DNA of 64,000 nt from the NCBI GenBank assembly GCA_025963715.1, contig JAOQAG010000008.1:149907-213906 (forward strand). The letters run 5' to 3'. The notes under the pieces are model-generated. The model was given only the letters and a program-made list of their open reading frames with translations. It was not told the origin of the DNA and did no database searches. Shown in pieces: positions 1 through 64,000 of this stretch (within the stretch, counting starts at the first letter, position 1; the number at the start of each line of letters is the position of its first letter). The translations under genes and the position numbers were made by a program. This stretch comes from Bacteroidota bacterium (lineage in GTDB: Bacteria; Bacteroidota; Bacteroidia; 2-12-FULL-35-15).

Positions 1-699
1 TTCATGAAAAAAGATACCACAGCTTCTGTTACTGTTGTTGGTGGCGGATCGGGCGTTGGGATCACAGCTTTGGTAGATGGAACTACAGATATAGCAATGG
101 CTTCCCGCGATTTAAAAACCGAAGAAAAATTAAAATTTACAGAACAGAAAAAAGACATTCAGCAAATTACCATTGCTTTTGACGCACTTTCAGTAGTTGT
201 AAATCCTGAAAATAAAGTAAGCCAGCTTACACGCGAACAACTGGAGAAAATCTACACCGGCGAGATCACCAACTGGAAAGAAGTAGGCGGCGCCAACGAA
301 AAAATCGTAGCTTATTCACGTGAATCCAGTTCCGGAACATTTGAATTTTTTAAAGAACACGTAATGAATAAAAAAAATTACGCAACTACGGTATTGAGCA
401 TGCCTGCAACTGGCGCTATCGTTCAATCGGTGAGCCAGACAAAAGGCGCGATCGGGTACATCGGGCTTGCGTATGAAACAAAAGAAGTAAAATCTATCGC
501 GGTTTCTTACGACCAGGGAAAAACATACGTAGCACCAAGTGTAGCTGCTGCAAAAGATAAAACCTATCCTATTTCCCGTCCACTGTATTATATGTACGAC
601 AAAGTAAACGAAGCAAAAGTTAAAACATTTGTAGATTACGCTTTATCTGACGAAGGACAAAAAGTTGTTTCTGAGATTGGTTACGTTCCGCTTAAATAA
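1..699 (+). CDS. pstS: Phosphate ABC transporter substrate-binding protein PstS (5' truncated)
   Basis: Periplasmic phosphate-binding protein that delivers Pi to the PstCAB permease. The reading frame is open to the left edge, so the signal peptide and N-terminus lie outside the window; the Met at base 4 is probably internal. Visible PstS features are GSGVGITALVDGTTDIAMA, the VVNPEN...LTREQLEKIY...ITNWKEVGG segment, and RESSSGTFEFF, which carries the Ser-Gly-Thr phosphate contacts known in this family. The C-terminus ends in DEGQKVVSEIGYVPLK, typical of the family. It is followed by a terminator and then by a separate promoter for pstC. Family assignment is firm; only the start is unknown. 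Confidence 0.95.
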   Translation, partial: FMKKDTTASVTVVGGGSGVGITALVDGTTDIAMASRDLKTEEKLKFTEQKKDIQQITIAFDALSVVVNPENKVSQLTREQLEKIYTGEITNWKEVGGANEKIVAYSRESSSGTFEFFKEHVMNKKNYATTVLSMPATGAIVQSVSQTKGAIGYIGLAYETKEVKSIAVSYDQGKTYVAPSVAAAKDKTYPISRPLYYMYDKVNEAKVKTFVDYALSDEGQKVVSEIGYVPLK

Positions 700-715
700 G
701 TTTTCATTTTTTTGG

Positions 716-752
716 AAAACGGCTTTTCGATACATCGGAGAGCCGTTTTTTT
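716..752 (+). terminator. Intrinsic terminator after pstS
   Basis: AAAACGGCT (716-724) pairs with AGCCGTTTT (741-749) and is followed by a T run. It lies 17 bp after the pstS stop, so at least part of pstS transcription should end before pstC. Confidence 0.8.
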
Positions 753-781
753 ATGCGCGCGTTTAGCCACGATTTTATGCT

Positions 782-889
782 GGCGCGAGTGTCCCACTCG
801 TGCCATTTTTATTTAATGGCATCTTGCCATTGTGCAATGTAAGGGCGGGACGCCCTTGAATAGTTTGGCACGAGTGGGACACTCGCGCC
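782..889. repeat. REP-like inverted pair between pstS and pstC
   Basis: A 24-bp sequence with the core GAGTGTCCCACTCG at 782-805 recurs inverted at 866-889. Between the arms is a second small hairpin (AAGGGCGGGACGCCCTT at 841-857). A single further copy of the arm lies at 9655-9678. From 898 to 975 there is T-rich sequence (CTTTTGTTTTCTTTTGTGG) and the word family CTTAGTGCCTTAGTGG, both of which also occur elsewhere in the window. No gene is seen in 700-1108. Confidence 0.8.
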
Positions 890-1003
890 GGTACACACAG
901 TCTTTTGTTTCTTTTGTTTTCTTTTGTGGTCCATCGGGGCGGGGGCTCCTTGCCCTTAGTGCCTTAGTGGTAAAATTTGCCTCAGTGGTAAAACCCCTCC
1001 TTC

Positions 1004-1070
1004 ATAACATTAAATTAACACAAGCATAATGTTTACTAAACCGCCACAAAAACACGTCGGATTATCTTTG
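1004..1070 (+). promoter_or_regulatory. Putative Pho box plus -7 element upstream of pstC
   Basis: Three hexamers lie exactly 11 bp apart: ATAACA (1004), TTAACA (1015) and ATAATG (1026). An exact Bacteroidota -7 word TATCTTTG (TANNTTTG) is at 1063-1070. PhoB and PhoP boxes in other phyla are also 11-bp-period direct repeats, and the B. subtilis form is TTAACA-like. The last hexamer starts 37 bp before the -7 word, the same distance as at 5442/5479 upstream of the DUF47-PiT pair. Activator identity is inferred. Confidence 0.65.
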
Positions 1071-1108
1071 CCCCAGATTATTGAAAGAAGAATTGATCCC
1101 AACCACGC

Positions 1109-2317
1109 TTGAAAACATTTTATAAAAAATTCTCCGAAAAATTTATTGAAGGCCTGCTCATGCTGAGCGGCACAGTAACAAGCTTAACAGTTGTACTGAT
1201 CGTTATTTTCCTTTTCAAAGAAGGCCTGGGCGTATTCGATAAAAAACCGGTAGAAGACGGATACGTGATTGCCCTCAATAAAAACAATCCCGTTCAAAAA
1301 CTTTCTTCCGAACAAATAAAAAATATTTACGATCAAAAGATCACCCACTGGAGTGAACTGGGCGGTAAACCCGATTCTATTGTTTTGTTCCGTTTGGAAG
1401 ACATCTCTAATTTTTACAGTGACGATGAGATCGGTGCTAATTTTGAAGGATTGCCAAACTGCATCAATCGTTTGATAGACAGCCTTCCCGACATCATCGC
1501 ATTTTTCCCCGATAAATACCTCGATAAAAATTTTAAAGGAAAACAACTCGCCGTTGACAAGATCTCCTTTAAAGAATTTTTTGGCGGAAAAGAATGGTTT
1601 CCTACGGCACAACCATCCGCACAATTGGGTGTATTACCTTTAATCCTCGGCACACTTTGGGTAAGCCTTGGAGCTATTTTATTAGCATTACCGCTTGGTT
1701 TGGCAGCAGCCGTATACATGAGCGAAATTGCAAACGACCGCGTGCGCCGCATCATGAAACCTTTAATCGAGCTATTGGCGGGCATTCCATCCGTAGTCTA
1801 CGGATTCTTTGGTTTGGTAATTATTGTTCCGTTGATCCAAAAAACATTTAACCTGCCCGTAGGCGAAACAGGTTTAGCAGGAAGCATTGTACTCGGCATC
1901 ATGGCATTGCCCACCATCATTACCATTTCGGAAGATGCCATGCGCAACACGCCGCGCGCCATGAAAGAAGCCAGTCTTGCACTCGGTGCCAGCAAATGGC
2001 AAACCATTTACAAAGTAGTGGTTCCGTATTCTATTTCCGGAATTTCTGCAGGTGCCATCCTCGGGATCGGCCGCGCCATCGGGGAAACCATGGCTGTATT
2101 GATGGTAACCGGAAACGCAGCCGTAATACCGCATAGCATATTGGAACCTGTACGCACCATTCCTGCCACCATTGCCGCCGAATTAGGCGAAGCACCAAAC
2201 GGAGGATTACATTACAAAGCCCTGTTTGCCTTGGGTTGCATTTTATTCCTCATTACTTTATTCATTAACCTCACTGTCGAATTTATTTCCAACAGAAACA
2301 AATACAACAAGCACTAA
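1109..2317 (+). CDS. pstC: Phosphate ABC transporter permease PstC with a PstS-like periplasmic insert
   Basis: Inner-membrane permease subunit of the high-affinity Pi transporter. TM1 is about residues 18-37. The core TM bundle starts near 172, and the cytoplasmic EAA loop that docks onto PstB is KEASLALGASKWQTIYKVV (about 287-305). At 402 residues it is longer than E. coli PstC (about 320). The extra ~120 residues form a periplasmic loop, and residues 51-95 resemble PstS (KLSSEQIKNIYDQKITHWSE; the GG and IV positions also match). The start is TTG: an in-frame stop lies at 1094-1096 and no earlier ATG exists. The stop codon overlaps the pstA ATG (TAATG), so the two genes are translationally coupled. 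Confidence 0.93.
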   Translation: MKTFYKKFSEKFIEGLLMLSGTVTSLTVVLIVIFLFKEGLGVFDKKPVEDGYVIALNKNNPVQKLSSEQIKNIYDQKITHWSELGGKPDSIVLFRLEDISNFYSDDEIGANFEGLPNCINRLIDSLPDIIAFFPDKYLDKNFKGKQLAVDKISFKEFFGGKEWFPTAQPSAQLGVLPLILGTLWVSLGAILLALPLGLAAAVYMSEIANDRVRRIMKPLIELLAGIPSVVYGFFGLVIIVPLIQKTFNLPVGETGLAGSIVLGIMALPTIITISEDAMRNTPRAMKEASLALGASKWQTIYKVVVPYSISGISAGAILGIGRAIGETMAVLMVTGNAAVIPHSILEPVRTIPATIAAELGEAPNGGLHYKALFALGCILFLITLFINLTVEFISNRNKYNKH

Positions 2318-3201
2318 TGCAAATGCCTGACGAAAATAAATTAGCAAAAAGCAAAAAACGGAAACAAGCCGTTGCATTTGGTATTTTCCGGATCCTCACC
2401 TATTCCATCGTCGCTATTTTATTCATCATCCTTTCATTCATTATCTACAAAGGAATTTCCGTGATCAACTGGAATTTTATCACACAAATGCCTACAGAAG
2501 GAATGACCAAAGGCGGAATTTTTCCGGCCATCGTCGGCACGCTCTGCCTCGTTGCAGGCAGCATGATCTTTGCTTTTCCGGTGGGTGTGCTTGCCGCGAT
2601 CTACATGAATGAATATGTGAAAGACGGGATCATTAAAAAGATCATCAAACAAATGACCAACAACCTTGCAGGGATCCCATCCATTGTATTCGGCCTTTTC
2701 GGGATGAGCTTGTTTGTAAATAAATTACATTTCGGCGATTCGATTTTAGCAGGTTCACTCACACTCGGATTGCTTGCATTGCCTGTTGTGATCCGCACTA
2801 CAGAGGAATCATTAAAAGCAGTAGACAACACATTCCGCCATGCAAGCCTTGGATTGGGCGCTACCAAATGGGAAACCACCCGTCGCGTAGTATTACCGAT
2901 CGCATTCCCCAACATCATCACCGGACTGATCCTTTCCATTGGCCGCGTATCCGGCGAAACAGCACCGATCCTATTTACCGTTGCCGCTTACTTTTTACCG
3001 AAATTACCCACCAGTATTTTCGACCAGGCAATGGCATTACCATATCACTTGTATGTATTATCCACCAGTGGAACAGATATAGAAGCAACACGCCCAATTG
3101 CTTACGGCACAGCGCTGGTGCTGATCATCATTGTACTGATAGCAAATTTACTGGCAAACGGGTTGCGTAAATATTTTGGAAAAAAAGTAAAAATGAATTA
3201 A
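2317..3201 (+). CDS. pstA: Phosphate ABC transporter permease PstA
   Basis: Second inner-membrane permease subunit, pairing with PstC. It has 294 residues: a charged N-terminus, TM1 at about 26-44, then the permease core with the EAA motif HASLGLGATKWETTRRVV (about 175-192) and the family sequence LILSIGRVSGETAPILF. The start overlaps the pstC stop by one base. The next gene, pstB, follows after 160 bp that contain a palindromic repeat. Confidence 0.95.
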   Translation: MQMPDENKLAKSKKRKQAVAFGIFRILTYSIVAILFIILSFIIYKGISVINWNFITQMPTEGMTKGGIFPAIVGTLCLVAGSMIFAFPVGVLAAIYMNEYVKDGIIKKIIKQMTNNLAGIPSIVFGLFGMSLFVNKLHFGDSILAGSLTLGLLALPVVIRTTEESLKAVDNTFRHASLGLGATKWETTRRVVLPIAFPNIITGLILSIGRVSGETAPILFTVAAYFLPKLPTSIFDQAMALPYHLYVLSTSGTDIEATRPIAYGTALVLIIIVLIANLLANGLRKYFGKKVKMN

Positions 3202-3233
3202 AAAAAAACCACAAATTAATTTGCAAAAAAAGC

Positions 3234-3321
3234 GCCACAGATTCACAGATTAAAAAAATAATTTTTAATTTCTCTGATCTGTGAAATTAAAATCACAATA
3301 AAAAATCTGTGAATCTGTGGC
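3234..3321. repeat. Palindromic repeat, family A, copy 1
   Basis: GCCACAGATTCACAGATT (3234-3251) is the exact inverted match of 3304-3321. The AT-rich interior has partial inner complementarity around TGATCTGTG. It sits between pstA and pstB. Other copies or part-copies are at 9523, 13627, 27315, 34044, 44978 and 56562. Confidence 0.85.
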
Positions 3322-3361
3322 AAAGAAAAAACCTGCAAACCGGTGGTTATAAAATAAAATC

Positions 3362-4114
3362 ATGAATAAAATTGAATCAAAAGACGTTAACTTTTTTTAC
3401 GGCGCTTCACAAGCCCTGAAAAACATTAACATTGCCATTAAGCCAAATACGGTTACGGCCCTCATCGGCCCGTCCGGATGCGGAAAATCTACTTACCTGC
3501 GCTTGTTCAACCGCATGAACGACCTGATCGACAACACAAAAATTAACGGGCAGGTACTGATCGACGGAGATGATATTTATGCAAAAGGTGTGAACGTGGA
3601 CAGCCTGCGCAAAAAAGTAGGAATGGTCTTTCAAAAACCAAATCCATTTCCGAAAACCATTTTTGAGAATGTAGCGTATGGATTGCGTGTAAATGGGATC
3701 AGCGATAAAAAATTAATTGAAGAACGTGTGGAAACGTCCATCAAACAAGTGGTTTTGTGGGATGAAGTAAAAGATAAATTAAAAAAATCGGCGTTTGAGC
3801 TTTCGGGCGGACAACAGCAGCGTTTGTGCATTGCACGCGCATTGGCCATTCAACCATCCATTTTGTTGATGGACGAACCTACATCCGCGCTGGATCCGAT
3901 CTCCACTGCAAAAGTAGAAGAGCTGATCTATGAATTAAAAACAAAATATACGATCGTGATCGTAACACACAACATGCAGCAAGCCGGTCGCGTAAGCGAT
4001 ACCACTGCATTTTTTTACATGGGTGAACTGATCGAACACGACAATACAAAAACTATCTTTACAAATCCGAAAATTGAACGTACACAGAATTATATTACCG
4101 GACGGTTTGGATAG
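3362..4114 (+). CDS. pstB: Phosphate ABC transporter ATP-binding protein PstB
   Basis: Cytoplasmic ATPase that powers PstCA. It has 250 residues, the usual length. Walker A is GPSGCGKST (36-44), the Q-loop Gln is at 91, the signature is LSGGQQQR (147-154), Walker B is ILLMDEP (167-173) and the H-loop is THN (202-204). The ending [10 protein letters not shown] is typical of PstB. It is probably transcribed with pstCA, although the palindromic repeat between pstA and pstB could modulate read-through or mRNA stability. Confidence 0.96.
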
Positions 4115-4581
4115 AAAGAGTCAAGAATCAAGATAAAAGAATCAAGACAAAAAAGGAAATAGACAATAGGCAAAAAGTAAAAAGTAAACAATAAAAAAGT
4201 AGACAATAAATAAATTAAAAAATAAACAATAAAACAAAAAACTGCGCAGGATCAATTCCCCTCTTGAGAGGGGTTAGGGGTGTGTTCTGCGATAAGTACA
4301 ATAAAAAAAGTAAAAAGAAAACAAACGCAGCATCTGCATATAGCAACCCAATGAACTAGTAAACAAATAAACCATTGAACATCTAGCATCTGCATACAGC
4401 AAAACTTTAAACTTTTGATCCCGATAGTTATCGGGATTAAACTTTGAACTAATTTATCACACACAGATTAGTACATTAGTAAAAATTAGTATTTAGTAGA
4501 TTAACAGGTTCTTAAATTTATGCAGACTTATTACTCCTGCACAATTTTCAAATTAACACATTTTCAAATTTTCAAATTATA
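4115..4581. repeat. Repeat mosaic between pstB and phoU, no gene seen
   Basis: From left to right: AT-rich words AGACAATAAA/AAAAGTAAACAATAAA (about 4140-4240); a hairpin module CCCCTCTTGAGAGGGG within 4242-4291; CAGCATCTGCATA words (about 4330-4400); and the AAACTTTAAACTTTTGA family (4399-4451), interrupted by the palindrome TCCCGATAGTTATCGGGA at 4419-4436. TTAGTACATTAGTAAAA words lie at about 4468-4500. The stretch 4140-4291 reappears in reverse orientation at about 48071-48215. I see no convincing promoter for phoU. Confidence 0.8.
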
Positions 4582-5265
4582 ATGAGTCACTTAGACATTG
4601 AATTACAACACTTAAAAAGCGAAACCATTAAAATGTGGACGCTGGTGAATTTACAACTGCGTAAAGGGAAAGAATCGCTGATAAAGCTCGACAAAGACCT
4701 TGCGCGGGAAGTTATTTTAAGTGAGCGCCGCGTAAATGCACATGAGCTGAAGCTGGACCGCGACTGCGAAAATATCTTCGCACTGTTTAACCCGGTCGCC
4801 GTGGATCTGCGCTGCGTACTGGCAGTTTTGAAGATCAACAATAACCTGGAACGTACCGGCGATATTGTGGAAGGTATTGCCAAATTTGTGACCAATGTGG
4901 ATCCCAATTTTGATAAAAAAGTACTGGAAATAACCCGCGTAGTGGAAATGTACGAAGCCGCCATTAATATGATGGATGAAGTGCTGGAAGCATTCGACAA
5001 GGAAAATACATCTATTGCGCGCAAAGTGTTCCAGCAAGACGAATTGCTGGACGATATTAACCTGAAAGCCAACAACGTGATCGCCGATTATATCCGCAAT
5101 CATCCCGATAATATTGAACCGGCATTGTATGTATTATCAATTATCCGCAAACTGGAACGCGTGGGCGATCAGGCAAAAAACATGGCGGAAGAGATCATTT
5201 TTTACATCGAAGCCAAAGTGTTAAAACATCGCTCGAAAGCAGAAAAGAACAATACGGATCTTTAA
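4582..5265 (+). CDS. phoU: Phosphate signalling complex protein PhoU
   Basis: Cytoplasmic all-helical protein that links Pst transport to the Pho sensor kinase and dampens Pho signalling when Pi is plentiful. It has 227 residues with two tandem three-helix PhoU repeats. Each carries the family's acidic metal-cluster motif: LERTGDI (89-95) and LERVGDQ (191-197). The pst-phoU gene order supports the call. No phoR or phoB gene is present in the window. Confidence 0.93.
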   Translation: MSHLDIELQHLKSETIKMWTLVNLQLRKGKESLIKLDKDLAREVILSERRVNAHELKLDRDCENIFALFNPVAVDLRCVLAVLKINNNLERTGDIVEGIAKFVTNVDPNFDKKVLEITRVVEMYEAAINMMDEVLEAFDKENTSIARKVFQQDELLDDINLKANNVIADYIRNHPDNIEPALYVLSIIRKLERVGDQAKNMAEEIIFYIEAKVLKHRSKAEKNNTDL

Positions 5266-5310
5266 AATGCAAATAATGTTATTATGAAAGCAGAAACATT
5301 CTTCTGAGTT

Positions 5311-5337
5311 GTCATCCCGAAACATTGCGAGGATGAC
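5311..5337. repeat. GTCATCC...GGATGAC hairpin module
   Basis: GTCATCC (5311-5317) pairs with GGATGAC (5331-5337). It is a short relative of the GTCATCC-ended hairpins found at 16627, 17151, 18725, 27263, 27487, 45070 and 45837. Confidence 0.6.
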
Positions 5338-5408
5338 GGCAAATAAACAGCTTAAGAATTAAAAACATTTATTATAAATAACTAAAAATCAATCAATTAC
5401 AATTTTAC

Positions 5409-5486
5409 TTAACATTAAGTTAACATTAGATTAACGCAATGTTAATGAATTGTCGCGCCCATACTGGAGATGGAGTTTTACTTTTG
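5409..5486 (+). promoter_or_regulatory. Putative Pho box plus -7 element upstream of the DUF47-PiT operon
   Basis: Four hexamers lie at an exact 11-bp period: TTAACA (5409), TTAACA (5420), TTAACG (5431) and TTAATG (5442). The exact -7 word TACTTTTG is at 5479-5486. No -33 TTG lies at a normal distance, as expected for an activator-dependent promoter. The last repeat to -7 spacing (37 bp start to start) equals that upstream of pstC, although the bases in between are unrelated. This strongly suggests a shared regulator, probably a PhoB-type response regulator. Confidence 0.72.
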
Positions 5487-5533
5487 TGAGCAATCAACGA
5501 GATTATTCCAAAACACTATAAAACTTCATCACA

Positions 5534-6178
5534 ATGAGTCTTAACATTTTCCAGTATTTTACCCCAAAAGACAAAAACTTTTTTCCTTTATTCGAAAAAG
5601 CTGCAGCCAATGCAACCGCCACTTCTAAAATATTAGTGGAGCTTGTAAATTCAACCGGTTCCGACAAAAGAAGAGAATTATTCCGCGAGATCGAACGCCT
5701 TGAACACGTAGGCGACAATATCACACACGAAACTTTCAACGAATTAAGCGCCAACTTCATCACACCATTTGACCGCGAAGATATCCAGCGCCTTGTTTCG
5801 GCGATCGACGATATTGTGGATTACATCCACGGCGCATCAAAACGTATGGAACTTTACAAAGTAGAGCAAATGACACCGGCCATCATCAAATTATCGGAGC
5901 TGATCCAGAAAGGTTCGGAAGAACTGGAGATCGCCGTTTCCGAATTGAGAAACCTGAGAAACATTACCAAAATAAAAGAAGCGACCGTACGCATCAACAG
6001 TATCGAAAATCATGCAGATGATATTTTTGATATGGCAATCGCAAAATTATTTGAAGAAGAAAAAAATGCAGTGGAAGTCATTAAAATGAAAGACGTATTA
6101 TCCATGCTTGAAACAGCAACCGATAAATGCGAGGACGCCGCAAACGTGATCAACACCATTTTAATTAAAAATGCGTAA
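5534..6178 (+). CDS. DUF47 (PhoU-like) family protein, PiT partner
   Basis: A 214-residue helical cytoplasmic protein of the DUF47/PhoU_div family, which is commonly encoded next to PiT phosphate transporters. The PhoU-like acidic motif EIERLEHVGDNITHE is at about 52-66 and the diagnostic FDREDIQRLVSAIDDIVDYI segment follows. It lies 66 bp upstream of the PiT gene on the same strand, so the two are probably one operon under the Pho box at 5409-5486. Function is inferred from family and context. Confidence 0.9.
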   Translation: MSLNIFQYFTPKDKNFFPLFEKAAANATATSKILVELVNSTGSDKRRELFREIERLEHVGDNITHETFNELSANFITPFDREDIQRLVSAIDDIVDYIHGASKRMELYKVEQMTPAIIKLSELIQKGSEELEIAVSELRNLRNITKIKEATVRINSIENHADDIFDMAIAKLFEEEKNAVEVIKMKDVLSMLETATDKCEDAANVINTILIKNA

Positions 6179-6244
6179 TCCATACAGCAGCGGGCTCAGC
6201 ATTTTTCATTCATAATTCATCATTTATAATTTAGCATTCTGCAA

Positions 6245-7300
6245 ATGACATTACTCGTAATATTAATTATACTTGCCCTCATCTTCGATCTCATCAATGG
6301 GTTTCACGATGCGGCAAATTCCATTGCCACCATCGTTTCCACGAAAGTGCTTTCTCCTTTCCAGGCGGTGATCTGGGCTGCCTTTTTTAACATCGTTGCC
6401 TTCTGGATCTTCGATTTAAAAGTAGCCGATACCGTTGCAAAGATTGTTAACAGCGATGCCATCAACTTCCAGGTAATTTGTGCCGGGCTGGTTGCCGCCA
6501 TTAGCTGGAATTTATTAACGTGGTGGTTCGGGATTCCATCCAGCTCTTCCCATACACTCATCGGTGGATTTGCCGGTGCAGCCATCGCCTATGCAGGATT
6601 TGGCGTAGTAAACCAGGAAAAAATCCTGATTACGTTCGCATTTATTTTTCTTGCTCCCATCATCGGGATGCTCATCGCCGCCATTATTTCCACCATCATC
6701 ATGCACATCTGCCGCAGGACCAATCCTGCCAAGGCCGACCGCTGGTTCCGGAAATTACAGCTGGTTTCCTCCGGGTTATTCAGCATTGGTCACGGTGGTA
6801 ACGATGCACAAAAAGTAATGGGAATTATTGCCGCCGGATTAATGGTATATGCCGCCAAATTACATGCAGCGGGTTTACCCGTTCCCGATTGGGCAAGCGT
6901 AGTACAGGTTGCAGACGCACACGGAAAAATGGGGATCAAACACATTCCAAACTGGATCCCAATGGCTTGTTATTCCGCCATAGGAATTGGTACCATGATG
7001 GGCGGATGGAAAATTGTAAAAACCATGGGAACCCGCATCACCAAAGTAACTCCGTTTGAAGGCGTAAGCGCAGAAACATCCGGCGCTATTACTTTATTTT
7101 TGACTGAAAGATTAGGAATTCCTGTAAGCACCACGCATACCATTACCGGTTCCATCATTGGTGTGGGAATTACAAAACGCATTTCGGCAGTACGCTGGGG
7201 TGTTACCATCAACCTGATGTGGGCATGGGTGCTTACCATTCCCGTGAGCGGCTTGTTAGGCGCATTTGTGTACTGGATCTTTAAGATTTGCGGAGTGTAG
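6245..7300 (+). CDS. PiT-family inorganic phosphate transporter
   Basis: Multi-pass inner-membrane permease for Pi (as metal phosphate with H+ or Na+ symport in characterised members). It has 351 residues, in the bacterial size range. The two inverted family signatures are visible: NGFHDAANSIAT (about 18-29) and GHGGNDAQKVMG (about 182-193). The two Ser/Thr-rich re-entrant motifs IPSSSSHTLIGG and IPVSTTHTITGS are also present. The first signature has the common FHDAANS variant of GANDVANA. With the DUF47 gene it forms a Pi-uptake route alongside Pst. Confidence 0.94.
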   Translation: MTLLVILIILALIFDLINGFHDAANSIATIVSTKVLSPFQAVIWAAFFNIVAFWIFDLKVADTVAKIVNSDAINFQVICAGLVAAISWNLLTWWFGIPSSSSHTLIGGFAGAAIAYAGFGVVNQEKILITFAFIFLAPIIGMLIAAIISTIIMHICRRTNPAKADRWFRKLQLVSSGLFSIGHGGNDAQKVMGIIAAGLMVYAAKLHAAGLPVPDWASVVQVADAHGKMGIKHIPNWIPMACYSAIGIGTMMGGWKIVKTMGTRITKVTPFEGVSAETSGAITLFLTERLGIPVSTTHTITGSIIGVGITKRISAVRWGVTINLMWAWVLTIPVSGLLGAFVYWIFKICGV

Positions 7301-7338
7301 TTTACAGGAGCAGCTGAATACATTACTCTTTACCAAAT

Positions 7339-7383
7339 AAAAAGCGGGCAATTTCTTAGTTGAAATTGCCCGCTTTTATTTTT
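7339..7383. terminator. Bidirectional terminator between the PiT gene and the 7391 gene
   Basis: A 16-bp perfect stem (AAAAGCGGGCAATTTC at 7340-7355 with its complement at 7362-7377) has A and T tracts on its two sides, so it can act for both converging genes. Confidence 0.88.
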
Positions 7384-7390
7384 GAATATT

Positions 7391-7810
7391 TTATATCCCT
7401 GCCTGCTTTTTGTTTACAGATACCGTTTCCGTTGGGTTCTTTTTATGCGCATCTTTTGTATATTTCGTATACGCCCCGCTCAATCGCCGTGAGTGGCAGC
7501 CGGTAATAAACAATACCGCTGTTACCAGCATAAATAACACTTTCCGCGATGATCTGTTTTTATTCAGCCTTTGATAATACCCGATCAACACATCCCGCTT
7601 ATCTCCGAAAGGACGATACAATTGCGTGGCTTTAAAACTGCCGCATTCATGTTTTTCAATAACGTCACTCGTAATTTCATCCGTTTTTGTAGCGGCAAAA
7701 TCTTTTACACTTTTTTCGCAAACAGCACAATAGCGCCCATCTGCGGATGCCGGTAAATTATTCCATTTTACCGGGCATTTGAAGGTGAGTTGAATGTTGC
7801 TTTCTTTCAT
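7391..7810 (-). CDS. Cys-motif membrane-anchored protein of unknown function
   Basis: A 139-residue protein. Its N-terminal half has CPVKW, CAVCEKSVKDF and ECGSF, a Cys pattern seen at the N-terminus of many Bacteroidota proteins and likely to bind metal. One hydrophobic segment (KVLFMLVTAVLFITG) follows, then a basic tail. I prefer the Met at 7810. Longer starts (7825, 7849) run into a low-complexity repeat of GAACCA/ATGAACCATT words that also occurs near 48000. The product probably has a cytoplasmic Cys domain and one TM helix. No specific function can be named. Confidence 0.7.
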   Translation of the reverse strand: MKESNIQLTFKCPVKWNNLPASADGRYCAVCEKSVKDFAATKTDEITSDVIEKHECGSFKATQLYRPFGDKRDVLIGYYQRLNKNRSSRKVLFMLVTAVLFITGCHSRRLSGAYTKYTKDAHKKNPTETVSVNKKQAGI

Positions 7811-7924
7811 GTGCTGGATGTTCATTGGTTCACTGGTTAAATGGTTCATTGGTTTGCTTTACGCAGAAGCTGTGTAATGAACACAGGCTGTCCTTATGAA
7901 ACGCATAAATGAAAAAATCAGTAA

Positions 7925-8422
7925 TTAAGGTGCAATGTGGATCTCGTTGGTAATAACCGTGTTGCTCCAGTTTCCGGCACGGTCACGCAGGCGGATCTCA
8001 AATTTTACAGTCGTGTGGCCCGGAACATAGATCGGTAAAGATCTTAATTTAGCCTTGATCTGGCCTTCCAGTGATTTGTATTGTCCGGTTGGCGTAATGT
8101 CCTTGATACGGTAACCGTAAAAAAGTGTGTCCATCACAGCAGTAGAATCAATAGCATCGTAAGGTTTAAAAATGCCATCGGTATCTTTGTACAAATATTT
8201 CATTTTCAGATCGTCCTCAGAAACGGCATCACCTTCCAACAAACCGATATCGCCATCTCCATCCTTGAAAGAGATCACACAATCCGCAGAATCACTGCCA
8301 TAGGTGGTATAATTTAAAAATTCGATCTTCGGCTCCGGCGGAAACGATTTTTCCTTGATGCAGGAAACTGCAAAAAGGCTGATTACCGCCAGGATCACGA
8401 ACACGTATTTAAAATGCTTCAT
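7925..8422 (-). CDS. Secreted lipoprotein, unknown function
   Basis: A 165-residue protein with a lipoprotein signal (VILAVISLFAVSC, Cys at about 21). The mature part carries ISFKDGDGDIGLLEGD, an Asp-rich stretch typical of a Bacteroidota-specific family of small lipoproteins, and ends in a beta-rich region with FEIRLRDRAGNWSNTV. It probably sits in the outer membrane or periplasm. It shares its upstream region with the divergently transcribed LuxE-like gene. Confidence 0.8.
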   Translation of the reverse strand: MKHFKYVFVILAVISLFAVSCIKEKSFPPEPKIEFLNYTTYGSDSADCVISFKDGDGDIGLLEGDAVSEDDLKMKYLYKDTDGIFKPYDAIDSTAVMDTLFYGYRIKDITPTGQYKSLEGQIKAKLRSLPIYVPGHTTVKFEIRLRDRAGNWSNTVITNEIHIAP

Positions 8423-8453
8423 TTTATATCAATAGAATCATAAAATTAATAAT

Positions 8454-8461
8454 TATTTTTG
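8454..8461 (+). promoter_or_regulatory. -7 promoter element for the LuxE-like gene
   Basis: TATTTTTG matches TANNTTTG exactly, 38 bp before the proposed TTG start. No convincing -33 TTG was found. Confidence 0.45.
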
Positions 8462-8498
8462 GCCAAAGCAATATAAAAACGTCCTTAACCCTCAATTA

Positions 8499-9506
8499 TT
8501 GCCTAAAAACACATTGAAACCCTGCATCAGCGATATTTTCAGCATTTCCAGCGACGAGCAATTCAGGCAACTGGCCTTGTCGGTTTTCAGGTTCCAGGCA
8601 ACCGAAAATCCGGTTTACAAAACCTGGCTCGACAACCTGGACATCCGTGCGGAAAATGTCACAGAACTAAAACAGATCCCGTTCTTACCGATCGGATTTT
8701 TTAAAACACATACCATCCTCAGCGAAAAAATGCCGGTAAGCGAACCGCTTATTTTTACCAGCAGCGGAACAACCGGAATGGTGCAAAGCAAACATTTTGT
8801 TTCCGATCCTTCCATCTATGAAAAAAGTTACCTGGATGCATTCACTCATTTTTACGGAGATCTGAAAGAATATTGCATCCTGGCGTTGCTTCCTTCCTAC
8901 CTGGAACGCGATGGTTCCTCGCTTATTTACATGGCGGATGACCTGATCAAAAAAAGCAGGCATCCGAAAAGCGGTTTTTATCTTCACAATTATGAAGAGC
9001 TGATTGCTGCGCTGCAACAATTGAAAGAACAAAAACAAAAAACAATTTTACTCGGCGTTACTTATGCTTTGCTCGATATTACCGAACAATTTCCATTGAC
9101 GGAAAACCCACATTTAATTGTGATGGAAACCGGTGGAATGAAAGGCAAACGCAAGGAAATGGTGCGCGAGGAACTGCATGAAATTTTATGCAGCGGACTT
9201 GGTGTAAAAAAAATCCACAGCGAGTACGGCATGACAGAACTTTTATCACAGGCTTATTCCAAAGGCGATGGTGTTTTTGACTGTCCGTCCTGGATGAAAA
9301 TTCTGATCCGTGATACAAACGATCCATTCAGCATTTTAGAACAAACAAAAAGCGGCGGTATCAATGTAATTGATCTTGCTAATATTAATTCCTGCTCCTT
9401 TATTGCCACGCAGGATCTTGGAAAAATTCATCCCGATAATTCCTTTGAAGTGCTGGGGCGCTTTGATAATAGTGATATTAGGGGGTGTAATTTGTTGGTG
9501 CAATAA
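8499..9506 (+). CDS. LuxE/PaaK-family acyl-protein synthetase-like protein
   Basis: A 335-residue member of the LuxE-type branch of adenylate-forming enzymes, which activate a carboxylic acid with ATP and pass the acyl group to a carrier. The phosphate-binding loop is FTSSGTTGMVQSKH (about 86-99). Further conserved blocks are VMETGGMKGKRKEMVREEL and HSEYGMTELLSQAYS, the latter resembling the adenylation-enzyme YGMTE motif. The start is TTG (8499); a second TTG lies five codons downstream. No reductase or lux genes lie nearby, so the acyl substrate is unknown. Confidence 0.82.
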   Translation: MPKNTLKPCISDIFSISSDEQFRQLALSVFRFQATENPVYKTWLDNLDIRAENVTELKQIPFLPIGFFKTHTILSEKMPVSEPLIFTSSGTTGMVQSKHFVSDPSIYEKSYLDAFTHFYGDLKEYCILALLPSYLERDGSSLIYMADDLIKKSRHPKSGFYLHNYEELIAALQQLKEQKQKTILLGVTYALLDITEQFPLTENPHLIVMETGGMKGKRKEMVREELHEILCSGLGVKKIHSEYGMTELLSQAYSKGDGVFDCPSWMKILIRDTNDPFSILEQTKSGGINVIDLANINSCSFIATQDLGKIHPDNSFEVLGRFDNSDIRGCNLLVQ

Positions 9507-10051
9507 TTAAACGTGTTTTTTTGCCACAGATTCACAGATTAAAAAAATTAAAAAAGGAAGTTCACTGATCGGAAATCGCTTTGCGATTTAATAATCTGTG
9601 TAATAATTTTTGCAGTAAAAAATCTGTGAATCTGTGGCGATAACCATAATAAATTGGCACGAGTGGGACACTCGCGCCTGCGGAGTCTTCATAGCTCTTA
9701 ATTGGCCCCGGGTCAAGCCCGGAATGACAGACAAAAAAAGATTACATTTTCAAACAAACATTTGAACACAACTTTTCAAACAGCGCCTTGTGATTCTTTT
9801 GTTTTCTTTTGTGGTTCAAAAAACACACAGCGCATCTCCACACCAGCCAACCATTCCAACAAATGGTTACACCATTTCAAAACTTATTTAAAACTAAATT
9901 TGTATTTCGCAGGCAATAAACTGCAATTCGCTTCCGTTCTCCCACCAAATCCCAATCTTATGGCGTAAGTTTTACTTTTTTGATAATGTGTTTTTTCTTT
10001 CACCGGTACACACCGGAAAAAACAACGGGTCACAAACTAAAACGATAAACC
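9507..10051. repeat. Intergenic repeat cluster, no gene seen
   Basis: Contains family A copy 2 (arms 9523-9540 and 9621-9638, inner hairpin AAATCGCTTTGCGATTT), one arm of the REP-like sequence (9655-9678), and a CCCGGGTCAAGCCCGG hairpin (about 9706-9730). A T-rich stretch CTTTTGTTTTCTTTTGTGG at about 9796-9816 resembles 901-930. The short open frames here consist of repeat sequence. The region 9820-10051 is otherwise featureless. Confidence 0.8.
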
Positions 10052-10813
10052 ATGAACTACAAAAAACTCTCTGCCCCAGCCCTGCTTAGTTGTGCGTTTT
10101 CTTTTTTATGCAACACAAGCCATTCACAAAACACACAACATCTTTTTGAAAAATCAAAAAATACCGAACCTTATGATGTGATCATTGTTCCCGGAGTTCC
10201 GTACCAGGATCAGTCCATGAAGATCATTTTAAAAGCACGCATCCTGTGGTCGAAATATTTGTACGATCAGCACATTGCCAACAATATTATTTATTCCGGC
10301 GCTTCCGTGTACACACCGTATGTAGAAAGCAAGATCATGAAAACGTATGCCGATTCGCTGCACATTCCATCTGCACATACATTTACCGAAACGCAGGCGC
10401 AGCATAGCACCGAAAATATTTATTACTCGGTGCTGATGGCAAGAAAAATGGGATTCAAACGCATTGCCGTTGCCACCGATCAATACCAAACCGTGATCCT
10501 GAACATGTATATCAAAAAGAATTGTCCGGATGTGGAGATCCTCACCATCGACTTTAGCAAAATCGACCTGATAACCGCGCCATGGCCGGAGATAGATGCT
10601 TCCTGCGCCTACGTGGATAATTTTGTTTCGCTGCCCGATCGTGAAAAACGCGGCGAACGTTTTAAAGGAACGCTTGGAAAAAATGTAAGCTTTCCCGGAA
10701 ATGATTCTACTTATATAGGCTCCAAAACGCCACGCATGGCAGGGATCGAGCGCATGGTAAATCCACTGATCGCAAGAACACCGTTTTTATCGGCGATCTA
10801 TAAACCAAATTAA
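10052..10813 (+). CDS. YdcF-like DUF218-domain protein
   Basis: A 253-residue protein with a Sec signal (ALLSCAFSFLCNTSHSQ) followed by a DUF218 fold: DVIIVPGVPY, IIYSGASVYTPYVESKIM, a Glu/Thr-Glu-Asn segment (TETQAQHSTENIYYS) and IAVATDQYQT. DUF218 proteins include YdcF, which binds S-adenosylmethionine, and ElyC, an envelope-biogenesis factor. The signal peptide here suggests a periplasmic location. The C-terminal ~70 residues (GSKTPRMAGIERMVNPL) are an extension of unknown role. It appears to be a single-gene unit. Confidence 0.8.
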   Translation: MNYKKLSAPALLSCAFSFLCNTSHSQNTQHLFEKSKNTEPYDVIIVPGVPYQDQSMKIILKARILWSKYLYDQHIANNIIYSGASVYTPYVESKIMKTYADSLHIPSAHTFTETQAQHSTENIYYSVLMARKMGFKRIAVATDQYQTVILNMYIKKNCPDVEILTIDFSKIDLITAPWPEIDASCAYVDNFVSLPDREKRGERFKGTLGKNVSFPGNDSTYIGSKTPRMAGIERMVNPLIARTPFLSAIYKPN

Positions 10814-10859
10814 GTTCAAGGTTTAAAGTTCAAGAGTTTAAAGTTTTGCTGTGTTTATT

Positions 10860-11055
10860 TTACCACTAAGACACTAAGAACACAAAGAAATTAAAATTCG
10901 CAATGTCACTAGGCGGAGCCTAGCGCCTACCTAAAAAATCTGCAATAAAAATGCTGGTCACACTAATTTGTGACCAGCATTTTTTATGTACTAAAGTTTG
11001 TAATCCTGCGTACAGTATTTTCTCTTTGCGCCTTAGTGCCTTCGTGGCAAAAAAA
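10860..11055. repeat. CACTAAG-family inverted pair
   Basis: CCACTAAGACACTAAGAAC (10862-10880) and the inverted form CTTAGTGCCTTCGTGGC (about 11031-11047) flank the terminator at 10947-10986. The same words occur at about 951-975 and at 59980-60105. The family G words TTTAAAGTTCAAG lie at 10818-10846 and again at 11080-11107. Confidence 0.7.
10947..10986. terminator. Bidirectional terminator between the YdcF-like gene and tyrS
   Basis: ATGCTGGTCACA (10951-10962) pairs with TGTGACCAGCAT across a short loop, with an A tract before and a T tract after. It serves the convergent genes on both sides. Confidence 0.85.
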
Positions 11056-11110
11056 GAATGCTCCGCAAGAGCCACACAGCAAACTTTGAACTTTAAACTT
11101 TGAACTCCTT

Positions 11111-12391
11111 TTAAATCCCCTTGATCACAAAATAATTCTTTTTCCCTTTCTGGATCAGAATGTATTTATCATTGATCAAATGCGCCTTATTGATAGACAA
11201 TTCAGCGTTTTCTACTTTTGATTTATTTACCGCAACACCGCCACCCTGGATCATTTTACGTGCTTCTCCTTTTGATGGAAACACCTGCGTTTTTTCTGCC
11301 AGTAATTCCGCAACCGCAATACCGCCGCTTAATTCAGATTTTGAGATCTCAAACTGAGGCACACCGTCAAAAATATCCAAAAATAATTCTTCCGATAATT
11401 TTGCAAGATCTTCAATTGAACCGTTGAATAATATTTGTGACGCTTCCACTGCCGAATTGTAATCTGCTTCCGAATGCACCCGGATCGTAATATCCTTTGC
11501 CAATGCTTTTTGCAGCACCCGCAAATGTTTTGCTTGTTCATGCTCCGTTTCCAGCGCTTCTATTTCTTCCTTATTAAATAATGTAAAAATGCGGATATAG
11601 TTTTTTGCATCTTCATCGCTTGCATTCAGCCAAAACTGGTAAAATTTATATGCCGACGTTTTTGCTTTATCCAGCCACACATTGCCACTTTCGGATTTAC
11701 CGAATTTGGTTCCATCTGCTTTTTTGATCAGGGGTGTTGTCAGCGCAAATGCTTCCCCGCTTGCTTTCCGGCGGATCAGCTCTGTTCCCGTCACAATATT
11801 TCCCCACTGATCCGAACCGCCCATCTGTAATTTAACACCGTTATTTTTCCATAAATGGTAAAAGTCAAAACCCTGTACCAGCTGGTAACTAAACTCTGTA
11901 AAGCTCATCCCGTTTTCCAAACGGTTTTTTACCGAATCTTTTGCCAGCATATAGTTTACACTGATGTGCTTTCCTACATCGCGGATAAATTCCAAAAAGC
12001 TGAAACCTTTGAACCAATCATAATTATTAACGATTTCCGCCGCATTATCACCGCAATTAAAATCCAGGAATTTCTCTAATTGTTTACGTTGGCTGTTCAG
12101 GTTATGATTCAGCGTTGCTTCATCCAACAGGTTACGCTCCGCGGATTTCCCGGAAGGGTCGCCCACCATACCGGTAGCACCGCCCACCAATGCAATTGGC
12201 TTGTGCCCCGCTTTCTGAAAATGCAACAGCGTCATGATCTGCACCATGTTTCCCACACCCAGCGAATCGGAAGTCGGATCAAAGCCGATATAGCCAATCA
12301 CCATTTCCTTGTTCAGTAATTCTTCCGTACCCGGCATGATGTCGTGCAGCATCCCGCGCCACTTCAATTCTTCTATAAAATTGGTTTTCAT
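11111..12391 (-). CDS. tyrS: Tyrosyl-tRNA synthetase
   Basis: Class I aminoacyl-tRNA synthetase charging tRNA-Tyr. It has 426 residues, the normal length: Rossmann catalytic domain, anticodon-binding linker and C-terminal S4 RNA-binding domain (KARKMI-like [15 protein letters not shown] near the end). The KMSKS loop is KFGKS (229-233). Family blocks [14 protein letters not shown] and [10 protein letters not shown] are intact. Oddity: the HIGH motif at 45-48 reads GVGN, losing the first His that contacts ATP in characterised enzymes. It is the only tyrS in the window. It has a good promoter at 12412-12441. Confidence 0.96.
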
Positions 12392-12411
12392 GATCGTTAT
12401 TTTAAGGACAA

Positions 12412-12441
12412 CAAATATACTATAAATCCTTTTGTGGCAAA
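12412..12441 (-). promoter_or_regulatory. tyrS promoter
   Basis: On the minus strand, TTTG (12441-12438), 18 bp of spacer, then TATATTTG (12419-12412): a near-consensus Bacteroidota -33/-7 pair. The start codon is 20 bp further on. This is the best two-part promoter seen in the window. Confidence 0.75.
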
Positions 12442-12520
12442 AGCCGCAACGTTTTTAGCCTTCCCTGCCTTCCCGCTAAAAAATAGCATTTATCTTGATT
12501 TGTTTGAGTAAATTCGCAGC

Positions 12521-13528
12521 ATGATATTAGTAACAGGCGGAACCGGATTGGTTGGAACTCATTTGCTGTATGATCTGTGCAGATCGGGCCTGCAGGTGCG
12601 CGCCATCAAACGGGAAAGCAGCGTCATTGCCAACGTGGAAAAGGTATTTTCCTGGTACACGCCGGATGCGGCACAGCTGTTAAAAAATATCGAATGGGTA
12701 AATGCCGATTTACTCGACGTATATTCCTTGCTTGAAGTAATGGAAGGCATTACAACCGTTTATCATTGTGCGGCGCTGGTATCATTCGATAAAAAAGATG
12801 CCGCCGAACTAACAAAAACCAATGTGGATGGAACCGCCAATATGGTAAATGCTGCGTTGGAAAAAGGCGTAAAAAAATTCTGTCACGTTAGCTCCATCGC
12901 CAGCCTTGGAAGAGCGGAAAACGGCGCACTCACCGATGAAGAAACATTCTGGAAATCATCCCCCGATAATTCCAATTATTCGATCAGTAAATATGCCGCT
13001 GAACGCGAAGTATGGCGTGCTTCCGAAGAAGGACTGAATGTGGTGATCGTAAATCCATCGCTGATCGTAGGCCCGGGAAACTGGGACAAAAGCAGCAGCA
13101 ACATGTTCCGCAAAGCCTACCAGGGAATTAAATTTTATACGGAAGGTGTCAATGGATTTGTGGATGTGCGCGACGTTGCCACGATCATGATCAAATTAAT
13201 GAACAGCGATATTTCCAATCAGCGCTTTTTGCTCAATGCTGAAAATGCGACTTTCCGTAAATTTTTCGACCTCGTACATACTGCTTTCGGGAAACCGGCG
13301 CCTGCCATTAAAGCCGGGAAATTTTTAAGTAGTTTTGCCTGGAGAGCCGAAAAAATAAGAAGTGCAATAAGTGGTTCCACACCTTTGATCACAAAAGAAA
13401 CATCCCAATCGGCACACCGCATCAGCCGGTTTTCCAATAAAAAAATTCTGGATACATTTCCGGGATTTCAATTCATTCCTTTGGAAAAATCAATATCTGA
13501 TACTTGTAGATTATTCTTGAAAAAATAA
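12521..13528 (+). CDS. NAD(P)-dependent extended SDR (epimerase/dehydratase-like)
   Basis: A 335-residue extended short-chain dehydrogenase. The Rossmann motif TGGTGLVG is at residues 5-12, YHCAALVSF marks the NAD-binding strand, and the catalytic YSISK is near residue 156. The substrate domain contains NPSLIVGPGNW. The overall pattern resembles the dihydroflavonol-reductase/3-beta-HSD-like branch. No sugar-nucleotide genes lie next to it, so the substrate is not predictable. It is divergent from tyrS. Confidence 0.87.
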   Translation: MILVTGGTGLVGTHLLYDLCRSGLQVRAIKRESSVIANVEKVFSWYTPDAAQLLKNIEWVNADLLDVYSLLEVMEGITTVYHCAALVSFDKKDAAELTKTNVDGTANMVNAALEKGVKKFCHVSSIASLGRAENGALTDEETFWKSSPDNSNYSISKYAAEREVWRASEEGLNVVIVNPSLIVGPGNWDKSSSNMFRKAYQGIKFYTEGVNGFVDVRDVATIMIKLMNSDISNQRFLLNAENATFRKFFDLVHTAFGKPAPAIKAGKFLSSFAWRAEKIRSAISGSTPLITKETSQSAHRISRFSNKKILDTFPGFQFIPLEKSISDTCRLFLKK

Positions 13529-13626
13529 ATTGATTACTGATTTCTGATGTGCAGATTTCTGATTTGCTGTGTGTATTTCACCGCTCCATAGCAGTCATTC
13601 GGGCAAAGGCGCAGAGCATTATAGTT

Positions 13627-13744
13627 GCCACAGATTCACTGATTAAAAAGGAAATAAAAAATTCCACTGATTCCCTAAAAATCGCAAAGCGATTTACCCA
13701 TCTGTGTAATTCAATTCAAATAAAAAAATCTGTGAATCTGTGGC
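13627..13744. repeat. Palindromic repeat, family A, copy 3
   Basis: GCCACAGATTCACTGATT (13627-13644) and its inverted partner (13727-13744) enclose the inner hairpin AAATCGCAAAGCGATTT. The flanking gap 13529-13820 also holds ACTAAATACTTGATACTAA-type words and no supported gene. Confidence 0.82.
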
Positions 13745-13820
13745 TTTTTCTGGAAGATTCGGTAGCAAACATTGGCATGGAAATCCTGATACTAAATACT
13801 TGATACTAACTACTTAATAC

Positions 13821-14180
13821 TTATTTCCCGTTAGTGATCTCCGCCTGCATTTTACTCAGATCGTTCAGCACCAATTGGTACACTTGCCCTAATAATTCGG
13901 GATTAGCCGTATAAAAGGCATAGCTGTCTTCGTATTGTTTACGGGTTACATTGTGCTTGTTAAATACATCCACCACCGTTTCGTTCTCGCTGATTCCCAC
14001 TTTATCCGTAGCGCTGATGCTCACATTCATAGTGGCTTCCAGTAAATGAATATCTACCAGCACTTCCGCCATTTTTTCCTTTGGCAATACATCATCCGGG
14101 ATTTTCACATTTCCGTTCCCGGAGCAGGAAAATAACAGCGAGCAAAGCAGGAATAAGAATATGCTGGTATATTTTTTCAT
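13821..14180 (-). CDS. DUF4296 lipoprotein
   Basis: A 119-residue protein with a lipoprotein signal (FLFLLCSLLFSC, Cys at 19). The DUF4296 body has LPKEKMAEVLVDIHLLEATM and a C-terminal helix with YEDSYAFYTANPELL. The family is restricted to Bacteroidota and has no known function; members are predicted envelope lipoproteins. The downstream end abuts the repeat-rich gap. Confidence 0.87.
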   Translation of the reverse strand: MKKYTSIFLFLLCSLLFSCSGNGNVKIPDDVLPKEKMAEVLVDIHLLEATMNVSISATDKVGISENETVVDVFNKHNVTRKQYEDSYAFYTANPELLGQVYQLVLNDLSKMQAEITNGK

Positions 14181-14247
14181 TTTATTTTTTAAATTTCCGG
14201 AAGGCTGTAAAAATACAGACAGGCAAAGTTAATACAAAAAATTAAGC

Positions 14248-14255
14248 TATTTTTG
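14248..14255 (+). promoter_or_regulatory. -7 element immediately upstream of the SDR gene
   Basis: TATTTTTG is an exact TANNTTTG, ending only 5 bp before the ATG at 14261. If used, the transcript would be leaderless or nearly so. Confidence 0.5.
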
Positions 14256-14260
14256 TGCCA

Positions 14261-15058
14261 ATGACTGCATTTAAAAATAAAGTAGTGTGGATCACGGGAG
14301 CAACTTCCGGAATTGGCGAAGCGCTGGCATCTGCATTCGCAAAAGAAGGGGCAAAACTGGTGATTTCCGCACGCAGAACAGCCGAATTGCAACGCGTTAA
14401 AAATGCATTGAAAATTGCAGATGAAAATGTGCTGATCCTCCCGCTTGACCTTTCCGATACTTCCAACGTAAATGCGCTCACCCAACAAGTCATCTCCACC
14501 TTCGGGCGTATCGATATTCTGATCAACAACGGCGGGATCAGCCAGCGCTCCTTAACAAAAGAAACCCCACTGGAAATCGACCGGAAGATCATGGAAGTGA
14601 ATTTTTTCGGGACTGTGGCGCTTACAAAAAGTGTGCTGCCCCATTTATTAAAACAAAAAAGCGGACACATCATCGCCATGAGCAGTATTGCCGGTAAATT
14701 CGGCTTTTATTTCCGTTCGGCTTACTCTGCATCCAAACATGCATTGCATGGTTTTTTTGAATCGCTGCGCATGGAAATTTACAACGACAATGTAAATGTA
14801 CTGATCGTTTGTCCGGGCAAAATAAAAACAAATATTTCCATCAATGCCGTTACCGGAGATGGTGGAAAACACAATAAAATGGACGAAAGCCAGGAACAGG
14901 GATTAAGTGCCGAAGCCTGCGCGCAACAAATTTTAAAAGCGATCGAAAAAAAGAAGGAGGAAGTATTTATCGGTGGAAAAGAATTACGCGCGGTATGGGT
15001 AAAACGGATCTTTCCAAAATTATTTTCGAAAATTATCAGGAAGCAAAAAGCGGAATGA
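14261..15058 (+). CDS. Classical SDR oxidoreductase
   Basis: A 265-residue cytoplasmic NAD(P)-dependent dehydrogenase/reductase. The cofactor loop TGATSGIGEA starts near residue 12. NNGG at 89-92 stands for the usual NNAG, the catalytic Ser is in MSSIAG (about 140-145), and YSASK is at 155-159. The C-terminus KRIFPKLFSKIIRKQKAE is strongly basic, which could favour membrane association as in DHRS7-like SDRs. I prefer the ATG at 14261 over the GTG at 14255, which lies inside the probable -7 element. Confidence 0.9.
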   Translation: MTAFKNKVVWITGATSGIGEALASAFAKEGAKLVISARRTAELQRVKNALKIADENVLILPLDLSDTSNVNALTQQVISTFGRIDILINNGGISQRSLTKETPLEIDRKIMEVNFFGTVALTKSVLPHLLKQKSGHIIAMSSIAGKFGFYFRSAYSASKHALHGFFESLRMEIYNDNVNVLIVCPGKIKTNISINAVTGDGGKHNKMDESQEQGLSAEACAQQILKAIEKKKEEVFIGGKELRAVWVKRIFPKLFSKIIRKQKAE

Positions 15059-15064
15059 GAAGAA

Positions 15065-15266
15065 TCAAGAGGCAAGATCTAAGAAGCAAGAAAGGCAGTA
15101 GACAAATAAAAAAGTAGACAAAAAAAGAAATAGGCAATAAAGCAGTAGGCAATTGGCAAATAGACAAGAGACAAGAGACAAATAAAAAAATAAATTATAA
15201 TATTAGAATTACACAGCATCTGTACATAGCAAAACTTTAAACTTTTGAACTTTAAATCTTGAACTA
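15065..15266. repeat. Low-complexity word mosaic, no gene seen
   Basis: Runs of AATCAAGAGGCAAGA, AGTAGACAAATAAAAAAGTAG and AGACAAGAGACAAG words are followed by CAGCATCTGTACATAGC and AAACTTTAAACTTTTGAAC (to 15266). The order matches the 4140-4451 mosaic and, inverted, the 47880-48216 mosaic. Confidence 0.75.
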
Positions 15267-15268
15267 AA

Positions 15269-16327
15269 ATGACCCCAACTATCGCAGGCATTCAACAAGT
15301 AGGAATCGGAATCCCCAATGTACATGAAGCATTCAAATGGTACCGTCAGCATTTCGGAATGGACATTCCCATTTTTGAAGAAGCGGCAGAAGCTAATTTA
15401 ATGTTGCCGTATACCGGTGGAAAACCGCATCAGCGCCACGCGATCCTGGCCATCAACATGAAAGGCGGCGGCGGATTTGAGATCTGGCAATACACCAGCC
15501 GTACACCTGTACCCGCTGCATTTGAATTACAGCTGGGCGATCTTGGCTTTTATTGCGCACGCATGAAAACCAGCGATGTAAAAGGTTCTTACGAATTTTT
15601 GAAATCAAAAAAAGTAAACCTTGTGTCCGAACTTACAAAAGATGCAGGCGGAAATGATACGTTTTATTTACGCGATCCATGGAATAATTTGTTCCAGGTT
15701 GTAAAAGGCGATGCATGGTTTGGAAACGGCTTGCAACTCACCGGCGGCCCTGCAGGTATGATGGTGGGCGTATCCGACATGGAGCGCTCCAAAAAATTCT
15801 ATGCCGGTATTTTAGGTTATGATACCGTTGTATATGATAAAGAAGGTGTATTTGAAGATTTTAAAAATTTACCGAACGGCGGAAAAATCACACACCGTGT
15901 TTTATTAAAACACAGCAAACCGCGTGTGGGTGCATTTTCTAAATTACTCGGCCCAAGCGAAATTGAGCTGGTACACGTGAAAGGATATGCGCCGCGCAAA
16001 ATATTTGAGAACCGTTTTTGGGGCGACCAGGGATTTATTCACTTGTGTTTTGATATTACCAATCAAAAAGCGATGAAGGAATTGTGCGCTGCAAAAGGAT
16101 ATCCGTTTACGGTGGACAGCGGCGAAAAATTCGACATGGGCGAAGCGGCTGGACATTTCAGCTACATTGAAGATCCGGATGGCGCGCTGATCGAGTTTGT
16201 GGAAACAAAGAAAATTCCGATCATGAAAAAATTAGGCTGGTACCTGGATCTGCGCAAGCGCGATGCATTAAAACCATTGCCGGACTGGATGCTGAAAGCA
16301 TTGAAATTTAACAGGGTGAAAAATTGA
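15269..16327 (+). CDS. Two-domain VOC (glyoxalase/dioxygenase superfamily) protein
   Basis: A 352-residue protein with two vicinal-oxygen-chelate modules: about 5-150 (QQVGIGIPNVHEAFKWYRQ ... FEIWQYTS) and about 155-320 (VGVSDMERSKKFYAGILGY ... IHLCFDITN ... GALIEFVE). Putative metal ligands in the second module are His of FIHLCFD and Glu of LIEFVE. The first module begins with Gln where many VOC enzymes have His. Length and two-domain form resemble extradiol dioxygenases or 4-hydroxyphenylpyruvate dioxygenase-like proteins, but I cannot assign a substrate. Confidence 0.82.
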   Translation: MTPTIAGIQQVGIGIPNVHEAFKWYRQHFGMDIPIFEEAAEANLMLPYTGGKPHQRHAILAINMKGGGGFEIWQYTSRTPVPAAFELQLGDLGFYCARMKTSDVKGSYEFLKSKKVNLVSELTKDAGGNDTFYLRDPWNNLFQVVKGDAWFGNGLQLTGGPAGMMVGVSDMERSKKFYAGILGYDTVVYDKEGVFEDFKNLPNGGKITHRVLLKHSKPRVGAFSKLLGPSEIELVHVKGYAPRKIFENRFWGDQGFIHLCFDITNQKAMKELCAAKGYPFTVDSGEKFDMGEAAGHFSYIEDPDGALIEFVETKKIPIMKKLGWYLDLRKRDALKPLPDWMLKALKFNRVKN

Positions 16328-16371
16328 TTATAACCCGTCATTACGAGGACTTAAAATAATGTTTAATGACT

Positions 16372-16570
16372 ATCGAAAAGTTTATACCAAGCTATAGCTA
16401 TTTTATTGGAAGAAGTTTTAATCAACGCGTCATTGCGAGGGCTTTTCGCCCGAAGCAATCTCACACCAGAGCATAAAACCAGAATGAGATTGCTTCGGGC
16501 GAAAAGCCCTCGCAATGACGTTCTTAAAGTAAATTCTTTTTATGGTACAAAGTTCCAGATACTCATTTAA
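16372..16570. repeat. ~200-bp element with perfect 36-bp inverted arms (family C, copy 1)
   Basis: The arms 16428-16463 and 16485-16520 are perfectly complementary over 36 bp (core GAGGGCTTTTCGCCCGAAGC) around a 21-base loop (16464-16484). The left flank from 16372 and right flank to 16570 also match the copy at 39200-39400. The loop is the reverse complement of that copy's loop while the flanks keep the same orientation. The rest of the gap 16328-16675 holds a decayed CGTCATTACGAGG and a CCTGAGCTTGTCGAAGG hairpin (16627-16650). No gene is seen. Confidence 0.9.
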
Positions 16571-16675
16571 TGTTTTTATAATATAAAATTCCGAATACTA
16601 ATTTAACAATATACCAGATTCGTAATGTCATCCTGAGCTTGTCGAAGGACGAGTTTGTTCGCAATCCGTAAACAC

Positions 16676-17053
16676 ATGAAACTCGAATTCCTGCACAGCA
16701 TTAACGAATACGGCGACCAGCTGATCCGCCTTTACGATTTTGATAAAGCAGAAGCCATCTTGTTTCGCGATACTGTAAAAGAAAACCTGCTGAATAATAA
16801 ATCGCTGGATGTAAATTCACTGCCTTTTATTGAAGCGGTAAATTGTAAATTGATCTTACACATCGCGGAAGAAGATGAAGGAATTATGACGCAGGATGAT
16901 GAACTTTTTTTCTGCGATCTCACCATCGACGGTTATAAAAACATGCTTCGTTTGATAGAGCCATTCTGTAATAAAGATCTCCGTAATTTCCAGCAATTGT
17001 ATGAACTGGATACACAGATCGATTTTTTGTTTTCGCCAAGCGGGCAGTGGTAA
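16676..17053 (+). CDS. Small acidic protein, unknown function
   Basis: A 125-residue soluble protein beginning MKLEFLHSINEYGDQLIRL. It is acidic, without signal or TM, with a mixed alpha/beta pattern and a Trp at the end. I chose the ATG at 16676; the frame upstream lies in repeat DNA (GTCGAAGGAC module) and should not be coding. I do not recognise the family. It stands alone between repeat-rich gaps. Confidence 0.62.
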   Translation: MKLEFLHSINEYGDQLIRLYDFDKAEAILFRDTVKENLLNNKSLDVNSLPFIEAVNCKLILHIAEEDEGIMTQDDELFFCDLTIDGYKNMLRLIEPFCNKDLRNFQQLYELDTQIDFLFSPSGQW

Positions 17054-17057
17054 GAAA

Positions 17058-17295
17058 TAAGTTCAAAAGTTAAAGTTCAAAAATTTAAAGTTTTGCTGTG
17101 CGCAGATGCTGTGTAAATGGTTGCAGAATGTTCTTTTGTTCTTAATTAACAGATCCCGGGTCAGGCCCGGGATGACAGTATAAAGAGAGATTGGTTTCCA
17201 AATTATACATCACGCACACAAATTTGTACATTTGTATTGATTCGTAATTTGTAACCATACAGATTCGTAGTTTCGTTCCTGTTCGCTATCTGTAC
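17058..17295. repeat. Repeat mosaic downstream of the 16676 gene
   Basis: Order: AGTTCAAAAGTTAAAGTTC words; CTGTGCGCAGATGCTGTG; hairpin GATCCCGGGTCAGGCCCGGG (in 17151-17178); TTTGTACATTTGTATTGATT words; and ATTCGTTCCTGTTCGC (family D). The same neighbours recur in the same order at 45837-46008 and 55190-55287. Confidence 0.75.
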
Positions 17296-17297
17296 CT

Positions 17298-18644
17298 TTA
17301 CAGCGAACCAAAATATCCTTTCATAGCTGCTTCTATTTCGGAGATCACCGTATTGCGTTCCGCGATCAGCTCCTTCACAATGTGTTTTTCTTTCCGTACC
17401 ATGCGGAATAAACGCCAACGGCCAAAGATCTTTTCTTTTACAGGATAATACCACAAACAAAAATAACCAAGCAATGGAGCAAGCGCTGCATAAACGCCCA
17501 ATACTATCCAGTTGCGGAAAACCAATGCTATCGTTAAGATCTGAATTGCATAATAAATTCCCCAAAGGATCATCCCCAGGTTAGCATATACTGATGCATA
17601 AAATTCAATGTTTTTGATCTTCGCATCACTGAATTTTTTTGCTGCAAAATAAGGCGGATAATTCATCAGCAAACCAATTGCGTAAAGCGGCATTCCAAGG
17701 TAGATCAGCAAATAATCGCCTATGAACCTCCAGATATTATTTTTTTCAATACTATCGGGGCGTAACAAATGATCCCGTAAACCATTTGCGCGTACACGAC
17801 GGATATACTCTGCCGTATGATCGCGCAGCGAAGTTGTCAATTCCGGGTTATTCTCATCGTAATGATTGATCATCTGCGCCAGGTGCTTGCTGCCTTCGTA
17901 ACTGTGCTGTAAATTAGTCACACCCTGGTTTTTATCTTTCAAACACTGGTACATATAAATTTCCTCGATGCTCACAAACAGCTTGTCGTTATCGGTATTG
18001 TTCAATACCACCATTTGCTGCTGCATTTTGTATTCCAGCATTTTTGTAAATTCGTTGATCGCTTTTACCTTGTCCTCTTTAAAACGTGCCTCGTATTCCT
18101 TTACAGAGATGGGCTTTCCGATATCAATAAACAATTTACTCCTGAATTTATATGCAGCCGTGTAATTTAATCCTACCGGAATTACCAATACATCTTTCGA
18201 AAAATTAAGCGTTTCTTCCGTTTGAAAAACTACACGCGCCAATCCCTTTTTCAAGGGGCGTAATCTTCTTTCCTGTACACAGATCGCTTCCGGGAACAAC
18301 AAAATAATTTCGTTCGCAGAAAGCCGCTGACGGCATTCTTCAAATGTTTTGTCATTCTTTTTAATTTCAGCATACCCTTCCTGGATGCGGTACATCGGGC
18401 TAATGCTTAAGGCATTTAAAATGGTGCGTGCAATTTTTCCTTTAAACACATCGCCGCGGGCAAAAAAGCGTACTTTTTTTTGCGATAGCAAGGCCAGCGC
18501 GATCGGGTCGATAAAGGCGTTCACATGATTGGGAGCAAGCACTACCGGCTGATCATACGGAATATTCTCAATTCCTTTGTAATCGTATTTATAAAAAACC
18601 CTGAAAAAGGTAAACACAAACGGTTTTATGAGCCAGTAGAACAA
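17298..18644 (-). CDS. PlsC-type lysophospholipid acyltransferase with C-terminal membrane domain
   Basis: A 448-residue membrane acyltransferase of the PlsC/GPAT superfamily, which adds acyl chains to glycerol-phosphate lipids. Block I is NHVNAFIDP (39-47), giving His-X5-Asp instead of the usual His-X4-Asp. The block III equivalent is LLFPEAICVQERRLRPLKKG, with FPEA in place of FPEG. The last ~150 residues hold several hydrophobic segments (for example IGDYLLIYLGMPLYAIGLLM) absent from minimal PlsC. The start is TTG with no nearby ATG. Activity is inferred; the variant motifs suggest a distinct subfamily. Confidence 0.85.
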   Translation of the reverse strand: MFYWLIKPFVFTFFRVFYKYDYKGIENIPYDQPVVLAPNHVNAFIDPIALALLSQKKVRFFARGDVFKGKIARTILNALSISPMYRIQEGYAEIKKNDKTFEECRQRLSANEIILLFPEAICVQERRLRPLKKGLARVVFQTEETLNFSKDVLVIPVGLNYTAAYKFRSKLFIDIGKPISVKEYEARFKEDKVKAINEFTKMLEYKMQQQMVVLNNTDNDKLFVSIEEIYMYQCLKDKNQGVTNLQHSYEGSKHLAQMINHYDENNPELTTSLRDHTAEYIRRVRANGLRDHLLRPDSIEKNNIWRFIGDYLLIYLGMPLYAIGLLMNYPPYFAAKKFSDAKIKNIEFYASVYANLGMILWGIYYAIQILTIALVFRNWIVLGVYAALAPLLGYFCLWYYPVKEKIFGRWRLFRMVRKEKHIVKELIAERNTVISEIEAAMKGYFGSL

Positions 18645-18724
18645 AGTGTATATTTTTAATGGTTAATAGCTATTTGAGTTATGCTGTAATAAAATGTTGC
18701 TTTTTTTAATATTCACAATTAATA

Positions 18725-18816
18725 CTGTCATCCCGGGCCTGACCCGGGATCTGCCAATTAATAACTGTGTAGGCGCTGCAAGTATTTAACAGATCCCGGG
18801 TCAAGCCCGGGATGAC
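18725..18816. repeat. Inverted pair of GTCATCCCGGG hairpins (family B)
   Basis: One hairpin at 18725-18753 and its inverted partner at 18791-18816 (GATCCCGGGTCAAGCCCGGG) are separated by an AT-rich spacer containing CCAATTAATAAC. Similar pairs with related spacers are at 27487-27582 and 45070-45168. Confidence 0.85.
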
Positions 18817-18872
18817 GACTCAATAGAATGTTCCTGTTCCCATTGCAACATTTTTATACAACATAATCTTTC

Positions 18873-20210
18873 TTAATAATTCAGGAACGACATGCGCGCG
18901 CCTTTTTTTGTTTCATCAAACGTTCCGGCATCAAACACCAAATGTCCGCTTACAAATGTTTGTGTAACAGCCGAATGAAAAGTAATTCCTTCAAACGGGC
19001 TCCAGCCACACTTATACAGAATGTTTGATTTTTCTACCGTCGTCTTTTTTTCAAGATCCACCAATACAAGATCGGCAAAATAACCTTCACGGATGTAACC
19101 GCGTTTTTCAATGTTGAAACAATCGGCAACAGCATGCGCCATCTTTTCCGCGATCCTTTCCAGCGATATTTTTCCCTGGTGATAAAATTCCAGCATCGCA
19201 TTCAGCGAATGCTGTACCAATGGCCCGCCCGACGGCGCTTTAAAATAGGTCTGCCCTTTTTCTTCCAGCGTATGCGGCGCATGATCGGTTGCGATCACAT
19301 CAATTTTATTTTCCAGCACCGCTTTTAAAATGGCATCGCGATCAGCCGCTGTTTTTACAGCCGGGTTCCATTTGATCAGCGAGCCTTTCGTTTTATAATC
19401 CGCATCGCTGAACCATAGATGATGGATACAGGCTTCTGCGGTAATGCGTTTTTCCTTTAATGGCAATGTATTATCAAAAAGCGAAATTTCTTTTGCAGTG
19501 GAAATGTGCAGGATGTGCAAACGCGTATTGTGTTTTTTCGCAAGCTGCACCGCCAGCGACGATGACTTGTAACAGGCTTCCTCACTGCGGATCAGCGGAT
19601 GCATTTCCATCGGAACATCCTCGCCGTATTTTTCGCGGTACACTTCCATGTTGTGCCGGATCGTTGCTTCATCCTCACAATGTGTGGCGATCAGCATTTT
19701 GCATTTTGAAAATAAAGCATCCAGCGTTTCGGCATTATCTACCAGCATATTGCCGGTTGACGAACCCATAAATACTTTGATCCCGCAAACATTTTTAGGG
19801 TCCGTTTTTAAAACTTCGGCGATGTTATCGTTGGAAGCGCCCATAAAAAAAGAATAATTCGCAAGTGATACTTCCGATGCGCGTTTGTATTTATCTTCCA
19901 GTAACTCCTGTGTAAATACATTTGGAACGGTATTCGGCATTTCCATGAACGACGTAACACCGCCTGCTACTGCCGCTTTTGCTTCGGTATAAATTTCGCC
20001 TTTGTGTGTTAAGCCCGGCTCACGAAAATGTACCTGATCGTCGATACAACCCGGGAATAAATACTTTCCGGCAGCATCAATTATTTTATCCGCAGCAACA
20101 TTTATTTCCGTTTCCGAGATTTTCGAAATAACCTCCTCTTCAATCAAAACGTTGCCGGTAACAATGCGGCCTTCGTTTACAATCTTTGCGTTTTTAATTA
20201 ATGTCTTCAT
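18873..20210 (-). CDS. pyrC: Dihydroorotase
   Basis: Amidohydrolase of pyrimidine biosynthesis interconverting carbamoyl-aspartate and dihydroorotate. It has 445 residues, class I type. Metal-site blocks are DDQVHFREPG (57-66), GIKVFMGSSTGN with the candidate carboxylated Lys, IATHCEDE, LHILHIST and VIATDHAPHT. The first metal His of the usual H-x-H is Gln59 here; I recall the same DQVHFREPG variant from other Bacteroidota dihydroorotases. The start is 2 bp after the upstream peptidase stop, so the two genes are almost surely co-transcribed. Confidence 0.94.
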   Translation of the reverse strand: MKTLIKNAKIVNEGRIVTGNVLIEEEVISKISETEINVAADKIIDAAGKYLFPGCIDDQVHFREPGLTHKGEIYTEAKAAVAGGVTSFMEMPNTVPNVFTQELLEDKYKRASEVSLANYSFFMGASNDNIAEVLKTDPKNVCGIKVFMGSSTGNMLVDNAETLDALFSKCKMLIATHCEDEATIRHNMEVYREKYGEDVPMEMHPLIRSEEACYKSSSLAVQLAKKHNTRLHILHISTAKEISLFDNTLPLKEKRITAEACIHHLWFSDADYKTKGSLIKWNPAVKTAADRDAILKAVLENKIDVIATDHAPHTLEEKGQTYFKAPSGGPLVQHSLNAMLEFYHQGKISLERIAEKMAHAVADCFNIEKRGYIREGYFADLVLVDLEKKTTVEKSNILYKCGWSPFEGITFHSAVTQTFVSGHLVFDAGTFDETKKGARMSFLNY

Positions 20211-20211
20211 C

Positions 20212-21441
20212 CTAAAATGTAACGTTCATTTTTAATTCTTTACCATTCCGGACCACCGTTACTTCCACCATATCTCCTTTTTTTATCAGTGATAATCCTT
20301 TCATATAATCGTTCATACCTTCCACCTTTACATCGCCCAGCTTACACACAATATCACCTTTAAGGATTCCCGCTTTATTAGCCGGTTTGCCATCCGTTAC
20401 ACCATCTATCCGCAAGCCTTTTCCTTCAAACGTATAATCAGGCATTACGCCCATGGTCACTTTAAATTTAGGCGTATTTTCATCCGATGTTTTTGTTTTC
20501 TGAAACACCAGTTTCGGAAGTTTTTCGGTTTCCTCTACAATCTTCACAATGTATTCCAGCACCATGCGCTCGCCCGGATAATTTACTTTTTCGTAATCAT
20601 CGCTGGGTTTGTGATAATCGGCATGCTGACCGGTAAAAAAATGCAGTACCGGAATGTCTTTTAAATAAAAGGAAGTCTGATCCGAAGGGCCAATGCCCGC
20701 ACTGTCTTTTTTAATGCTGAACGCAGATGGGATGCGCAGGATCATCGGTACCCAATCGGGCGCAGTACCTACACCGTAAATAATTAATTTCTTGGTAGAA
20801 TCGTTCAAACGCCCGATCATGTCCATGTTGATCATGTAATCCACTTTTGCAAAATCGATGGTTGGATTTTCACAGAATTTTTTGGAGCCGAACAATCCCA
20901 GCTCTTCGCCTGAAAAACAAATGAATAAAAAATTTACTTTTTCTTTGCGTTTGTTCTTCGCAAAATAATTGGCCAGTTCCATCACGCCTGCAGTGCCAGA
21001 AGCATTGTCATCGGCGCCGTTATGGATCTTTCCTTCCGGATTTGCATCGAGTGAATTGTGATCGTAACCCAGGCCCAGGTGATCGAAATGCGCACCGATC
21101 ACCACCGTATTTTCCGCCCCGTTATCTAAAAAACCAACCACATCCAGCGCCGAAACTACATCGCGGCCAACGGTATCGTGCGGGTTTTCCGGTTTTTTGA
21201 ATTTGTAGGAATAAAAATAGCTGTTGATGTTCCCTTTCGGCTGCAAACCCGATTTTTTAAAGCTGGCAGCAATATAATTCGCAGCGGTAAGTTCTTCCTG
21301 CGTTCCCGTTCCACGCCCCTTCAGCTTATCGGAAGCAAGAAATTTAATGTGCTTTTTAATGTTTGTCTCGGAAATTTTTTGGGAATACGAATGGAAGGAA
21401 AACAATAAAAAGAGTAGACAAAAATTAACGATCCTGCACAT
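20212..21441 (-). CDS. Secreted M28 zinc peptidase with C-terminal PDZ domain
   Basis: A 409-residue exported aminopeptidase-like enzyme. The signal peptide is VNFCLLFLLFSFHSYSQ. The M28 domain holds the co-catalytic zinc ligands: GAHFDH, GADDNASG, SGEELG, NMDMIG and HADYHKPSDD. The PDZ domain occupies roughly the last 90 residues (GLRIDGVTDGKPANKAG ... GDIVCKLGDVKVEG). It is first in a two-gene unit with pyrC, an unrelated metabolic partner, so co-transcription is probably historical. Confidence 0.92.
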   Translation of the reverse strand: MCRIVNFCLLFLLFSFHSYSQKISETNIKKHIKFLASDKLKGRGTGTQEELTAANYIAASFKKSGLQPKGNINSYFYSYKFKKPENPHDTVGRDVVSALDVVGFLDNGAENTVVIGAHFDHLGLGYDHNSLDANPEGKIHNGADDNASGTAGVMELANYFAKNKRKEKVNFLFICFSGEELGLFGSKKFCENPTIDFAKVDYMINMDMIGRLNDSTKKLIIYGVGTAPDWVPMILRIPSAFSIKKDSAGIGPSDQTSFYLKDIPVLHFFTGQHADYHKPSDDYEKVNYPGERMVLEYIVKIVEETEKLPKLVFQKTKTSDENTPKFKVTMGVMPDYTFEGKGLRIDGVTDGKPANKAGILKGDIVCKLGDVKVEGMNDYMKGLSLIKKGDMVEVTVVRNGKELKMNVTF

Positions 21442-21511
21442 TTTGTTATTTTATTAAAGATTTTCGGATTCAGGATTCGAGCTAAAGAAATCTTTAATCC
21501 TCATTCCTTAA

Positions 21512-22231
21512 TCATTTTTTACTGATGCTCATAAAGCGCATTTTTAAAACGCCTAAAATGGCTTCTTTAAAAATCCCTTTGCTCATTTTGGAAGTTCCTT
21601 CGATCCGGTCGGTAAACACGATCGGCACTTCCACTATTTTAAAGCCCAGCTTGTAAGCCAGGTATTTCATTTCGATCTGGAAGGCATATCCCACAAATTT
21701 AATATCGTCGAATACAATGGTTTCCAGCACGCGTTTGCGGTAACATTTAAAGCCTGCGGTGGTATCTTTGAAAGGCAACCACAGGATCATGCGCACGTAT
21801 ACGGAAGCAAAATACGACATAAGTACACGTCCCATCGGCCAGTTCTCGATCTTCCCGCCTTTTACATAACGGGACCCGATCGCTACATCGCCGCCATTTA
21901 CACAGGCTTCGCGCAAGCGTATCAAATCATCAGGATTATGCGAAAAATCGCAATCCATTTCAAAAATATATTCGTAGGAGCGCGACAGTGCCCATTTAAA
22001 ACCATGGATGTATGCAGTTCCCAGGCCTAATTTGCCTTTACGCTCTTCAATAAATAATTTCCCCTGGTATTCCTGCATCAGCTGCTTTACAATGTCGGCC
22101 GTTCCATCCGGGGAACCGTCATCAATAATTAGCACATGAAACTCAAAAGGCAATGAAAATACTTTGCGGATCATTCGCTCGATATTTCCTTTTTCGTTGT
22201 AGGTTGGTATGATTACTAGACTGTCTGACAC
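21512..22231 (-). CDS. Dpm1-like GT2 polyprenol-phosphate sugar transferase
   Basis: A 239-residue family 2 glycosyltransferase of the Dpm1 type, which transfers a sugar (usually mannose) from a nucleotide sugar to polyprenyl phosphate on the cytoplasmic face. Visible are IIPTYNEKGN, IDDGSPDGT, MDCDFSHNP (the DxD-like metal site) and DTTAGFKCYR. It has no C-terminal TM domain, as in short Dpm1 forms. I prefer the GTG at 22231 (giving MSDSLVIIPTYNE) over a TTG at 22264. Confidence 0.88.
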   Translation of the reverse strand: MSDSLVIIPTYNEKGNIERMIRKVFSLPFEFHVLIIDDGSPDGTADIVKQLMQEYQGKLFIEERKGKLGLGTAYIHGFKWALSRSYEYIFEMDCDFSHNPDDLIRLREACVNGGDVAIGSRYVKGGKIENWPMGRVLMSYFASVYVRMILWLPFKDTTAGFKCYRKRVLETIVFDDIKFVGYAFQIEMKYLAYKLGFKIVEVPIVFTDRIEGTSKMSKGIFKEAILGVLKMRFMSISKK

Positions 22232-22397
22232 ACTTAAAAATATTGAAAAACGAAGATAACGCAAATTCAGGAACTACGAAAGTTTTAACATTTTTTTACG
22301 AATGGTTTTTACTTCCGGTATTCCATGATTTTTGCAATAAAACGATAAATAAGGCATGATTGAGGTAAACGGCCAAACCGGTAATGCACATTTTATG

Positions 22398-22405
22398 TAC
22401 TTTTG
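22398..22405 (+). promoter_or_regulatory. -7 element of the TetR-family gene
   Basis: TACTTTTG is an exact TANNTTTG, 24 bp before the ATG at 22429. It argues against the earlier in-frame ATG at 22384. Confidence 0.55.
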
Positions 22406-22428
22406 ACAGCTATTCAGTTTTTGTCAGA

Positions 22429-23034
22429 ATGTACGATACCAAAGAAGTAAAAGAAAAAGAGAGGATCATGGATGCCGCAATGGTCTGCTTCCAGCGCTTT
22501 GGCACTGATAAAACCACGCTTGGCGATATTGCCGAAAACCTGGGATACAGCCGTACAAAGATCTATTACTATTTCAAGGACAAAGAAAGTGTGTGCAAAG
22601 CGGTGCTTACCAAAATGTCGAAATTGTACTTTGAGGAACAGGAAAATATCGTTTTAGCTCCGGCTGATCCTGCCGTTTGCCTGGAAAAATTGTTGCAGAA
22701 CCGGATCCGTTATGTGCTGGAGATCCAGACACAAGGCATTTTTTCGCTTTCATTTACCCAGGAAGTGATGGAAAATGACGAAGATCTGAAGCTGATCCTG
22801 GAAAAAGAACAGCAGCTGTATGTGAAGATCATCAAAAAAGGAATCAGGGAAAATGTGTTCAGTATAAAAAATGTAGCGCTTCACACACAGATCTTATTGG
22901 ATTCGGTTTCGGGATATTTGCATGTAATTACATCGCGATACAGCGATATGCAAAGCCTGAGCCCGCAGCACCTGAAAGAAATTAAAGACCTCAGCAATGC
23001 ACAAATAAAATTTATTATTCAATCATTATATTAA
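22429..23034 (+). CDS. TetR-family transcriptional regulator
   Basis: A 201-residue one-component regulator. The N-terminal HTH (residues about 8-55) reads MDAAMVCFQRFGTDKTTLGDIAENLG with YYYFKDKESVCKAVL, the standard TetR layout. The C-terminal ligand domain is all-helical. No obvious efflux or enzyme target is adjacent downstream, and the operator was not identified. A MITE-like element begins 4 bp after the stop. Confidence 0.9.
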   Translation: MYDTKEVKEKERIMDAAMVCFQRFGTDKTTLGDIAENLGYSRTKIYYYFKDKESVCKAVLTKMSKLYFEEQENIVLAPADPAVCLEKLLQNRIRYVLEIQTQGIFSLSFTQEVMENDEDLKLILEKEQQLYVKIIKKGIRENVFSIKNVALHTQILLDSVSGYLHVITSRYSDMQSLSPQHLKEIKDLSNAQIKFIIQSLY

Positions 23035-23037
23035 AAG

Positions 23038-23578
23038 AATTAAGTCTTGCATTAGAAAAATGTAGGTTTTGTTTGAATCTTTAGAAGTATAAATAAAATC
23101 GAATGCTGCTTCATTTCATCTTCTTTTCTTTTTGTCTTGAAACAAAAAGAAACAATCCCGCACCTGCGGGACAAGAACAATCCGCCGCGGCGGACCACGC
23201 ACCATCCGACGCGTCCCCGCTACTTGTTCCGGCCACCGCGCCCTTCTGAATTTTTTTTCTTACTCCCTTCGGATCGGCGTGAATTAAAATCGTGCTCCGC
23301 TTCTCAAACATGCTGCTGCCAATTTAAAAAAAACAATAGGATCCTCATTCTGAAGACTCTTTCGGCCTGTTCAGTAATAGCGGGAATAAGCGTCAGAAAA
23401 ATCATAGCTACGAAGCGATCAACCGCATGCGCGAAATTAACCGCGGTTTTCCTGCAGCGCCAGCGGAAGGAAAAATTACATTACAGGCAGTCCGCCGCGG
23501 CGGATTCTTACTTTTTGCCTTCAAAAAGTAAAAGGTAGAGATAAAAGTCTACATTTTTCTAATACAAGGCTAAGAATT
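23038..23578. mobile_element. MITE-like element with ~28-bp imperfect terminal inverted repeats
   Basis: Sequence from 23038 (core GCATTAGAAAAATGTAG) matches, inverted, the sequence ending at 23578 (CTACATTTTTCTAATACAAG). Inside each end is a hairpin: TTTCTTTTTGT/ACAAAAAGAAA (23125-23152) and TTACTTTTTG/CAAAAAGTAA (23508-23531). Inside those is the palindrome TCCGCCGCGGCGGA (at about 23170 and 23491). The interior is GC-richer than the flanks and has no credible gene, so it is a non-autonomous element or remnant. Confidence 0.7.
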
Positions 23579-23764
23579 ATTTAAAAAAACACCCGCTTAC
23601 CTGCTCCAATACTACTCCTTAGGTTACTCAAACATTACTCCGCTATCCCTGGATTATTCAGGAAACCACGGATAACAAGGGCTCAGGACCTGCAGACGTT
23701 CATTTTTAAATACAGCCTGCCGCTTATTTTCGCTATTGCGATGCTGTTTTTTATTTTTTGGTAG
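23579..23764 (+). pseudogene. Possible gene remnant or tiny membrane ORF next to the MITE-like element
   Basis: An open frame ends at TAG 23762-23764 and its last residues, YSLPLIFAIAMLFFIFW, form a perfect TM helix. No start codon with support is visible, and the frame runs back into the end of the element at 23578. It may be the 3' end of a gene cut by the insertion, a small membrane peptide, or chance. The rest of 23035-23800 is non-coding. Confidence 0.25.
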
Positions 23765-23800
23765 CATTTTTGACAGGGCTGCTTAACTAAGCTGCGCTTC

Positions 23801-24160
23801 ATGAAAAAATTATTCTGCTTCTTTTTATTCCTCATTCCTTTTCTGTTGTCGGCACAAACCACAACAGAACAGACAGGAACAGCCAGTTATTATGCAAAGA
23901 AGTTTGAAGGCAGAAGAACTTCCAGCGGCGAAAAATTCAGCAATAAAAAATTAACGGCGGCTCACAAAACACTTCCTTACGGCACTAAATTAAAAGTGAC
24001 CAACCTGAGCAATAATAAATCGGTGATCGTGATTGTAAACGATCGCTTGCCGAAAAAATCAACTCGCTGCATCGACCTCAGTCAAAAGGCTGCCAGGGAA
24101 CTGGATTTTATCCGTGCAGGAAAAACGAAGGTGAAAATAGAGGTCATAAAAGAAGAATAA
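23801..24160 (+). CDS. RlpA-like double-psi beta-barrel protein
   Basis: A 119-residue secreted protein. The signal peptide is FFLFLIPFLLSAQ; the RlpA/DPBB domain follows with TGTASYYAKKFEGRRTSSGE, AAHKTLPYGTKLKVTNL and VIVNDRLP. RlpA family members are septal lytic transglycosylases or peptidoglycan-associated proteins. The SPOR domain of E. coli RlpA is absent, as in many short Bacteroidota forms. The role is inferred from the domain. Confidence 0.9.
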   Translation: MKKLFCFFLFLIPFLLSAQTTTEQTGTASYYAKKFEGRRTSSGEKFSNKKLTAAHKTLPYGTKLKVTNLSNNKSVIVIVNDRLPKKSTRCIDLSQKAARELDFIRAGKTKVKIEVIKEE

Positions 24161-24372
24161 ATTATACTTTTTTATCGAAATTTTTAAAGTTTTTCTCTAT
24201 AACAGCAAGGCACACATTCTCTCAAAACCTTTACTGTTAAGCATTACAACAGCTGTGCAGCAAATTCCTCAATTGCAGGCAAACTCTTCGGCGAATAAAT
24301 ACCTTTTGTTTTACAGAATTTTGTAAATTGGTCTGAAACACTTTTATAAATTACTAAAAACTCTACTAAAAA

Positions 24373-25635
24373 ATGCGTAAAATAAAAACCGGTTTGCTTG
24401 TGCTGTTAACGATCACAGGCAAGCTTATGATTGCACAAAACATCAAAGATGAAACCGTGGAATATCATTTCACCAAATTACCGTTGGCACCATTACCCGG
24501 TGCTATACAAAATTATCAGTCTTCTATTTTTGCAGCATACGAAGCAGAAAATCAGAAGAAAAAAGATGCGTACGAAGCAGAAAAAAAAGTAGCGCAAGCT
24601 GAACTGGCAAAGGAACAGGTGGCTTATCCTGCTAAAGTAAAAGCGGCAGACGATCAATACAACATTGAGCTGGAAGCCTGGAAGAAAAAATCATTCGGCG
24701 AAAAAGTAGTGGAAAAACAAGTGCTGGGCGAAAACACCAACAAACCGGTAAAACAAGTACCACCGCCGCCTTCCATGCGTTATGTGCCGGAACCGATATT
24801 GCAGACCAGCTATGATTATCCGGTGGTTGCAAAAACATACCTGATCCTCGATGGCTTTAACGACAAACCGGAAAATGCTGTAAAAATTGAGGTAACGATG
24901 TACGGCTTTGATTACACGGAGCCACGCCAGATCTCCGAACAAAAAAGTGTAACGAGCTATGCAAACGGCCAAACCAGCACCAATGCGGTAATGTATTATC
25001 ACAACGAATTTTCATACCGTCATACCATGTCGGTGAAAGTAACCACACCGGATGGAAAAGAATTGTTCACGGTAACCCCGCAGGAGTTAAACACTTATAA
25101 AATTTATAAAACGCCTGAATCGACTACTCCTGCTCCGTTAAATGCAGAGCTGCTTATCAAAACAAACGAAGCGAAGATCCTGCAGGATAATTTAACGCTG
25201 ATCAATAACGTTGTGAATGATAAGATCGGTTACAAACAAACATTACGCAGAACCGAATTGTATTATGTAAAATCAAAAGACGATACATACAAAGATTTGC
25301 TGGTTGCATTCAACGATGCTTCTGCAGGTTTAAAAATACTGATCGACGATCCGGCAACGGCAAAAGCAAAATTACAAAGCGCTGCACAAGCCTGGAATAC
25401 TGCTTTGCAGGAATCGGATGTAAAAAATAAAAAAGCACGCATTGATAAAGATGTGACCATTGCCGTTTGCTTTAATTTGCTGGAATGCTATTTCACCCTG
25501 GGCGATTCGGGCAACGCCGATAAAATTATTGCGCAGCTGAACGGGATCGATATGTCCTCTTCCAAAAGAAAAGACAAGGAAGATTACGAAGCACTGTTCA
25601 ACGATTTGAAAAAACGGGTTGCCGTTAATAAATAA
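24373..25635 (+). CDS. Large secreted protein with coiled coil, unknown function
   Basis: A 420-residue protein with a signal peptide ending near MIAQ (residue 21). Residues about 50-120 are Lys/Glu/Ala-rich and probably a coiled coil (KKKDAYEAEKKVAQAELAKE). A proline spacer (VPPPPSMRYVPEP) follows, then a beta-rich domain (150-250) and a helical C-terminus. I do not recognise the family. It lies 44 bp upstream of another secreted unknown on the same strand, so the two likely form an operon. Confidence 0.72.
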   Translation: MRKIKTGLLVLLTITGKLMIAQNIKDETVEYHFTKLPLAPLPGAIQNYQSSIFAAYEAENQKKKDAYEAEKKVAQAELAKEQVAYPAKVKAADDQYNIELEAWKKKSFGEKVVEKQVLGENTNKPVKQVPPPPSMRYVPEPILQTSYDYPVVAKTYLILDGFNDKPENAVKIEVTMYGFDYTEPRQISEQKSVTSYANGQTSTNAVMYYHNEFSYRHTMSVKVTTPDGKELFTVTPQELNTYKIYKTPESTTPAPLNAELLIKTNEAKILQDNLTLINNVVNDKIGYKQTLRRTELYYVKSKDDTYKDLLVAFNDASAGLKILIDDPATAKAKLQSAAQAWNTALQESDVKNKKARIDKDVTIAVCFNLLECYFTLGDSGNADKIIAQLNGIDMSSSKRKDKEDYEALFNDLKKRVAVNK

Positions 25636-25679
25636 GAATTACGCACGAATCCTAAATAATAACCAATTAAAAAACAAAC

Positions 25680-27167
25680 ATGAAACAGTTTAAAAAAATC
25701 ACATTCATACTTTGTCTTTCGGTTGCAGGCATTGCAGCAAAAGCGCAAAAAGTAACCCTTACAAAAGGACAGCCATCGCCGGTGGAGCTGGTGAAAGGCA
25801 GCGACGTTATTAATTTTACAGCCAACGGCGATAATTATTATTTTACCAAATTTTACGAGCATGCTGTTATGAATTATCATTTGTTATCGTACGACAGCAA
25901 GGGCTCTTACATTACCAAAACAAATGTGGAGATCAACCTGGGTACATTTAACAATACGTACAGCATTGATGATGTGGTAGGGCTTGGCAATAAAGCGTAT
26001 GCAATGGTGGAACACCTTGACAAAGCCGGTGGAAAAAACACATTGCTGGCGCGCGTGATCGATAACAATGGAAAAGTTTCGGAAACAGAAACAGAAGTGA
26101 TGAGCATTCCGTTTGAAAAGATCATGAACTCGGGTTTCAACAATTCAGCATCTTCCCCTGATATGAAAACGCTTGCGGTGATTGGCGAAATGCCGTTTGT
26201 GAAAGAACAGCCTGCAACTTTCAAAGTGGCGATCTACGATGCTTCATTGAAAAAAACAGGAGAAGGGCAGATCAACCTTCCCGGCGAAAACACAAAAAAC
26301 AAAAGCATGAGCGTTGCTGTTGGAAACGACAGAACGGTTTACATCATCAAAAAAGGAATGACCAAAAAAGGCGAGATCACACTTTCAGTTTATCAATGGT
26401 CGGCTGCAAGCCCTGCCGATGTGAAAGAATACACCATCGCGGTAACGGAGCCAATGCAGATCTCCAGTTATACATACACGGTAAACGATAACAGCGAGAT
26501 TGTTGTAAGCGGTTTATACTACGAAAGAAAAACATTAACTGTTGGTGAAAAACAAGCAGTAGGTGTACTTTATTTTACGAACAAAGGTAAAACAGAAAAC
26601 CTTTTTAAAACATTTGCGCTGGATGCAAAGGTTGATAATTTAACAGCAGAAAAAGTATTGATAAACGGAAATACAATTTTCCTGACTGCAGAAAATTACA
26701 AAGAAGAGCGAATCACGCCACCACCTGCTACCGCTGGTACTGCCGCAAGCTTTGATTATAATTACGATTACACGCATAAAAGTGATTTTGTGATCGCGAT
26801 GGATGCTGACGGAAATAAAAAATTCCAATTGGAATTATCAAAAGATGGTAAAGCAAGAGATTTTGACAAGCAGCTTTATTCCGCGTATTACATCTGCAAT
26901 GGTAAATTAACTGTGGTGTATAACGATGATATTAAAAAATACATGAAGGATTATTATTCAAATGGTTATACAGGATTAATTCCGGTATTGGTACAAATCA
27001 CCAACGACGGGTTAATGCAGCCTCCTATTATTTTCAAGGATGATATCCGCATTGATCGTGATTTTATGTTGTACCCTGCTTTTTCTACACAACAGGCAAC
27101 CAACCAGCTTTCGTTTTTGGAAGCAAACGGGCAATATTTTAAATTTTTAGGTGTGAAGGTAGATTAG
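25680..27167 (+). CDS. Large secreted beta-rich protein, unknown function
   Basis: A 495-residue exported protein; the signal ends at AAKAQ (about 22). The mature part is strand-rich with repeated patterns (VIDNNGKVSETETEV, AIYDASLKKTGEGQ, AMDADGNKKFQLEL) that suggest a beta-propeller-like fold. No catalytic motif was recognised. It probably works with the product of the upstream gene in the envelope. Confidence 0.72.
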   Translation: MKQFKKITFILCLSVAGIAAKAQKVTLTKGQPSPVELVKGSDVINFTANGDNYYFTKFYEHAVMNYHLLSYDSKGSYITKTNVEINLGTFNNTYSIDDVVGLGNKAYAMVEHLDKAGGKNTLLARVIDNNGKVSETETEVMSIPFEKIMNSGFNNSASSPDMKTLAVIGEMPFVKEQPATFKVAIYDASLKKTGEGQINLPGENTKNKSMSVAVGNDRTVYIIKKGMTKKGEITLSVYQWSAASPADVKEYTIAVTEPMQISSYTYTVNDNSEIVVSGLYYERKTLTVGEKQAVGVLYFTNKGKTENLFKTFALDAKVDNLTAEKVLINGNTIFLTAENYKEERITPPPATAGTAASFDYNYDYTHKSDFVIAMDADGNKKFQLELSKDGKARDFDKQLYSAYYICNGKLTVVYNDDIKKYMKDYYSNGYTGLIPVLVQITNDGLMQPPIIFKDDIRIDRDFMLYPAFSTQQATNQLSFLEANGQYFKFLGVKVD

Positions 27168-27618
27168 TTTTCATGTTGAGTAATAAACATAGTACGTCAT
27201 TGCGAGCGATAGCGAAGTAATCTCATTATAGTGCCCGCTTAGTTAAATCATTTTAAGAAAACGTCATCCCGTGCGTGACACGGGATCTCATAAATGCTTG
27301 CAGTATGTTTGTCTGCCACAGATTCACAGATTTTTTTGTATAAAAAAAATTAAAGCAGATTTTTATCGCTTGCACGATTGATTTTAGCGATGACATTGTT
27401 AAATTAACATTCTAAAAATAAAAATCCGTTATGAAAATTTCATAACGGATTTTTTTATGTTTTAAAAACAGGAATACTTTTCTGGACTGTCATCCCGGGC
27501 TTGACCCGGGATCTGTTAATTAAAAACCGGGATCAACATTCTGCAAACATTTATGAGATCCCGGGTCAGGCCCGGGATGACAAATCGATTGAAAATATCA
27601 GGTAAAATAAACGCCTTC
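27168..27618. repeat. Intergenic repeat cluster, no gene seen
   Basis: Contains a diverged CGTCATTGCGAGCG/AAGTAATCTCATT half of family C (about 27194-27227), a GTCATCCCGTGCGTGACACG hairpin (27263-27291), one family A arm (27315-27332), a terminator (27419-27456), and an inverted pair of family B hairpins (27487-27515 and 27555-27582). Confidence 0.8.
27419..27456. terminator. Bidirectional terminator before acs
   Basis: AAAATCCGTTATGAAA pairs with its complement after a short loop, with an A tract on the left and seven Ts on the right. It can end transcription of both the 25680 gene and acs. Confidence 0.82.
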
Positions 27619-29514
27619 CTATTTGATCGCGCCCTGCCTGATCTCCTCTACCACGCCCGGATCAAGCAATGTAGACGTATCGCCCAAATTACCGAAATCC
27701 CCTTCCGCCACTTTCCGCAGGATCCTGCGCATAATTTTTCCACTGCGCGTTTTCGGCAGTCCGCTTACGATCTGGATCTTATCCGGTTTTGCGATCGGCC
27801 CGATCACTTTTGTTACTTCTGCTAAAATTTCTTTGCGGAGTATTTCCGCATCCTTATTTTTATTGGTGCAAATTACATACGCATAAATTCCCTGTCCTTT
27901 AATATCGTGCGGATAACCCACCACAGCGCTTTCCACCACATCCACATGCATGTTGATGGCGCTTTCCACTTCGGCAGTTCCAATGCGGTGCCCGCTCACA
28001 TTCATTACATCGTCCACCCTTCCGGTGATGCGGTAATAGCCATCCTCATCGCGCTTGCAGCCATCGCCGGTAAAATATAAATTGGGATATGTTGCAAAAT
28101 AATTCAGCTTACAACGCTCGTGATCGCCATACGTGGTGCGGATGATCGCCGGCCACGGAAATTTAATGCACAAATTTCCTTCCACGCCATTGCCATGAAT
28201 TTCATTTCCTTTTTCATCCACCAGTATTGGTTGTATTCCCGGTAAGGGCAATGTTGCAAAACCGGGTTTTGTTTTTGTAATTCCAGCCAAAGGCGAAATC
28301 ATAATCCCTCCCGTCTCCGTTTGCCACCATGTATCCACGATCGGGCATTTTCCTTTCCCGATATTTTCATTGTACCAGTTCCATGCTTCTTCATTGATCG
28401 GTTCACCAACACTTCCCAATACCCTTAGTGAATCAAGCTTGTAAGGTTTTACAAAATCCAGTCCGGCCGCTTCCAATGCACGAATCGCAGTAGGCGCCGT
28501 ATAAAATATATTCACGTTGTATTTATCGATCACCTGCCAAAAGCGCCCTGCATCCGGGTAAGAAGGAATTCCTTCAAAGATCACGGAAGTAGCGCCTGCC
28601 AGCAACGGCGCATACACAATGTAGGAATGTCCTGTAATCCAGCCAATATCAGCCGTACACCAATAGATCTCACCTTTGTTATATTGAAATACATTTTCGA
28701 ATGTATAATGTGTGTACACCATGTAGCCGCCGCAGGTATGCACCACACCTTTCGGTTTTCCGGTGGAGCCGGATGTGTACAAGATAAAAAGCAGATCCTC
28801 CGCATCCATTGGTTCTGCAATACAATCAGCGCTTGCCGTTTTCATTTCCGCATCCCAGGAAACATCACGTCCGTCTGCCATCACCACGCCGGATTTAGTA
28901 TGTTCCAGTACAATCACTTTTTTAACCGAAGGACAAGTTTCCAAAGCTTCGTCCACTACTTCCTTGATCGGAATTGCTTTTGCACCGCGGTAAGCGCCAT
29001 CTGTAGTCACCACCATATTACAATCACAATCCTGGATCCTGCCGGATAATGCCGAAGCAGAAAAACCGCCAAATACCACCGAATGCACCGCTCCTATTCG
29101 CGCACAGGCCAACAAAGCAATTGCCAGCTGCGGCACCATTGGCATGTAAATGCAAATGCGGTCGCCTTTTTTTGCACCGTTTTTTTTCAACACGTTTGCG
29201 AATTTGCACACCTGCTCATGCAATTGTTTGTAGGTTAATTGTATCGCTTTCGCAGAAGGATCATTCGGTTCCCAGTAATATGCAATTTGGTCGCCGCGCT
29301 CCGCCAAATGCCGGTCGAGGCAATTCTCAGTAATGTTTAATTTACCGCCTTTAAACCAATTGATCTCCGGTGTGGTAAAATTCCAATCCAGTACAGTGTC
29401 CCATTTTTTACGCCAGGTAAATTGTTCTGCCTGCTGTTCCCAGAAGGCTTCCGGGTTTTCCACGCTGCGTTTGTATTCCTGCTCGTATTGCTCAAAGGAT
29501 GTGATTCGTGCCAT
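27619..29514 (-). CDS. acs: Acetyl-CoA synthetase (AMP-forming)
   Basis: Activates acetate to acetyl-CoA through acetyl-AMP. It has 631 residues, close to the ~650 norm. The N-terminal domain has YEQEYKRSVENPEAFWEQQA. The ATP loop is YTSGSTGKPKG, the substrate-pocket motif is DTWWQTETGG, and the hinge and C-terminal domain end in PKTRSGKIMRR, whose Lys (about 593) is the acetylation-controlled catalytic residue in known enzymes. It appears monocistronic; no protein acetyltransferase gene is adjacent. A -7 word is at 29537-29544. Confidence 0.97.
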   Translation of the reverse strand: MARITSFEQYEQEYKRSVENPEAFWEQQAEQFTWRKKWDTVLDWNFTTPEINWFKGGKLNITENCLDRHLAERGDQIAYYWEPNDPSAKAIQLTYKQLHEQVCKFANVLKKNGAKKGDRICIYMPMVPQLAIALLACARIGAVHSVVFGGFSASALSGRIQDCDCNMVVTTDGAYRGAKAIPIKEVVDEALETCPSVKKVIVLEHTKSGVVMADGRDVSWDAEMKTASADCIAEPMDAEDLLFILYTSGSTGKPKGVVHTCGGYMVYTHYTFENVFQYNKGEIYWCTADIGWITGHSYIVYAPLLAGATSVIFEGIPSYPDAGRFWQVIDKYNVNIFYTAPTAIRALEAAGLDFVKPYKLDSLRVLGSVGEPINEEAWNWYNENIGKGKCPIVDTWWQTETGGIMISPLAGITKTKPGFATLPLPGIQPILVDEKGNEIHGNGVEGNLCIKFPWPAIIRTTYGDHERCKLNYFATYPNLYFTGDGCKRDEDGYYRITGRVDDVMNVSGHRIGTAEVESAINMHVDVVESAVVGYPHDIKGQGIYAYVICTNKNKDAEILRKEILAEVTKVIGPIAKPDKIQIVSGLPKTRSGKIMRRILRKVAEGDFGNLGDTSTLLDPGVVEEIRQGAIK

Positions 29515-29536
29515 ATTTTTTAATTAGATCGGATTT

Positions 29537-29544
29537 CAAATTTA
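29537..29544 (-). promoter_or_regulatory. -7 element of acs
   Basis: On the minus strand TAAATTTG matches TANNTTTG, about 22 bp before the ATG. No clear -33 element was found. Confidence 0.5.
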
Positions 29545-29586
29545 ATCAATTAGGACTTGAAAAGGAAGCATTCTTTTTTCAAAGTA

Positions 29587-29710
29587 TTGGCTCAGTTTGA
29601 AGTCGCCAAATGTTTCGACAAGCTCAACATGACTTCAGAAAGTCACTCTGAGCTTGTCGAAGAGTAATTGATTGAAAAATTGTACGTTATAATTTCTCAA
29701 ACTGAGCCAC
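29587..29710. repeat. Nested inverted repeat with CTGAGCTTGTCGAAG core
   Basis: Outer arms TGGCTCAGTTTGA (from 29588) and TCAAACTGAGCCA (about 29696-29708) enclose an inner inverted pair TTCGACAAGCTCA (29613-29625) and TGAGCTTGTCGAA (about 29650-29662). The inner word equals the module inserted at 16627 and 45966. The gap 29515-29814 holds no gene. Confidence 0.75.
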
Positions 29711-29784
29711 TATATTTTTCAAACATACCGCTTCCTGATTTACATTTTGATGATCCTGCTCATTTTTTAACCGCTTTTTTAAGC

Positions 29785-29792
29785 TATATTTG
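29785..29792 (+). promoter_or_regulatory. -7 element of the 29815 lipoprotein gene
   Basis: TATATTTG matches TANNTTTG exactly, 22 bp before the ATG at 29815. Confidence 0.5.
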
Positions 29793-29814
29793 ATTTACAA
29801 AAAAATGCTCCTAC

Positions 29815-30894
29815 ATGACCACACGATCACACTTCCTGCTCCTGCTTTTTATTGCAGCAACTGTATTTACTTCCTGCAAGCACGACAAAAGCAACACCGA
29901 CGAAACACCTGCCGTTACAGGCATCGGACCGATCAATGCGAGCAGCAATGTAAAAGGCTACGGAATTTTAAGTCATTTGTCCGGTATCTGGAACGGCCCG
30001 GTTACTTCTTCCACGGCATTGGGAAGCTATCCCGAATGGATCGTTGATTTTCGCCCGGTTTCTGCCGCGCAGGTTTCTGCAAAAAATGAGTTGGATTCCC
30101 TCAACACTATTTTAATGGGATTTTTTATTGTAAAACATAACAATGAATACAAAATGGCTTTCCGTAATGGCGGCGGTTTTGCCGGATCACAACGCATTGC
30201 GTATGCAGTGGTCGATAGTGTTTCGGAAACGACCAACAATTATTTTTACCGCTTTTCGGATTTCAAAGCGGGCGGCAACCGCGTGCATGTAAATGTGTTG
30301 TTCAAGGACGATAGCCTGATCATGCATGTGTATACAAACAAATACAATACGCTGACAACCGCTACCACACACATGCTCTGGAAAGCGCAGCTGCAGGATA
30401 ATTCATCCGCGCAAAACGCGATTACACATTTTGCATTCCCGCAAAAACAGCTGGTAAAAGATTTTTCCACCACATTTGATTCAAAACCTGATGCCATTTA
30501 TTACGATCTGGCATCCGATCCATACAACGAAGCAGCACAACCGTATCTTGGCAAAACTACCGTTAACATTAGCTTTGGAAGCGGGCACACACCCGATCCT
30601 ACTAAAAAAGTGTTTTTAATGATCACCACACAACCGCTGTTTACAGGCTTTACATTTATTCCGGCGCAATTAAAATACCGCTCACGATATGTGTTTTTAG
30701 CATCCACCGACAATGTCTTTACATTTAATTACATGCATCCCGGCAGCTATTATTTATATTCATTGTACGATGCAAACGGCGATGGAACCTTTTCTTCCGG
30801 CGACTGGATCAGTTCCAATTTAACAAACACATTTACACTGGCCGAGCTTGGAAACCAAACGGTGAATACAACAATTGATTTCACGATCCCGTAA
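29815..30894 (+). CDS. Secreted lipoprotein, unknown function
   Basis: A 359-residue protein with a lipoprotein signal (LLLLFIAATVFTSC, Cys at about 20). The mature chain is beta-rich. Its last ~120 residues contain YRSRYVFLASTDNVF and GSYYLYSLYDANGDGTF, where DANGDGTF resembles a Ca-binding Asp-rich turn. No enzymatic motif was seen. The stop codon is 10 bp before the ATG of the next gene, so the two are co-transcribed. Confidence 0.75.
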   Translation: MTTRSHFLLLLFIAATVFTSCKHDKSNTDETPAVTGIGPINASSNVKGYGILSHLSGIWNGPVTSSTALGSYPEWIVDFRPVSAAQVSAKNELDSLNTILMGFFIVKHNNEYKMAFRNGGGFAGSQRIAYAVVDSVSETTNNYFYRFSDFKAGGNRVHVNVLFKDDSLIMHVYTNKYNTLTTATTHMLWKAQLQDNSSAQNAITHFAFPQKQLVKDFSTTFDSKPDAIYYDLASDPYNEAAQPYLGKTTVNISFGSGHTPDPTKKVFLMITTQPLFTGFTFIPAQLKYRSRYVFLASTDNVFTFNYMHPGSYYLYSLYDANGDGTFSSGDWISSNLTNTFTLAELGNQTVNTTIDFTIP

Positions 30895-30904
30895 AAAAAT
30901 AAAC

Positions 30905-31501
30905 ATGAAAAAAATCACGATTACATTCATCATTCTTTATGGAATTTCTTTTACAGGATTGGCCCAGTTTGAAAAAGGAACGACACAAACCGGGGCATCA
31001 GCATTGCCTGTTTTTGATGTTTTAAATATAGCGCCTCATAATTCCATCAGTGGTTTTGGCGGCAAAGCAAATGTTTCTTTTTTTCCCGTAAAAAATCTTT
31101 CGATAGGGCTTAGTCCTTTTGCTGCCGAAGTGAAGAACGGCTATACTTATACGACTTCATTATCCAGCTTAAAAAAAGAAGAAACAATAAAGTTGTTTGG
31201 GTTGGGAATGTGCCTGAGATATTATGTTTTACTGAATAAGAAATTTACCATTTACCCTGAGTTCGACCTGGGATTTGGCAACCTAAACACAAGAACAAGT
31301 ACTGAAGGGCATTCAAAAATAAAAGAACGCAATACTTCTATACTTGTTGGTTCTTTGGGAATTGGTGCAAATTATTTTTTAACCGAAAAAGTGGCGCTGG
31401 AGCTGAATGTCACCTACCTAACGGTAAATGAATTTGCAAATCGTCCTGAAAATTTCAAAACCATTGCACCGACAATTGGTGTTCAGTTTTTCTTTCAGTA
31501 A
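30905..31501 (+). CDS. Outer-membrane beta-barrel-like protein
   Basis: A 198-residue protein with a signal peptide (MKKITITFIILYGISFTGLAQ), then alternating beta strands with glycine turns (GLGMCLRYYVLLNKKFTIYP, GSLGIGANYFLTEKVALEL). It ends in an aromatic residue near the C-terminus (GVQFFFQ), as in small OmpW/OprF-like barrels. I chose the ATG at 30905; the longer frame overlaps the upstream gene. Function unknown; possibly a membrane partner of the upstream lipoprotein. Confidence 0.8.
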   Translation: MKKITITFIILYGISFTGLAQFEKGTTQTGASALPVFDVLNIAPHNSISGFGGKANVSFFPVKNLSIGLSPFAAEVKNGYTYTTSLSSLKKEETIKLFGLGMCLRYYVLLNKKFTIYPEFDLGFGNLNTRTSTEGHSKIKERNTSILVGSLGIGANYFLTEKVALELNVTYLTVNEFANRPENFKTIAPTIGVQFFFQ

Positions 31502-31546
31502 GCCATTTTTTTATAAAACCCGGAATCACATTACACATCAGAAAAA

Positions 31547-31942
31547 TTGATCAGCACAGACAATCCTTATACCCAACTTTACCTCAGCATCAGCGATGCA
31601 GCATTGCTTGATATCCTTTCCCGCGAAAGCGATTACCAGCCACTTGCAGTGATTGCGGCAAAGAATGAATTAGCGTTCCGAAAACTTACGGCCGAACAGC
31701 TTGCAGATGCAAACGAAGTATTTGCAAAAAAAGAAGCGGGCCGGTTACAACGGGAAAAAAAATTAGGAAATACAACGAAGTTTTTAAAACCGTTCCACAA
31801 TTTTTTTATTGCAGGAATACTTTTTTTATTGGTAGCTCAACTGCTCAAACCAGTGAACGATAGCTCGGCCGCAATAAAATTAACAATGGAAGGCGGCCTG
31901 TTTATAATTGCTGTTATTATAAAAATCTTACAAAAAGATTAA
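31547..31942 (+). CDS. Small membrane protein with a helical N-terminal domain
   Basis: A 131-residue protein. The N-terminal part (YTQLYLSISDAALLDILSRE ... AAKNELAFRKL) follows a helical pattern I have seen in several Bacteroidota membrane proteins. Two hydrophobic segments follow (about 86-101 and 113-127), then IKILQKD. The start is TTG at 31547. No function assigned. A truncated family C arm (CGTCATTGCGAGGGCTTTTC, about 31981-32000) lies downstream. Confidence 0.65.
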   Translation: MISTDNPYTQLYLSISDAALLDILSRESDYQPLAVIAAKNELAFRKLTAEQLADANEVFAKKEAGRLQREKKLGNTTKFLKPFHNFFIAGILFLLVAQLLKPVNDSSAAIKLTMEGGLFIIAVIIKILQKD

Positions 31943-32057
31943 GGCTGAATTAGTGTCGGGGTTTTATGCCTTATTAGAAACGTCATTGCGAGGGCTTTTC
32001 AATAAAAATAAAACAGATATGATATAAGCTTCCGATATGCACTTAAAAAACCATAGC

Positions 32058-32858
32058 TTACTTGGACAATTCACTTGCCCGGTCCCGTGCTTTTACAATC
32101 CCTTTCTGCAGGTTTTTACCCACCTCATCGGCATTAAAAGAAGTCAGCGCCGCTTCCGTGGTGCCGCCTTTTGATGCCACAGCTGTGATCAGCTCATCCA
32201 GCGATTTACTGGCGGTATTCATCAGGTGAAAAGATCCCAGCATGGTTTGTTTCACCAGCATCGACGATGTAGCTTCATCAAATCCCATTTGTTTGCCTGC
32301 TTCGATCATTTGTTTAACAATGTAAAAAAAGTACGCAGGCCCGCTTCCGCTCAACGCTGTTACAGCATCCAGCAAATTTTCGTTTTCAAAAAATACCGTG
32401 CGTCCCGTTGTTGCCAATAAATTTTCAGCTTTCCGGATCTGCTCTATCGTCAGCGCTTTACTGGAAGTAAAAGCAGTCATTCCCATACCCAGTTCGGCAG
32501 GCGAATTGGGCATTGCGCGAATAATATTTTTTTGCTGCAACACCTCTTCTATCCGTTCCAGCTTCATTCCTGCCATGATCGAAATAATAATATTTTCGGG
32601 TTTCAGCACTTGTTTTAATTCAATGCTCAACTCATTAAAATCCTGCGGTTTTACAGCTAAGATCACAATATCGCTTTCCGATACACGCGCATCGTTTACC
32701 ACACATACCTGACCGATATTGAGTTTCAGCAATTCCTGCTTACGTGCTTCGCTTTTTTCGGCCAGTAATAAATTTTCTTTCGAAACGATGTTATATTTCA
32801 AAAATGCACGGGCATAGATCAAACCCATATTGCCGCAACCTACAATGGTAATTTTCAT
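32058..32858 (-). CDS. proC: Pyrroline-5-carboxylate reductase
   Basis: Last step of proline synthesis: reduces pyrroline-5-carboxylate with NAD(P)H. It has 266 residues, the normal length. The Rossmann motif GCGNMG is at 7-12, VKPQDF marks the cofactor strand, RAMPNSPAELG is typical of ProC, and the C-terminal dimer domain has TALSGSGPAYFFYI and VASKGGTTEAAL. It is convergent with the 31547 gene. No proA or proB genes lie in the window. Confidence 0.96.
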   Translation of the reverse strand: MKITIVGCGNMGLIYARAFLKYNIVSKENLLLAEKSEARKQELLKLNIGQVCVVNDARVSESDIVILAVKPQDFNELSIELKQVLKPENIIISIMAGMKLERIEEVLQQKNIIRAMPNSPAELGMGMTAFTSSKALTIEQIRKAENLLATTGRTVFFENENLLDAVTALSGSGPAYFFYIVKQMIEAGKQMGFDEATSSMLVKQTMLGSFHLMNTASKSLDELITAVASKGGTTEAALTSFNADEVGKNLQKGIVKARDRASELSK

Positions 32859-32932
32859 ATCTTTAGTTTTACGAAGCGTAAAATTAAAACAAAAAGCAGA
32901 TCACGCTGTTATATTATCATAAACAATTACCC

Positions 32933-33379
32933 ATGCACACCCTTATTAAAGAAACGATCATTAACCGGCCTATTGCCGAAGTTTTTGATTTTTTCAGCAA
33001 AGCCGAAAATCTGGATAAGATCACACCGCCTGATATGCAACTCCGGATCATAAGCCCTCAGCCCATCATTATTCAGAAAGGAACCCTGATCGATTATAAA
33101 ATAAAAGTAAGCGGCATTCCTTTTAAATGGCAAACGCTTATCAGTGAATGGAATCCTCCGTACCGCTTTATTGATAAGCAGTTAAAAGGTCCGTACAATA
33201 CCTGGATCCACGAGCATACGTTTGAGGAACGTAATGGTAAAACGTACATGAAGGATTATGTGCAGTTTCGATCGCCGGGATTTTTCCTGGAACCGCTCAT
33301 CAATAAATTATTTGTAGAAAAAAAGATAAAAGCCATTTTCGAATTCCGCGAAAAAATACTGAAGGAACTTTTTAAATAA
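32933..33379 (+). CDS. SRPBCC (START/Bet v1-like) protein
   Basis: A 148-residue cytoplasmic protein with the SRPBCC hydrophobic-cavity fold. It begins IINRPIAEVFDFFSKAENLDKITPPD, then PFKWQTLISEWNPPYRFID, GPYNTWIHEHTFEE and a C-terminal amphipathic helix. This matches the CoxG/YndB-like 'ligand-binding SRPBCC' group; the ligand is unknown. It is divergent from proC and lies 16 bp upstream of the HAD gene, so it likely shares a transcript with it. Confidence 0.87.
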   Translation: MHTLIKETIINRPIAEVFDFFSKAENLDKITPPDMQLRIISPQPIIIQKGTLIDYKIKVSGIPFKWQTLISEWNPPYRFIDKQLKGPYNTWIHEHTFEERNGKTYMKDYVQFRSPGFFLEPLINKLFVEKKIKAIFEFREKILKELFK

Positions 33380-33395
33380 TTCCGTTCTTTGTGTT

Positions 33396-34040
33396 GTGAA
33401 AACATACGAATTTATTTTATTTGATCTCGACGGTACACTCACCGATCCGCAGGAAGGCATTGTCAACTCCATACAATACGCACTGAAACGTTATGGAATT
33501 GAAAAAGAAAACCACGAGCTGATCCGTTTCATCGGGCCGCCATTGCACACTTCTTTCCGGGAATTTTTTGATACGGATGTGCAGGCATTTGAAGCCGTGG
33601 ATGTTTACCGCGAATATTATTCAGACAAAGGAATATTCGAGAATATTTTGTTTGAAGGCATTCCGGAACTATTGCAAACATTACAGCAAAAAGGAAAAAC
33701 AATTTGCCTGGCCACTTCCAAGCCTCAATTTTTTGCAGAACAGATCCTGGATCATTTTAAGATCAGTCATTTTTTCAAGGTCATTGTCGGTGCCAACCTC
33801 GACGGTACCCGCACCGAAAAAAGAGAAGTGATCGCAGAAGTGATCAATCAATTGCCCGGCTTTGATCCTGCAAAAGCAGTAATGATCGGCGACCGTAAGC
33901 ACGATATTATTGGCGCTAAATTTCATAATATGGATACCATTGCTGTATTGTTTGGGTATGGCACTTTAGCGGAACTGGAACATGAACAACCCACTTACGT
34001 TGTGAAAACGGTGGGAGAATTAGGCGGATTGTTGAAATAG
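33396..34040 (+). CDS. HAD-family hydrolase (phosphoglycolate phosphatase-like)
   Basis: A 214-residue HAD phosphatase. Motif I is DLDGTLTD (10-17; nucleophile Asp10), followed by a helical C1 cap. Motif II is the LATSKP region, with a Lys near 148 as motif III and MIGDRKHDIIGAK as motif IV. It is closest to Gph/YfnB-like enzymes; the substrate is not predictable. The start is GTG at 33396, 16 bp after the SRPBCC stop. Confidence 0.88.
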   Translation: MKTYEFILFDLDGTLTDPQEGIVNSIQYALKRYGIEKENHELIRFIGPPLHTSFREFFDTDVQAFEAVDVYREYYSDKGIFENILFEGIPELLQTLQQKGKTICLATSKPQFFAEQILDHFKISHFFKVIVGANLDGTRTEKREVIAEVINQLPGFDPAKAVMIGDRKHDIIGAKFHNMDTIAVLFGYGTLAELEHEQPTYVVKTVGELGGLLK

Positions 34041-34043
34041 AAA

Positions 34044-34156
34044 GCCACAGATTCACAGATTTTTTACCTGATTAAATTACACGGATTATAAAATCGCTTT
34101 GCGATTTTATAATCCGTGTAATTTTTATTGGCTTTTTTAATCTGTGAATCTGTGGC
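34044..34156. repeat. Palindromic repeat, family A, copy 4 (best preserved)
   Basis: The outer arms GCCACAGATTCACAGATT (34044-34061) and 34139-34156 enclose a perfect 24-bp inner hairpin (34074-34097 with 34101-34124, loop TTT; core TAAAATCGC/GCGATTTTA). It is a double-palindromic element directly after the HAD gene. Confidence 0.9.
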
Positions 34157-34291
34157 AAAAAACATGTGCCCCGTTGTGTTCTTTGTGTCTTATGTGGTAG
34201 AAAAAGTTCTTTTTTCGTTGAAGCACTTACTGCTGATCTACCCATTCAAGGGTTTAAAACCCTTAAAGGATTAATTCCGGAGTAATTCCTA

Positions 34292-34330
34292 CAAAAAAAC
34301 GCTCCCGGAAAAATTCCGGAAGCGTTTAAA
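34292..34330. terminator. Terminator between the HAD gene and the susD-like gene
   Basis: AAACGCTCCCGGAA pairs with TTCCGGAAGCGTTT (34314-34327) with one mismatch. A long A tract on the left gives a T tract on the minus strand, ending susD-like transcription. The rest of 34041-34350 holds family A copy 4 and no gene. Confidence 0.8.
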
Positions 34331-34350
34331 ATTTTAATCAACACAAATTC

Positions 34351-35736
34351 TTATTCTGCATACCAAACCGCTTGGCTGATAGATGGTACCGGCGCATTAG
34401 GGTTTCCGGAACGCTCCTGCAACGAAGTTGGCATCCGCTTAGGAATAAAGCTTACCAATCCATTAGGGTTGACTGTCAATGCCGGGAAACCAGTTCTTCT
34501 GTAATCGGAATATGATTCGATCGGATTCGCAAACATGGCTTTCCATTTTTCGAGGATCACGGTATGCAGATCGGTGTTAGCTCCCGTGTAAATTGCAATA
34601 GAGCTACCATCATTAGCACCACCGGTTACTTCCTGTACAGATGCCATAATTGCATTGTTCAGCGATGTAAATGCTGTTCCATCTCCCAAACGTGCTTTTG
34701 CTTCTGCTTCCAAAAATAAAGCTTCTGCATAACTTACCATAGGAAGTTGTTTTGCGCCATTTGTATAACCCTGGTCATCAAATCCACCTACATAAGGCCC
34801 CCAGCTTGAAACATTAGCATCTGAATTCCCTATTATATTACCAGTAGCAATTCCAACACCCGTTGTATCAAAATAATAAGGAGTACGCGGATCTGTCATG
34901 TTACCCATTGAATCGATCAATGTTTGATTAGCTACAATATAACCATATCTGTTATCCAGGAAAGACGCCCATTGATTACCTTCCGAAGCACCCGCTCCGT
35001 GAATGGTATAACAATTATCATCATTGCTTGCTATCCCGTTTGTAAGATCTGTAAGCACAACAGTTGCATCAAATCCTGCTTTTTTGCTTAAGCGCATGTA
35101 ATAGCGTGCTTTTAATGTCCAGGCAATTTTCGTCCATGCAGCTACATCACCGTTAAAAACAAAATCATTGGTACCCGGTGATATGTGATTATTTGTATTT
35201 GCAAGATCGGCAATAGCACCATCCAATAATGTCTGGATCGAATTCAATACATTCTGCTGCGGATCAAAATGCGGTGTGTAATTTCCGGATGCTCCCTGAA
35301 AAGCTTCTGAATACGGGCAATCACCCCACATGTCGGTGGTCATCCCCAGGTTCATTGCCATTAATACCCTGGCAATTCCCCTGTAATTCGGGTTTTGATC
35401 ACCGCCATACGTGTCTATTAATAATTTACAGTTAAGCATGGTTGGATACAATGTATTCCAGTAATTATCCATATCGCTTTCCAGCAATGAATACTGCTCT
35501 GGCTGCACCATTTGCCCGGCTACGCCGGAGCTGTTTTGCATCAGGATAGAAGCAATTCTTACCGTTCCGCCTTCCTGGCTGTTAAAAGTCCCTACCTCAC
35601 AGGCAGAAAGCATAGAAGCTGCAGTTGCTGTAATCGGCTGATTTGGGCTTGTATATAAATCGTCTCCTTTACGGCAGGAAACTAATCCTGCAACTAAAAG
35701 TGCGACTCCGATTATTATTTTTGATTGATTTTTCAT
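34351..35736 (-). CDS. SusD/RagB-family nutrient-binding outer-membrane lipoprotein
   Basis: A 461-residue surface lipoprotein that caps its SusC partner and binds the incoming nutrient. The signal ends in LVAGLVSC (Cys21). The helical SusD-like fold is recognised from IARVLMAMNLGMTTDMWGD, AWTLKARYYMRLSKK and YAEALFLEAEAKARLG, and it belongs to the SusD-like_2 type. I chose the ATG at 35736; the longer frame starts inside the intergenic spacer. It lies 52 bp after the susC-like stop, as a susCD operon. Confidence 0.92.
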   Translation of the reverse strand: MKNQSKIIIGVALLVAGLVSCRKGDDLYTSPNQPITATAASMLSACEVGTFNSQEGGTVRIASILMQNSSGVAGQMVQPEQYSLLESDMDNYWNTLYPTMLNCKLLIDTYGGDQNPNYRGIARVLMAMNLGMTTDMWGDCPYSEAFQGASGNYTPHFDPQQNVLNSIQTLLDGAIADLANTNNHISPGTNDFVFNGDVAAWTKIAWTLKARYYMRLSKKAGFDATVVLTDLTNGIASNDDNCYTIHGAGASEGNQWASFLDNRYGYIVANQTLIDSMGNMTDPRTPYYFDTTGVGIATGNIIGNSDANVSSWGPYVGGFDDQGYTNGAKQLPMVSYAEALFLEAEAKARLGDGTAFTSLNNAIMASVQEVTGGANDGSSIAIYTGANTDLHTVILEKWKAMFANPIESYSDYRRTGFPALTVNPNGLVSFIPKRMPTSLQERSGNPNAPVPSISQAVWYAE

Positions 35737-35788
35737 GTTAAATTTTTTTACAAATTTTTTATAGTTCAAAATTGAATTTTCTCTTCTA

Positions 35789-38700
35789 TTAAATACCAAA
35801 TTTCACGTTAAACATCACTGATTTGGTTCCCGGATTATTAAAATAATCAAATCCTTTAATATTTGAGCCTGCACCTGTTAAGCTGGTTTCAGGATCAACA
35901 CCTGTATATTTGGTAAACAACAGCAGGTTTCTTCCGCTGGCACCAACTTCTACAAATTTGAACACATATTTTTTTGTTCCTTTTGTTAAATCAAAACGGT
36001 AGCTCAGGCTTACAGAACGTAATCTAACCCAGCTTCCATCCTGGATCGAGTTTTCATCCGCTCCGTTTTGTCCTTTGTAATAGGTAAAATAATCAGCATT
36101 GGAACCATCATAACCGATCAGGTTGGTTGTATGCGCCTGGCCTGCATTTGGTGTTCCTTCATCGTACACGCCATTAATCGCATACGTTGAATTTCTGTCA
36201 ACAGTAGCTGCTGATTTTCCTTTTGTATTCAAGCTTTGTTCCGTCCCGTTCCAGATGTCGCCACCTTTGCGGATGTCCCATAAAAAGCCAAATGTCCATG
36301 CTTTGTAAGTAAATGTATTGTTGATGTTCATCAACCATTTTGGATTTGGATTACCAACAACCGTAGAGGTAGCATTCATTTGCGGAAGGCCATCTGCATC
36401 CAGTAATAAGTCGCCGTTACCATTACGTTTCCACGATGTTCCGTAGAACACACCGAAAGGTTGTCCAACAATCGCATAAGAGCTTAAGCCGCCGAATCCA
36501 ACTTCATAATTAAATTGTTGAACGCCATCAGCTAAATAAGTTACTTCATTTTTGTTATGTGACCAGCCTACCATGATATTCCAGTCGAAGTTTTTTGTCT
36601 TGATCGGGTCACCGCCTATAGCCAGCTCAATACCTTTATTGGTCATTGTTCCTGCATTTACATAACGTGCAAGGTAACCGGACGATGCTGCAACCGGTTG
36701 AGGCAGCAACAGGTCTTTTGATGTTTCCTGGTAATACGTAAAATCAACAGTTAAGCGATTGGTGAAAAAACTCAGGTTTGTTCCTACTTCCACATCCGAA
36801 ACTACTTCCGGGCGAAGAGATGCATTTCCTAAAGTAGTGGATTGATTTAATCCTGCCTGCCCTAAATAAGGAAGGGTATTTCCATTGGAATATCCATCTG
36901 TAAAGAAAGGAACAGAATAATATGTTTTGTCAGAATAAAGCGGTGGTGCAATACCTACGTTTGCATACGCTGCTCTGATCTTACCAAAGCTAAACCATTT
37001 TGGTAATTTGAATGCTTCCGTGAACACCCATGATAAATCGGCTTTTGGATAGAAATAAGATTTTCCATTTTTTCCATAAGCGGTATTCCATTCATTTCTA
37101 CCTGTTAAATTCAAGTATAACATGCGCTTAAAATTAAGCGTTGCATCCAGGTAAACTGCATTTGTTTTTTGGTAGGATTGCTCGTCGCTGCTGTATAATT
37201 CGGCAGCATTGCTCAGGTTATAAAAATTTGGTACTGTAAGCGTACGGCCCCTGGCAAAGATAGAAGCAGATTGTTCGTATCTGAAATTGTAACCAAGTAA
37301 GGCGTCCAATCCAAAGTTTTTACCAAGATCAGTATTGTATTTTACAATCAGATCCGAGTTTAAATTTCTGTATTGAAGCGATGAATTGTTTACCTGCCCT
37401 GATCCATCTCCGGCATCATTACCATAAGAAGATACTGCATACACCTGTTGTGTAGTGGTATTGTACATATCTGTACCAACTTTCCAGGTTGCCGACAAGT
37501 TTTTTAATGGTTTGTAATCAAGGAAAACGTTTCCGATCATACGGTTTGTTTCATCCGTGTACGGGTTTTTATAGGCCGAATACAAAGGGTTATCATAACC
37601 GTCGAAGTATACATTCTGAGTTCCGTCGTTGTGTGCATAATTACGGATATCAAAATCTACAGGGGTACGCGTAAGTGTTAACATGGTACCTGCTGTATTA
37701 GATCCGTTCTGAACCCTGACTGCAGCTGTATTTGAATAATCTACAGTACCACCGGCAGAAAACTGATCATTGATCTTTGTATCGGCAGTTAAACGTGCTG
37801 TTGTTCTTTTTAAGCTGGAATTAGGAACGATCCCTGTCTGGTTGGTATTACCAACAGACAAACGCAGGGCAGAATTTTCGGTACCGCCGTAAATAGCAAC
37901 GTTATTAGTATAGGTATAACCTGTTTTAAAAAAATCGTCATAAGGATTGCGTGGAGTTGCAGCAATTTCACCCCAACTGTTAGAAGATTGTCTGGTGGCA
38001 ACGCCATTGCTTCCCTGTCCATAAACTTCCTGTAATTTAGGAAGCTGGCTTACTTTATCAATATTTACAGAAGAGCTGAATGTGGCACCGAAATTTTTAC
38101 CGGCTTTTCCTCTTTTAGTGGTATAAACGATAGCGCCGTTTGCCGCTGATGAGCCGTATAATGCCGCAGCAGCTGGCCCTTTCAGGATACTTACAGATTC
38201 AATATCATCAGGGTTGATATCCAATGCCCTGTTTGATTCGTTGATCCCCGCAAGGTTTACGTTGAAAGGTGCATCGCCTGCTGTAGGAACATTCGTGGAG
38301 TTATCCATGATCACACCATCAATAACAATGATCGGCTGATTAGGTCCTGAAAAATCGGTAGGCCCGCGAAGCGTTACTTTTGTAGATGCTCCCGGCGTTC
38401 CGCCCGAACCAACTACTTCCAGCCCCGGTGCTTTTGCAGCAAGTCCTTCAATAATGTTGGCTTCGCCTGATCTGCGCACATCGTCGCCGCTTACTTCAGA
38501 TACAGAATAACCCAATGATTTTTTCTCTTTGGAAACCCCCAAAGCAGTTATTACTGTTTCTTTTAACATGGTAGTGTTCAGTACAAATGCAATATCGATC
38601 ACATCTTTGTCTGCCGGAACTACCTGCGTGACATATCCAATAGAAGATATGATCAGCTTTTTCCCTTCTCCCTCAACAGTAAGGGAATAATGCCCGCTTA

Positions 38701-38869
38701 AATCCGTAGTGGTACCATTGGTGGTGCCTTCTACTAAAATTGTTACTCCGGGAAGTGTTTCATTGGTTTGGGAATCCTTTATGGTTCCCTGGATTACTCT
38801 GCCCTGCGCAAAAACAGCAGCTTGTAGCAGAATAAACATTACTGTGCATAGTAAGTTTGTTCTTTTCAT
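35789..38869 (-). CDS. SusC/RagA-family TonB-linked outer-membrane protein
   Basis: A 1026-residue TonB-dependent importer. Order: signal peptide (to AVFAQ), a CarboxypepD_reg-like domain (about 24-100; GTIKDSQTNETLPGVTI), plug domain with LAAKAPGLEV and VTLRGPTDF, then a 22-strand-type barrel ending in MFNVKFGI with the C-terminal aromatic pattern. SusC proteins import glycans, peptides or other solutes with TonB energy. No glycoside hydrolase, sulfatase, peptidase or ECF/anti-sigma gene is adjacent, so the substrate cannot be guessed. Confidence 0.95.
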   Translation of the reverse strand: MKRTNLLCTVMFILLQAAVFAQGRVIQGTIKDSQTNETLPGVTILVEGTTNGTTTDLSGHYSLTVEGEGKKLIISSIGYVTQVVPADKDVIDIAFVLNTTMLKETVITALGVSKEKKSLGYSVSEVSGDDVRRSGEANIIEGLAAKAPGLEVVGSGGTPGASTKVTLRGPTDFSGPNQPIIVIDGVIMDNSTNVPTAGDAPFNVNLAGINESNRALDINPDDIESVSILKGPAAAALYGSSAANGAIVYTTKRGKAGKNFGATFSSSVNIDKVSQLPKLQEVYGQGSNGVATRQSSNSWGEIAATPRNPYDDFFKTGYTYTNNVAIYGGTENSALRLSVGNTNQTGIVPNSSLKRTTARLTADTKINDQFSAGGTVDYSNTAAVRVQNGSNTAGTMLTLTRTPVDFDIRNYAHNDGTQNVYFDGYDNPLYSAYKNPYTDETNRMIGNVFLDYKPLKNLSATWKVGTDMYNTTTQQVYAVSSYGNDAGDGSGQVNNSSLQYRNLNSDLIVKYNTDLGKNFGLDALLGYNFRYEQSASIFARGRTLTVPNFYNLSNAAELYSSDEQSYQKTNAVYLDATLNFKRMLYLNLTGRNEWNTAYGKNGKSYFYPKADLSWVFTEAFKLPKWFSFGKIRAAYANVGIAPPLYSDKTYYSVPFFTDGYSNGNTLPYLGQAGLNQSTTLGNASLRPEVVSDVEVGTNLSFFTNRLTVDFTYYQETSKDLLLPQPVAASSGYLARYVNAGTMTNKGIELAIGGDPIKTKNFDWNIMVGWSHNKNEVTYLADGVQQFNYEVGFGGLSSYAIVGQPFGVFYGTSWKRNGNGDLLLDADGLPQMNATSTVVGNPNPKWLMNINNTFTYKAWTFGFLWDIRKGGDIWNGTEQSLNTKGKSAATVDRNSTYAINGVYDEGTPNAGQAHTTNLIGYDGSNADYFTYYKGQNGADENSIQDGSWVRLRSVSLSYRFDLTKGTKKYVFKFVEVGASGRNLLLFTKYTGVDPETSLTGAGSNIKGFDYFNNPGTKSVMFNVKFGI

Positions 38870-39199
38870 TTTTATGTAGCATTTAAATTAGAATTGTGAA
38901 AGTAGACTATCGTTTTGTTAAATTCAAGTTAAAAAACGCCCGTTTTAAGGTTTCGGATTTGAGGTAAGAAGGGTTAAAATTGCGGAAAGAAATATGCCAA
39001 CATGATATAAATTATTCATTTTCAACACATAAGGTACGGTGTCTTTTTTAAAATAAATTGAAAATGGAGCATATAAATACTAATCCCAACGATTAAAATC
39101 GTTAGCTGATTTTTTTACATCTTCAGAATTCATTCAGAAATAGAAAAGGAGCGATCCTTGAATCGCTCCTTAAAAAATTAGTTTTTATTTTTAATTGAA
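38870..39199. other. Intergenic region upstream of the susC-like gene
   Basis: Holds the presumed susC promoter (only the weak -7 match TACTTTC found, at about 38900 on the minus strand). A 10-bp hairpin AAGGAGCGAT/ATCGCTCCTT (39146-39171) may be the terminator of the odhB transcript. No coding potential was recognised. Confidence 0.5.
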
Positions 39200-39400
39200 A
39201 TCGGAAAGTTTATACCAAGCTTATAACTATTTGAATTGAAAAAATCTTAATTTTTTGCGTCATTGCGAGGGCTTTTCGCCCGAAGCAATCTCATTCTAGT
39301 TCATAATCTGGTGTGAGATTGCTTCGGGCGAAAAGCCCTCGCAATGACGTTCTTAAAATAATTTCTTTTTCATGGTGCAAAGTTCCGGAAACTCACTTAT
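39200..39400. repeat. ~200-bp element with perfect 36-bp inverted arms (family C, copy 2)
   Basis: The arms 39258-39293 and 39314-39349 are identical to those of copy 1 (16428-16520). The flanks AGTTTATACCAAGC (left) and TTCTTAAA...AAAGTTCC (right) match copy 1 in the same orientation. The 20-base loop (39294-39313) matches the reverse complement of the copy 1 loop. It lies between the susC-like gene and odhB. Confidence 0.9.
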
Positions 39401-39407
39401 TTTTTAT

Positions 39408-40688
39408 TTACAACCCCAGAACGATCTCATTCGGATCTTTTCCTCCGAACAACATTTTTACAGGATTTTCCAGCATCTCTTTTACTTTCACTAAAAAGCC
39501 AACCGACTCACGTCCGTCAATGACGCGGTGATCGTAGGATAATGCAACATACATCATCGGGCGGATCACCACTTGTCCGTTTACAGCCACCGGGCGTTCC
39601 ACTACATTGTGCATCCCCAGGATAGCGCTTTGCGGCGGGTTAATGATCGGCGTGCTCATCATGGAACCAAACACGCCACCATTGGTGATCGTAAAAGTTC
39701 CGCCGCTCATATCTTCCAGTGTAATTTTATTATCGCGTGCTTTCAATGCTAAATTTTTGATCGCCGTTTCTATCTCCGCAAGGCCCATTTGCTCTGCGTT
39801 ACGCACAACAGGCACCACTAACCCTTTTGGTGCGCTTACCGCGATGCCGATGTCTGCATATTTATGATATACAATTTCTTCTCCGTCGATCATGGCATTT
39901 ACAGCCGGGAACAGGTTTAATGCTTCGGTTACGGCTTTGGTGAAAAAACTCATGAAACCTAAATTGGTTCCGTATACTTCTTTGAATTTGTCTTTGTATT
40001 TAGCGCGCATGGCATAGATCGCGCTCATGTCTACTTCATTAAAAGTAGTAAGCATGGCCGTTTCATTTTTCACAGCAACCAAACGCTGTGCTAATTTTTT
40101 ACGCAACGGACTCATCTTGCTGCGATCAGTATCACGTGTGCCACCCCAGCCTTGTGTTGCAGAAGAATCAAATCCGGCAGCAAGCGTGTTCAACACATCG
40201 CCTTTGGTAATGCGGCCATCTTTACCGGTTGCTGCCACTTTATTTGCAGGAACTTTATTTTCGTCCATCAGCTTTTTAGCAGAAGGCGAAGGAACGCCGT
40301 TTGCGTAAGAGTCTTTAGTCGTTTGTACGGAGTCTTTAGCTGTGTTCTCTTTAGCAGTAGTAACGACTTTTACTTCTTCTTTCTTTTCAGGTTGAGCTTT
40401 TTTGTCCTCAGACTTTGGACTAACTACTTCGGACTTTTTCTCGCCTTTCGCGCTGGTATCTATCGAGCAGATCACTTGCCCTACTTTTACGGTATCGCCT
40501 TCGGCAGCTAATAATTTTATTGCACCGGCTTCCTCTGCATTGATCGTCAGGGTTGCTTTGTCAGAGTCGATCTCTGCTACTTCTTCATCTTTCTCTACAA
40601 AATCACCTTCTTTTTTTAACCAGCGTGCAATCACTACTTCTGTAATGGATTCACCCGGACTCGGTACTTTCATTTCTACTATTGCCAT
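39408..40688 (-). CDS. odhB: 2-oxoglutarate dehydrogenase E2, dihydrolipoamide succinyltransferase
   Basis: E2 core of the 2-oxoglutarate dehydrogenase complex; transfers succinyl from E1 to CoA through a lipoyl arm. It has 426 residues: lipoyl domain (1-77, lipoylated Lys44 in DSDKATL), a flexible Lys/Glu/Thr-rich linker, E1/E3-binding domain (about 130-165, [15 protein letters not shown]) and catalytic domain with the active-site DHRVIDG (386-392). It lies 69 bp downstream of sucA on the same strand. No E3 (lpd) gene is in the window. Confidence 0.96.
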
Positions 40689-40757
40689 ATTTTATTTTGT
40701 TATTAAGGATTTAGGATTTGTATTCAGGAAATCCCAAATCCTAATTCCTTAATTATT

Positions 40758-43508
40758 TTATTTAGTTACTAATTGTTTTACTATTACCACTTTATCAACG
40801 ATCGCTTGCTGTTGTTCGGCATGCGATTTTGAGAAACCGGTTGCGGGGCTTGCATTTTCTGCACGGCCAATGTATTTTAATTTGATGTTCTCAGTTTCAG
40901 GGTATTTGGTGAACATGCGCATTACGTGTGCCCATGCGCCCATATTTTCGGGCTCTTCCTGTGCCCAGATGTATTCTGTTGCACCTTTGTATTTATCCAG
41001 AATTACTTTGATCTGTTTGATCGGGAAGGGGTACAATTGCTCCATGCGTACAATGGCAATATCATCTGCACTATTTTTTGTTTTTGCTTCGATCAGGTCA
41101 TAATAAATTTTACCGGAGCAGAACACTACTTTTTTTACTGACTTAGCAGTTGCTGTTGCGTCGTCGATCATTTCCAGGAAACCACCGCTTGTAAAATCTT
41201 TAACAGACGAAACACAGCTTGGATAACGCAATAATTTTTTAGGTGTAAAGCAGATCAATGGCTTGCGGAAATCGCGTTTGATCTGGCGGCGCAATACATG
41301 GAACTGGTTTGCCGGTGTTGTACAATTCACTACCTGCATGTTGTTTCCTGCGCATTGCTGTAAGAAACGTTCTACGCGTGCACTGGAGTGTTCCGGACCT
41401 TGTCCTTCGTAACCGTGCGGTAATAACATTACCAGGCCGTTCATTCTTCTCCATTTCGCTTCCCCGGATGTGATGAACTGATCGATCATGATCTGCGCAC
41501 CGTTAAAGAAATCGCCGAACTGTGCTTCCCAGATAGTTAATGTATTTGGTGTTGTTAAGGCATAACCGAATTCGAAACCAAGCACACCGTACTCGGATAA
41601 TAATGAATTGTAAATGCTTAAACTTCCTTTTGCACCAAAATTATTCAATGGTGTGTATTCTACTTCCGAATCTTCAAATTTTACAACAGCGTGGCGGTGC
41701 GAAAATGTTCCGCGCTCCACATCCTGCCCGCTAAAACGCACATTGTGCCCTTCGCTCATCAGTGTTGCATATCCCATCAGCTCACCCATCGCCCAATCGT
41801 ATGTATCATTGGTGATCATGGCTGCGCGATCGTCATACACTTTCTGGATCTTGTTAAAGAATTTTTTATCCTTTGGCAATTCCACTGTTTTTTTAGCAAT
41901 GGCTAAAAAGTCTTTTTTATCAAAGGATGTATCCGGCGATTGATCAAATGCAGTATCCTCCGCCATTTTTATTCCTTTCCATTGTCCTTCCAGGAAAGAA
42001 GTAATTTTTGCTTTCTCGGTTTGTTTTGCTTCATCCAGTTTTTCCTGCAACAGATTTTTAAAATCCGTTTCCATTTGTTTTGCTGTTTCTGCAGAAATGG
42101 ATCCTTCAGCTAATAATTGTTTCGTGTAGATCTCCCTGGAATTAGGATGTGTAGCAATTGCTTTGTACAACAATGGTTGTGTGAAACGAGGCTCATCGCC
42201 TTCGTTATGCCCGTATTTGCGGTAACACAATACATCAATAAATACATCGCGGTTAAAGGTCTGGCGAAATTCCATCGCCAAACGGGAAACATATACCAGC
42301 GCTTCCACATCATCTCCGTTCACGTGGAATACCGGTGAAAGCACCACTTTGGCAACATCCGTACAATACGTGCTGGAGCGGCCATCCAGGTAATTGGTAG
42401 TAAATCCAACCTGGTTATTAATTACAATGTGAATGGTTCCGCCGGTTTTAAATCCGTCGAGCTGACTCATTTGCAATACTTCATACACGATGCCTTGTCC
42501 CGCCAATGCAGCATCTCCGTGGATGATGATCGGGCAGGCTTTATTCAGATCGCCGCCGTGCATGTTATCAATTTTTGCACGCACAATACCTTCCACTACA
42601 GGGTTTACCGCTTCTAAGTGAGATGGGTTTGGTGTTAAGCTCAAATGCACCTGTTTACCGTTGTTGGATTTCAGATCGCTTGAATAGCCCATGTGGTATT
42701 TCACATCGCCATCAAATACTGAATCTTCAGACGGACGGCCTTCAAATTCGGTAAAAATATCTTTGTAGGTTTTATTTAAAATATTGGTAAGTACGTTCAA
42801 TCTTCCGCGATGTGCCATCCCGATCACAAAATCCTGGATACCCATGTCGGCGCCTTTTTCACATACTGCATCCAATGCAGGAATGGTTCCTTCGGCACCT
42901 TCGAGTGAAAAGCGTTTTTGTCCCACAAATTTAGTATGCAGGAAATTTTCAAACAACACCGCCTGGTTCAATTTATTGAGGATGATCTTTTTTTCATCCA
43001 GCGAAAATTTCGGTGTGTTTTTGCTGCTTTCCATTTTATCCTGCAGCCAGTTGATGATCTCGGGTGTGCGGATATACATGTATTCGGCGCCAATCGACTG
43101 GCAATAGGTTTGATCCAGGTGCGCGATGATGTCTTTTAATTTTGCAGCACCGATCCCGATCTGTGTTCCTGCCTGGAAAACGGTTTCCAGATCTGCTTCG
43201 GTCAAGCCGAAATTTTCAATATCCAATGTTGGGAAATAATGGCGGCGTTCGCGAACAGGATTGGTTTTGGTGAATAAATGTCCGCGTGAACGGTAGGCAC
43301 TGACAAGGCTCAATACATCAAATTCTTTTTTCACATTTTGCGGAATTTCTGCGGAACCTGCACTGTCGTAACTCTGACGTGCAAATTCAAAACCGGCAAA
43401 AAACTGGCGCCAGTCGGCTTCTACCGAATTATTATCTTTTAAATATTGTTGAAACAATGCTTCGATTGCCACAACATCTCCATTACCTAAATATGAAAAC
43501 TTGTCCAT
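40758..43508 (-). CDS. sucA: 2-oxoglutarate dehydrogenase E1 component
   Basis: Thiamine-diphosphate-dependent decarboxylase of the TCA cycle. It has 916 residues from the chosen start. The N-terminal region has MDKFSYLGNGDVVAIEALFQ; the ThDP domain has GMAHRGRLNVL, HGDAALAGQG and NNQVGFTT. The C-terminal domain ends in WAQEEPENMGAWAHV and SPATGFSKSHAEQQ. I chose the ATG at 43508 because the longer starts (TTG 43538, ATG 43535) overlap or abut a -7 element at 43536-43543. It forms an operon with odhB. Confidence 0.95.
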   Translation of the reverse strand: MDKFSYLGNGDVVAIEALFQQYLKDNNSVEADWRQFFAGFEFARQSYDSAGSAEIPQNVKKEFDVLSLVSAYRSRGHLFTKTNPVRERRHYFPTLDIENFGLTEADLETVFQAGTQIGIGAAKLKDIIAHLDQTYCQSIGAEYMYIRTPEIINWLQDKMESSKNTPKFSLDEKKIILNKLNQAVLFENFLHTKFVGQKRFSLEGAEGTIPALDAVCEKGADMGIQDFVIGMAHRGRLNVLTNILNKTYKDIFTEFEGRPSEDSVFDGDVKYHMGYSSDLKSNNGKQVHLSLTPNPSHLEAVNPVVEGIVRAKIDNMHGGDLNKACPIIIHGDAALAGQGIVYEVLQMSQLDGFKTGGTIHIVINNQVGFTTNYLDGRSSTYCTDVAKVVLSPVFHVNGDDVEALVYVSRLAMEFRQTFNRDVFIDVLCYRKYGHNEGDEPRFTQPLLYKAIATHPNSREIYTKQLLAEGSISAETAKQMETDFKNLLQEKLDEAKQTEKAKITSFLEGQWKGIKMAEDTAFDQSPDTSFDKKDFLAIAKKTVELPKDKKFFNKIQKVYDDRAAMITNDTYDWAMGELMGYATLMSEGHNVRFSGQDVERGTFSHRHAVVKFEDSEVEYTPLNNFGAKGSLSIYNSLLSEYGVLGFEFGYALTTPNTLTIWEAQFGDFFNGAQIMIDQFITSGEAKWRRMNGLVMLLPHGYEGQGPEHSSARVERFLQQCAGNNMQVVNCTTPANQFHVLRRQIKRDFRKPLICFTPKKLLRYPSCVSSVKDFTSGGFLEMIDDATATAKSVKKVVFCSGKIYYDLIEAKTKNSADDIAIVRMEQLYPFPIKQIKVILDKYKGATEYIWAQEEPENMGAWAHVMRMFTKYPETENIKLKYIGRAENASPATGFSKSHAEQQQAIVDKVVIVKQLVTK

Positions 43509-43535
43509 AACCTTGATTTTCTCTGTTTGAGGCAT

Positions 43536-43543
43536 CAAATTTA
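43536..43543 (-). promoter_or_regulatory. -7 element of sucA-odhB
   Basis: On the minus strand TAAATTTG matches TANNTTTG. It ends 27 bp before the preferred ATG (43508) and would make upstream starts untranslatable. Confidence 0.55.
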
Positions 43544-43615
43544 CGATTTTTCGACGAAAATGGGAAGGAAAAAAGCGGATAATTTAAGTGTGGTGAACGC
43601 GGAGATTTAAGTGGT

Positions 43616-43828
43616 TTTAACCGCAGAGAGCGCAAAGGAGGCTCGGAGGACGCGAAGACTTTGGTTTGCTGAGTGTTTTCTGCGTGTGTTTTCTCGCAAA
43701 GACGCAAAGGGCGCAAAGGCTGTGTGTTTCCTGTATACTGTTTCTTGCAGAGGCGCGGAGATCGCAGAGGCTTTGTTTGTCCTGTGTATTTTCTATGTGT
43801 TTTTGAGGCTTCGCTTTCGCGGAGATGA
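43616..43828. repeat. CGCAGAGACGCGGAG-type repeat block, copy 1
   Basis: A GC-rich patchwork of CGCAGAG, CGCAAAGACGCAAAG and CGCGGAGATCGCAGAGG words alternating with TGTGTTTTCTGTGTG-type stretches and ending in GAGGCTTCGCTTTCGCGGAG. A second block of the same order is at 44253-44418. Short frames through it on both strands are not believable genes. It fills most of the gap upstream of sucA. Confidence 0.75.
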
Positions 43829-43887
43829 AGCTCATAATCGTTTACTTTCTGCGCACAGTCCAATTACTAAATACTTGAGACTAAAGA

Positions 43888-44241
43888 CTACCTACTACTG
43901 TAGTGATTGCGGATCACTACTTTTTGCAATTCGCGTTTGATGATCAGATCGGTGACGATCTCCGAAAAGGATTCGGAGGAATTTTCATTGATCGCTTTTT
44001 TGACCTGCTCGTCGCTTACATCAATCCGGTAAAGGATTCCCATGAATTTGGAATGGTTGGAATCGATGAGCTTTTTGATGTGCGGCTCTATTTGTTCGAA
44101 TAATTCTTCATAGGCATTGTAAGCATTTCCTGAAAACTTCACTTCCAGTCCGAACATATCAAAATCCTTGATGATCTGCAAAGCGGTTGCTTTTACAAGA
44201 TCAAGACGGTTGAAATATTTGGAAATGTCGGTAAGGTTCAT
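43888..44241 (-). CDS. Conserved-looking helical protein, unknown function
   Basis: A 117-residue soluble, mostly helical protein (MNLTDISKYFNRLDLVKATA ... SGNAYNAYEELFEQIEPHI ... FSEIVTDLIIKRELQKVV). It has no signal, TM or Cys motif. Codon use looks normal and the product is free of repeat-derived sequence. It is bracketed on both sides by matching GC-rich repeat blocks. Family not recognised. Confidence 0.65.
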   Translation of the reverse strand: MNLTDISKYFNRLDLVKATALQIIKDFDMFGLEVKFSGNAYNAYEELFEQIEPHIKKLIDSNHSKFMGILYRIDVSDEQVKKAINENSSESFSEIVTDLIIKRELQKVVIRNHYSSR

Positions 44242-44252
44242 GGCTCAGTTTT

Positions 44253-44418
44253 TAACCGCAGAGAACGCGAAGGAGGCGCAAAGGTCGCGGAGGATATTGT
44301 TTGTTGCTGTGTGTTTTCGGTGTGTTGTTTTCTCGCAGAGACGCGGAGATCGCTGAGGTTTTATCCATGCTGTGTGTTTTTTGTATGTTTTTGAGGCTGC
44401 GCTTTCGCGGAGTTGTGA
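44253..44418. repeat. CGCAGAGACGCGGAG-type repeat block, copy 2
   Basis: Parallels copy 1: AACCGCAGAGAACGCGAAGG at the left, CTCGCAGAGACGCGGAGATC in the middle, TTTTTGAGGCTGCGCTTTCG at the right. Same orientation as copy 1. It separates the 117-residue gene from the ferredoxin-like gene. Confidence 0.75.
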
Positions 44419-44451
44419 TATACACACAGACTAAACACTAGCGACTAATTA

Positions 44452-44784
44452 CTAAATGCTCTTTTTTGCTCTGACATTTTCCAACCGTAAGCGCTCTACT
44501 ATCCTGTTGTTTGCTATGTGTTCCTCGATGATCTCATCCACATCGCTTAATTCAACGCCAACATAAAAAACGCCTTCCGGATAGATCGCAACGGTTTGTC
44601 CGAAATCACAAATATCGAGGCAGCCTGCTTTTTGAGCGCGTAATTTTATCGGTAAATTTTTCTCTTTTAATTTTTTCTTGAAGGCATCCACTATTTCCAT
44701 TCCGTGCGCCTCACCGCAACTTTTACGTGTTGCTGTTTCGGGGCGCTGATTGGTACAAATGAAGATGTGTTTATCGTAGACCAT
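44452..44784 (-). CDS. Thioredoxin-like [2Fe-2S] ferredoxin
   Basis: A 110-residue cytoplasmic protein of the thioredoxin-like ferredoxin group (NuoE-like fold). Four cysteines in the expected order: FICTNQRP (Cys10), KSCGEAHG (Cys23) and AGCLDICDFG (Cys55, Cys59). IYPEGVFYVGV is also typical. It carries electrons in an unknown pathway. The gene stands alone and its redox partner is not evident. Confidence 0.88.
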   Translation of the reverse strand: MVYDKHIFICTNQRPETATRKSCGEAHGMEIVDAFKKKLKEKNLPIKLRAQKAGCLDICDFGQTVAIYPEGVFYVGVELSDVDEIIEEHIANNRIVERLRLENVRAKKSI

Positions 44785-45240
44785 TATTGATTACTGATTT
44801 GTTGATTACTGATTTCTGATTTGCAAAATTACGAATCCTGTTGATAATCCGGGATTAATAGTTCTTGAATTTTATTTCTACATTGTTTCAACAATTAAAT
44901 TGAAGGAGGCGCTGCGAAACCTGTTGGAATGCGGATAAGGCGAATGCGGCGGATTTTCGCAGATGTAATTTTATTTTGCCACAGCCCCGATAGCTATCGG
45001 GACACTGATTAAATAAGGAAAAAGAACTTACACCGATGCAAATTTAAAAATCAATTCCCCTCCGAAGTCGTCATCCCGTCCGCCGCGGCGGACGGGATCT
45101 CATACTAGTCTGCCGGATGTTGATTCCGTTTTTAATTGGCAGATCCCGGGTCAAGCCCGGGATGACAGTAAAATTTAAAAAGTAGTTTTCAAATTTTATA
45201 TCTGTCCGGGATTCCAATCGAACTAACAAACAATTATAAA
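44785..45240. repeat. Intergenic repeat cluster, no gene seen
   Basis: Includes a family A arm interrupted by CCCCGATAGCTATCGGGA (44978-45010). An inverted pair of family B hairpins follows at 45070-45168; the first has its core replaced by TCCGCCGCGGCGGA (45079-45092). The right flank AAAATTTAAAAAGTAG resembles that of the hairpins at 17151 and 45837. Confidence 0.8.
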
Positions 45241-45774
45241 TTACTTGTTTGTTTTGCCGCCCATTTTTGTTAACACACTGTCGATCGGTTCCCATAACTC
45301 AATTTTATTTCCATCAGGATCCATTATGTGAACAAATTTTCCGTAATCTACTTTTTGAATGGTATCCACAATGGTAGCGCCGCTTTTTCTTAAATTTCTA
45401 AGCAGTCCTTCAATGTTCTGAACCCTGTAGTTGATCATAAATTCTTTTTCGGAAGGTTTAAAATAATTTGTTTCTTTTTTAAAAGCGGACCAGCAGAGGT
45501 AATTGATTTCATCCGGTCTGTTGGAATTCCGGAATTCAAATACAACACCATAGGGAGCTGAGGTCAATCCTAAATTTTTACTGTACCAATCTGTTGTAGA
45601 TGCAGGATCGCTGGATTTAAAAAAGATCCCTCCTATACCTATAACTTTCGGTGTTGTATCTTTTGCAAGAGCTCCGGTTGAGGGATTATTTTTTGTTGCG
45701 GTACTGCAGCTGGTCATAAGAATGGCAGCGAATAATATTAACAAAACTGATTTCATTAAAAATGATTTTATCAT
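45241..45774 (-). CDS. VOC-family lipoprotein
   Basis: A 177-residue protein with a lipoprotein signal (LLILFAAILMTSC) followed by one VOC module: GGIFFKSSDPASTTDWYSKN, YGVVFEFRNS and FVHIMDPDGNKIELWEP, the last with the typical metal-ligand Glu. A VOC enzyme anchored outside the cytoplasm is uncommon. Role unknown: glyoxalase-like, dioxygenase-like or a binding protein. The alternative start MKSVLLI at 45756 gives a more usual signal peptide. Confidence 0.82.
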   Translation of the reverse strand: MIKSFLMKSVLLILFAAILMTSCSTATKNNPSTGALAKDTTPKVIGIGGIFFKSSDPASTTDWYSKNLGLTSAPYGVVFEFRNSNRPDEINYLCWSAFKKETNYFKPSEKEFMINYRVQNIEGLLRNLRKSGATIVDTIQKVDYGKFVHIMDPDGNKIELWEPIDSVLTKMGGKTNK

Positions 45775-45836
45775 GATTTTGAGTTTGTAGAGTTTAATTT
45801 ATGATGGCAAATATAAAATGCTGTTATTATTTATGC

Positions 45837-46008
45837 GATCCCGGGTCAAGCCCGGGATGACAGTAAAATTTAAAATTGGTTTCCAAATTTTAACAGTCCC
45901 ATTGGCACACCACACAAATTAGTATATTAGTAAAATTTGGTATTTAGCAGATACAGATTCGTAATGTCATCCTGAGCTTGTCGAAGGACATTCCTGTTCG
46001 CTATCTGT
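45837..46008. repeat. Repeat mosaic with a hairpin module inserted in family D
   Basis: Family B hairpin (45837-45863), TTAGTATATTAGTAAAA words, then family D sequence GATTCGTAAT...ATTCCTGTTCGCTATC interrupted at 45966-45989 by the CCTGAGCTTGTCGAAGG module. The uninterrupted D form is at about 55250-55287 and in the tandem array at 56630-56930. Confidence 0.8.
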
Positions 46009-46009
46009 A

Positions 46010-46990
46010 CTACACTTCGCGTACCATCAGGCTTTCGGCGAACGCAACCAGCGCTTGTTTTTTATCTGCGGCAACGGGAATATCTTTCAGACAATCGATA
46101 GCAAGATCAAAATGTTTTTTCATTTCGGTTCTTGCTAATTCTTTTACATTTAAAAAATTGTAAATATTGGTCACCGCTTCTACTTTATCTTTCGGATCAA
46201 AATGCGGTGCTGCAATCCATTGCTGTAATTCTTCTTTCATGTAACGGTTGCTTTCTGCCATTTCAATGGCTTTCAGCAACAGGTATGTTTTTTTATTCGC
46301 GATGATGTCGCCGCCTTTCTGCTTCCCGAATTTTTCCGCATCGGCGTACACATCTAAAATATCATCCTGCAATTGAAATGCAACTCCTACGTGCTTGCCA
46401 AAATCGTACAAACGCTGCGCATCTTCTTCACGCGCGCCGCCAACAATGGCACCAATCTTCAATGCGCCGCCCAGTAATACAGCGGTTTTCAATTCGATCA
46501 TTTTTAAATAGGAAGGAATGGCAACTCTCGGCAACGCTTCATAGTTCATATCAAGCTGTTGCCCTTCACAGACTTTTGCAGCGGTATCGCTAAAAATTTC
46601 CAGCAATACCGGAAGCAGGGCAGCATCCGCTTTGCATAATTCCTGGTAAGCGCGCACCATCATGGCATCTCCGCTAAGGATCGCAATGTTATCATTCCAT
46701 TTTGCATGCACGGTTTGTTTACCGCGGCGCAAAGGTGCTTTGTCCATGATATCGTCGTGCACCAACGTAAAATTATGAAACAGCTCGATGGCAAGCGAAG
46801 GATGCAGCGCTTTTTTCACATCCCCGTCGAACAGCTCGCAGGCCATAAGCACCAGCACCGGCCGCATGCGTTTACCACCCAGCGACATGATGTATTCGAT
46901 AGGCGCATAAAGCTCTTTGGGATTGCTGCCGTAGTTTTTTCCTTTTAAGGCTTCTTCGATCAGCTGCTGATATGTATTGATGGAGTTCAC
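46010..46990 (-). CDS. Polyprenyl diphosphate synthase (trans-type)
   Basis: Condenses isopentenyl diphosphate onto allylic diphosphates to make isoprenoid chains. It has 326 residues. First Asp-rich motif VHDDIMDKAPLRRG, second QLQDDILDVYAD; the chain-binding GGKRMRPVL and KTAVLLGGAL are also present. The residues before the first Asp motif (LFHNFTLVHDDI) fit geranylgeranyl/farnesyl or longer products; the exact length cannot be read. It lies 19 bp downstream of rfbA. Confidence 0.93.
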   Translation of the reverse strand: MNSINTYQQLIEEALKGKNYGSNPKELYAPIEYIMSLGGKRMRPVLVLMACELFDGDVKKALHPSLAIELFHNFTLVHDDIMDKAPLRRGKQTVHAKWNDNIAILSGDAMMVRAYQELCKADAALLPVLLEIFSDTAAKVCEGQQLDMNYEALPRVAIPSYLKMIELKTAVLLGGALKIGAIVGGAREEDAQRLYDFGKHVGVAFQLQDDILDVYADAEKFGKQKGGDIIANKKTYLLLKAIEMAESNRYMKEELQQWIAAPHFDPKDKVEAVTNIYNFLNVKELARTEMKKHFDLAIDCLKDIPVAADKKQALVAFAESLMVREV

Positions 46991-47009
46991 AGAATTTTTA
47001 TAAAATGTT

Positions 47010-47879
47010 TTATACAGATTGTTCTGCGAGTTTCATCAGGTAAGTTCCGTAACCGCTTTTTACAAGCGGTTTGGCAATTTTTTTCAATTGTTCTTTGTTG
47101 ATGTATCCCATCCGGAATGCGATCTCTTCGATGCAGCCGATGCGTAATCCCTGACGTTCTTCGATCACCTGTACAAATTGTCCGGCCTGCATAAGCGACG
47201 CAAATGTGCCTGTATCCAGCCATGCTGTTCCGCGATCGAGGATGCCTACTTTTAATTTTCCCTGCTTTAAATATTCTTTGTTCACATCGGTAATTTCGTA
47301 TTCGCCGCGTGCGCTCGGTTTTAATTTTTTTGCAACGTCCACAACGGAATTATCATAAAAGTACAAGCCCGGTACGGCATAATTTGATTTTGGCTGTGCC
47401 GGTTTTTCCTCGATAGATAATACTTTTCCGGTGGCATCAAAATCAACCACACCATAACGTTCCGGGTCGGAAACATGGTATGCAAATACTACTCCGCCTT
47501 CCGGATCCTGGTGTTGCTGCAGCAACCGGCCTAAGCCTGCGCCGTAAAAAATATTATCGCCCAGTACCAATGCTACTTTATCATTGCCGATAAATCTTTC
47601 GCCGATCACAAATGCCTGCGCCAGTCCGTTCGGAATTTCCTGCACGGCATAACTGAATTTACATCCCAAACTTTTTCCATTGCCCAGCAAGCGCTCAAAC
47701 TGAGGCAGATCATGCGGTGTGGAAATAATGAGCACTTCCGAGATCCCCGCCATCATCAGCACGGAAAGCGGATAATAGATCATTGGTTTATCGTACACCG
47801 GCATTAATTGTTTGCTTACGGCCAGTGTTAAAGGGTGTAAACGTGTTCCGGAGCCTCCGGCTAAAATTATTCCTTTCAT
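47010..47879 (-). CDS. rfbA: Glucose-1-phosphate thymidylyltransferase
   Basis: Makes dTDP-glucose, the first step of dTDP-L-rhamnose and related sugars. It has 289 residues, the standard length. [11 protein letters not shown] (8-18) is the nucleotide loop, followed by [38 protein letters not shown] and [12 protein letters not shown]. No rfbB, rfbC or rfbD genes are adjacent; it heads a two-gene unit with the polyprenyl synthase. Confidence 0.96.
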
Positions 47880-48216
47880 TATATTTTAGTTCAAAGTTTA
47901 AAGTTCAAAAGTTTGGTACAGATAACGCCCGCCTGAACGATTCGGGCAGGAACAGAAACGAATTTTACGAATCTATGTGTTTCCTGTGTGTTAAAAAATA
48001 GTTCATTAGCTCATTCGTTCAATGGTTCATTGGTGTGCCAGGCGCAGATGCTGTGTGTTAAGTGCTAACCGCTGAACACACCCCTAGCCCCTCTCGAGAG
48101 GGGAATTTGATCCTGCGCAGTTTTTTATTTGTTTTTTTCTTTAATTACTTTTTTAAATTGTTTATTGTCTATTTAATTTTTTTTCTTGTTTACTTTTTTA
48201 AATTGTCTACTGCTTT
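47880..48216. repeat. Repeat mosaic upstream of rfbA, no gene seen
   Basis: Order: AGTTCAAAGTTTAAAGTTC words; family D in reverse orientation interrupted by the hairpin GCCTGAACGATTCGGGC (47931-47947); TTCATTGGTTCATTGG-like words (about 48000-48035); CGCAGATGCTGTGTG; the CCCCTCTCGAGAGGGG hairpin; and T-rich TTGTCTATTTAATTT words. The right half mirrors 4140-4291. Confidence 0.78.
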
Positions 48217-50649
48217 TTATTTTTCTTTTTCAATCTCCAATTCGTTGTTGTCGATGTCTTCATCTTCGTCGTATACATCAATCAGCGGTTCCTGCATGAA
48301 TGCTTTGCTGGTAATGCGTTTTTCCAATGATAATAAAAAGCAGGGTAACAATACCAGATTGGAGCAATAGGCGATGAGCAATGTAACGGAAATTAAAATT
48401 CCCAATGCTGCTGTTCCTCCGAAGCTGGATGCTGTAAAGATCCCGAATCCGCAGAATAAAATGATGGCAGTATAGATCATGCTTACACCGGTTTCTTTGA
48501 TGGTAAGCGATACCGCTTTGGAAATGCTTCCATGTGTGTGTTTCAGCTCCTGGCGGTATTTGGTGAGGAAATACAGTGTTCCGTCGGAGGCAATTCCGAA
48601 GGCAATACTAAACACCAGGATTGTGCTTGGTTTGATGTAAATATGGGAGAATCCCATGATCCCGGCTGTAATTAATAAGGGAACCAAACTCGGGATCACC
48701 GAAATAAAGATCATGCGCGGCGACATGAACAAGGTGTATAAAACAATGGCGATGAGGATCACGGCAAGTAATACGCTTTCCAATAAATTTTGTACCAAAA
48801 ACTGGTTTCCTTTCAGGAACATCAAACTGTTCCCGGTAATCACTACGTTGTAATTCTGATCTTCTGCAACACGCGCTTTTGTATCGGGATCGTAATTAAA
48901 AATACTATCCACACGCGGCTTTAATTCTCTTACCAGCTTCGCCATTTCGATGGAACCGATGTCTTTCATCTGGATACTGATGCGGGTGTAACGTTTGGTG
49001 CTGTCGATGAATGCGGCAAACTGATTTTCCTTGCCTTTGTTATTGCTGGTTTGTGCGTAATCCGCTAATTTTTGCAATTCCATAGCGCCCGGCAACCGGT
49101 AACTTTTTGCTTTACCATCGTTGTACGCCTGGTTAAAAAATTTGATCCCTTCCACTACGGAAACGGCGTGGGAGAATTCGGGATACTGACGAAATAATTT
49201 CTGCAAGCGATCGATCTTATAAAGTGTACGGCCGCCATCTGCAAAAACACCGTTTTCTTTTTTGGTATCGATGCTGATCTCGAAAGGTAAAACACCGTTA
49301 TAATTTTTTTCAAAATATTTCAGATCCACCAGGATCGGATCTTTTTTCGGAAGGTCGTCCACTACAAATCCAAGCGGTAAAATTTTGGTCATGCCGTATG
49401 CGGAAACCAGCACGATCACTATCACAACAGCGTAAATTCTTCTCCTGTAATGATGCACCCAATAATCCACTTTTGCCAGTACCACATTTAATGTTTTGCT
49501 TTGCAAATGCTTGGTATGGCGTACGGATGGCGCCGGTAAAAAGCTGAACACGATCGGCACCAGCATCAATGAGATCGCATACGTAAGCATTACGCTCATG
49601 GAAGAAACCAGTCCGAATTCAAATAAGATCTGGCTATCGGTAGAGCAAAAAACGGCAAACCCGATGGATGTGGTAATGTTTGCCATGAATAACGAGATCC
49701 CTACTTTTTCGATGGCGCGCGACAATGCCCGCATTTTATTTCCATGAACTTTATATTCCGTGTGGTATTTGTTCAGGAGCATGATGCAATTCGGGACACC
49801 GATCACAATCAGCAATGGCGGGATTAAGCCGGTTAATACCGAAATATGATAGCCTAATAAAACCAAAATCCCAACCGACCAGATTACCCCGACAAATACA
49901 ACGGCGAGTGAAAAAATAACCGGCAGTAAGGATCGGAAAAAGATCATTAAAATAATGGCGGTAACGATCAGCGCCAGGATCATGAAGAGCGTCATTTCGC
50001 CCTGGATCTTGCGTGCTACAGCGGTACGGATGTACGGCATACCGGAGTAATGCACCTGTACGTTTGTTTTAGCAACAAATATTTCGACTTTTGCTTTGAT
50101 GGAATCAACAATGGCGAGGCGGTTTTTGGTATTGAGCAGCTTATTATCGAACGTGATGGCCATCAGCGTGGAATGAGCGGTATCATTGTAAATAATGCCA
50201 CGGTAGAATGGCAGCTGATGGATCACTGTTTTCAGGCTATCCAGCTCTGCAATGCTTTGCGGCCTGCGGGTAAGAATGGGAATGTTTATAAATTTTTCGA
50301 GGCTATCGTCTTTGATAATGGTTTGTAAACGCGCTACGGATACTACGGCTTTTACACCAACCACGTCTTTGAGGGCATTTCCCAGATCATACCAGGCATT
50401 GAACACATTGAGCGTATACAGGCTGCTATCGGAAATCCCGATCACCATCACGCTTCCATCCTGGCCGAAACGTTTTTTAAATTCTTTGTATTCAACGGCT
50501 GTAGTATCGTGATCCGGCAGCAACTTTGGCGCTTCATAGGAAATCTCGGCCTTGCTGCCATAAAAGCCCAGCACAATGGTTATTGCTGCAAGTACAATAA
50601 TGATCGCCAGGCGGTTACGTAGAATAAATCGTGCAATGGATGCCCACAT
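48217..50649 (-). CDS. RND/MMPL-family membrane transporter
   Basis: An 810-residue inner-membrane exporter with the RND layout. TM1 is at about 13-30, then a large periplasmic loop, then TM2-6 (from about 219; LFMILALIVTAIILMIFF, GLIPPLLIVIGVPN). A second periplasmic loop and TM7-12 follow (VLLAVILIAIVLYTLFM, FSIAFGIASDGTLYF). FGIASDGTLYF has the acidic TM residue expected of the proton relay. It is smaller than AcrB and closer to the MmpL/HpnN-like lipid exporters. The substrate is unknown. The acidic tail (YDEDEDIDNNELEIEKEK) borders repeat DNA. Confidence 0.9.
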   Translation of the reverse strand: MWASIARFILRNRLAIIIVLAAITIVLGFYGSKAEISYEAPKLLPDHDTTAVEYKEFKKRFGQDGSVMVIGISDSSLYTLNVFNAWYDLGNALKDVVGVKAVVSVARLQTIIKDDSLEKFINIPILTRRPQSIAELDSLKTVIHQLPFYRGIIYNDTAHSTLMAITFDNKLLNTKNRLAIVDSIKAKVEIFVAKTNVQVHYSGMPYIRTAVARKIQGEMTLFMILALIVTAIILMIFFRSLLPVIFSLAVVFVGVIWSVGILVLLGYHISVLTGLIPPLLIVIGVPNCIMLLNKYHTEYKVHGNKMRALSRAIEKVGISLFMANITTSIGFAVFCSTDSQILFEFGLVSSMSVMLTYAISLMLVPIVFSFLPAPSVRHTKHLQSKTLNVVLAKVDYWVHHYRRRIYAVVIVIVLVSAYGMTKILPLGFVVDDLPKKDPILVDLKYFEKNYNGVLPFEISIDTKKENGVFADGGRTLYKIDRLQKLFRQYPEFSHAVSVVEGIKFFNQAYNDGKAKSYRLPGAMELQKLADYAQTSNNKGKENQFAAFIDSTKRYTRISIQMKDIGSIEMAKLVRELKPRVDSIFNYDPDTKARVAEDQNYNVVITGNSLMFLKGNQFLVQNLLESVLLAVILIAIVLYTLFMSPRMIFISVIPSLVPLLITAGIMGFSHIYIKPSTILVFSIAFGIASDGTLYFLTKYRQELKHTHGSISKAVSLTIKETGVSMIYTAIILFCGFGIFTASSFGGTAALGILISVTLLIAYCSNLVLLPCFLLSLEKRITSKAFMQEPLIDVYDEDEDIDNNELEIEKEK

Positions 50650-50980
50650 AGTGAATTCACAGCGGAGGTATGTTTCATTCCGGCTGTATTTTTTGTTTAC
50701 CCCCCGAAATTAAGCATTATTTGGAAATGGACAATTGTAATAGATTGATAATTGACAGTTGATAATTGACAATTTGATTGTGGAACGGTGAATTGGAGCG
50801 ATTCGGGGAATCATTGGAACGGGAAAACTGTAAACTGTAAAAATGGGAACGCAGATTTTCTAAGATTCGTTATGATAAAAAAAGATAGCTGTGTGCTAAG
50901 CTCACTTATGGTAAGTTAGGATTTGATTATAGTCAATTAATGATTTTTTCCTCTAATAAAGTCTGTGCATCCCTGGCTCC
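50650..50980. other. Intergenic region with low-complexity words
   Basis: Contains GATAATTGACAGTTGATAAT (about 50747-50766) and ACTGTAAACTGTAAAA words (about 50828-50843). No terminator, promoter or gene was recognised. Confidence 0.5.
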
Positions 50981-53461
50981 CTAAAACGTAGCAATCAGCG
51001 ATAACTTATAAGCAAGGTTTTTTTCCGGTTGTGCATCCGCGTACGGCCCGTAACGCATGAATGCACCGCCACCCAATCCCAAATAAATGATGTTGTAATA
51101 ATTTAAACGCAACACATTATTGATGAGCAAACCGCTTTCATAAAAACCTTTTTCCATGGTTTTAAACTCAATATTCTTGTGCTGCTCCGGATGCGTTAAA
51201 CTTCCATAACCCACATTGGTAAAGATCATGAATTGCGGCTGGAATTTAGGCCGCTTAAATAATAATGAACCGAAATTGTGCGAGAAAAATAAATTAACGT
51301 AACGATCAGAAACAAACTCATACAAACCCATGGTTTGGAATGTGTTTTCGATGTATAAATAATTTCCCTGCGCATTGCTTCCGTTACCATTGAATAAATA
51401 AGGATACGGCACATTCCCTTTCAGATAGCCGCCTTCCACCAGAATTTTTGTTTTTCCCAGATTTTTGATCAGAAATGTTTTTTCGATACCGAGCGATACT
51501 TTGTTGTAATCGTAATTGGCGAATTGTGAAATGCCTTTTAAACCTTTGCTGTAAGCGAAATAAACGACAGGATATTTTGTTCCGTCGGAAAGCATTTGTC
51601 CGAACGATTGCACAAATTGCTCTTTGTAAGCGTATCTTCCTTTTATGCGCAGCTCCGCAGATCTAAAGCCAATCGAGGTTTCAGTAGAATCATTGCGGTT
51701 AGGTAAAAATATATAATCGTAGCGCGGGATCCGAAAACTCTCGTTGTAGGCCACATTCATGGTTAAATAATTTAATGCACGAAAATTTACCGACACTTCT
51801 TTTTGCTCGATATAATCCATGCGGAACGTCATGGTGTTACGCGTGTAATTATTTTTTGTGTAAAAATACTGCGCTTTGCCCGATTCTGCCAGGTCCTTTG
51901 AATACAAGGCTTTCAGGTAATAATCCTTGCTGTCTTTTTTAAAATTTACCTGCGCATCAAAACCGTATTTTACAGTGGAATCTTTATAACCGTAACCGAT
52001 GTAACCGCCCACATCAAATCGTTTCGATAATTTATTATTGGTATGCAAACCAATCCCACCGCGGATCACTTCATAATCGTTGATCCCGATTATTTTATTG
52101 AGATCGATGCTGATGATGGAAACCGGAATTTGCAGCGTGGTTAATGCTTCCACCACATTCAATACTCTGTCGAAATGCTCCCGTTTCCCCAAACTATCGA
52201 TCACCTTGTACGTTTTTTGTTCTTTGATATCGAGCGAATCGATGCGGTGTGTTTTCCAGTAATCATCGCCTTTGTGCGCAGCATCATCTGCCATCACAAT
52301 TGTTTTTTCATCAAATTCTCTTTTCTTTAAAGGCACATCCAGCTGTACATTGGTGATGTAACTTTTTCCTGTGAGCCGCATTCCCATCAGCTTACTGGGA
52401 TATTTTTTATAATGCAATTCATAATTCAGCTGCTCGGGAAACCACTGTTTACCGGCAACAAATGCATACTGCTGCTGAATTTTTATTTCGATCAGGCCTT
52501 TATCGTACGGACTGGCAATCACATTCTGGATCGCGTAACCGTTGCTGTTGATATACAACACACCTTCCAGCCCATCGAAATTTTTACCTTTCATCGGTCT
52601 GAATGAAATAATAAAAACCGAATCATTTCCCTGGAAAAGTGTATCCTGCAGGATGAACAAATACCTGGAAGTGCTCCCGCCGGTGATCGGGTTCAGGTAA
52701 TCTTTTCCGAGGATCTTAAAATAATCGTCGTAAAAGCTGAACGGTTGCAGATCGGTTGCAGATGTGGAAAAAGAAGGATCTTTAAATCCGGATACTTTTG
52801 TAGCCAGCACCGTTTCTTTGGTATTTTCGGGATATAAAAATTTGCGTTCCGTAACGGATTCCATCATCAGCACATGCGCGCTTTCAATAAAGATCTTTAG
52901 ACGCGATTTAAGCGAATCGGCTTTTAAGGAATCGGCTCTGCTGCCAGCCTCATCGGTATTGGGAACCAGGTCGTAATATGTTTTACTGTAAGTATTGCAA
53001 ACGTAGGAACTGATCTTATCCGGATTATTTTTATCGCGGTTTTTTGTAGCTAATTTTATAATGCGGTGGGCCGGATTTTCACCCGGTAAAATTTCAACGG
53101 CATTCAGGTCGTATGCTTTTTTCTGCATCCTGATGAGCACATTTTTATCCCTGCCGATAGTGTATGTAATGGATTCATAACCTACATACGTAAATACAAT
53201 TTGAGTGAAAGGCTGAGTGGAAGTTAGTTTAAATTTTCCGTCAATATCCGTGGAAGCACCACCCGCCTGACCAGTAATACCAATATTTACAAAAGCAAGC
53301 GCTTGTTTATTTCCGGCATCCACCACTTTCCCTTCAAGGGTAAATTGCGCAACTATTTTTGCAGAAATGAGGCAGAAGAAAATGAGTAGGATCCGGTAAC
53401 GCACAAAAAATATTTTGTACGAATGTAAGCGTTTAGGCTGAAAAAAATAATCCCGGTACAT
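50981..53461 (-). CDS. DUF5686 outer-membrane protein with CarboxypepD_reg-like domain
   Basis: An 826-residue exported protein. A signal-like segment (RILLIFFCLISAKIVAQ) is followed by a carboxypeptidase-regulatory-like beta-sandwich (about 42-125; LEGKVVDAGNKQALAFVNIG), then the DUF5686 region of ~700 residues, strand-rich with a C-terminus typical of outer-membrane barrels (YADAQPEKNLAYKLSLIATF). Bacteroidota-specific family without proven function. It is divergent from the lipoprotein at 53515. Confidence 0.88.
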   Translation of the reverse strand: MYRDYFFQPKRLHSYKIFFVRYRILLIFFCLISAKIVAQFTLEGKVVDAGNKQALAFVNIGITGQAGGASTDIDGKFKLTSTQPFTQIVFTYVGYESITYTIGRDKNVLIRMQKKAYDLNAVEILPGENPAHRIIKLATKNRDKNNPDKISSYVCNTYSKTYYDLVPNTDEAGSRADSLKADSLKSRLKIFIESAHVLMMESVTERKFLYPENTKETVLATKVSGFKDPSFSTSATDLQPFSFYDDYFKILGKDYLNPITGGSTSRYLFILQDTLFQGNDSVFIISFRPMKGKNFDGLEGVLYINSNGYAIQNVIASPYDKGLIEIKIQQQYAFVAGKQWFPEQLNYELHYKKYPSKLMGMRLTGKSYITNVQLDVPLKKREFDEKTIVMADDAAHKGDDYWKTHRIDSLDIKEQKTYKVIDSLGKREHFDRVLNVVEALTTLQIPVSIISIDLNKIIGINDYEVIRGGIGLHTNNKLSKRFDVGGYIGYGYKDSTVKYGFDAQVNFKKDSKDYYLKALYSKDLAESGKAQYFYTKNNYTRNTMTFRMDYIEQKEVSVNFRALNYLTMNVAYNESFRIPRYDYIFLPNRNDSTETSIGFRSAELRIKGRYAYKEQFVQSFGQMLSDGTKYPVVYFAYSKGLKGISQFANYDYNKVSLGIEKTFLIKNLGKTKILVEGGYLKGNVPYPYLFNGNGSNAQGNYLYIENTFQTMGLYEFVSDRYVNLFFSHNFGSLLFKRPKFQPQFMIFTNVGYGSLTHPEQHKNIEFKTMEKGFYESGLLINNVLRLNYYNIIYLGLGGGAFMRYGPYADAQPEKNLAYKLSLIATF

Positions 53462-53483
53462 TTTTTAACAACCGGTATTCTTC

Positions 53484-53491
53484 TATCTTTG
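53484..53491 (+). promoter_or_regulatory. -7 element of the 53515 lipoprotein gene
   Basis: TATCTTTG matches TANNTTTG exactly. It ends 3 bp before an upstream ATG (53494), which favours the ATG at 53515 as the true start. Confidence 0.55.
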
Positions 53492-53514
53492 AAATGAATA
53501 TTAAATTCAACAAA

Positions 53515-54231
53515 ATGAACCGGTTCCTGTTTATTATTTTTGCATGTAGTTTTTTGATCATTTCCTGCACTACGCCGGAAGAAGAAGCATATCATCAAAC
53601 GCCTGTAAAAGTGGATTCAATATTAAAAAAACAACCTGTCGTAATTGTTGATTCCACCTATGATTCGGCACTTGTAAAATTTCCGGCCGTTACAACAGCA
53701 TTAAAAAGATGGTTTGATTTTTACAGGAAAAAGTATCCTGATTTTGACATCGCTGCATTCAAGCTGGATCGCGCAAGCACCAATTCATTTACAAGCCGCA
53801 GTGAAGAAATGAGCAAGAAAAACCTGGAGCTTTACAAAAATTTATTTATTTATTCGCCTGATAGATCTTCATTGATCGACATGGATACATACAATTTTTT
53901 TCTGTCGAAAGATAAGAACGGAAACCTTATTGGAGAAGGCGGCGACCCGGAAACAGAAGTAGCGTTGGTAGATCTGAAAGCACAAACGCGAACGCAATTG
54001 TTTTATGCCGGGCCGCTTACAGGTTTTGACGATGCTGCCTGGCTTAACCAATTTCAGCTGGCGATCGTATCTTTAGATGGCAATGGAAAGCAGCATACAT
54101 TTGTTCCCTGCATTACTGTAATTGATTTTGCGAACAATACAACGATCGGTTACAGATACATTAAGAAAATAAATGTTGATCCGGGTGACTATCAATCCCA
54201 GGTGAGATTAAAGGGAATAAAAATAAGGTAA
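53515..54231 (+). CDS. Secreted lipoprotein, unknown function
   Basis: A 238-residue protein with a clear lipoprotein signal (MNRFLFIIFACSFLIISC). The mature part begins with a charged linker and holds VTTALKRWFDFYRKKYPDFD and DPETEVALVDLKAQTRTQLF. No known domain recognised. It is convergent with the next gene, with only 5 bp between stop codons. Confidence 0.75.
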   Translation: MNRFLFIIFACSFLIISCTTPEEEAYHQTPVKVDSILKKQPVVIVDSTYDSALVKFPAVTTALKRWFDFYRKKYPDFDIAAFKLDRASTNSFTSRSEEMSKKNLELYKNLFIYSPDRSSLIDMDTYNFFLSKDKNGNLIGEGGDPETEVALVDLKAQTRTQLFYAGPLTGFDDAAWLNQFQLAIVSLDGNGKQHTFVPCITVIDFANNTTIGYRYIKKINVDPGDYQSQVRLKGIKIR

Positions 54232-54246
54232 AACGTTTACGTTTTT
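54230..54246. terminator. Compact bidirectional terminator spanning two stop codons
   Basis: AAAACG-TTTA-CGTTTTT: a 6-bp stem with a T tract. It contains the end of the + strand TAA (54229-54231) and the whole minus strand TAA (54237-54239). The short stem makes strong termination uncertain. Confidence 0.4.
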
Positions 54247-54533
54247 CTGAATTCCAATCCTTCTTCTTTCAATTCTGCTGTTAATTTTGGAATAGAGCTT
54301 TTACCCATTCCATGCAACCCCAGCACTTCTTTTTCAGTTAATTTAGAAAGCTGTTTCAGTGTTGTTATTCCTGCATTTTCAAGCGCACGCCGGGCCGGAG
54401 CAGATAGCATTGATAAAAATCCATCTTCGGGCTTGCGGTCTTTTTCGCAAACCGGGCAAACCGGACAATCACTGCTTTTGTAATATTTGTGGCCGTTCGG
54501 GCAGGTACGGAGATTTTTTTCGGAAGGTCTCAT
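54237..54533 (-). CDS. RNA polymerase alpha C-terminal-domain-like protein with zinc ribbon
   Basis: A 98-residue protein. The N-terminal zinc-ribbon-like segment has CPNGHKYYKSSDCPVCPVCE (five Cys plus one His). The C-terminal ~60 residues resemble alpha-CTD: LSAPARRALENAGITTLKQL ... LTEKEVLGLHGMGKSSIPKL, including the helix-hairpin-helix GLHGMGKSS used by alpha-CTD to contact DNA. It is not RpoA itself. A role in DNA binding or transcription is plausible but unproven. Confidence 0.82.
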   Translation of the reverse strand: MRPSEKNLRTCPNGHKYYKSSDCPVCPVCEKDRKPEDGFLSMLSAPARRALENAGITTLKQLSKLTEKEVLGLHGMGKSSIPKLTAELKEEGLEFRKT

Positions 54534-54668
54534 CGCAACTAATTTAATTTACGCATATTTTACGATTGATTAACAGTATAAATATATAAAAAATCGAAAT
54601 TAGCGCTATAATTTCCCATGCCGAAACTGGCATAAATATTTCATAAGCGGTTTACTAAAGAAAACAAA

Positions 54669-55043
54669 ATGGCAACAATAAATGACGCAAGAATAGTAGT
54701 GACTACCCCGAAAGAGATCGTGATGAATTTTATCGAAGCCCTTAACAACGAGCATTTTAATATCGCCAGAAATTATCTGGCTGATGATATGGTTTTTGAT
54801 GGCGTAATGGGCTCCCGCAATGGAGCAGATGTATACATCAGCGATATGGAGAAAATGAAATTCAAATACGACATTAAAAAAGCATTCCGGAATGGAAATC
54901 ATGTGTGCCTGCTATACGACATCAACATGAATGGCACCACCATTTTTACCTGCGGATGGTATCATATCAAAAACAATAAAATAAAAACACTGAAAGTTGT
55001 TTTTGATCCGAGGCCGCTGCTGGAGAAATCCGATAAAAAATAA
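54669..55043 (+). CDS. NTF2-like (SnoaL-type) protein
   Basis: A 124-residue cytoplasmic protein of the NTF2-like superfamily: helix EIVMNFIEALNNEHFNIARN, then LADDMVFDGVMGS, strands ending TCGWYHIKNNKIKTLKVVFD. Such proteins act as small isomerases or binding proteins; no catalytic pair is obvious. It stands alone. Confidence 0.78.
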   Translation: MATINDARIVVTTPKEIVMNFIEALNNEHFNIARNYLADDMVFDGVMGSRNGADVYISDMEKMKFKYDIKKAFRNGNHVCLLYDINMNGTTIFTCGWYHIKNNKIKTLKVVFDPRPLLEKSDKK

Positions 55044-55081
55044 TTGGGAAAAATTGATTCGTTTTTCGTTTTTTTTATTAT

Positions 55082-55287
55082 TTGTACCCACACACCCCTA
55101 ACCCCTCTCAAGAGGGGAATTGATCCAGCACGTTTTATAATCAGTTCAATAAATCTGCCTTTATCCGTTCTATCCGCCAAATCCGCGTTCCATCAAACAC
55201 AACATCACACAGATTGGTAAATTTGTATTCATTCGTAATTTGTAACCACACAGATTCGTAATATTCGTTCCTGTTCGATATCCGTAC
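55082..55287. repeat. Repeat mosaic downstream of the NTF2-like gene
   Basis: CCCCTCTCAAGAGGGG hairpin module (about 55095-55111), TTGGTAAATTTGTATTCATT words and an uninterrupted family D sequence (GATTCGTAATATTCGTTCCT, about 55252-55271). Confidence 0.75.
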
Positions 55288-56340
55288 CTATTTTAACCCG
55301 CGCTCTTCCCACACCTGCTTTAAATTTGGCCGTAACCGGCTTTTATAAACCGAAAGCGAATCTTCTTTTTTCCGTCCGCGGCGCAATGCTTTTTGCTCTT
55401 CCACCGACAGCGATGCGATGTGCACGCATTCCGGCGTACAGCAACCCTTCATTTTTTCGACACATTTTTCACATTGAATAAAAAGCAAATGGCAATCGTC
55501 GTTGGCACAATTCACATGTGTATCGCAAGGTTCGCCGCATTGGTGGCATTGTGCTATCACATCGTCCGTAATACGCTCGCCTACCCGTTCATCAAACACA
55601 AAATTTTTCCCGATGAACTTCGATTCCACGCCCGCTGTTTTTATCTGGCGTACATAATCAATAATGCCGCCATGCAGCTGATTTACATCCGTAAAACCGT
55701 GGTGCTTTAAATACGCGCTTGCCTTTTCACAACGCACACCACCGGTGCAATACATAATTATTTTTTTATCTTTTTTGTCCTTCAATTCTTCCATCACCAT
55801 CGGCAATTCTTCACGGAAAGTATCCGCATCCGGACAAATAGCGCCTACAAACCGCCCTACTTCCGTTTCGTAATGGTTGCGCATGTCCACGATCACCGTT
55901 TCCGGATCTTCCATTGCTTTGTTAAATTGAATGGCATCCAGGTGATTCCCAACATTGGTCACATCAAAAGCATCATCATCCAAACCGTCCGCAACAATCT
56001 TCGTGCGCACTTTTACTGCCAGCTTGTAAAACGATTTACCATCGTCCTCCACCGCAATTTTAAAGGGAACGCCTTCGAAGCGTTTATCAGTATTCAGGTT
56101 GTATTTAAAGATTTCCCAGTTTTCTTCGGGTACGCTCATTTGTGCGTTGATGCCTTCGCGGGCCACGTAAATACGGCCAAGAATGTTCAGGCCATTCCAT
56201 TGTGTAAATAATTGATCGCGAAGCTCCGTTGGATTGTCAATGATCACATAACGGTAAAACGAAACAGTGATCCGTTTGAGGGATTCTTCCTGAATTCGTT
56301 CTTTAAGCTCCTTTTTGTTAACTCTGTTATGCAAGAACAT
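55288..56340 (-). CDS. trhO: tRNA uridine(34) hydroxylase TrhO (YceA family)
   Basis: Rhodanese-like enzyme that, in E. coli and B. subtilis, hydroxylates U34 of certain tRNAs using O2. It has 350 residues, the usual length. The N-terminal acylphosphatase-like domain has ARVEGINAQ-type AREGINAQMS; the rhodanese domain has the active-site loop MYCTGGVRCEKASAYL (Cys near 197) and QLHGGIIDYV. A Cys-rich C-terminal region (CHQCGEPCDTHVNCANDDCH) may bind zinc. A -7 word is at 56370-56377. Confidence 0.93.
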   Translation of the reverse strand: MFLHNRVNKKELKERIQEESLKRITVSFYRYVIIDNPTELRDQLFTQWNGLNILGRIYVAREGINAQMSVPEENWEIFKYNLNTDKRFEGVPFKIAVEDDGKSFYKLAVKVRTKIVADGLDDDAFDVTNVGNHLDAIQFNKAMEDPETVIVDMRNHYETEVGRFVGAICPDADTFREELPMVMEELKDKKDKKIIMYCTGGVRCEKASAYLKHHGFTDVNQLHGGIIDYVRQIKTAGVESKFIGKNFVFDERVGERITDDVIAQCHQCGEPCDTHVNCANDDCHLLFIQCEKCVEKMKGCCTPECVHIASLSVEEQKALRRGRKKEDSLSVYKSRLRPNLKQVWEERGLK

Positions 56341-56369
56341 AGTGTCAGGGATTTTAAAAAATATTTGTA

Positions 56370-56377
56370 CAAAGATA
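56370..56377 (-). promoter_or_regulatory. -7 element of trhO
   Basis: On the minus strand TATCTTTG matches TANNTTTG, 29 bp before the ATG. No -33 TTG at the usual distance. Confidence 0.5.
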
Positions 56378-56491
56378 AAAAAAAGGAATAAAGATTAAGG
56401 ATTTATCGATTAAGCCCGCCCGGATAAACCCTTCGGACGGGGAATCAGGATTTAGCGCTACCCGCCTGTAGTAGAATTATTAATTAGAATT

Positions 56492-56524
56492 CCCCTGCAA
56501 GGGCTTTTTTGTCCCTTGCAGGGG
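56492..56524. repeat. 12-bp stem hairpin CCCCTGCAAGGG
   Basis: CCCCTGCAAGGG (56492-56503) pairs perfectly with CCCTTGCAGGGG (56513-56524) around CTTTTTTGT. It is a stand-alone module in the gap upstream of trhO. No gene is seen in 56341-56989. Confidence 0.75.
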
Positions 56525-56561
56525 TAGAATAAGCGGCTGGTACGTCGGTTTTAAAACAGTT

Positions 56562-56930
56562 GCCACAGATTCACCGATTAAAAAGGTAAAAAAACAATTG
56601 CATAGATTATAAAATCGCACAGCGATTTTAATCCGGGCAACTCACACACGGATTCGTAATATTCGTTCCTGTTCGTTATCCATACCAAAAAATCTGTGAA
56701 TCTGTGGCTTAATCCGGGCAACTCACACCATAGATTCGTAATATTCGTTCCTGTTCGTTATCCATACCAAAAAATCTGTGAATCTGTGGCTTAATCCGGG
56801 GAATTCACACACAGATTCGTAGTATTCGTTCCTGTTCGTTATCCGTACCAAAAAATCTGTAAATCCGTGGCTTAATCCGGGCAACTCACACACAGATTCG
56901 TAAAATTCGTTCAAATTCGTTATCCGTACA
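56562..56930. repeat. Family A palindrome interrupted by family D, with an 81-82 bp tandem array
   Basis: A family A left arm (56562) and inner hairpin TAAAATCGCACAGCGATTTTA are followed not by the right arm but by family D sequence (CTCACACACGGATTCGTAAT ... GTTCCTGTTCG), then the right arm. This D plus right-arm unit repeats at 56630, 56711, 56793 and 56874 (periods 81, 82, 81), the last copy partial. The copies differ at several bases. Confidence 0.9.
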
Positions 56931-56989
56931 CTTTGAACTTTGAACTTTTTTTTCCTACCTTATTGCCCTCTAAAACGAATTACGCATTT

Positions 56990-59977
56990 ATGACAGGATT
57001 GACTGCTGATAAAACGATCACACGGATCAGTGAGCTAACCGCAGAAGCATTGGACATTTGCCGCAGCAATCCCCGCAAAGGAATTGAGCTGGCGGACGAA
57101 GCCATTTCGCTTACACAAAATGCCGCATTGGAACACGAGCTGGCGCAGGCACAAGCCTGTAAAGGTGCCTGCCAGGTGTGGATCGGCGAGTACGACCAAG
57201 CCTTAAAAAATTTATTTGACGCGCTTCCCCTGCTTCAAAAACACAACAACCGCATTTTTAGCGCTTCTGTTTTTTATCATATTTTCTGCGCATTTTATTT
57301 CCTTGCGGATTATGATAATGCCTTAAAGTATGCCTACGATATGCTTGCTTTCGCAGAAAAAAATAAGGATGCAAGCGCACAAGCCAACGCTATGAACGGG
57401 ATTGGATCTGTGTATTATACTTCGGGCGAAAATAAAAAAGCAGTCGACATTCTCAAAAAAGGATTGAGCCTCGCCGAAAAGCTGGGCGATAAAGATCTAA
57501 TGTCGCGTATCCAGGACGGAATTGGTTCCGCATATTTTAACCTCAAAGACATTGAACAATCCATTATTTATAAAAAAGATAGTTTGGATACAGCCCGCTC
57601 CATTGGCTTAAAACATGTGGAAGCATACGCGATCGACGGACTGGCAAAAATGTATTTTTCCATCAACGACCTTACCAACGCAGAAAAATATTTTAAGGAA
57701 AGTCTTATCATCCGCCAGGAGCTGGATTTTAAAGCCGGTATTTCCGAAACGCATTTACAGCTGGGCGAGCTGTACATGAAGAAAAAAAACTGGGGGGAAG
57801 CATTAGCACAGCTCAACAAAGCATTGGAAATTTCCCTGGCAATTGGCGCAAAGGAAGTTATTTACAAAACGCATGAAATGCTTGCTGCTTATTACGAAAA
57901 ACAGCACGACATATCAAAATTTGTTGCACATTTTAAAGAATACTACCATTACAAAGAAGAATTTTTCAGCGAGAAAAACAAGCAGAAAATGAAGAGCGCC
58001 GAGATGCAGATTCGCATCACGCAAATGGAGCAGGAAAAAGAATTGCTCAGCTCTAAAAATAAAGAGCTGGAAACACTTTCCAACGACCTTTTATTACTGA
58101 GCGATCTCGGTAAAACCATTACCGCACAGCTCAGCATCGAAAGCATCAACAAAACCGTGTACGAGATCATTAATAACATGATGGATGCACCCGGATTTGG
58201 GATTGGCGTTGTCACGGAAAATGCACAATCACTGATCTTCCCCGGCTATATTGAAAAAGGCGAAGTGCTGGAATCATCCGGCTACGACCTGGCCGATGAA
58301 AACCGCATGGCTTCTCTTTGTTTTAACCGTGAAACAGAAATTGTGATCAACGATTTTGAAGTGGAAGCCGGAAAATACATCAAGAAAAAAATGAAACCCG
58401 TGGTGGGTGAATCGGTGAACTCGCTGATTTACCTGCCGCTTCGCGTAAGCAATAAAAAGATCGGCGTAATTACCGTGCAAAGTTTTCAGAAAAACGCATA
58501 CAGCGAATATCATGTGAACATTGTAAAAAATCTGGCGATCTATTGCGGTATTGCCATCGAAAATGCCACGCAATACGAACGCATGGAAGAGCGCGTGGTG
58601 GAACGCACCCGCGAAGTGGTAAAACAAAAAGAAGAGATCGAGCGCTCACATGATAACACCCGCTTGTTAAGCGTGATCGGACAACAAATTATTTCCAGCG
58701 TGGATTTTGATTCTATTTTTCAAAGCCTCCATGAAAATGTAAGCCAGCTTATGAATGCCGATTGTTTTGGCATCCGCATCTATCATTCCAAACGAAAAGA
58801 AATTGAATACCGCTACGAAATGGAAAGCGGCGAATTGCTGGAGCCGCTCACGGTTTCCATGAGCAACGACGATAATTATTCGGTGTGGTGCGTGAAAAAT
58901 AAAAAGGAGATCTTCATCAACGATAACCTCAACGAATATCCCCGTTACACGAAAAAAATTGTGGTGCCTTCCGGCGATATGCCCCACTCCCTGTTGTTTT
59001 GCCCGATGATCATCGGCGAGCGTGTAGTGGGTGTGATCACCGCGCAAAGCTTTACAAAAAATGCATACGAACCTTTACATCTTGATATTTTAAAAACGCT
59101 GGCTACCTATACGGCCATTGCATTGGAGAATGCCAACCTGGTGGAAAACCTGGAGGAAAAAGTAAAGGAACGCACTTCCGAAGTGGTAAAACAAAAGGAA
59201 GTGATCGAAGCAAAAAACAAGCACATTACGGACAGTATCAAATACGCCAAACGTATCCAGGAAGCTATCATTCCGGGGGAAGATATGGTAAAAGGATTGC
59301 TGAAAAACTCGTTCGTATTATACAAACCAAAAGACATTGTGAGCGGCGATTTTTACTGGGTGGAACGCAAAGAGAACAAAATTTTATTTGCCGTGGTGGA
59401 TTGTACCGGGCATGGCGTTCCGGGTGCTTTCATGAGCATCATCGGGTTCAACGGATTGAACCAGATCGTGAACGAATACAATTATACCAAACCTTCTGAG
59501 ATCCTCACCGAGCTTAATAAAATAATAACGCACACACTCCGCCAGCGTGTGGAAGATTCTGTGATCCGCGATGGAATGGACATGGCCATTTGCTCCATCG
59601 ACCTGGAAAATAACAAGCTGGAATTTGCAGGCGCTTTTAATCCTTTGTTCATCATCCGTAACAACGAAGTGCTGGAAATTAAAGGCGATAAGCTCCCGAT
59701 CGGGAATTTCCTCGGTCAGGCCGATTATGAATTTACCAACCACGAAATTGATTTATTATCAAACGATAAATTGTACCTCTTTTCCGACGGTTATGCCGAC
59801 CAGTTTGGCGGTCCGCAAGGCAAAAAATTAAAATACAATCACTTCCGCAAGCTCCTGCTGGATAATCACGCCAAGCCAATGGCTGATCAAAAAAGCTCCA
59901 TGGATACTTTCTTTGAAAGCTGGCGTCAGGGCTTCGAACAGATCGATGACGTGTGCGTGATCGGCGTTGCGGTGTAG
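56990..59977 (+). CDS. TPR-GAF-GAF-SpoIIE sensor serine phosphatase
   Basis: A 995-residue cytoplasmic signalling protein. Helical TPR repeats span about 30-330 (ANAMNGIGSVYYTSGENKKA, LGDKDLMSRIQDGIGSAYF). After a coiled coil (about 340-380) come two GAF domains (about 390-545 and 595-735) each followed by a coiled-coil linker (VVERTREVVKQKEE, VKERTSEVVKQKEV). The SpoIIE/PP2C phosphatase occupies about 770-995, with KDIVSGDFYW, VVDCTGHGVPGAFMS and DDVCVIGV metal-site motifs. Such proteins usually dephosphorylate anti-sigma-factor antagonists. I chose the ATG at 56990; an upstream TTG lies in repeat DNA. Confidence 0.92.
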   Translation: MTGLTADKTITRISELTAEALDICRSNPRKGIELADEAISLTQNAALEHELAQAQACKGACQVWIGEYDQALKNLFDALPLLQKHNNRIFSASVFYHIFCAFYFLADYDNALKYAYDMLAFAEKNKDASAQANAMNGIGSVYYTSGENKKAVDILKKGLSLAEKLGDKDLMSRIQDGIGSAYFNLKDIEQSIIYKKDSLDTARSIGLKHVEAYAIDGLAKMYFSINDLTNAEKYFKESLIIRQELDFKAGISETHLQLGELYMKKKNWGEALAQLNKALEISLAIGAKEVIYKTHEMLAAYYEKQHDISKFVAHFKEYYHYKEEFFSEKNKQKMKSAEMQIRITQMEQEKELLSSKNKELETLSNDLLLLSDLGKTITAQLSIESINKTVYEIINNMMDAPGFGIGVVTENAQSLIFPGYIEKGEVLESSGYDLADENRMASLCFNRETEIVINDFEVEAGKYIKKKMKPVVGESVNSLIYLPLRVSNKKIGVITVQSFQKNAYSEYHVNIVKNLAIYCGIAIENATQYERMEERVVERTREVVKQKEEIERSHDNTRLLSVIGQQIISSVDFDSIFQSLHENVSQLMNADCFGIRIYHSKRKEIEYRYEMESGELLEPLTVSMSNDDNYSVWCVKNKKEIFINDNLNEYPRYTKKIVVPSGDMPHSLLFCPMIIGERVVGVITAQSFTKNAYEPLHLDILKTLATYTAIALENANLVENLEEKVKERTSEVVKQKEVIEAKNKHITDSIKYAKRIQEAIIPGEDMVKGLLKNSFVLYKPKDIVSGDFYWVERKENKILFAVVDCTGHGVPGAFMSIIGFNGLNQIVNEYNYTKPSEILTELNKIITHTLRQRVEDSVIRDGMDMAICSIDLENNKLEFAGAFNPLFIIRNNEVLEIKGDKLPIGNFLGQADYEFTNHEIDLLSNDKLYLFSDGYADQFGGPQGKKLKYNHFRKLLLDNHAKPMADQKSSMDTFFESWRQGFEQIDDVCVIGVAV

Positions 59978-59979
59978 CC

Positions 59980-60105
59980 TTTACCACTAAGGCACTAAGA
60001 AACACTAAGCCCCCCCCATTTTCTATTTCTTTAAATCAAATTTGTAAGTATTAAAACCTTACTTACAAAAACCTTAGTGCCCTTAGTGCCTTAGTGGTAA
60101 AATAC
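59980..60105. repeat. CACTAAGGCACTAAG inverted pair
   Basis: ACCACTAAGGCACTAAGAAA (59984-60003) and its inverted counterpart CTTAGTGCCCTTAGTGCC (60074-60091) flank an AT-rich spacer in the gap 59978-60171. They could form a stem after the SpoIIE gene. Confidence 0.75.
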
Positions 60106-60171
60106 CCTGAAAAAACTATTTTTTATTTCGGATTTAATAATGATATTTAGCCTTTCAATTTATACAAAGCT

Positions 60172-61122
60172 ATGCGAACGAGTGAAAAAATATTAGTGAT
60201 TGGTTCGTCCGGACAAATCGGAACGGAACTGGTACAAAACCTGCGGGAAATATACGGGATCGATGGAGTGATCGCTTCCGATGTAAAAGTAACCGAACAG
60301 GCAAAAGAAGGCCCTTTTGAAGTGATTGATGTAATGAATGCACAAGGCCTGCTGGAGATCGTAAAACGCCACAAAATCACCCAGGTCTATTTACTGGCCG
60401 CCTTGTTATCCGCTACGGCCGAAAAAATGCCGAAACTCGGCTGGGACCTCAACATGCAGGGCTTATTCAACGTCCTCGACCTTGCCAAAGAAAAGATCAT
60501 CAAACAAGTATACTGGCCCAGCTCCATCGCTGTTTTTGGCCCGAATACCCCAAAAGTAAATACCCCGCAATTTACCGTAATGGAGCCCAGCACTGTTTAC
60601 GGGATCAGCAAACAAGCCGGTGAGCGCTGGTGCGAATATTATTTTAATAAATACAATGTGGATGTGCGCAGCCTGCGTTATCCCGGCCTTATCGGATGGA
60701 AATCCGCTCCGGGCGGAGGTACTACCGATTACGCCGTGCACATTTTCCACGAAGCCTTAAAAAACGGAAAATACGAGTGCTTTTTGTCGGAAAACACCAT
60801 ATTACCCATGATGTACATGCCGGATGCCATTAAAGCCACCATAGGCATCATGCAGGCCGATCCCGGTACCGTAAAGATCCGCTCCAGCTATAACCTGGCA
60901 GGATTTAGTTTTTCACCCAACGATTTAGCTGCTGAGATCCGGAAACATGTACCCGGTTTTACCATTTCCTACGCTCCGGATTCGCGCCAGCAGATTGCCG
61001 ATAGCTGGCCGCAAAGCATTGATGCGAAAGAGGCTGCGAAGGATTGGGGATGGCAGCCCGAATATGATTTGAAGAGTATGACGGACGACATGATAAAAAA
61101 TCTTAAAAATGTGCTTTTGTAG
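60172..61122 (+). CDS. L-threonine 3-dehydrogenase-like extended SDR (GalE-type)
   Basis: A 316-residue NAD-dependent enzyme resembling the GalE-like L-threonine dehydrogenases that oxidise threonine to 2-amino-3-oxobutyrate. The NAD loop GSSGQIGTELVQ is at 12-23, followed by LAALLSATAEKMP, SSIAVFGPNTP, catalytic YGISK (about 143-147) and the TDH-like PGLIGWKSAPGGGTTDYAV. No kbl (glycine C-acetyltransferase) gene is adjacent. Other epimerase activities remain possible. Confidence 0.88.
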   Translation: MRTSEKILVIGSSGQIGTELVQNLREIYGIDGVIASDVKVTEQAKEGPFEVIDVMNAQGLLEIVKRHKITQVYLLAALLSATAEKMPKLGWDLNMQGLFNVLDLAKEKIIKQVYWPSSIAVFGPNTPKVNTPQFTVMEPSTVYGISKQAGERWCEYYFNKYNVDVRSLRYPGLIGWKSAPGGGTTDYAVHIFHEALKNGKYECFLSENTILPMMYMPDAIKATIGIMQADPGTVKIRSSYNLAGFSFSPNDLAAEIRKHVPGFTISYAPDSRQQIADSWPQSIDAKEAAKDWGWQPEYDLKSMTDDMIKNLKNVLL

Positions 61123-61267
61123 TGTAACTTTTAGGATAACCTCACGTAAAACGCCGTTGGCTATCTTTATCGATTTATAAATCATGTTGGTCTAAAAGAA
61201 TTGACAAGGATGTAAAAAGAGTTATAACTTAGCTTAACTAAACTAAACAAAAAATTACCGTACTCCA

Positions 61268-62149
61268 ATGAGAAAAGTTGTTTTGATATTGTTATTTGTT
61301 GCCTGCAAGATTGCCGTTGCACAGTCGTTTGAGCTATCCGGAAAAGATACTATAAACGTGACTGATGCCACCGGTAAAAAACAAGGCAAATGGGTGGTTA
61401 CTAATGCAACATTGCATAAACCCTGCTATACCGACGACCAGGTAGTGGAAGAAGGAAAATACATCGACAGCAAAAAAACCGGTCCATGGAAAGAATATTA
61501 CTGCAATAAAAACATTAAAAGCGTAATCACTTACGAGAACAACCGCCCTAGCGGATACGCCAAAATGTATAATGAAAACGGTAAGATCAAGGAAGAGGGG
61601 ATGTGGAAAAACAACCGCTGGATTGGTGATTACAAGCTTTATTACGATAACGGACAGGTACAACAGGCATTTAAATTCAATGCATCCGGTAAACGCGAAG
61701 GCCCGCAGGTATATTACCATGAGAACGGACAGGTAATGATCGAAGGAAACTGGGCGGAAGGAAAAGAGGCTGGCGAGTTAAAAGAATACTACCCGAACGG
61801 CGATATTAAATCGATAAAAAACTTTTCTGACGGAAACATTGATCCTGCAAAAACCAAAACGTTTGAGCCTAAAAAACCAATTGTAGCTCCTAAACCTGAA
61901 GAGGTTGTTGCAGCGCCACCGATCATTCCTAAAAAAGACGAAAAAGACAATCTTGGAAAACCATTTAACGGTGAAGGACATTGGACACTATACAACTCTA
62001 ACAGGCAGATAACAAAAGACGGAACATTCTCAAAAAGCCGTTTGATGGATGGTAAAGTATATTATTATGACAGTGACGGGATCCTTAACCGTATTGCAGT
62101 GTACAAAGACGGAAAATATGTGGGTGACGCTGTAGTGGAAGATAAATAG
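61268..62149 (+). CDS. Secreted MORN-repeat (YwqK-like) protein
   Basis: A 293-residue protein with a signal peptide (to KIAVAQ, about 19). MORN-variant repeats of the pattern G-x-W-K-x-YY-x-NG run through about 40-190 (KTGPWKEYYCNKNIKS, YKLYYDNGQVQQAF, QVYYHENGQVMIEGNW, LKEYYPNGDIKSI). A Pro/Lys-rich linker (about 198-225) and two more repeats follow. Similarity to YwqK 'antitoxins' is only through the repeat; no toxin gene is adjacent. Likely an envelope protein of unknown role. Confidence 0.83.
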   Translation: MRKVVLILLFVACKIAVAQSFELSGKDTINVTDATGKKQGKWVVTNATLHKPCYTDDQVVEEGKYIDSKKTGPWKEYYCNKNIKSVITYENNRPSGYAKMYNENGKIKEEGMWKNNRWIGDYKLYYDNGQVQQAFKFNASGKREGPQVYYHENGQVMIEGNWAEGKEAGELKEYYPNGDIKSIKNFSDGNIDPAKTKTFEPKKPIVAPKPEEVVAAPPIIPKKDEKDNLGKPFNGEGHWTLYNSNRQITKDGTFSKSRLMDGKVYYYDSDGILNRIAVYKDGKYVGDAVVEDK

Positions 62150-62180
62150 GCCACGCGCCAAAAAATCCTAAAAAACTTAA

Positions 62181-62221
62181 TATCTTTGGACTTATGAAAC
62201 ACTCATAAGTCCATTTTTTTT
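62181..62221 (+). promoter_or_regulatory. Overlapping -7 element and terminator-like hairpin before cysS
   Basis: TATCTTTG (62181-62188) is an exact -7 word for cysS. A 10-bp perfect hairpin GGACTTATGA/TCATAAGTCC (62188-62212), followed by A and a T tract that runs into the cysS ATG at 62222, is a good terminator for the upstream gene. The hairpin starts at the last base of the -7 word, so the two signals are fused. Confidence 0.6.
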
Positions 62222-63683
<1,462 letters not shown>

Positions 63684-63694
<11 letters not shown>

Positions 63695-64000
63695 ATCCCA
63701 CATTTATTTCCCGATAATCTTTGCTGCATCATTTTTAGCTTCCTGCGGAAACGAGCCGAAAGCACCGGTTACAGAAACACCGGTAAAAACGGTTGCTGTT
63801 GCAAAAGTGCCAACGCCGGTATTCAATCCCGATTCGGCTTACACATTTGTAAAAGCGCAGGTAGATTTTGGCTCACGCATTCCGGGAACGGCAGCACATG
63901 AAAAGTGCGCGGATTATCTGGTGGCTAAATTAAAATCATACGGATTCACAGTAACAGTTCAAACAGGAACGATACAAACATTTGATAAAAAACAATTCAC
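63684..64000 (+). CDS. Lipoprotein similar to M28 peptidases / glutaminyl cyclases (3' truncated)
   Basis: The frame is open to the right edge. It starts at a TTG (63684) inside the end of cysS, overlapping it by 11 bp. The product begins with a textbook lipoprotein signal (MKNRSHIYFPIIFAASFLAS, then Cys), a Thr/Val/Pro linker, then VDFGSRIPGTAAHEKCADYL and LKSYGFTVTVQTG. This matches the N-terminus of M28-family proteins, particularly the glutaminyl-peptide cyclotransferase branch. The zinc site lies beyond the window, so the exact class is open. Confidence 0.78.

Follow-up and report, generated by a model that had tools for sequence, protein, structure and literature searches.

The window (the whole analysed stretch of 64,000 nucleotides from a Bacteroidota bacterium) carries, on its forward strand, the end of pstS2, the genes pstC, pstA, pstB and phoU, and a gene pair encoding a DUF47 protein and a PiT-type phosphate transporter (Table 1). 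The predicted PstC contains a PstS-like stretch near residues 49-98. Upstream of both pstC and the DUF47-PiT pair lies an array of TTAACA-like hexamers, followed by a -7 word.

Table 1. Features of the phosphate-uptake locus and of the related genes on the same contig (C16). Positions are those of the window unless prefixed with C16.
Feature	Position	Strand	Basis and remarks
pstS2, part only	4..699	+	TIGR02136 above cut-off; start lies before the window
pstS2, entire	C16:149742-150605		own array at C16:149653
hexamer array upstream of pstC	1004..1031	+	ATAACA 1004, TTAACA 1015, ATAATG 1026
-7 word of pstC promoter	1063..1070	+	TATCTTTG; matches the Bacteroidota -7 word TANNTTTG
pstC (402 aa, TTG start)	1109..2317	+	TIGR02138 E 1.2e-91, above cut-off; Pfam BPD_transp_1, PBP_like_2
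pstA	2317..3201	+	Pfam BPD_transp_1; position after pstC
pstB	3362..4114	+	Pfam ABC_tran; position
phoU	4582..5265	+	Pfam PhoU
hexamer array upstream of DUF47-PiT	5409..5447	+	TTAACA 5409, TTAACA 5420, TTAACG 5431, TTAATG 5442
-7 word of DUF47-PiT promoter	5479..5486	+	TACTTTTG
DUF47 / PhoU_div protein (214 aa)	5534..6178	+	PF01865 E 2.3e-24
PiT-type phosphate transporter (351 aa)	6245..7300	+	PF01384 PHO4 E 7.7e-89
PhoB-like response regulator	C16:110484-111170		about 39 kb upstream; adjoins a PhoR-like kinase

In both arrays a word of 6-7 bp recurs in direct orientation at an 11-bp step, as is characteristic of a Pho box. Counted from the -7 word, the hexamers occupy slots -59, -48 and -37 at pstC, and -70, -59, -48 and -37 at DUF47-PiT, the distance from the last hexamer to the -7 word being 37 bp in both cases. 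The hexamer coordinates, 11-bp steps and 37-bp distances given in an earlier note on this DNA proved exact in every case, and its statement that the -33 element is missing was borne out in orthologous promoters: TTTG is absent 27 to 18 bp before the -7 word in 16 of 16 pstC and 21 of 22 DUF47-PiT promoters (the script chose a wrong -7 word in two of the latter 22, L122 and L137). Triples of WTAAYR hexamers at 11 bp occur at three places on the forward strand of the window, all within these two promoters, and at none on the reverse strand; no triple arose when the window was simulated 300 times with an order-2 Markov model.

The 4.91-Mb genome contains four matches to three WTAAYR hexamers at 11 bp, and two to the pattern read backwards. 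Three of the four belong to the pstC and DUF47-PiT promoters, while the fourth (C16:137163) consists of three TTAACACAGCT in tandem and has no -7 word in phase. The latter was rejected as a Pho promoter, since the next forward-strand gene lies 1.4 kb away and the pattern that includes the -7 word misses it. The triple followed by N8-38 and TANNTTTG gave two genome matches versus none in the control; with two hexamers there were seven versus four, three of the seven being Pho-type promoters, and two hexamers, N31 and TANNTTTG with at most two mismatches showed no genome excess (63 versus 71 in the control). Allowing one mismatch gave eight matches: the porin, pstS2 and six others (C16:125305, C20, C27, C29, C36 and C51). 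Phosphatase genes were not among the array matches, in scans that were not aimed at them. That the arrays are products of chance or of AT-rich repeat structure, with no regulatory role, might be argued from the fourth match, itself such a repeat, and from the lack of excess for loose patterns; given the simulations, the conservation among relatives and the phylum-wide phase described below, we consider this extremely improbable.

The earlier note had proposed a genome scan, with hits expected upstream of pstS, phosphatases and phoBR. In this genome the strict pattern before pstC and PiT is accompanied by weaker near-matches, located upstream of pstS2, of an OprP-like porin and of phoB, as well as of the operon that diverges from it, so that arrays precede both phosphate-uptake genes (pstC, PiT, pstS2, porin) and the regulator. 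In the pstS2 and porin promoters of this genome, 26 bp separate the array from the -7 word. The phoB array scores 15.3, a value within the range of top scores (9.9-18.8) that ten simulated stretches reached, and obtained with a scoring model derived from the same four promoters later ranked with it. A strong array was not found at pstS1 (C16:148534; best score 9.3), which probably lies in one operon behind the porin.

Orthologous promoters were scored against a threshold of 12 (11 in the period-step control), both values being chosen by the analyst. Within the order, 16 of 17 pstC orthologues exceed it, with an offset of 37 bp in 15 of these and 38 bp in one; the array and the -7 word are conserved and the intervening stretch much less so. 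The same holds for the score at 25 of 30 DUF47 loci (the 30 of 31 matches that have a locus) and for phoB in 29 of 30 relatives, where 11 loci were read with a different anchor and their gene starts are estimates. With steps other than 11, phoB loci score above 12 in 0/19 and 1/11 cases, and many score on the opposite strand as well. An in-phase TANNTTTG was found at none of 19 phoB loci, where the array thus has no fixed place relative to the -7 word. Beyond these sets, an array stands directly before pstC in only 12 of 51 named pstC loci (51 of 80 were used), and seven of the 12 are metagenome-assembled genomes with 85-91% identity to this PstC and thus not independent of the order orthologue set; one locus (L225) passes the threshold at another step and one (L184) on the other strand. 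None of 27 stretches directly before pstS scores above 12, and the pstC loci of Bacteroides luti and Bacteroidaceae HV4-6-C5C, the closest to Bacteroides fragilis among those read, reach 8.6, under the threshold. Prevotella-type pstC promoters (L208, L210-L213 and L223) resemble GTAAC, GTAAC, TGTCA at 11 bp with the -7 word in the same phase, a pattern of six loci below the score threshold that was spotted after the fact.

Scanning 395 genomes of the phylum gave 53 matches (two in this genome) versus four for the backward-read pattern, the strict pattern being present in only 44 of the genomes. After overlapping matches per -7 word were merged (53 to 48 rows, 46 without this genome), the distance from array to -7 word was 15, 26 or 37 bp, i.e., one 11-bp phase, in 32 of 46 cases, which places the array at a fixed position relative to the core promoter; the p-value of 2e-22 for this phase is too small, as its calculation ignores the relatedness of the genomes. 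The commonest distance is 15 bp. The identical 37-bp geometry claimed in the earlier note therefore stands for pstC and PiT and fails as a general rule, and 37 bp as a universal distance was dropped in favour of one register of a phase-locked series. Among 19 in-phase loci, eight precede pstS, PiT or OprP-type porins, seven precede TonB receptors and four (L069, L070, L072 and L085) stand before genes with no obvious link to phosphate; 29 of the 51 matches outside this genome were read, and all of these but L075, L082, L084 and L096 were analysed with Pfam. L075 looks near-identical to L073. Three matches in the order, at offset 35, lie before a deoxyhypusine-synthase-like gene. In one genus of the same class, picked since genome G189 already had matches, 12 arrays have the 15-bp distance to the -7 word, and eight of them precede pstS (five) or DUF47 (three); among the loci of this genus, L274 repeats L076, and L268, L272 and L273 were annotated by eye.

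The best PhoB match of the genome, located on the same contig as the arrays, has Receiver and Trans_reg_C domains and adjoins a PhoR-type kinase; by this context we call it PhoB-like. It falls under the curated cut-offs of TIGR02154 (232.2 versus 296.2 bits) and NF053854 (221.8 versus 270), as does the kinase under that of TIGR02966 (239.8 versus 334.2). Its recognition region reads DRTIDVHIRKLREKL, versus DRTVDVHIRRLRKAL in E. coli PhoB. In period controls, 15 of 29 pst loci contain 21 overlapping array windows at step 11, whereas steps 10, 12, 9 and 13 give 1, 1, 2 and 0 windows in the same loci. A 12-bp step had no match in 36 genomes, and 15 of 17 matches of the 10-bp control represent another promoter type, with TTAACA at 10-10-11-bp steps beside another two-component system. 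The TTAACA hexamer alone therefore does not identify PhoB, and another OmpR-family regulator might bind the arrays instead, e.g., that encoded at C16:137401-138084 between phoB and the pst genes, which is 54% identical to PhoB and shares the helix core RTIDVHIRKLREKL. We regard this as improbable, because the PhoB-like regulator is the top PhoB match and its own promoter retains the array in nearly all relatives, and because the regulator beside the 10-10-11 array carries a different helix, RSMDVYIAKLRKYL.

The reading of the arrays as a Bacteroidota Pho box is supported by the strict genome pattern, the near-matches and the retention of the array before pst, PiT, porin and phoB in relatives. 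From the sequence, we consider it likely (probability roughly 0.8) that both arrays are operators of this PhoB-like regulator which replace the -33 element, are phase-locked to the -7 word and mark Pho regulon promoters. The positions, conservation, phase and gene content are direct observations. As to mechanism, we infer that PhoB is the protein bound here, that it binds head to tail and activates, and that low phosphate is the signal. PhoB protomers would bind head to tail on TTAACA-like hexamers, one per 11-bp unit, and the array would substitute for the -33 element and aid RNA polymerase at a promoter having only TANNTTTG. As the slots differ by whole 11-bp units, an array might end at any of the three distances from the -7 word (15, 26 or 37 bp) and still present the same face to the polymerase. 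The likely regulon would comprise pstCAB-phoU, DUF47-PiT, pstS2, the porin, phoB and the phoB-divergent operon.

PhoB might also bind both promoters, activating pst and repressing DUF47-PiT, as it represses orfA-pit in Sinorhizobium meliloti. We find this rather unlikely, since the DUF47-PiT array has the same strand, 37-bp distance and absent -33 element as that of pstC, and since the arrays of DUF47 and pstS both end 15 bp from the -7 word in the genus mentioned above. The earlier note had placed both phosphate transporters under one activator: the shared array favours this, whereas the activating role is the more provisional part, repression of PiT being conceivable. Taking the arrays as PhoB operators, we propose tentatively, at somewhat less than even odds, a phylum-wide rule in which Bacteroidota PhoB arrays replace the -33 element and may slide by whole 11-bp units (leaving 15, 26 or 37 bp to the -7 word), those of this order lying two units upstream of the E. 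coli-equivalent place, and in which sister regulators reading TTAACA are told apart by step (11-11 versus 10-10-11). Bacteroidota have their own promoter words, and a fixed-phase box would make their Pho regulons readable from sequence, place PiT and Pst under one regulator and turn activation without a -33 element into a testable idea, while the 10-10-11 array would allow a clean test of how sister regulators sharing one hexamer stay apart.

No operator sequence for a Bacteroidota phosphate regulator was found in searches of an open literature library, although other work may hold one. In the PhoP box of Bacillus subtilis, a hexamer resembling TTAACA recurs about every 11 bp; word and period nearly match those seen here, with other promoter words. 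The E. coli pstS Pho box is likewise built of 11-bp repeats: counted from the start codon, CTGTCAT lies at -106 and -95, CTTACAT at -84 and CTGTCAC at -73, and this final repeat begins 17 bp before TATTTT, presumably the -10. E. coli combines CTGTCAT with a -10, whereas TTAACA is combined here with TANNTTTG, and the 37 bp of the window places the array two units further upstream than the distance commonest in the phylum. PhoB binds the Pho box in tandem, head to tail, according to the accessible part of a review (PMC4415409). For PhoP of Riemerella anatipestifer, DAP-seq gave TTTAACA as the most conserved bases of a motif that its authors call ArcA-like, the accessible part of that study describing neither an 11-bp array nor a -7 phase (PMC9603813); pstS increased in a mutant of the two-component system (PMC5399024, accessible part), so PhoP there may be another system. 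In Flavobacterium johnsoniae, oprP was not induced, as far as the accessible text of PMC8115612 goes; this and the increase of R. anatipestifer pstS count against the Pho-box reading. In Bacteroides fragilis, whose box sequence is absent from the accessible part of the report, EMSA shows PhoB binding to the pstC promoter, and pstC expression in low phosphate depends on PhoB (PMC3547664), which places a Bacteroidota regulator at the pstC promoter, as proposed here.

In the genome under study, the earlier note had described two candidate Pho boxes, before pstC and DUF47-PiT, as arrays of TTAACA-like hexamers (WTAAYR) every 11 bp, the last starting 37 bp before the promoter word TANNTTTG (-7 word); its hexamers, steps and distances were all confirmed on the sequence. 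The window corresponds to C16:149907-213906. In the genome (4.91 Mb in 51 contigs, window included), triples at 11-bp steps occur at four places: before pstC, twice, overlapping, before DUF47-PiT, and in a tandem repeat. The pattern read backwards, used as a control, occurs twice. When TANNTTTG was required 8-38 bp after the last hexamer, only the pstC and DUF47-PiT promoters remained (control 0), and 300 simulated windows contained no triple. Genome-wide, a looser pattern gave no stand-out contrast (7 matches, control 4), and allowing two mismatches gave no excess (63 matches, control 71).

Within the window, Pfam and NCBIfam support PstS, PstC, PstA, PstB, PhoU, DUF47 and a transporter of the PHO4 family. 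Upstream of the window lie pstS1, an OprP-type porin and, farther off, a regulator resembling PhoB and a kinase resembling PhoR. PstC includes a PstS-like stretch, spanned by the alignment in many Bacteroidota PstC proteins. In a joined 116-kb stretch, the top array scores (26.9 to 20.9) belonged to the tandem repeat, DUF47-PiT, porin, pstC and pstS2, the model being trained on the last four promoters and therefore ranking other places, not these; maxima in ten simulated stretches were 9.9-18.8. In the porin and pstS2 arrays, the last hexamer starts 26 bp before the -7 word. The phoB promoter carries an array scoring 15.3, and the operon divergent from phoB, which contains a TonB receptor, is preceded by a weaker hexamer pair (TTAACC, TTAACT) at 37 bp. 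A metallophosphoesterase and a glycosyltransferase adjoin each other and resemble the PlcP-glycosyltransferase pair known from lipid remodelling under phosphate starvation.

Coordinates of features (C15 and C16, contigs of the studied genome; L037 and L179, loci read from it)
Feature	Position	Remark
PstC	window 1109-2317	402 aa
PstS-like stretch of PstC	residues 49-98	Pfam PBP_like_2, E 2e-7
TIGR02136 match in PstC	residues 50-95	E 9e-8
Metallophosphoesterase and glycosyltransferase	C16:125039-126936 (L037:9040-10934)	preceded by low-scoring arrays only (10.3)
Tandem repeat with triple	C16:137163	
SulP transporter-like protein, then two tandem beta-carbonic anhydrase-like proteins (by eye)	C16:143561-146457	directly ahead of porin
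Array with 10-10-11-bp steps (TTAACA)	C15:42224-42289 (L179:6225-6290)	between divergent histidine kinase-response regulator pair and small secreted protein; TATGTTTG behind

A scan of 36 genomes of the order for the strict pattern with the -7 word gave 20 matches (control 2), spread over 16 genomes; 12 of the matches lie at 37 bp. The 20 matches are followed by pstC (11), DUF47 (4, two being one promoter), a deoxyhypusine-synthase-like gene (3) and no ORF (2); the third group, at offset 35, comes from three genomes (L053, L057 and L067; Pfam for L053). A pstC orthologue is present in 17 of the 36 genomes, and its promoter scores above 12 in 16 (offset 37 in 15, 38 in one). DUF47 promoters exceed this threshold in 25 of 30 loci read. 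Measured from the best-scoring window of three hexamers, the distance to the -7 word is 26, 37 or 48 bp in 16 of these and one base off in 7; the other 2 have no -7 word. In the 16 pstC promoters, information per base is 1.50, 1.69 and 1.39 bits in slots -59, -48 and -37, 1.38 and 1.30 in the spacers between them, 1.02 in slot -26, 0.35 in slot -15 and 1.83 in the -7 word. Given how closely these genomes are related, conservation extends over entire arrays and takes in their spacers; the contrast is between the array and the stretch separating it from the -7 word. Arrays also precede phoB in 29 of 30 loci; they begin 51-83 bp upstream of where the gene is estimated to start. Because none of the 19 loci checked has an in-phase TANNTTTG and both strands often score, the array may belong to phoB, to the divergent operon or to both.

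A 12-bp step gave no matches in the 36 order genomes; a 10-bp step gave 17, in 17 genomes (control 0), 15 being one promoter type with steps of 10-10-11 bp, which is present in 15 of the 36. In all five loci read it adjoins a divergent ORF like the studied genome's histidine kinase (Pfam for that genome only), and in four a small secreted protein follows. The hexamer may therefore be common to a second system, and the step may carry specificity.

Across the phylum, 44 of 395 genomes contained the strict pattern (53 matches, two in the studied genome; control 4). After merging matches sharing a -7 word and excluding the studied genome, 46 remained, with offsets of 15 bp (20), 26 bp (7), 37 bp (5) or elsewhere (14). 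Among 29 loci read, the 19 in phase (offset 15, 26 or 37 bp) precede pstS (5), PiT (1), OprP-type porins (2), TonB receptors (7) and other genes (4); the 10 out of phase include one pstS and one TonB receptor. Six of the seven in-phase receptors combine Plug and CarbopepD_reg_2 domains, resembling Flavobacterium johnsoniae receptors which, in the accessible text of PMC8115612, are strongly induced by phosphate depletion, one being encoded after phoB. By eye, products behind in-phase arrays at L069 and L072 resemble the pectate-lyase-like lipoproteins that the same text reports as induced by low phosphate. TTAATG-rich arrays at L079 and L080 (offset 30, outside the Pho phase) lie ahead of histidine kinase genes. 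In 21 genomes of another genus of the class, two hexamers 15 bp from the -7 word gave 12 matches (control 5), before pstS (5), DUF47 (3), other genes (2) and no ORF (2).

Arrays stand directly before 12 of 51 named pstC loci: at 37 bp in seven close MAGs, Flavobacterium seoulense, F. flevense and a Flavobacteriales MAG, and lacking the -7 word in two Massilibacteroides. The stretch directly before pstS scored above 12 in none of 27 loci. Adhaeribacter, Rufibacter and Flavihumibacter have the array farther upstream, ahead of a porin-pstS-pstC row, where the first gene was Porin_O_P in 8 of 10 cases run through Pfam.

The literature searched for phosphate regulator sites in the phylum yielded no Pho-box sequence for Bacteroidota, and the main text of PMC8115612 does not contain the term "Pho box". 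Pho boxes were predicted near plcP in marine bacteria in a survey including flavobacteria, the accessible part of which gives no sequence (PMC4796936). The nearest experimental match is the Riemerella anatipestifer PhoP motif TTTAACA, as given in the available portion of PMC9603813. In Escherichia coli, PhoB binds head-to-tail on tandem 11-bp repeats, according to the available text of PMC4415409. At E. coli pstS, 17 bp separate the start of the last repeat from TATTTT, close to the commonest distance in the phylum, 15 bp from the -7 word. The window arrays lie two units farther upstream. Slot -26 at pstC, being half conserved, may still be in use.
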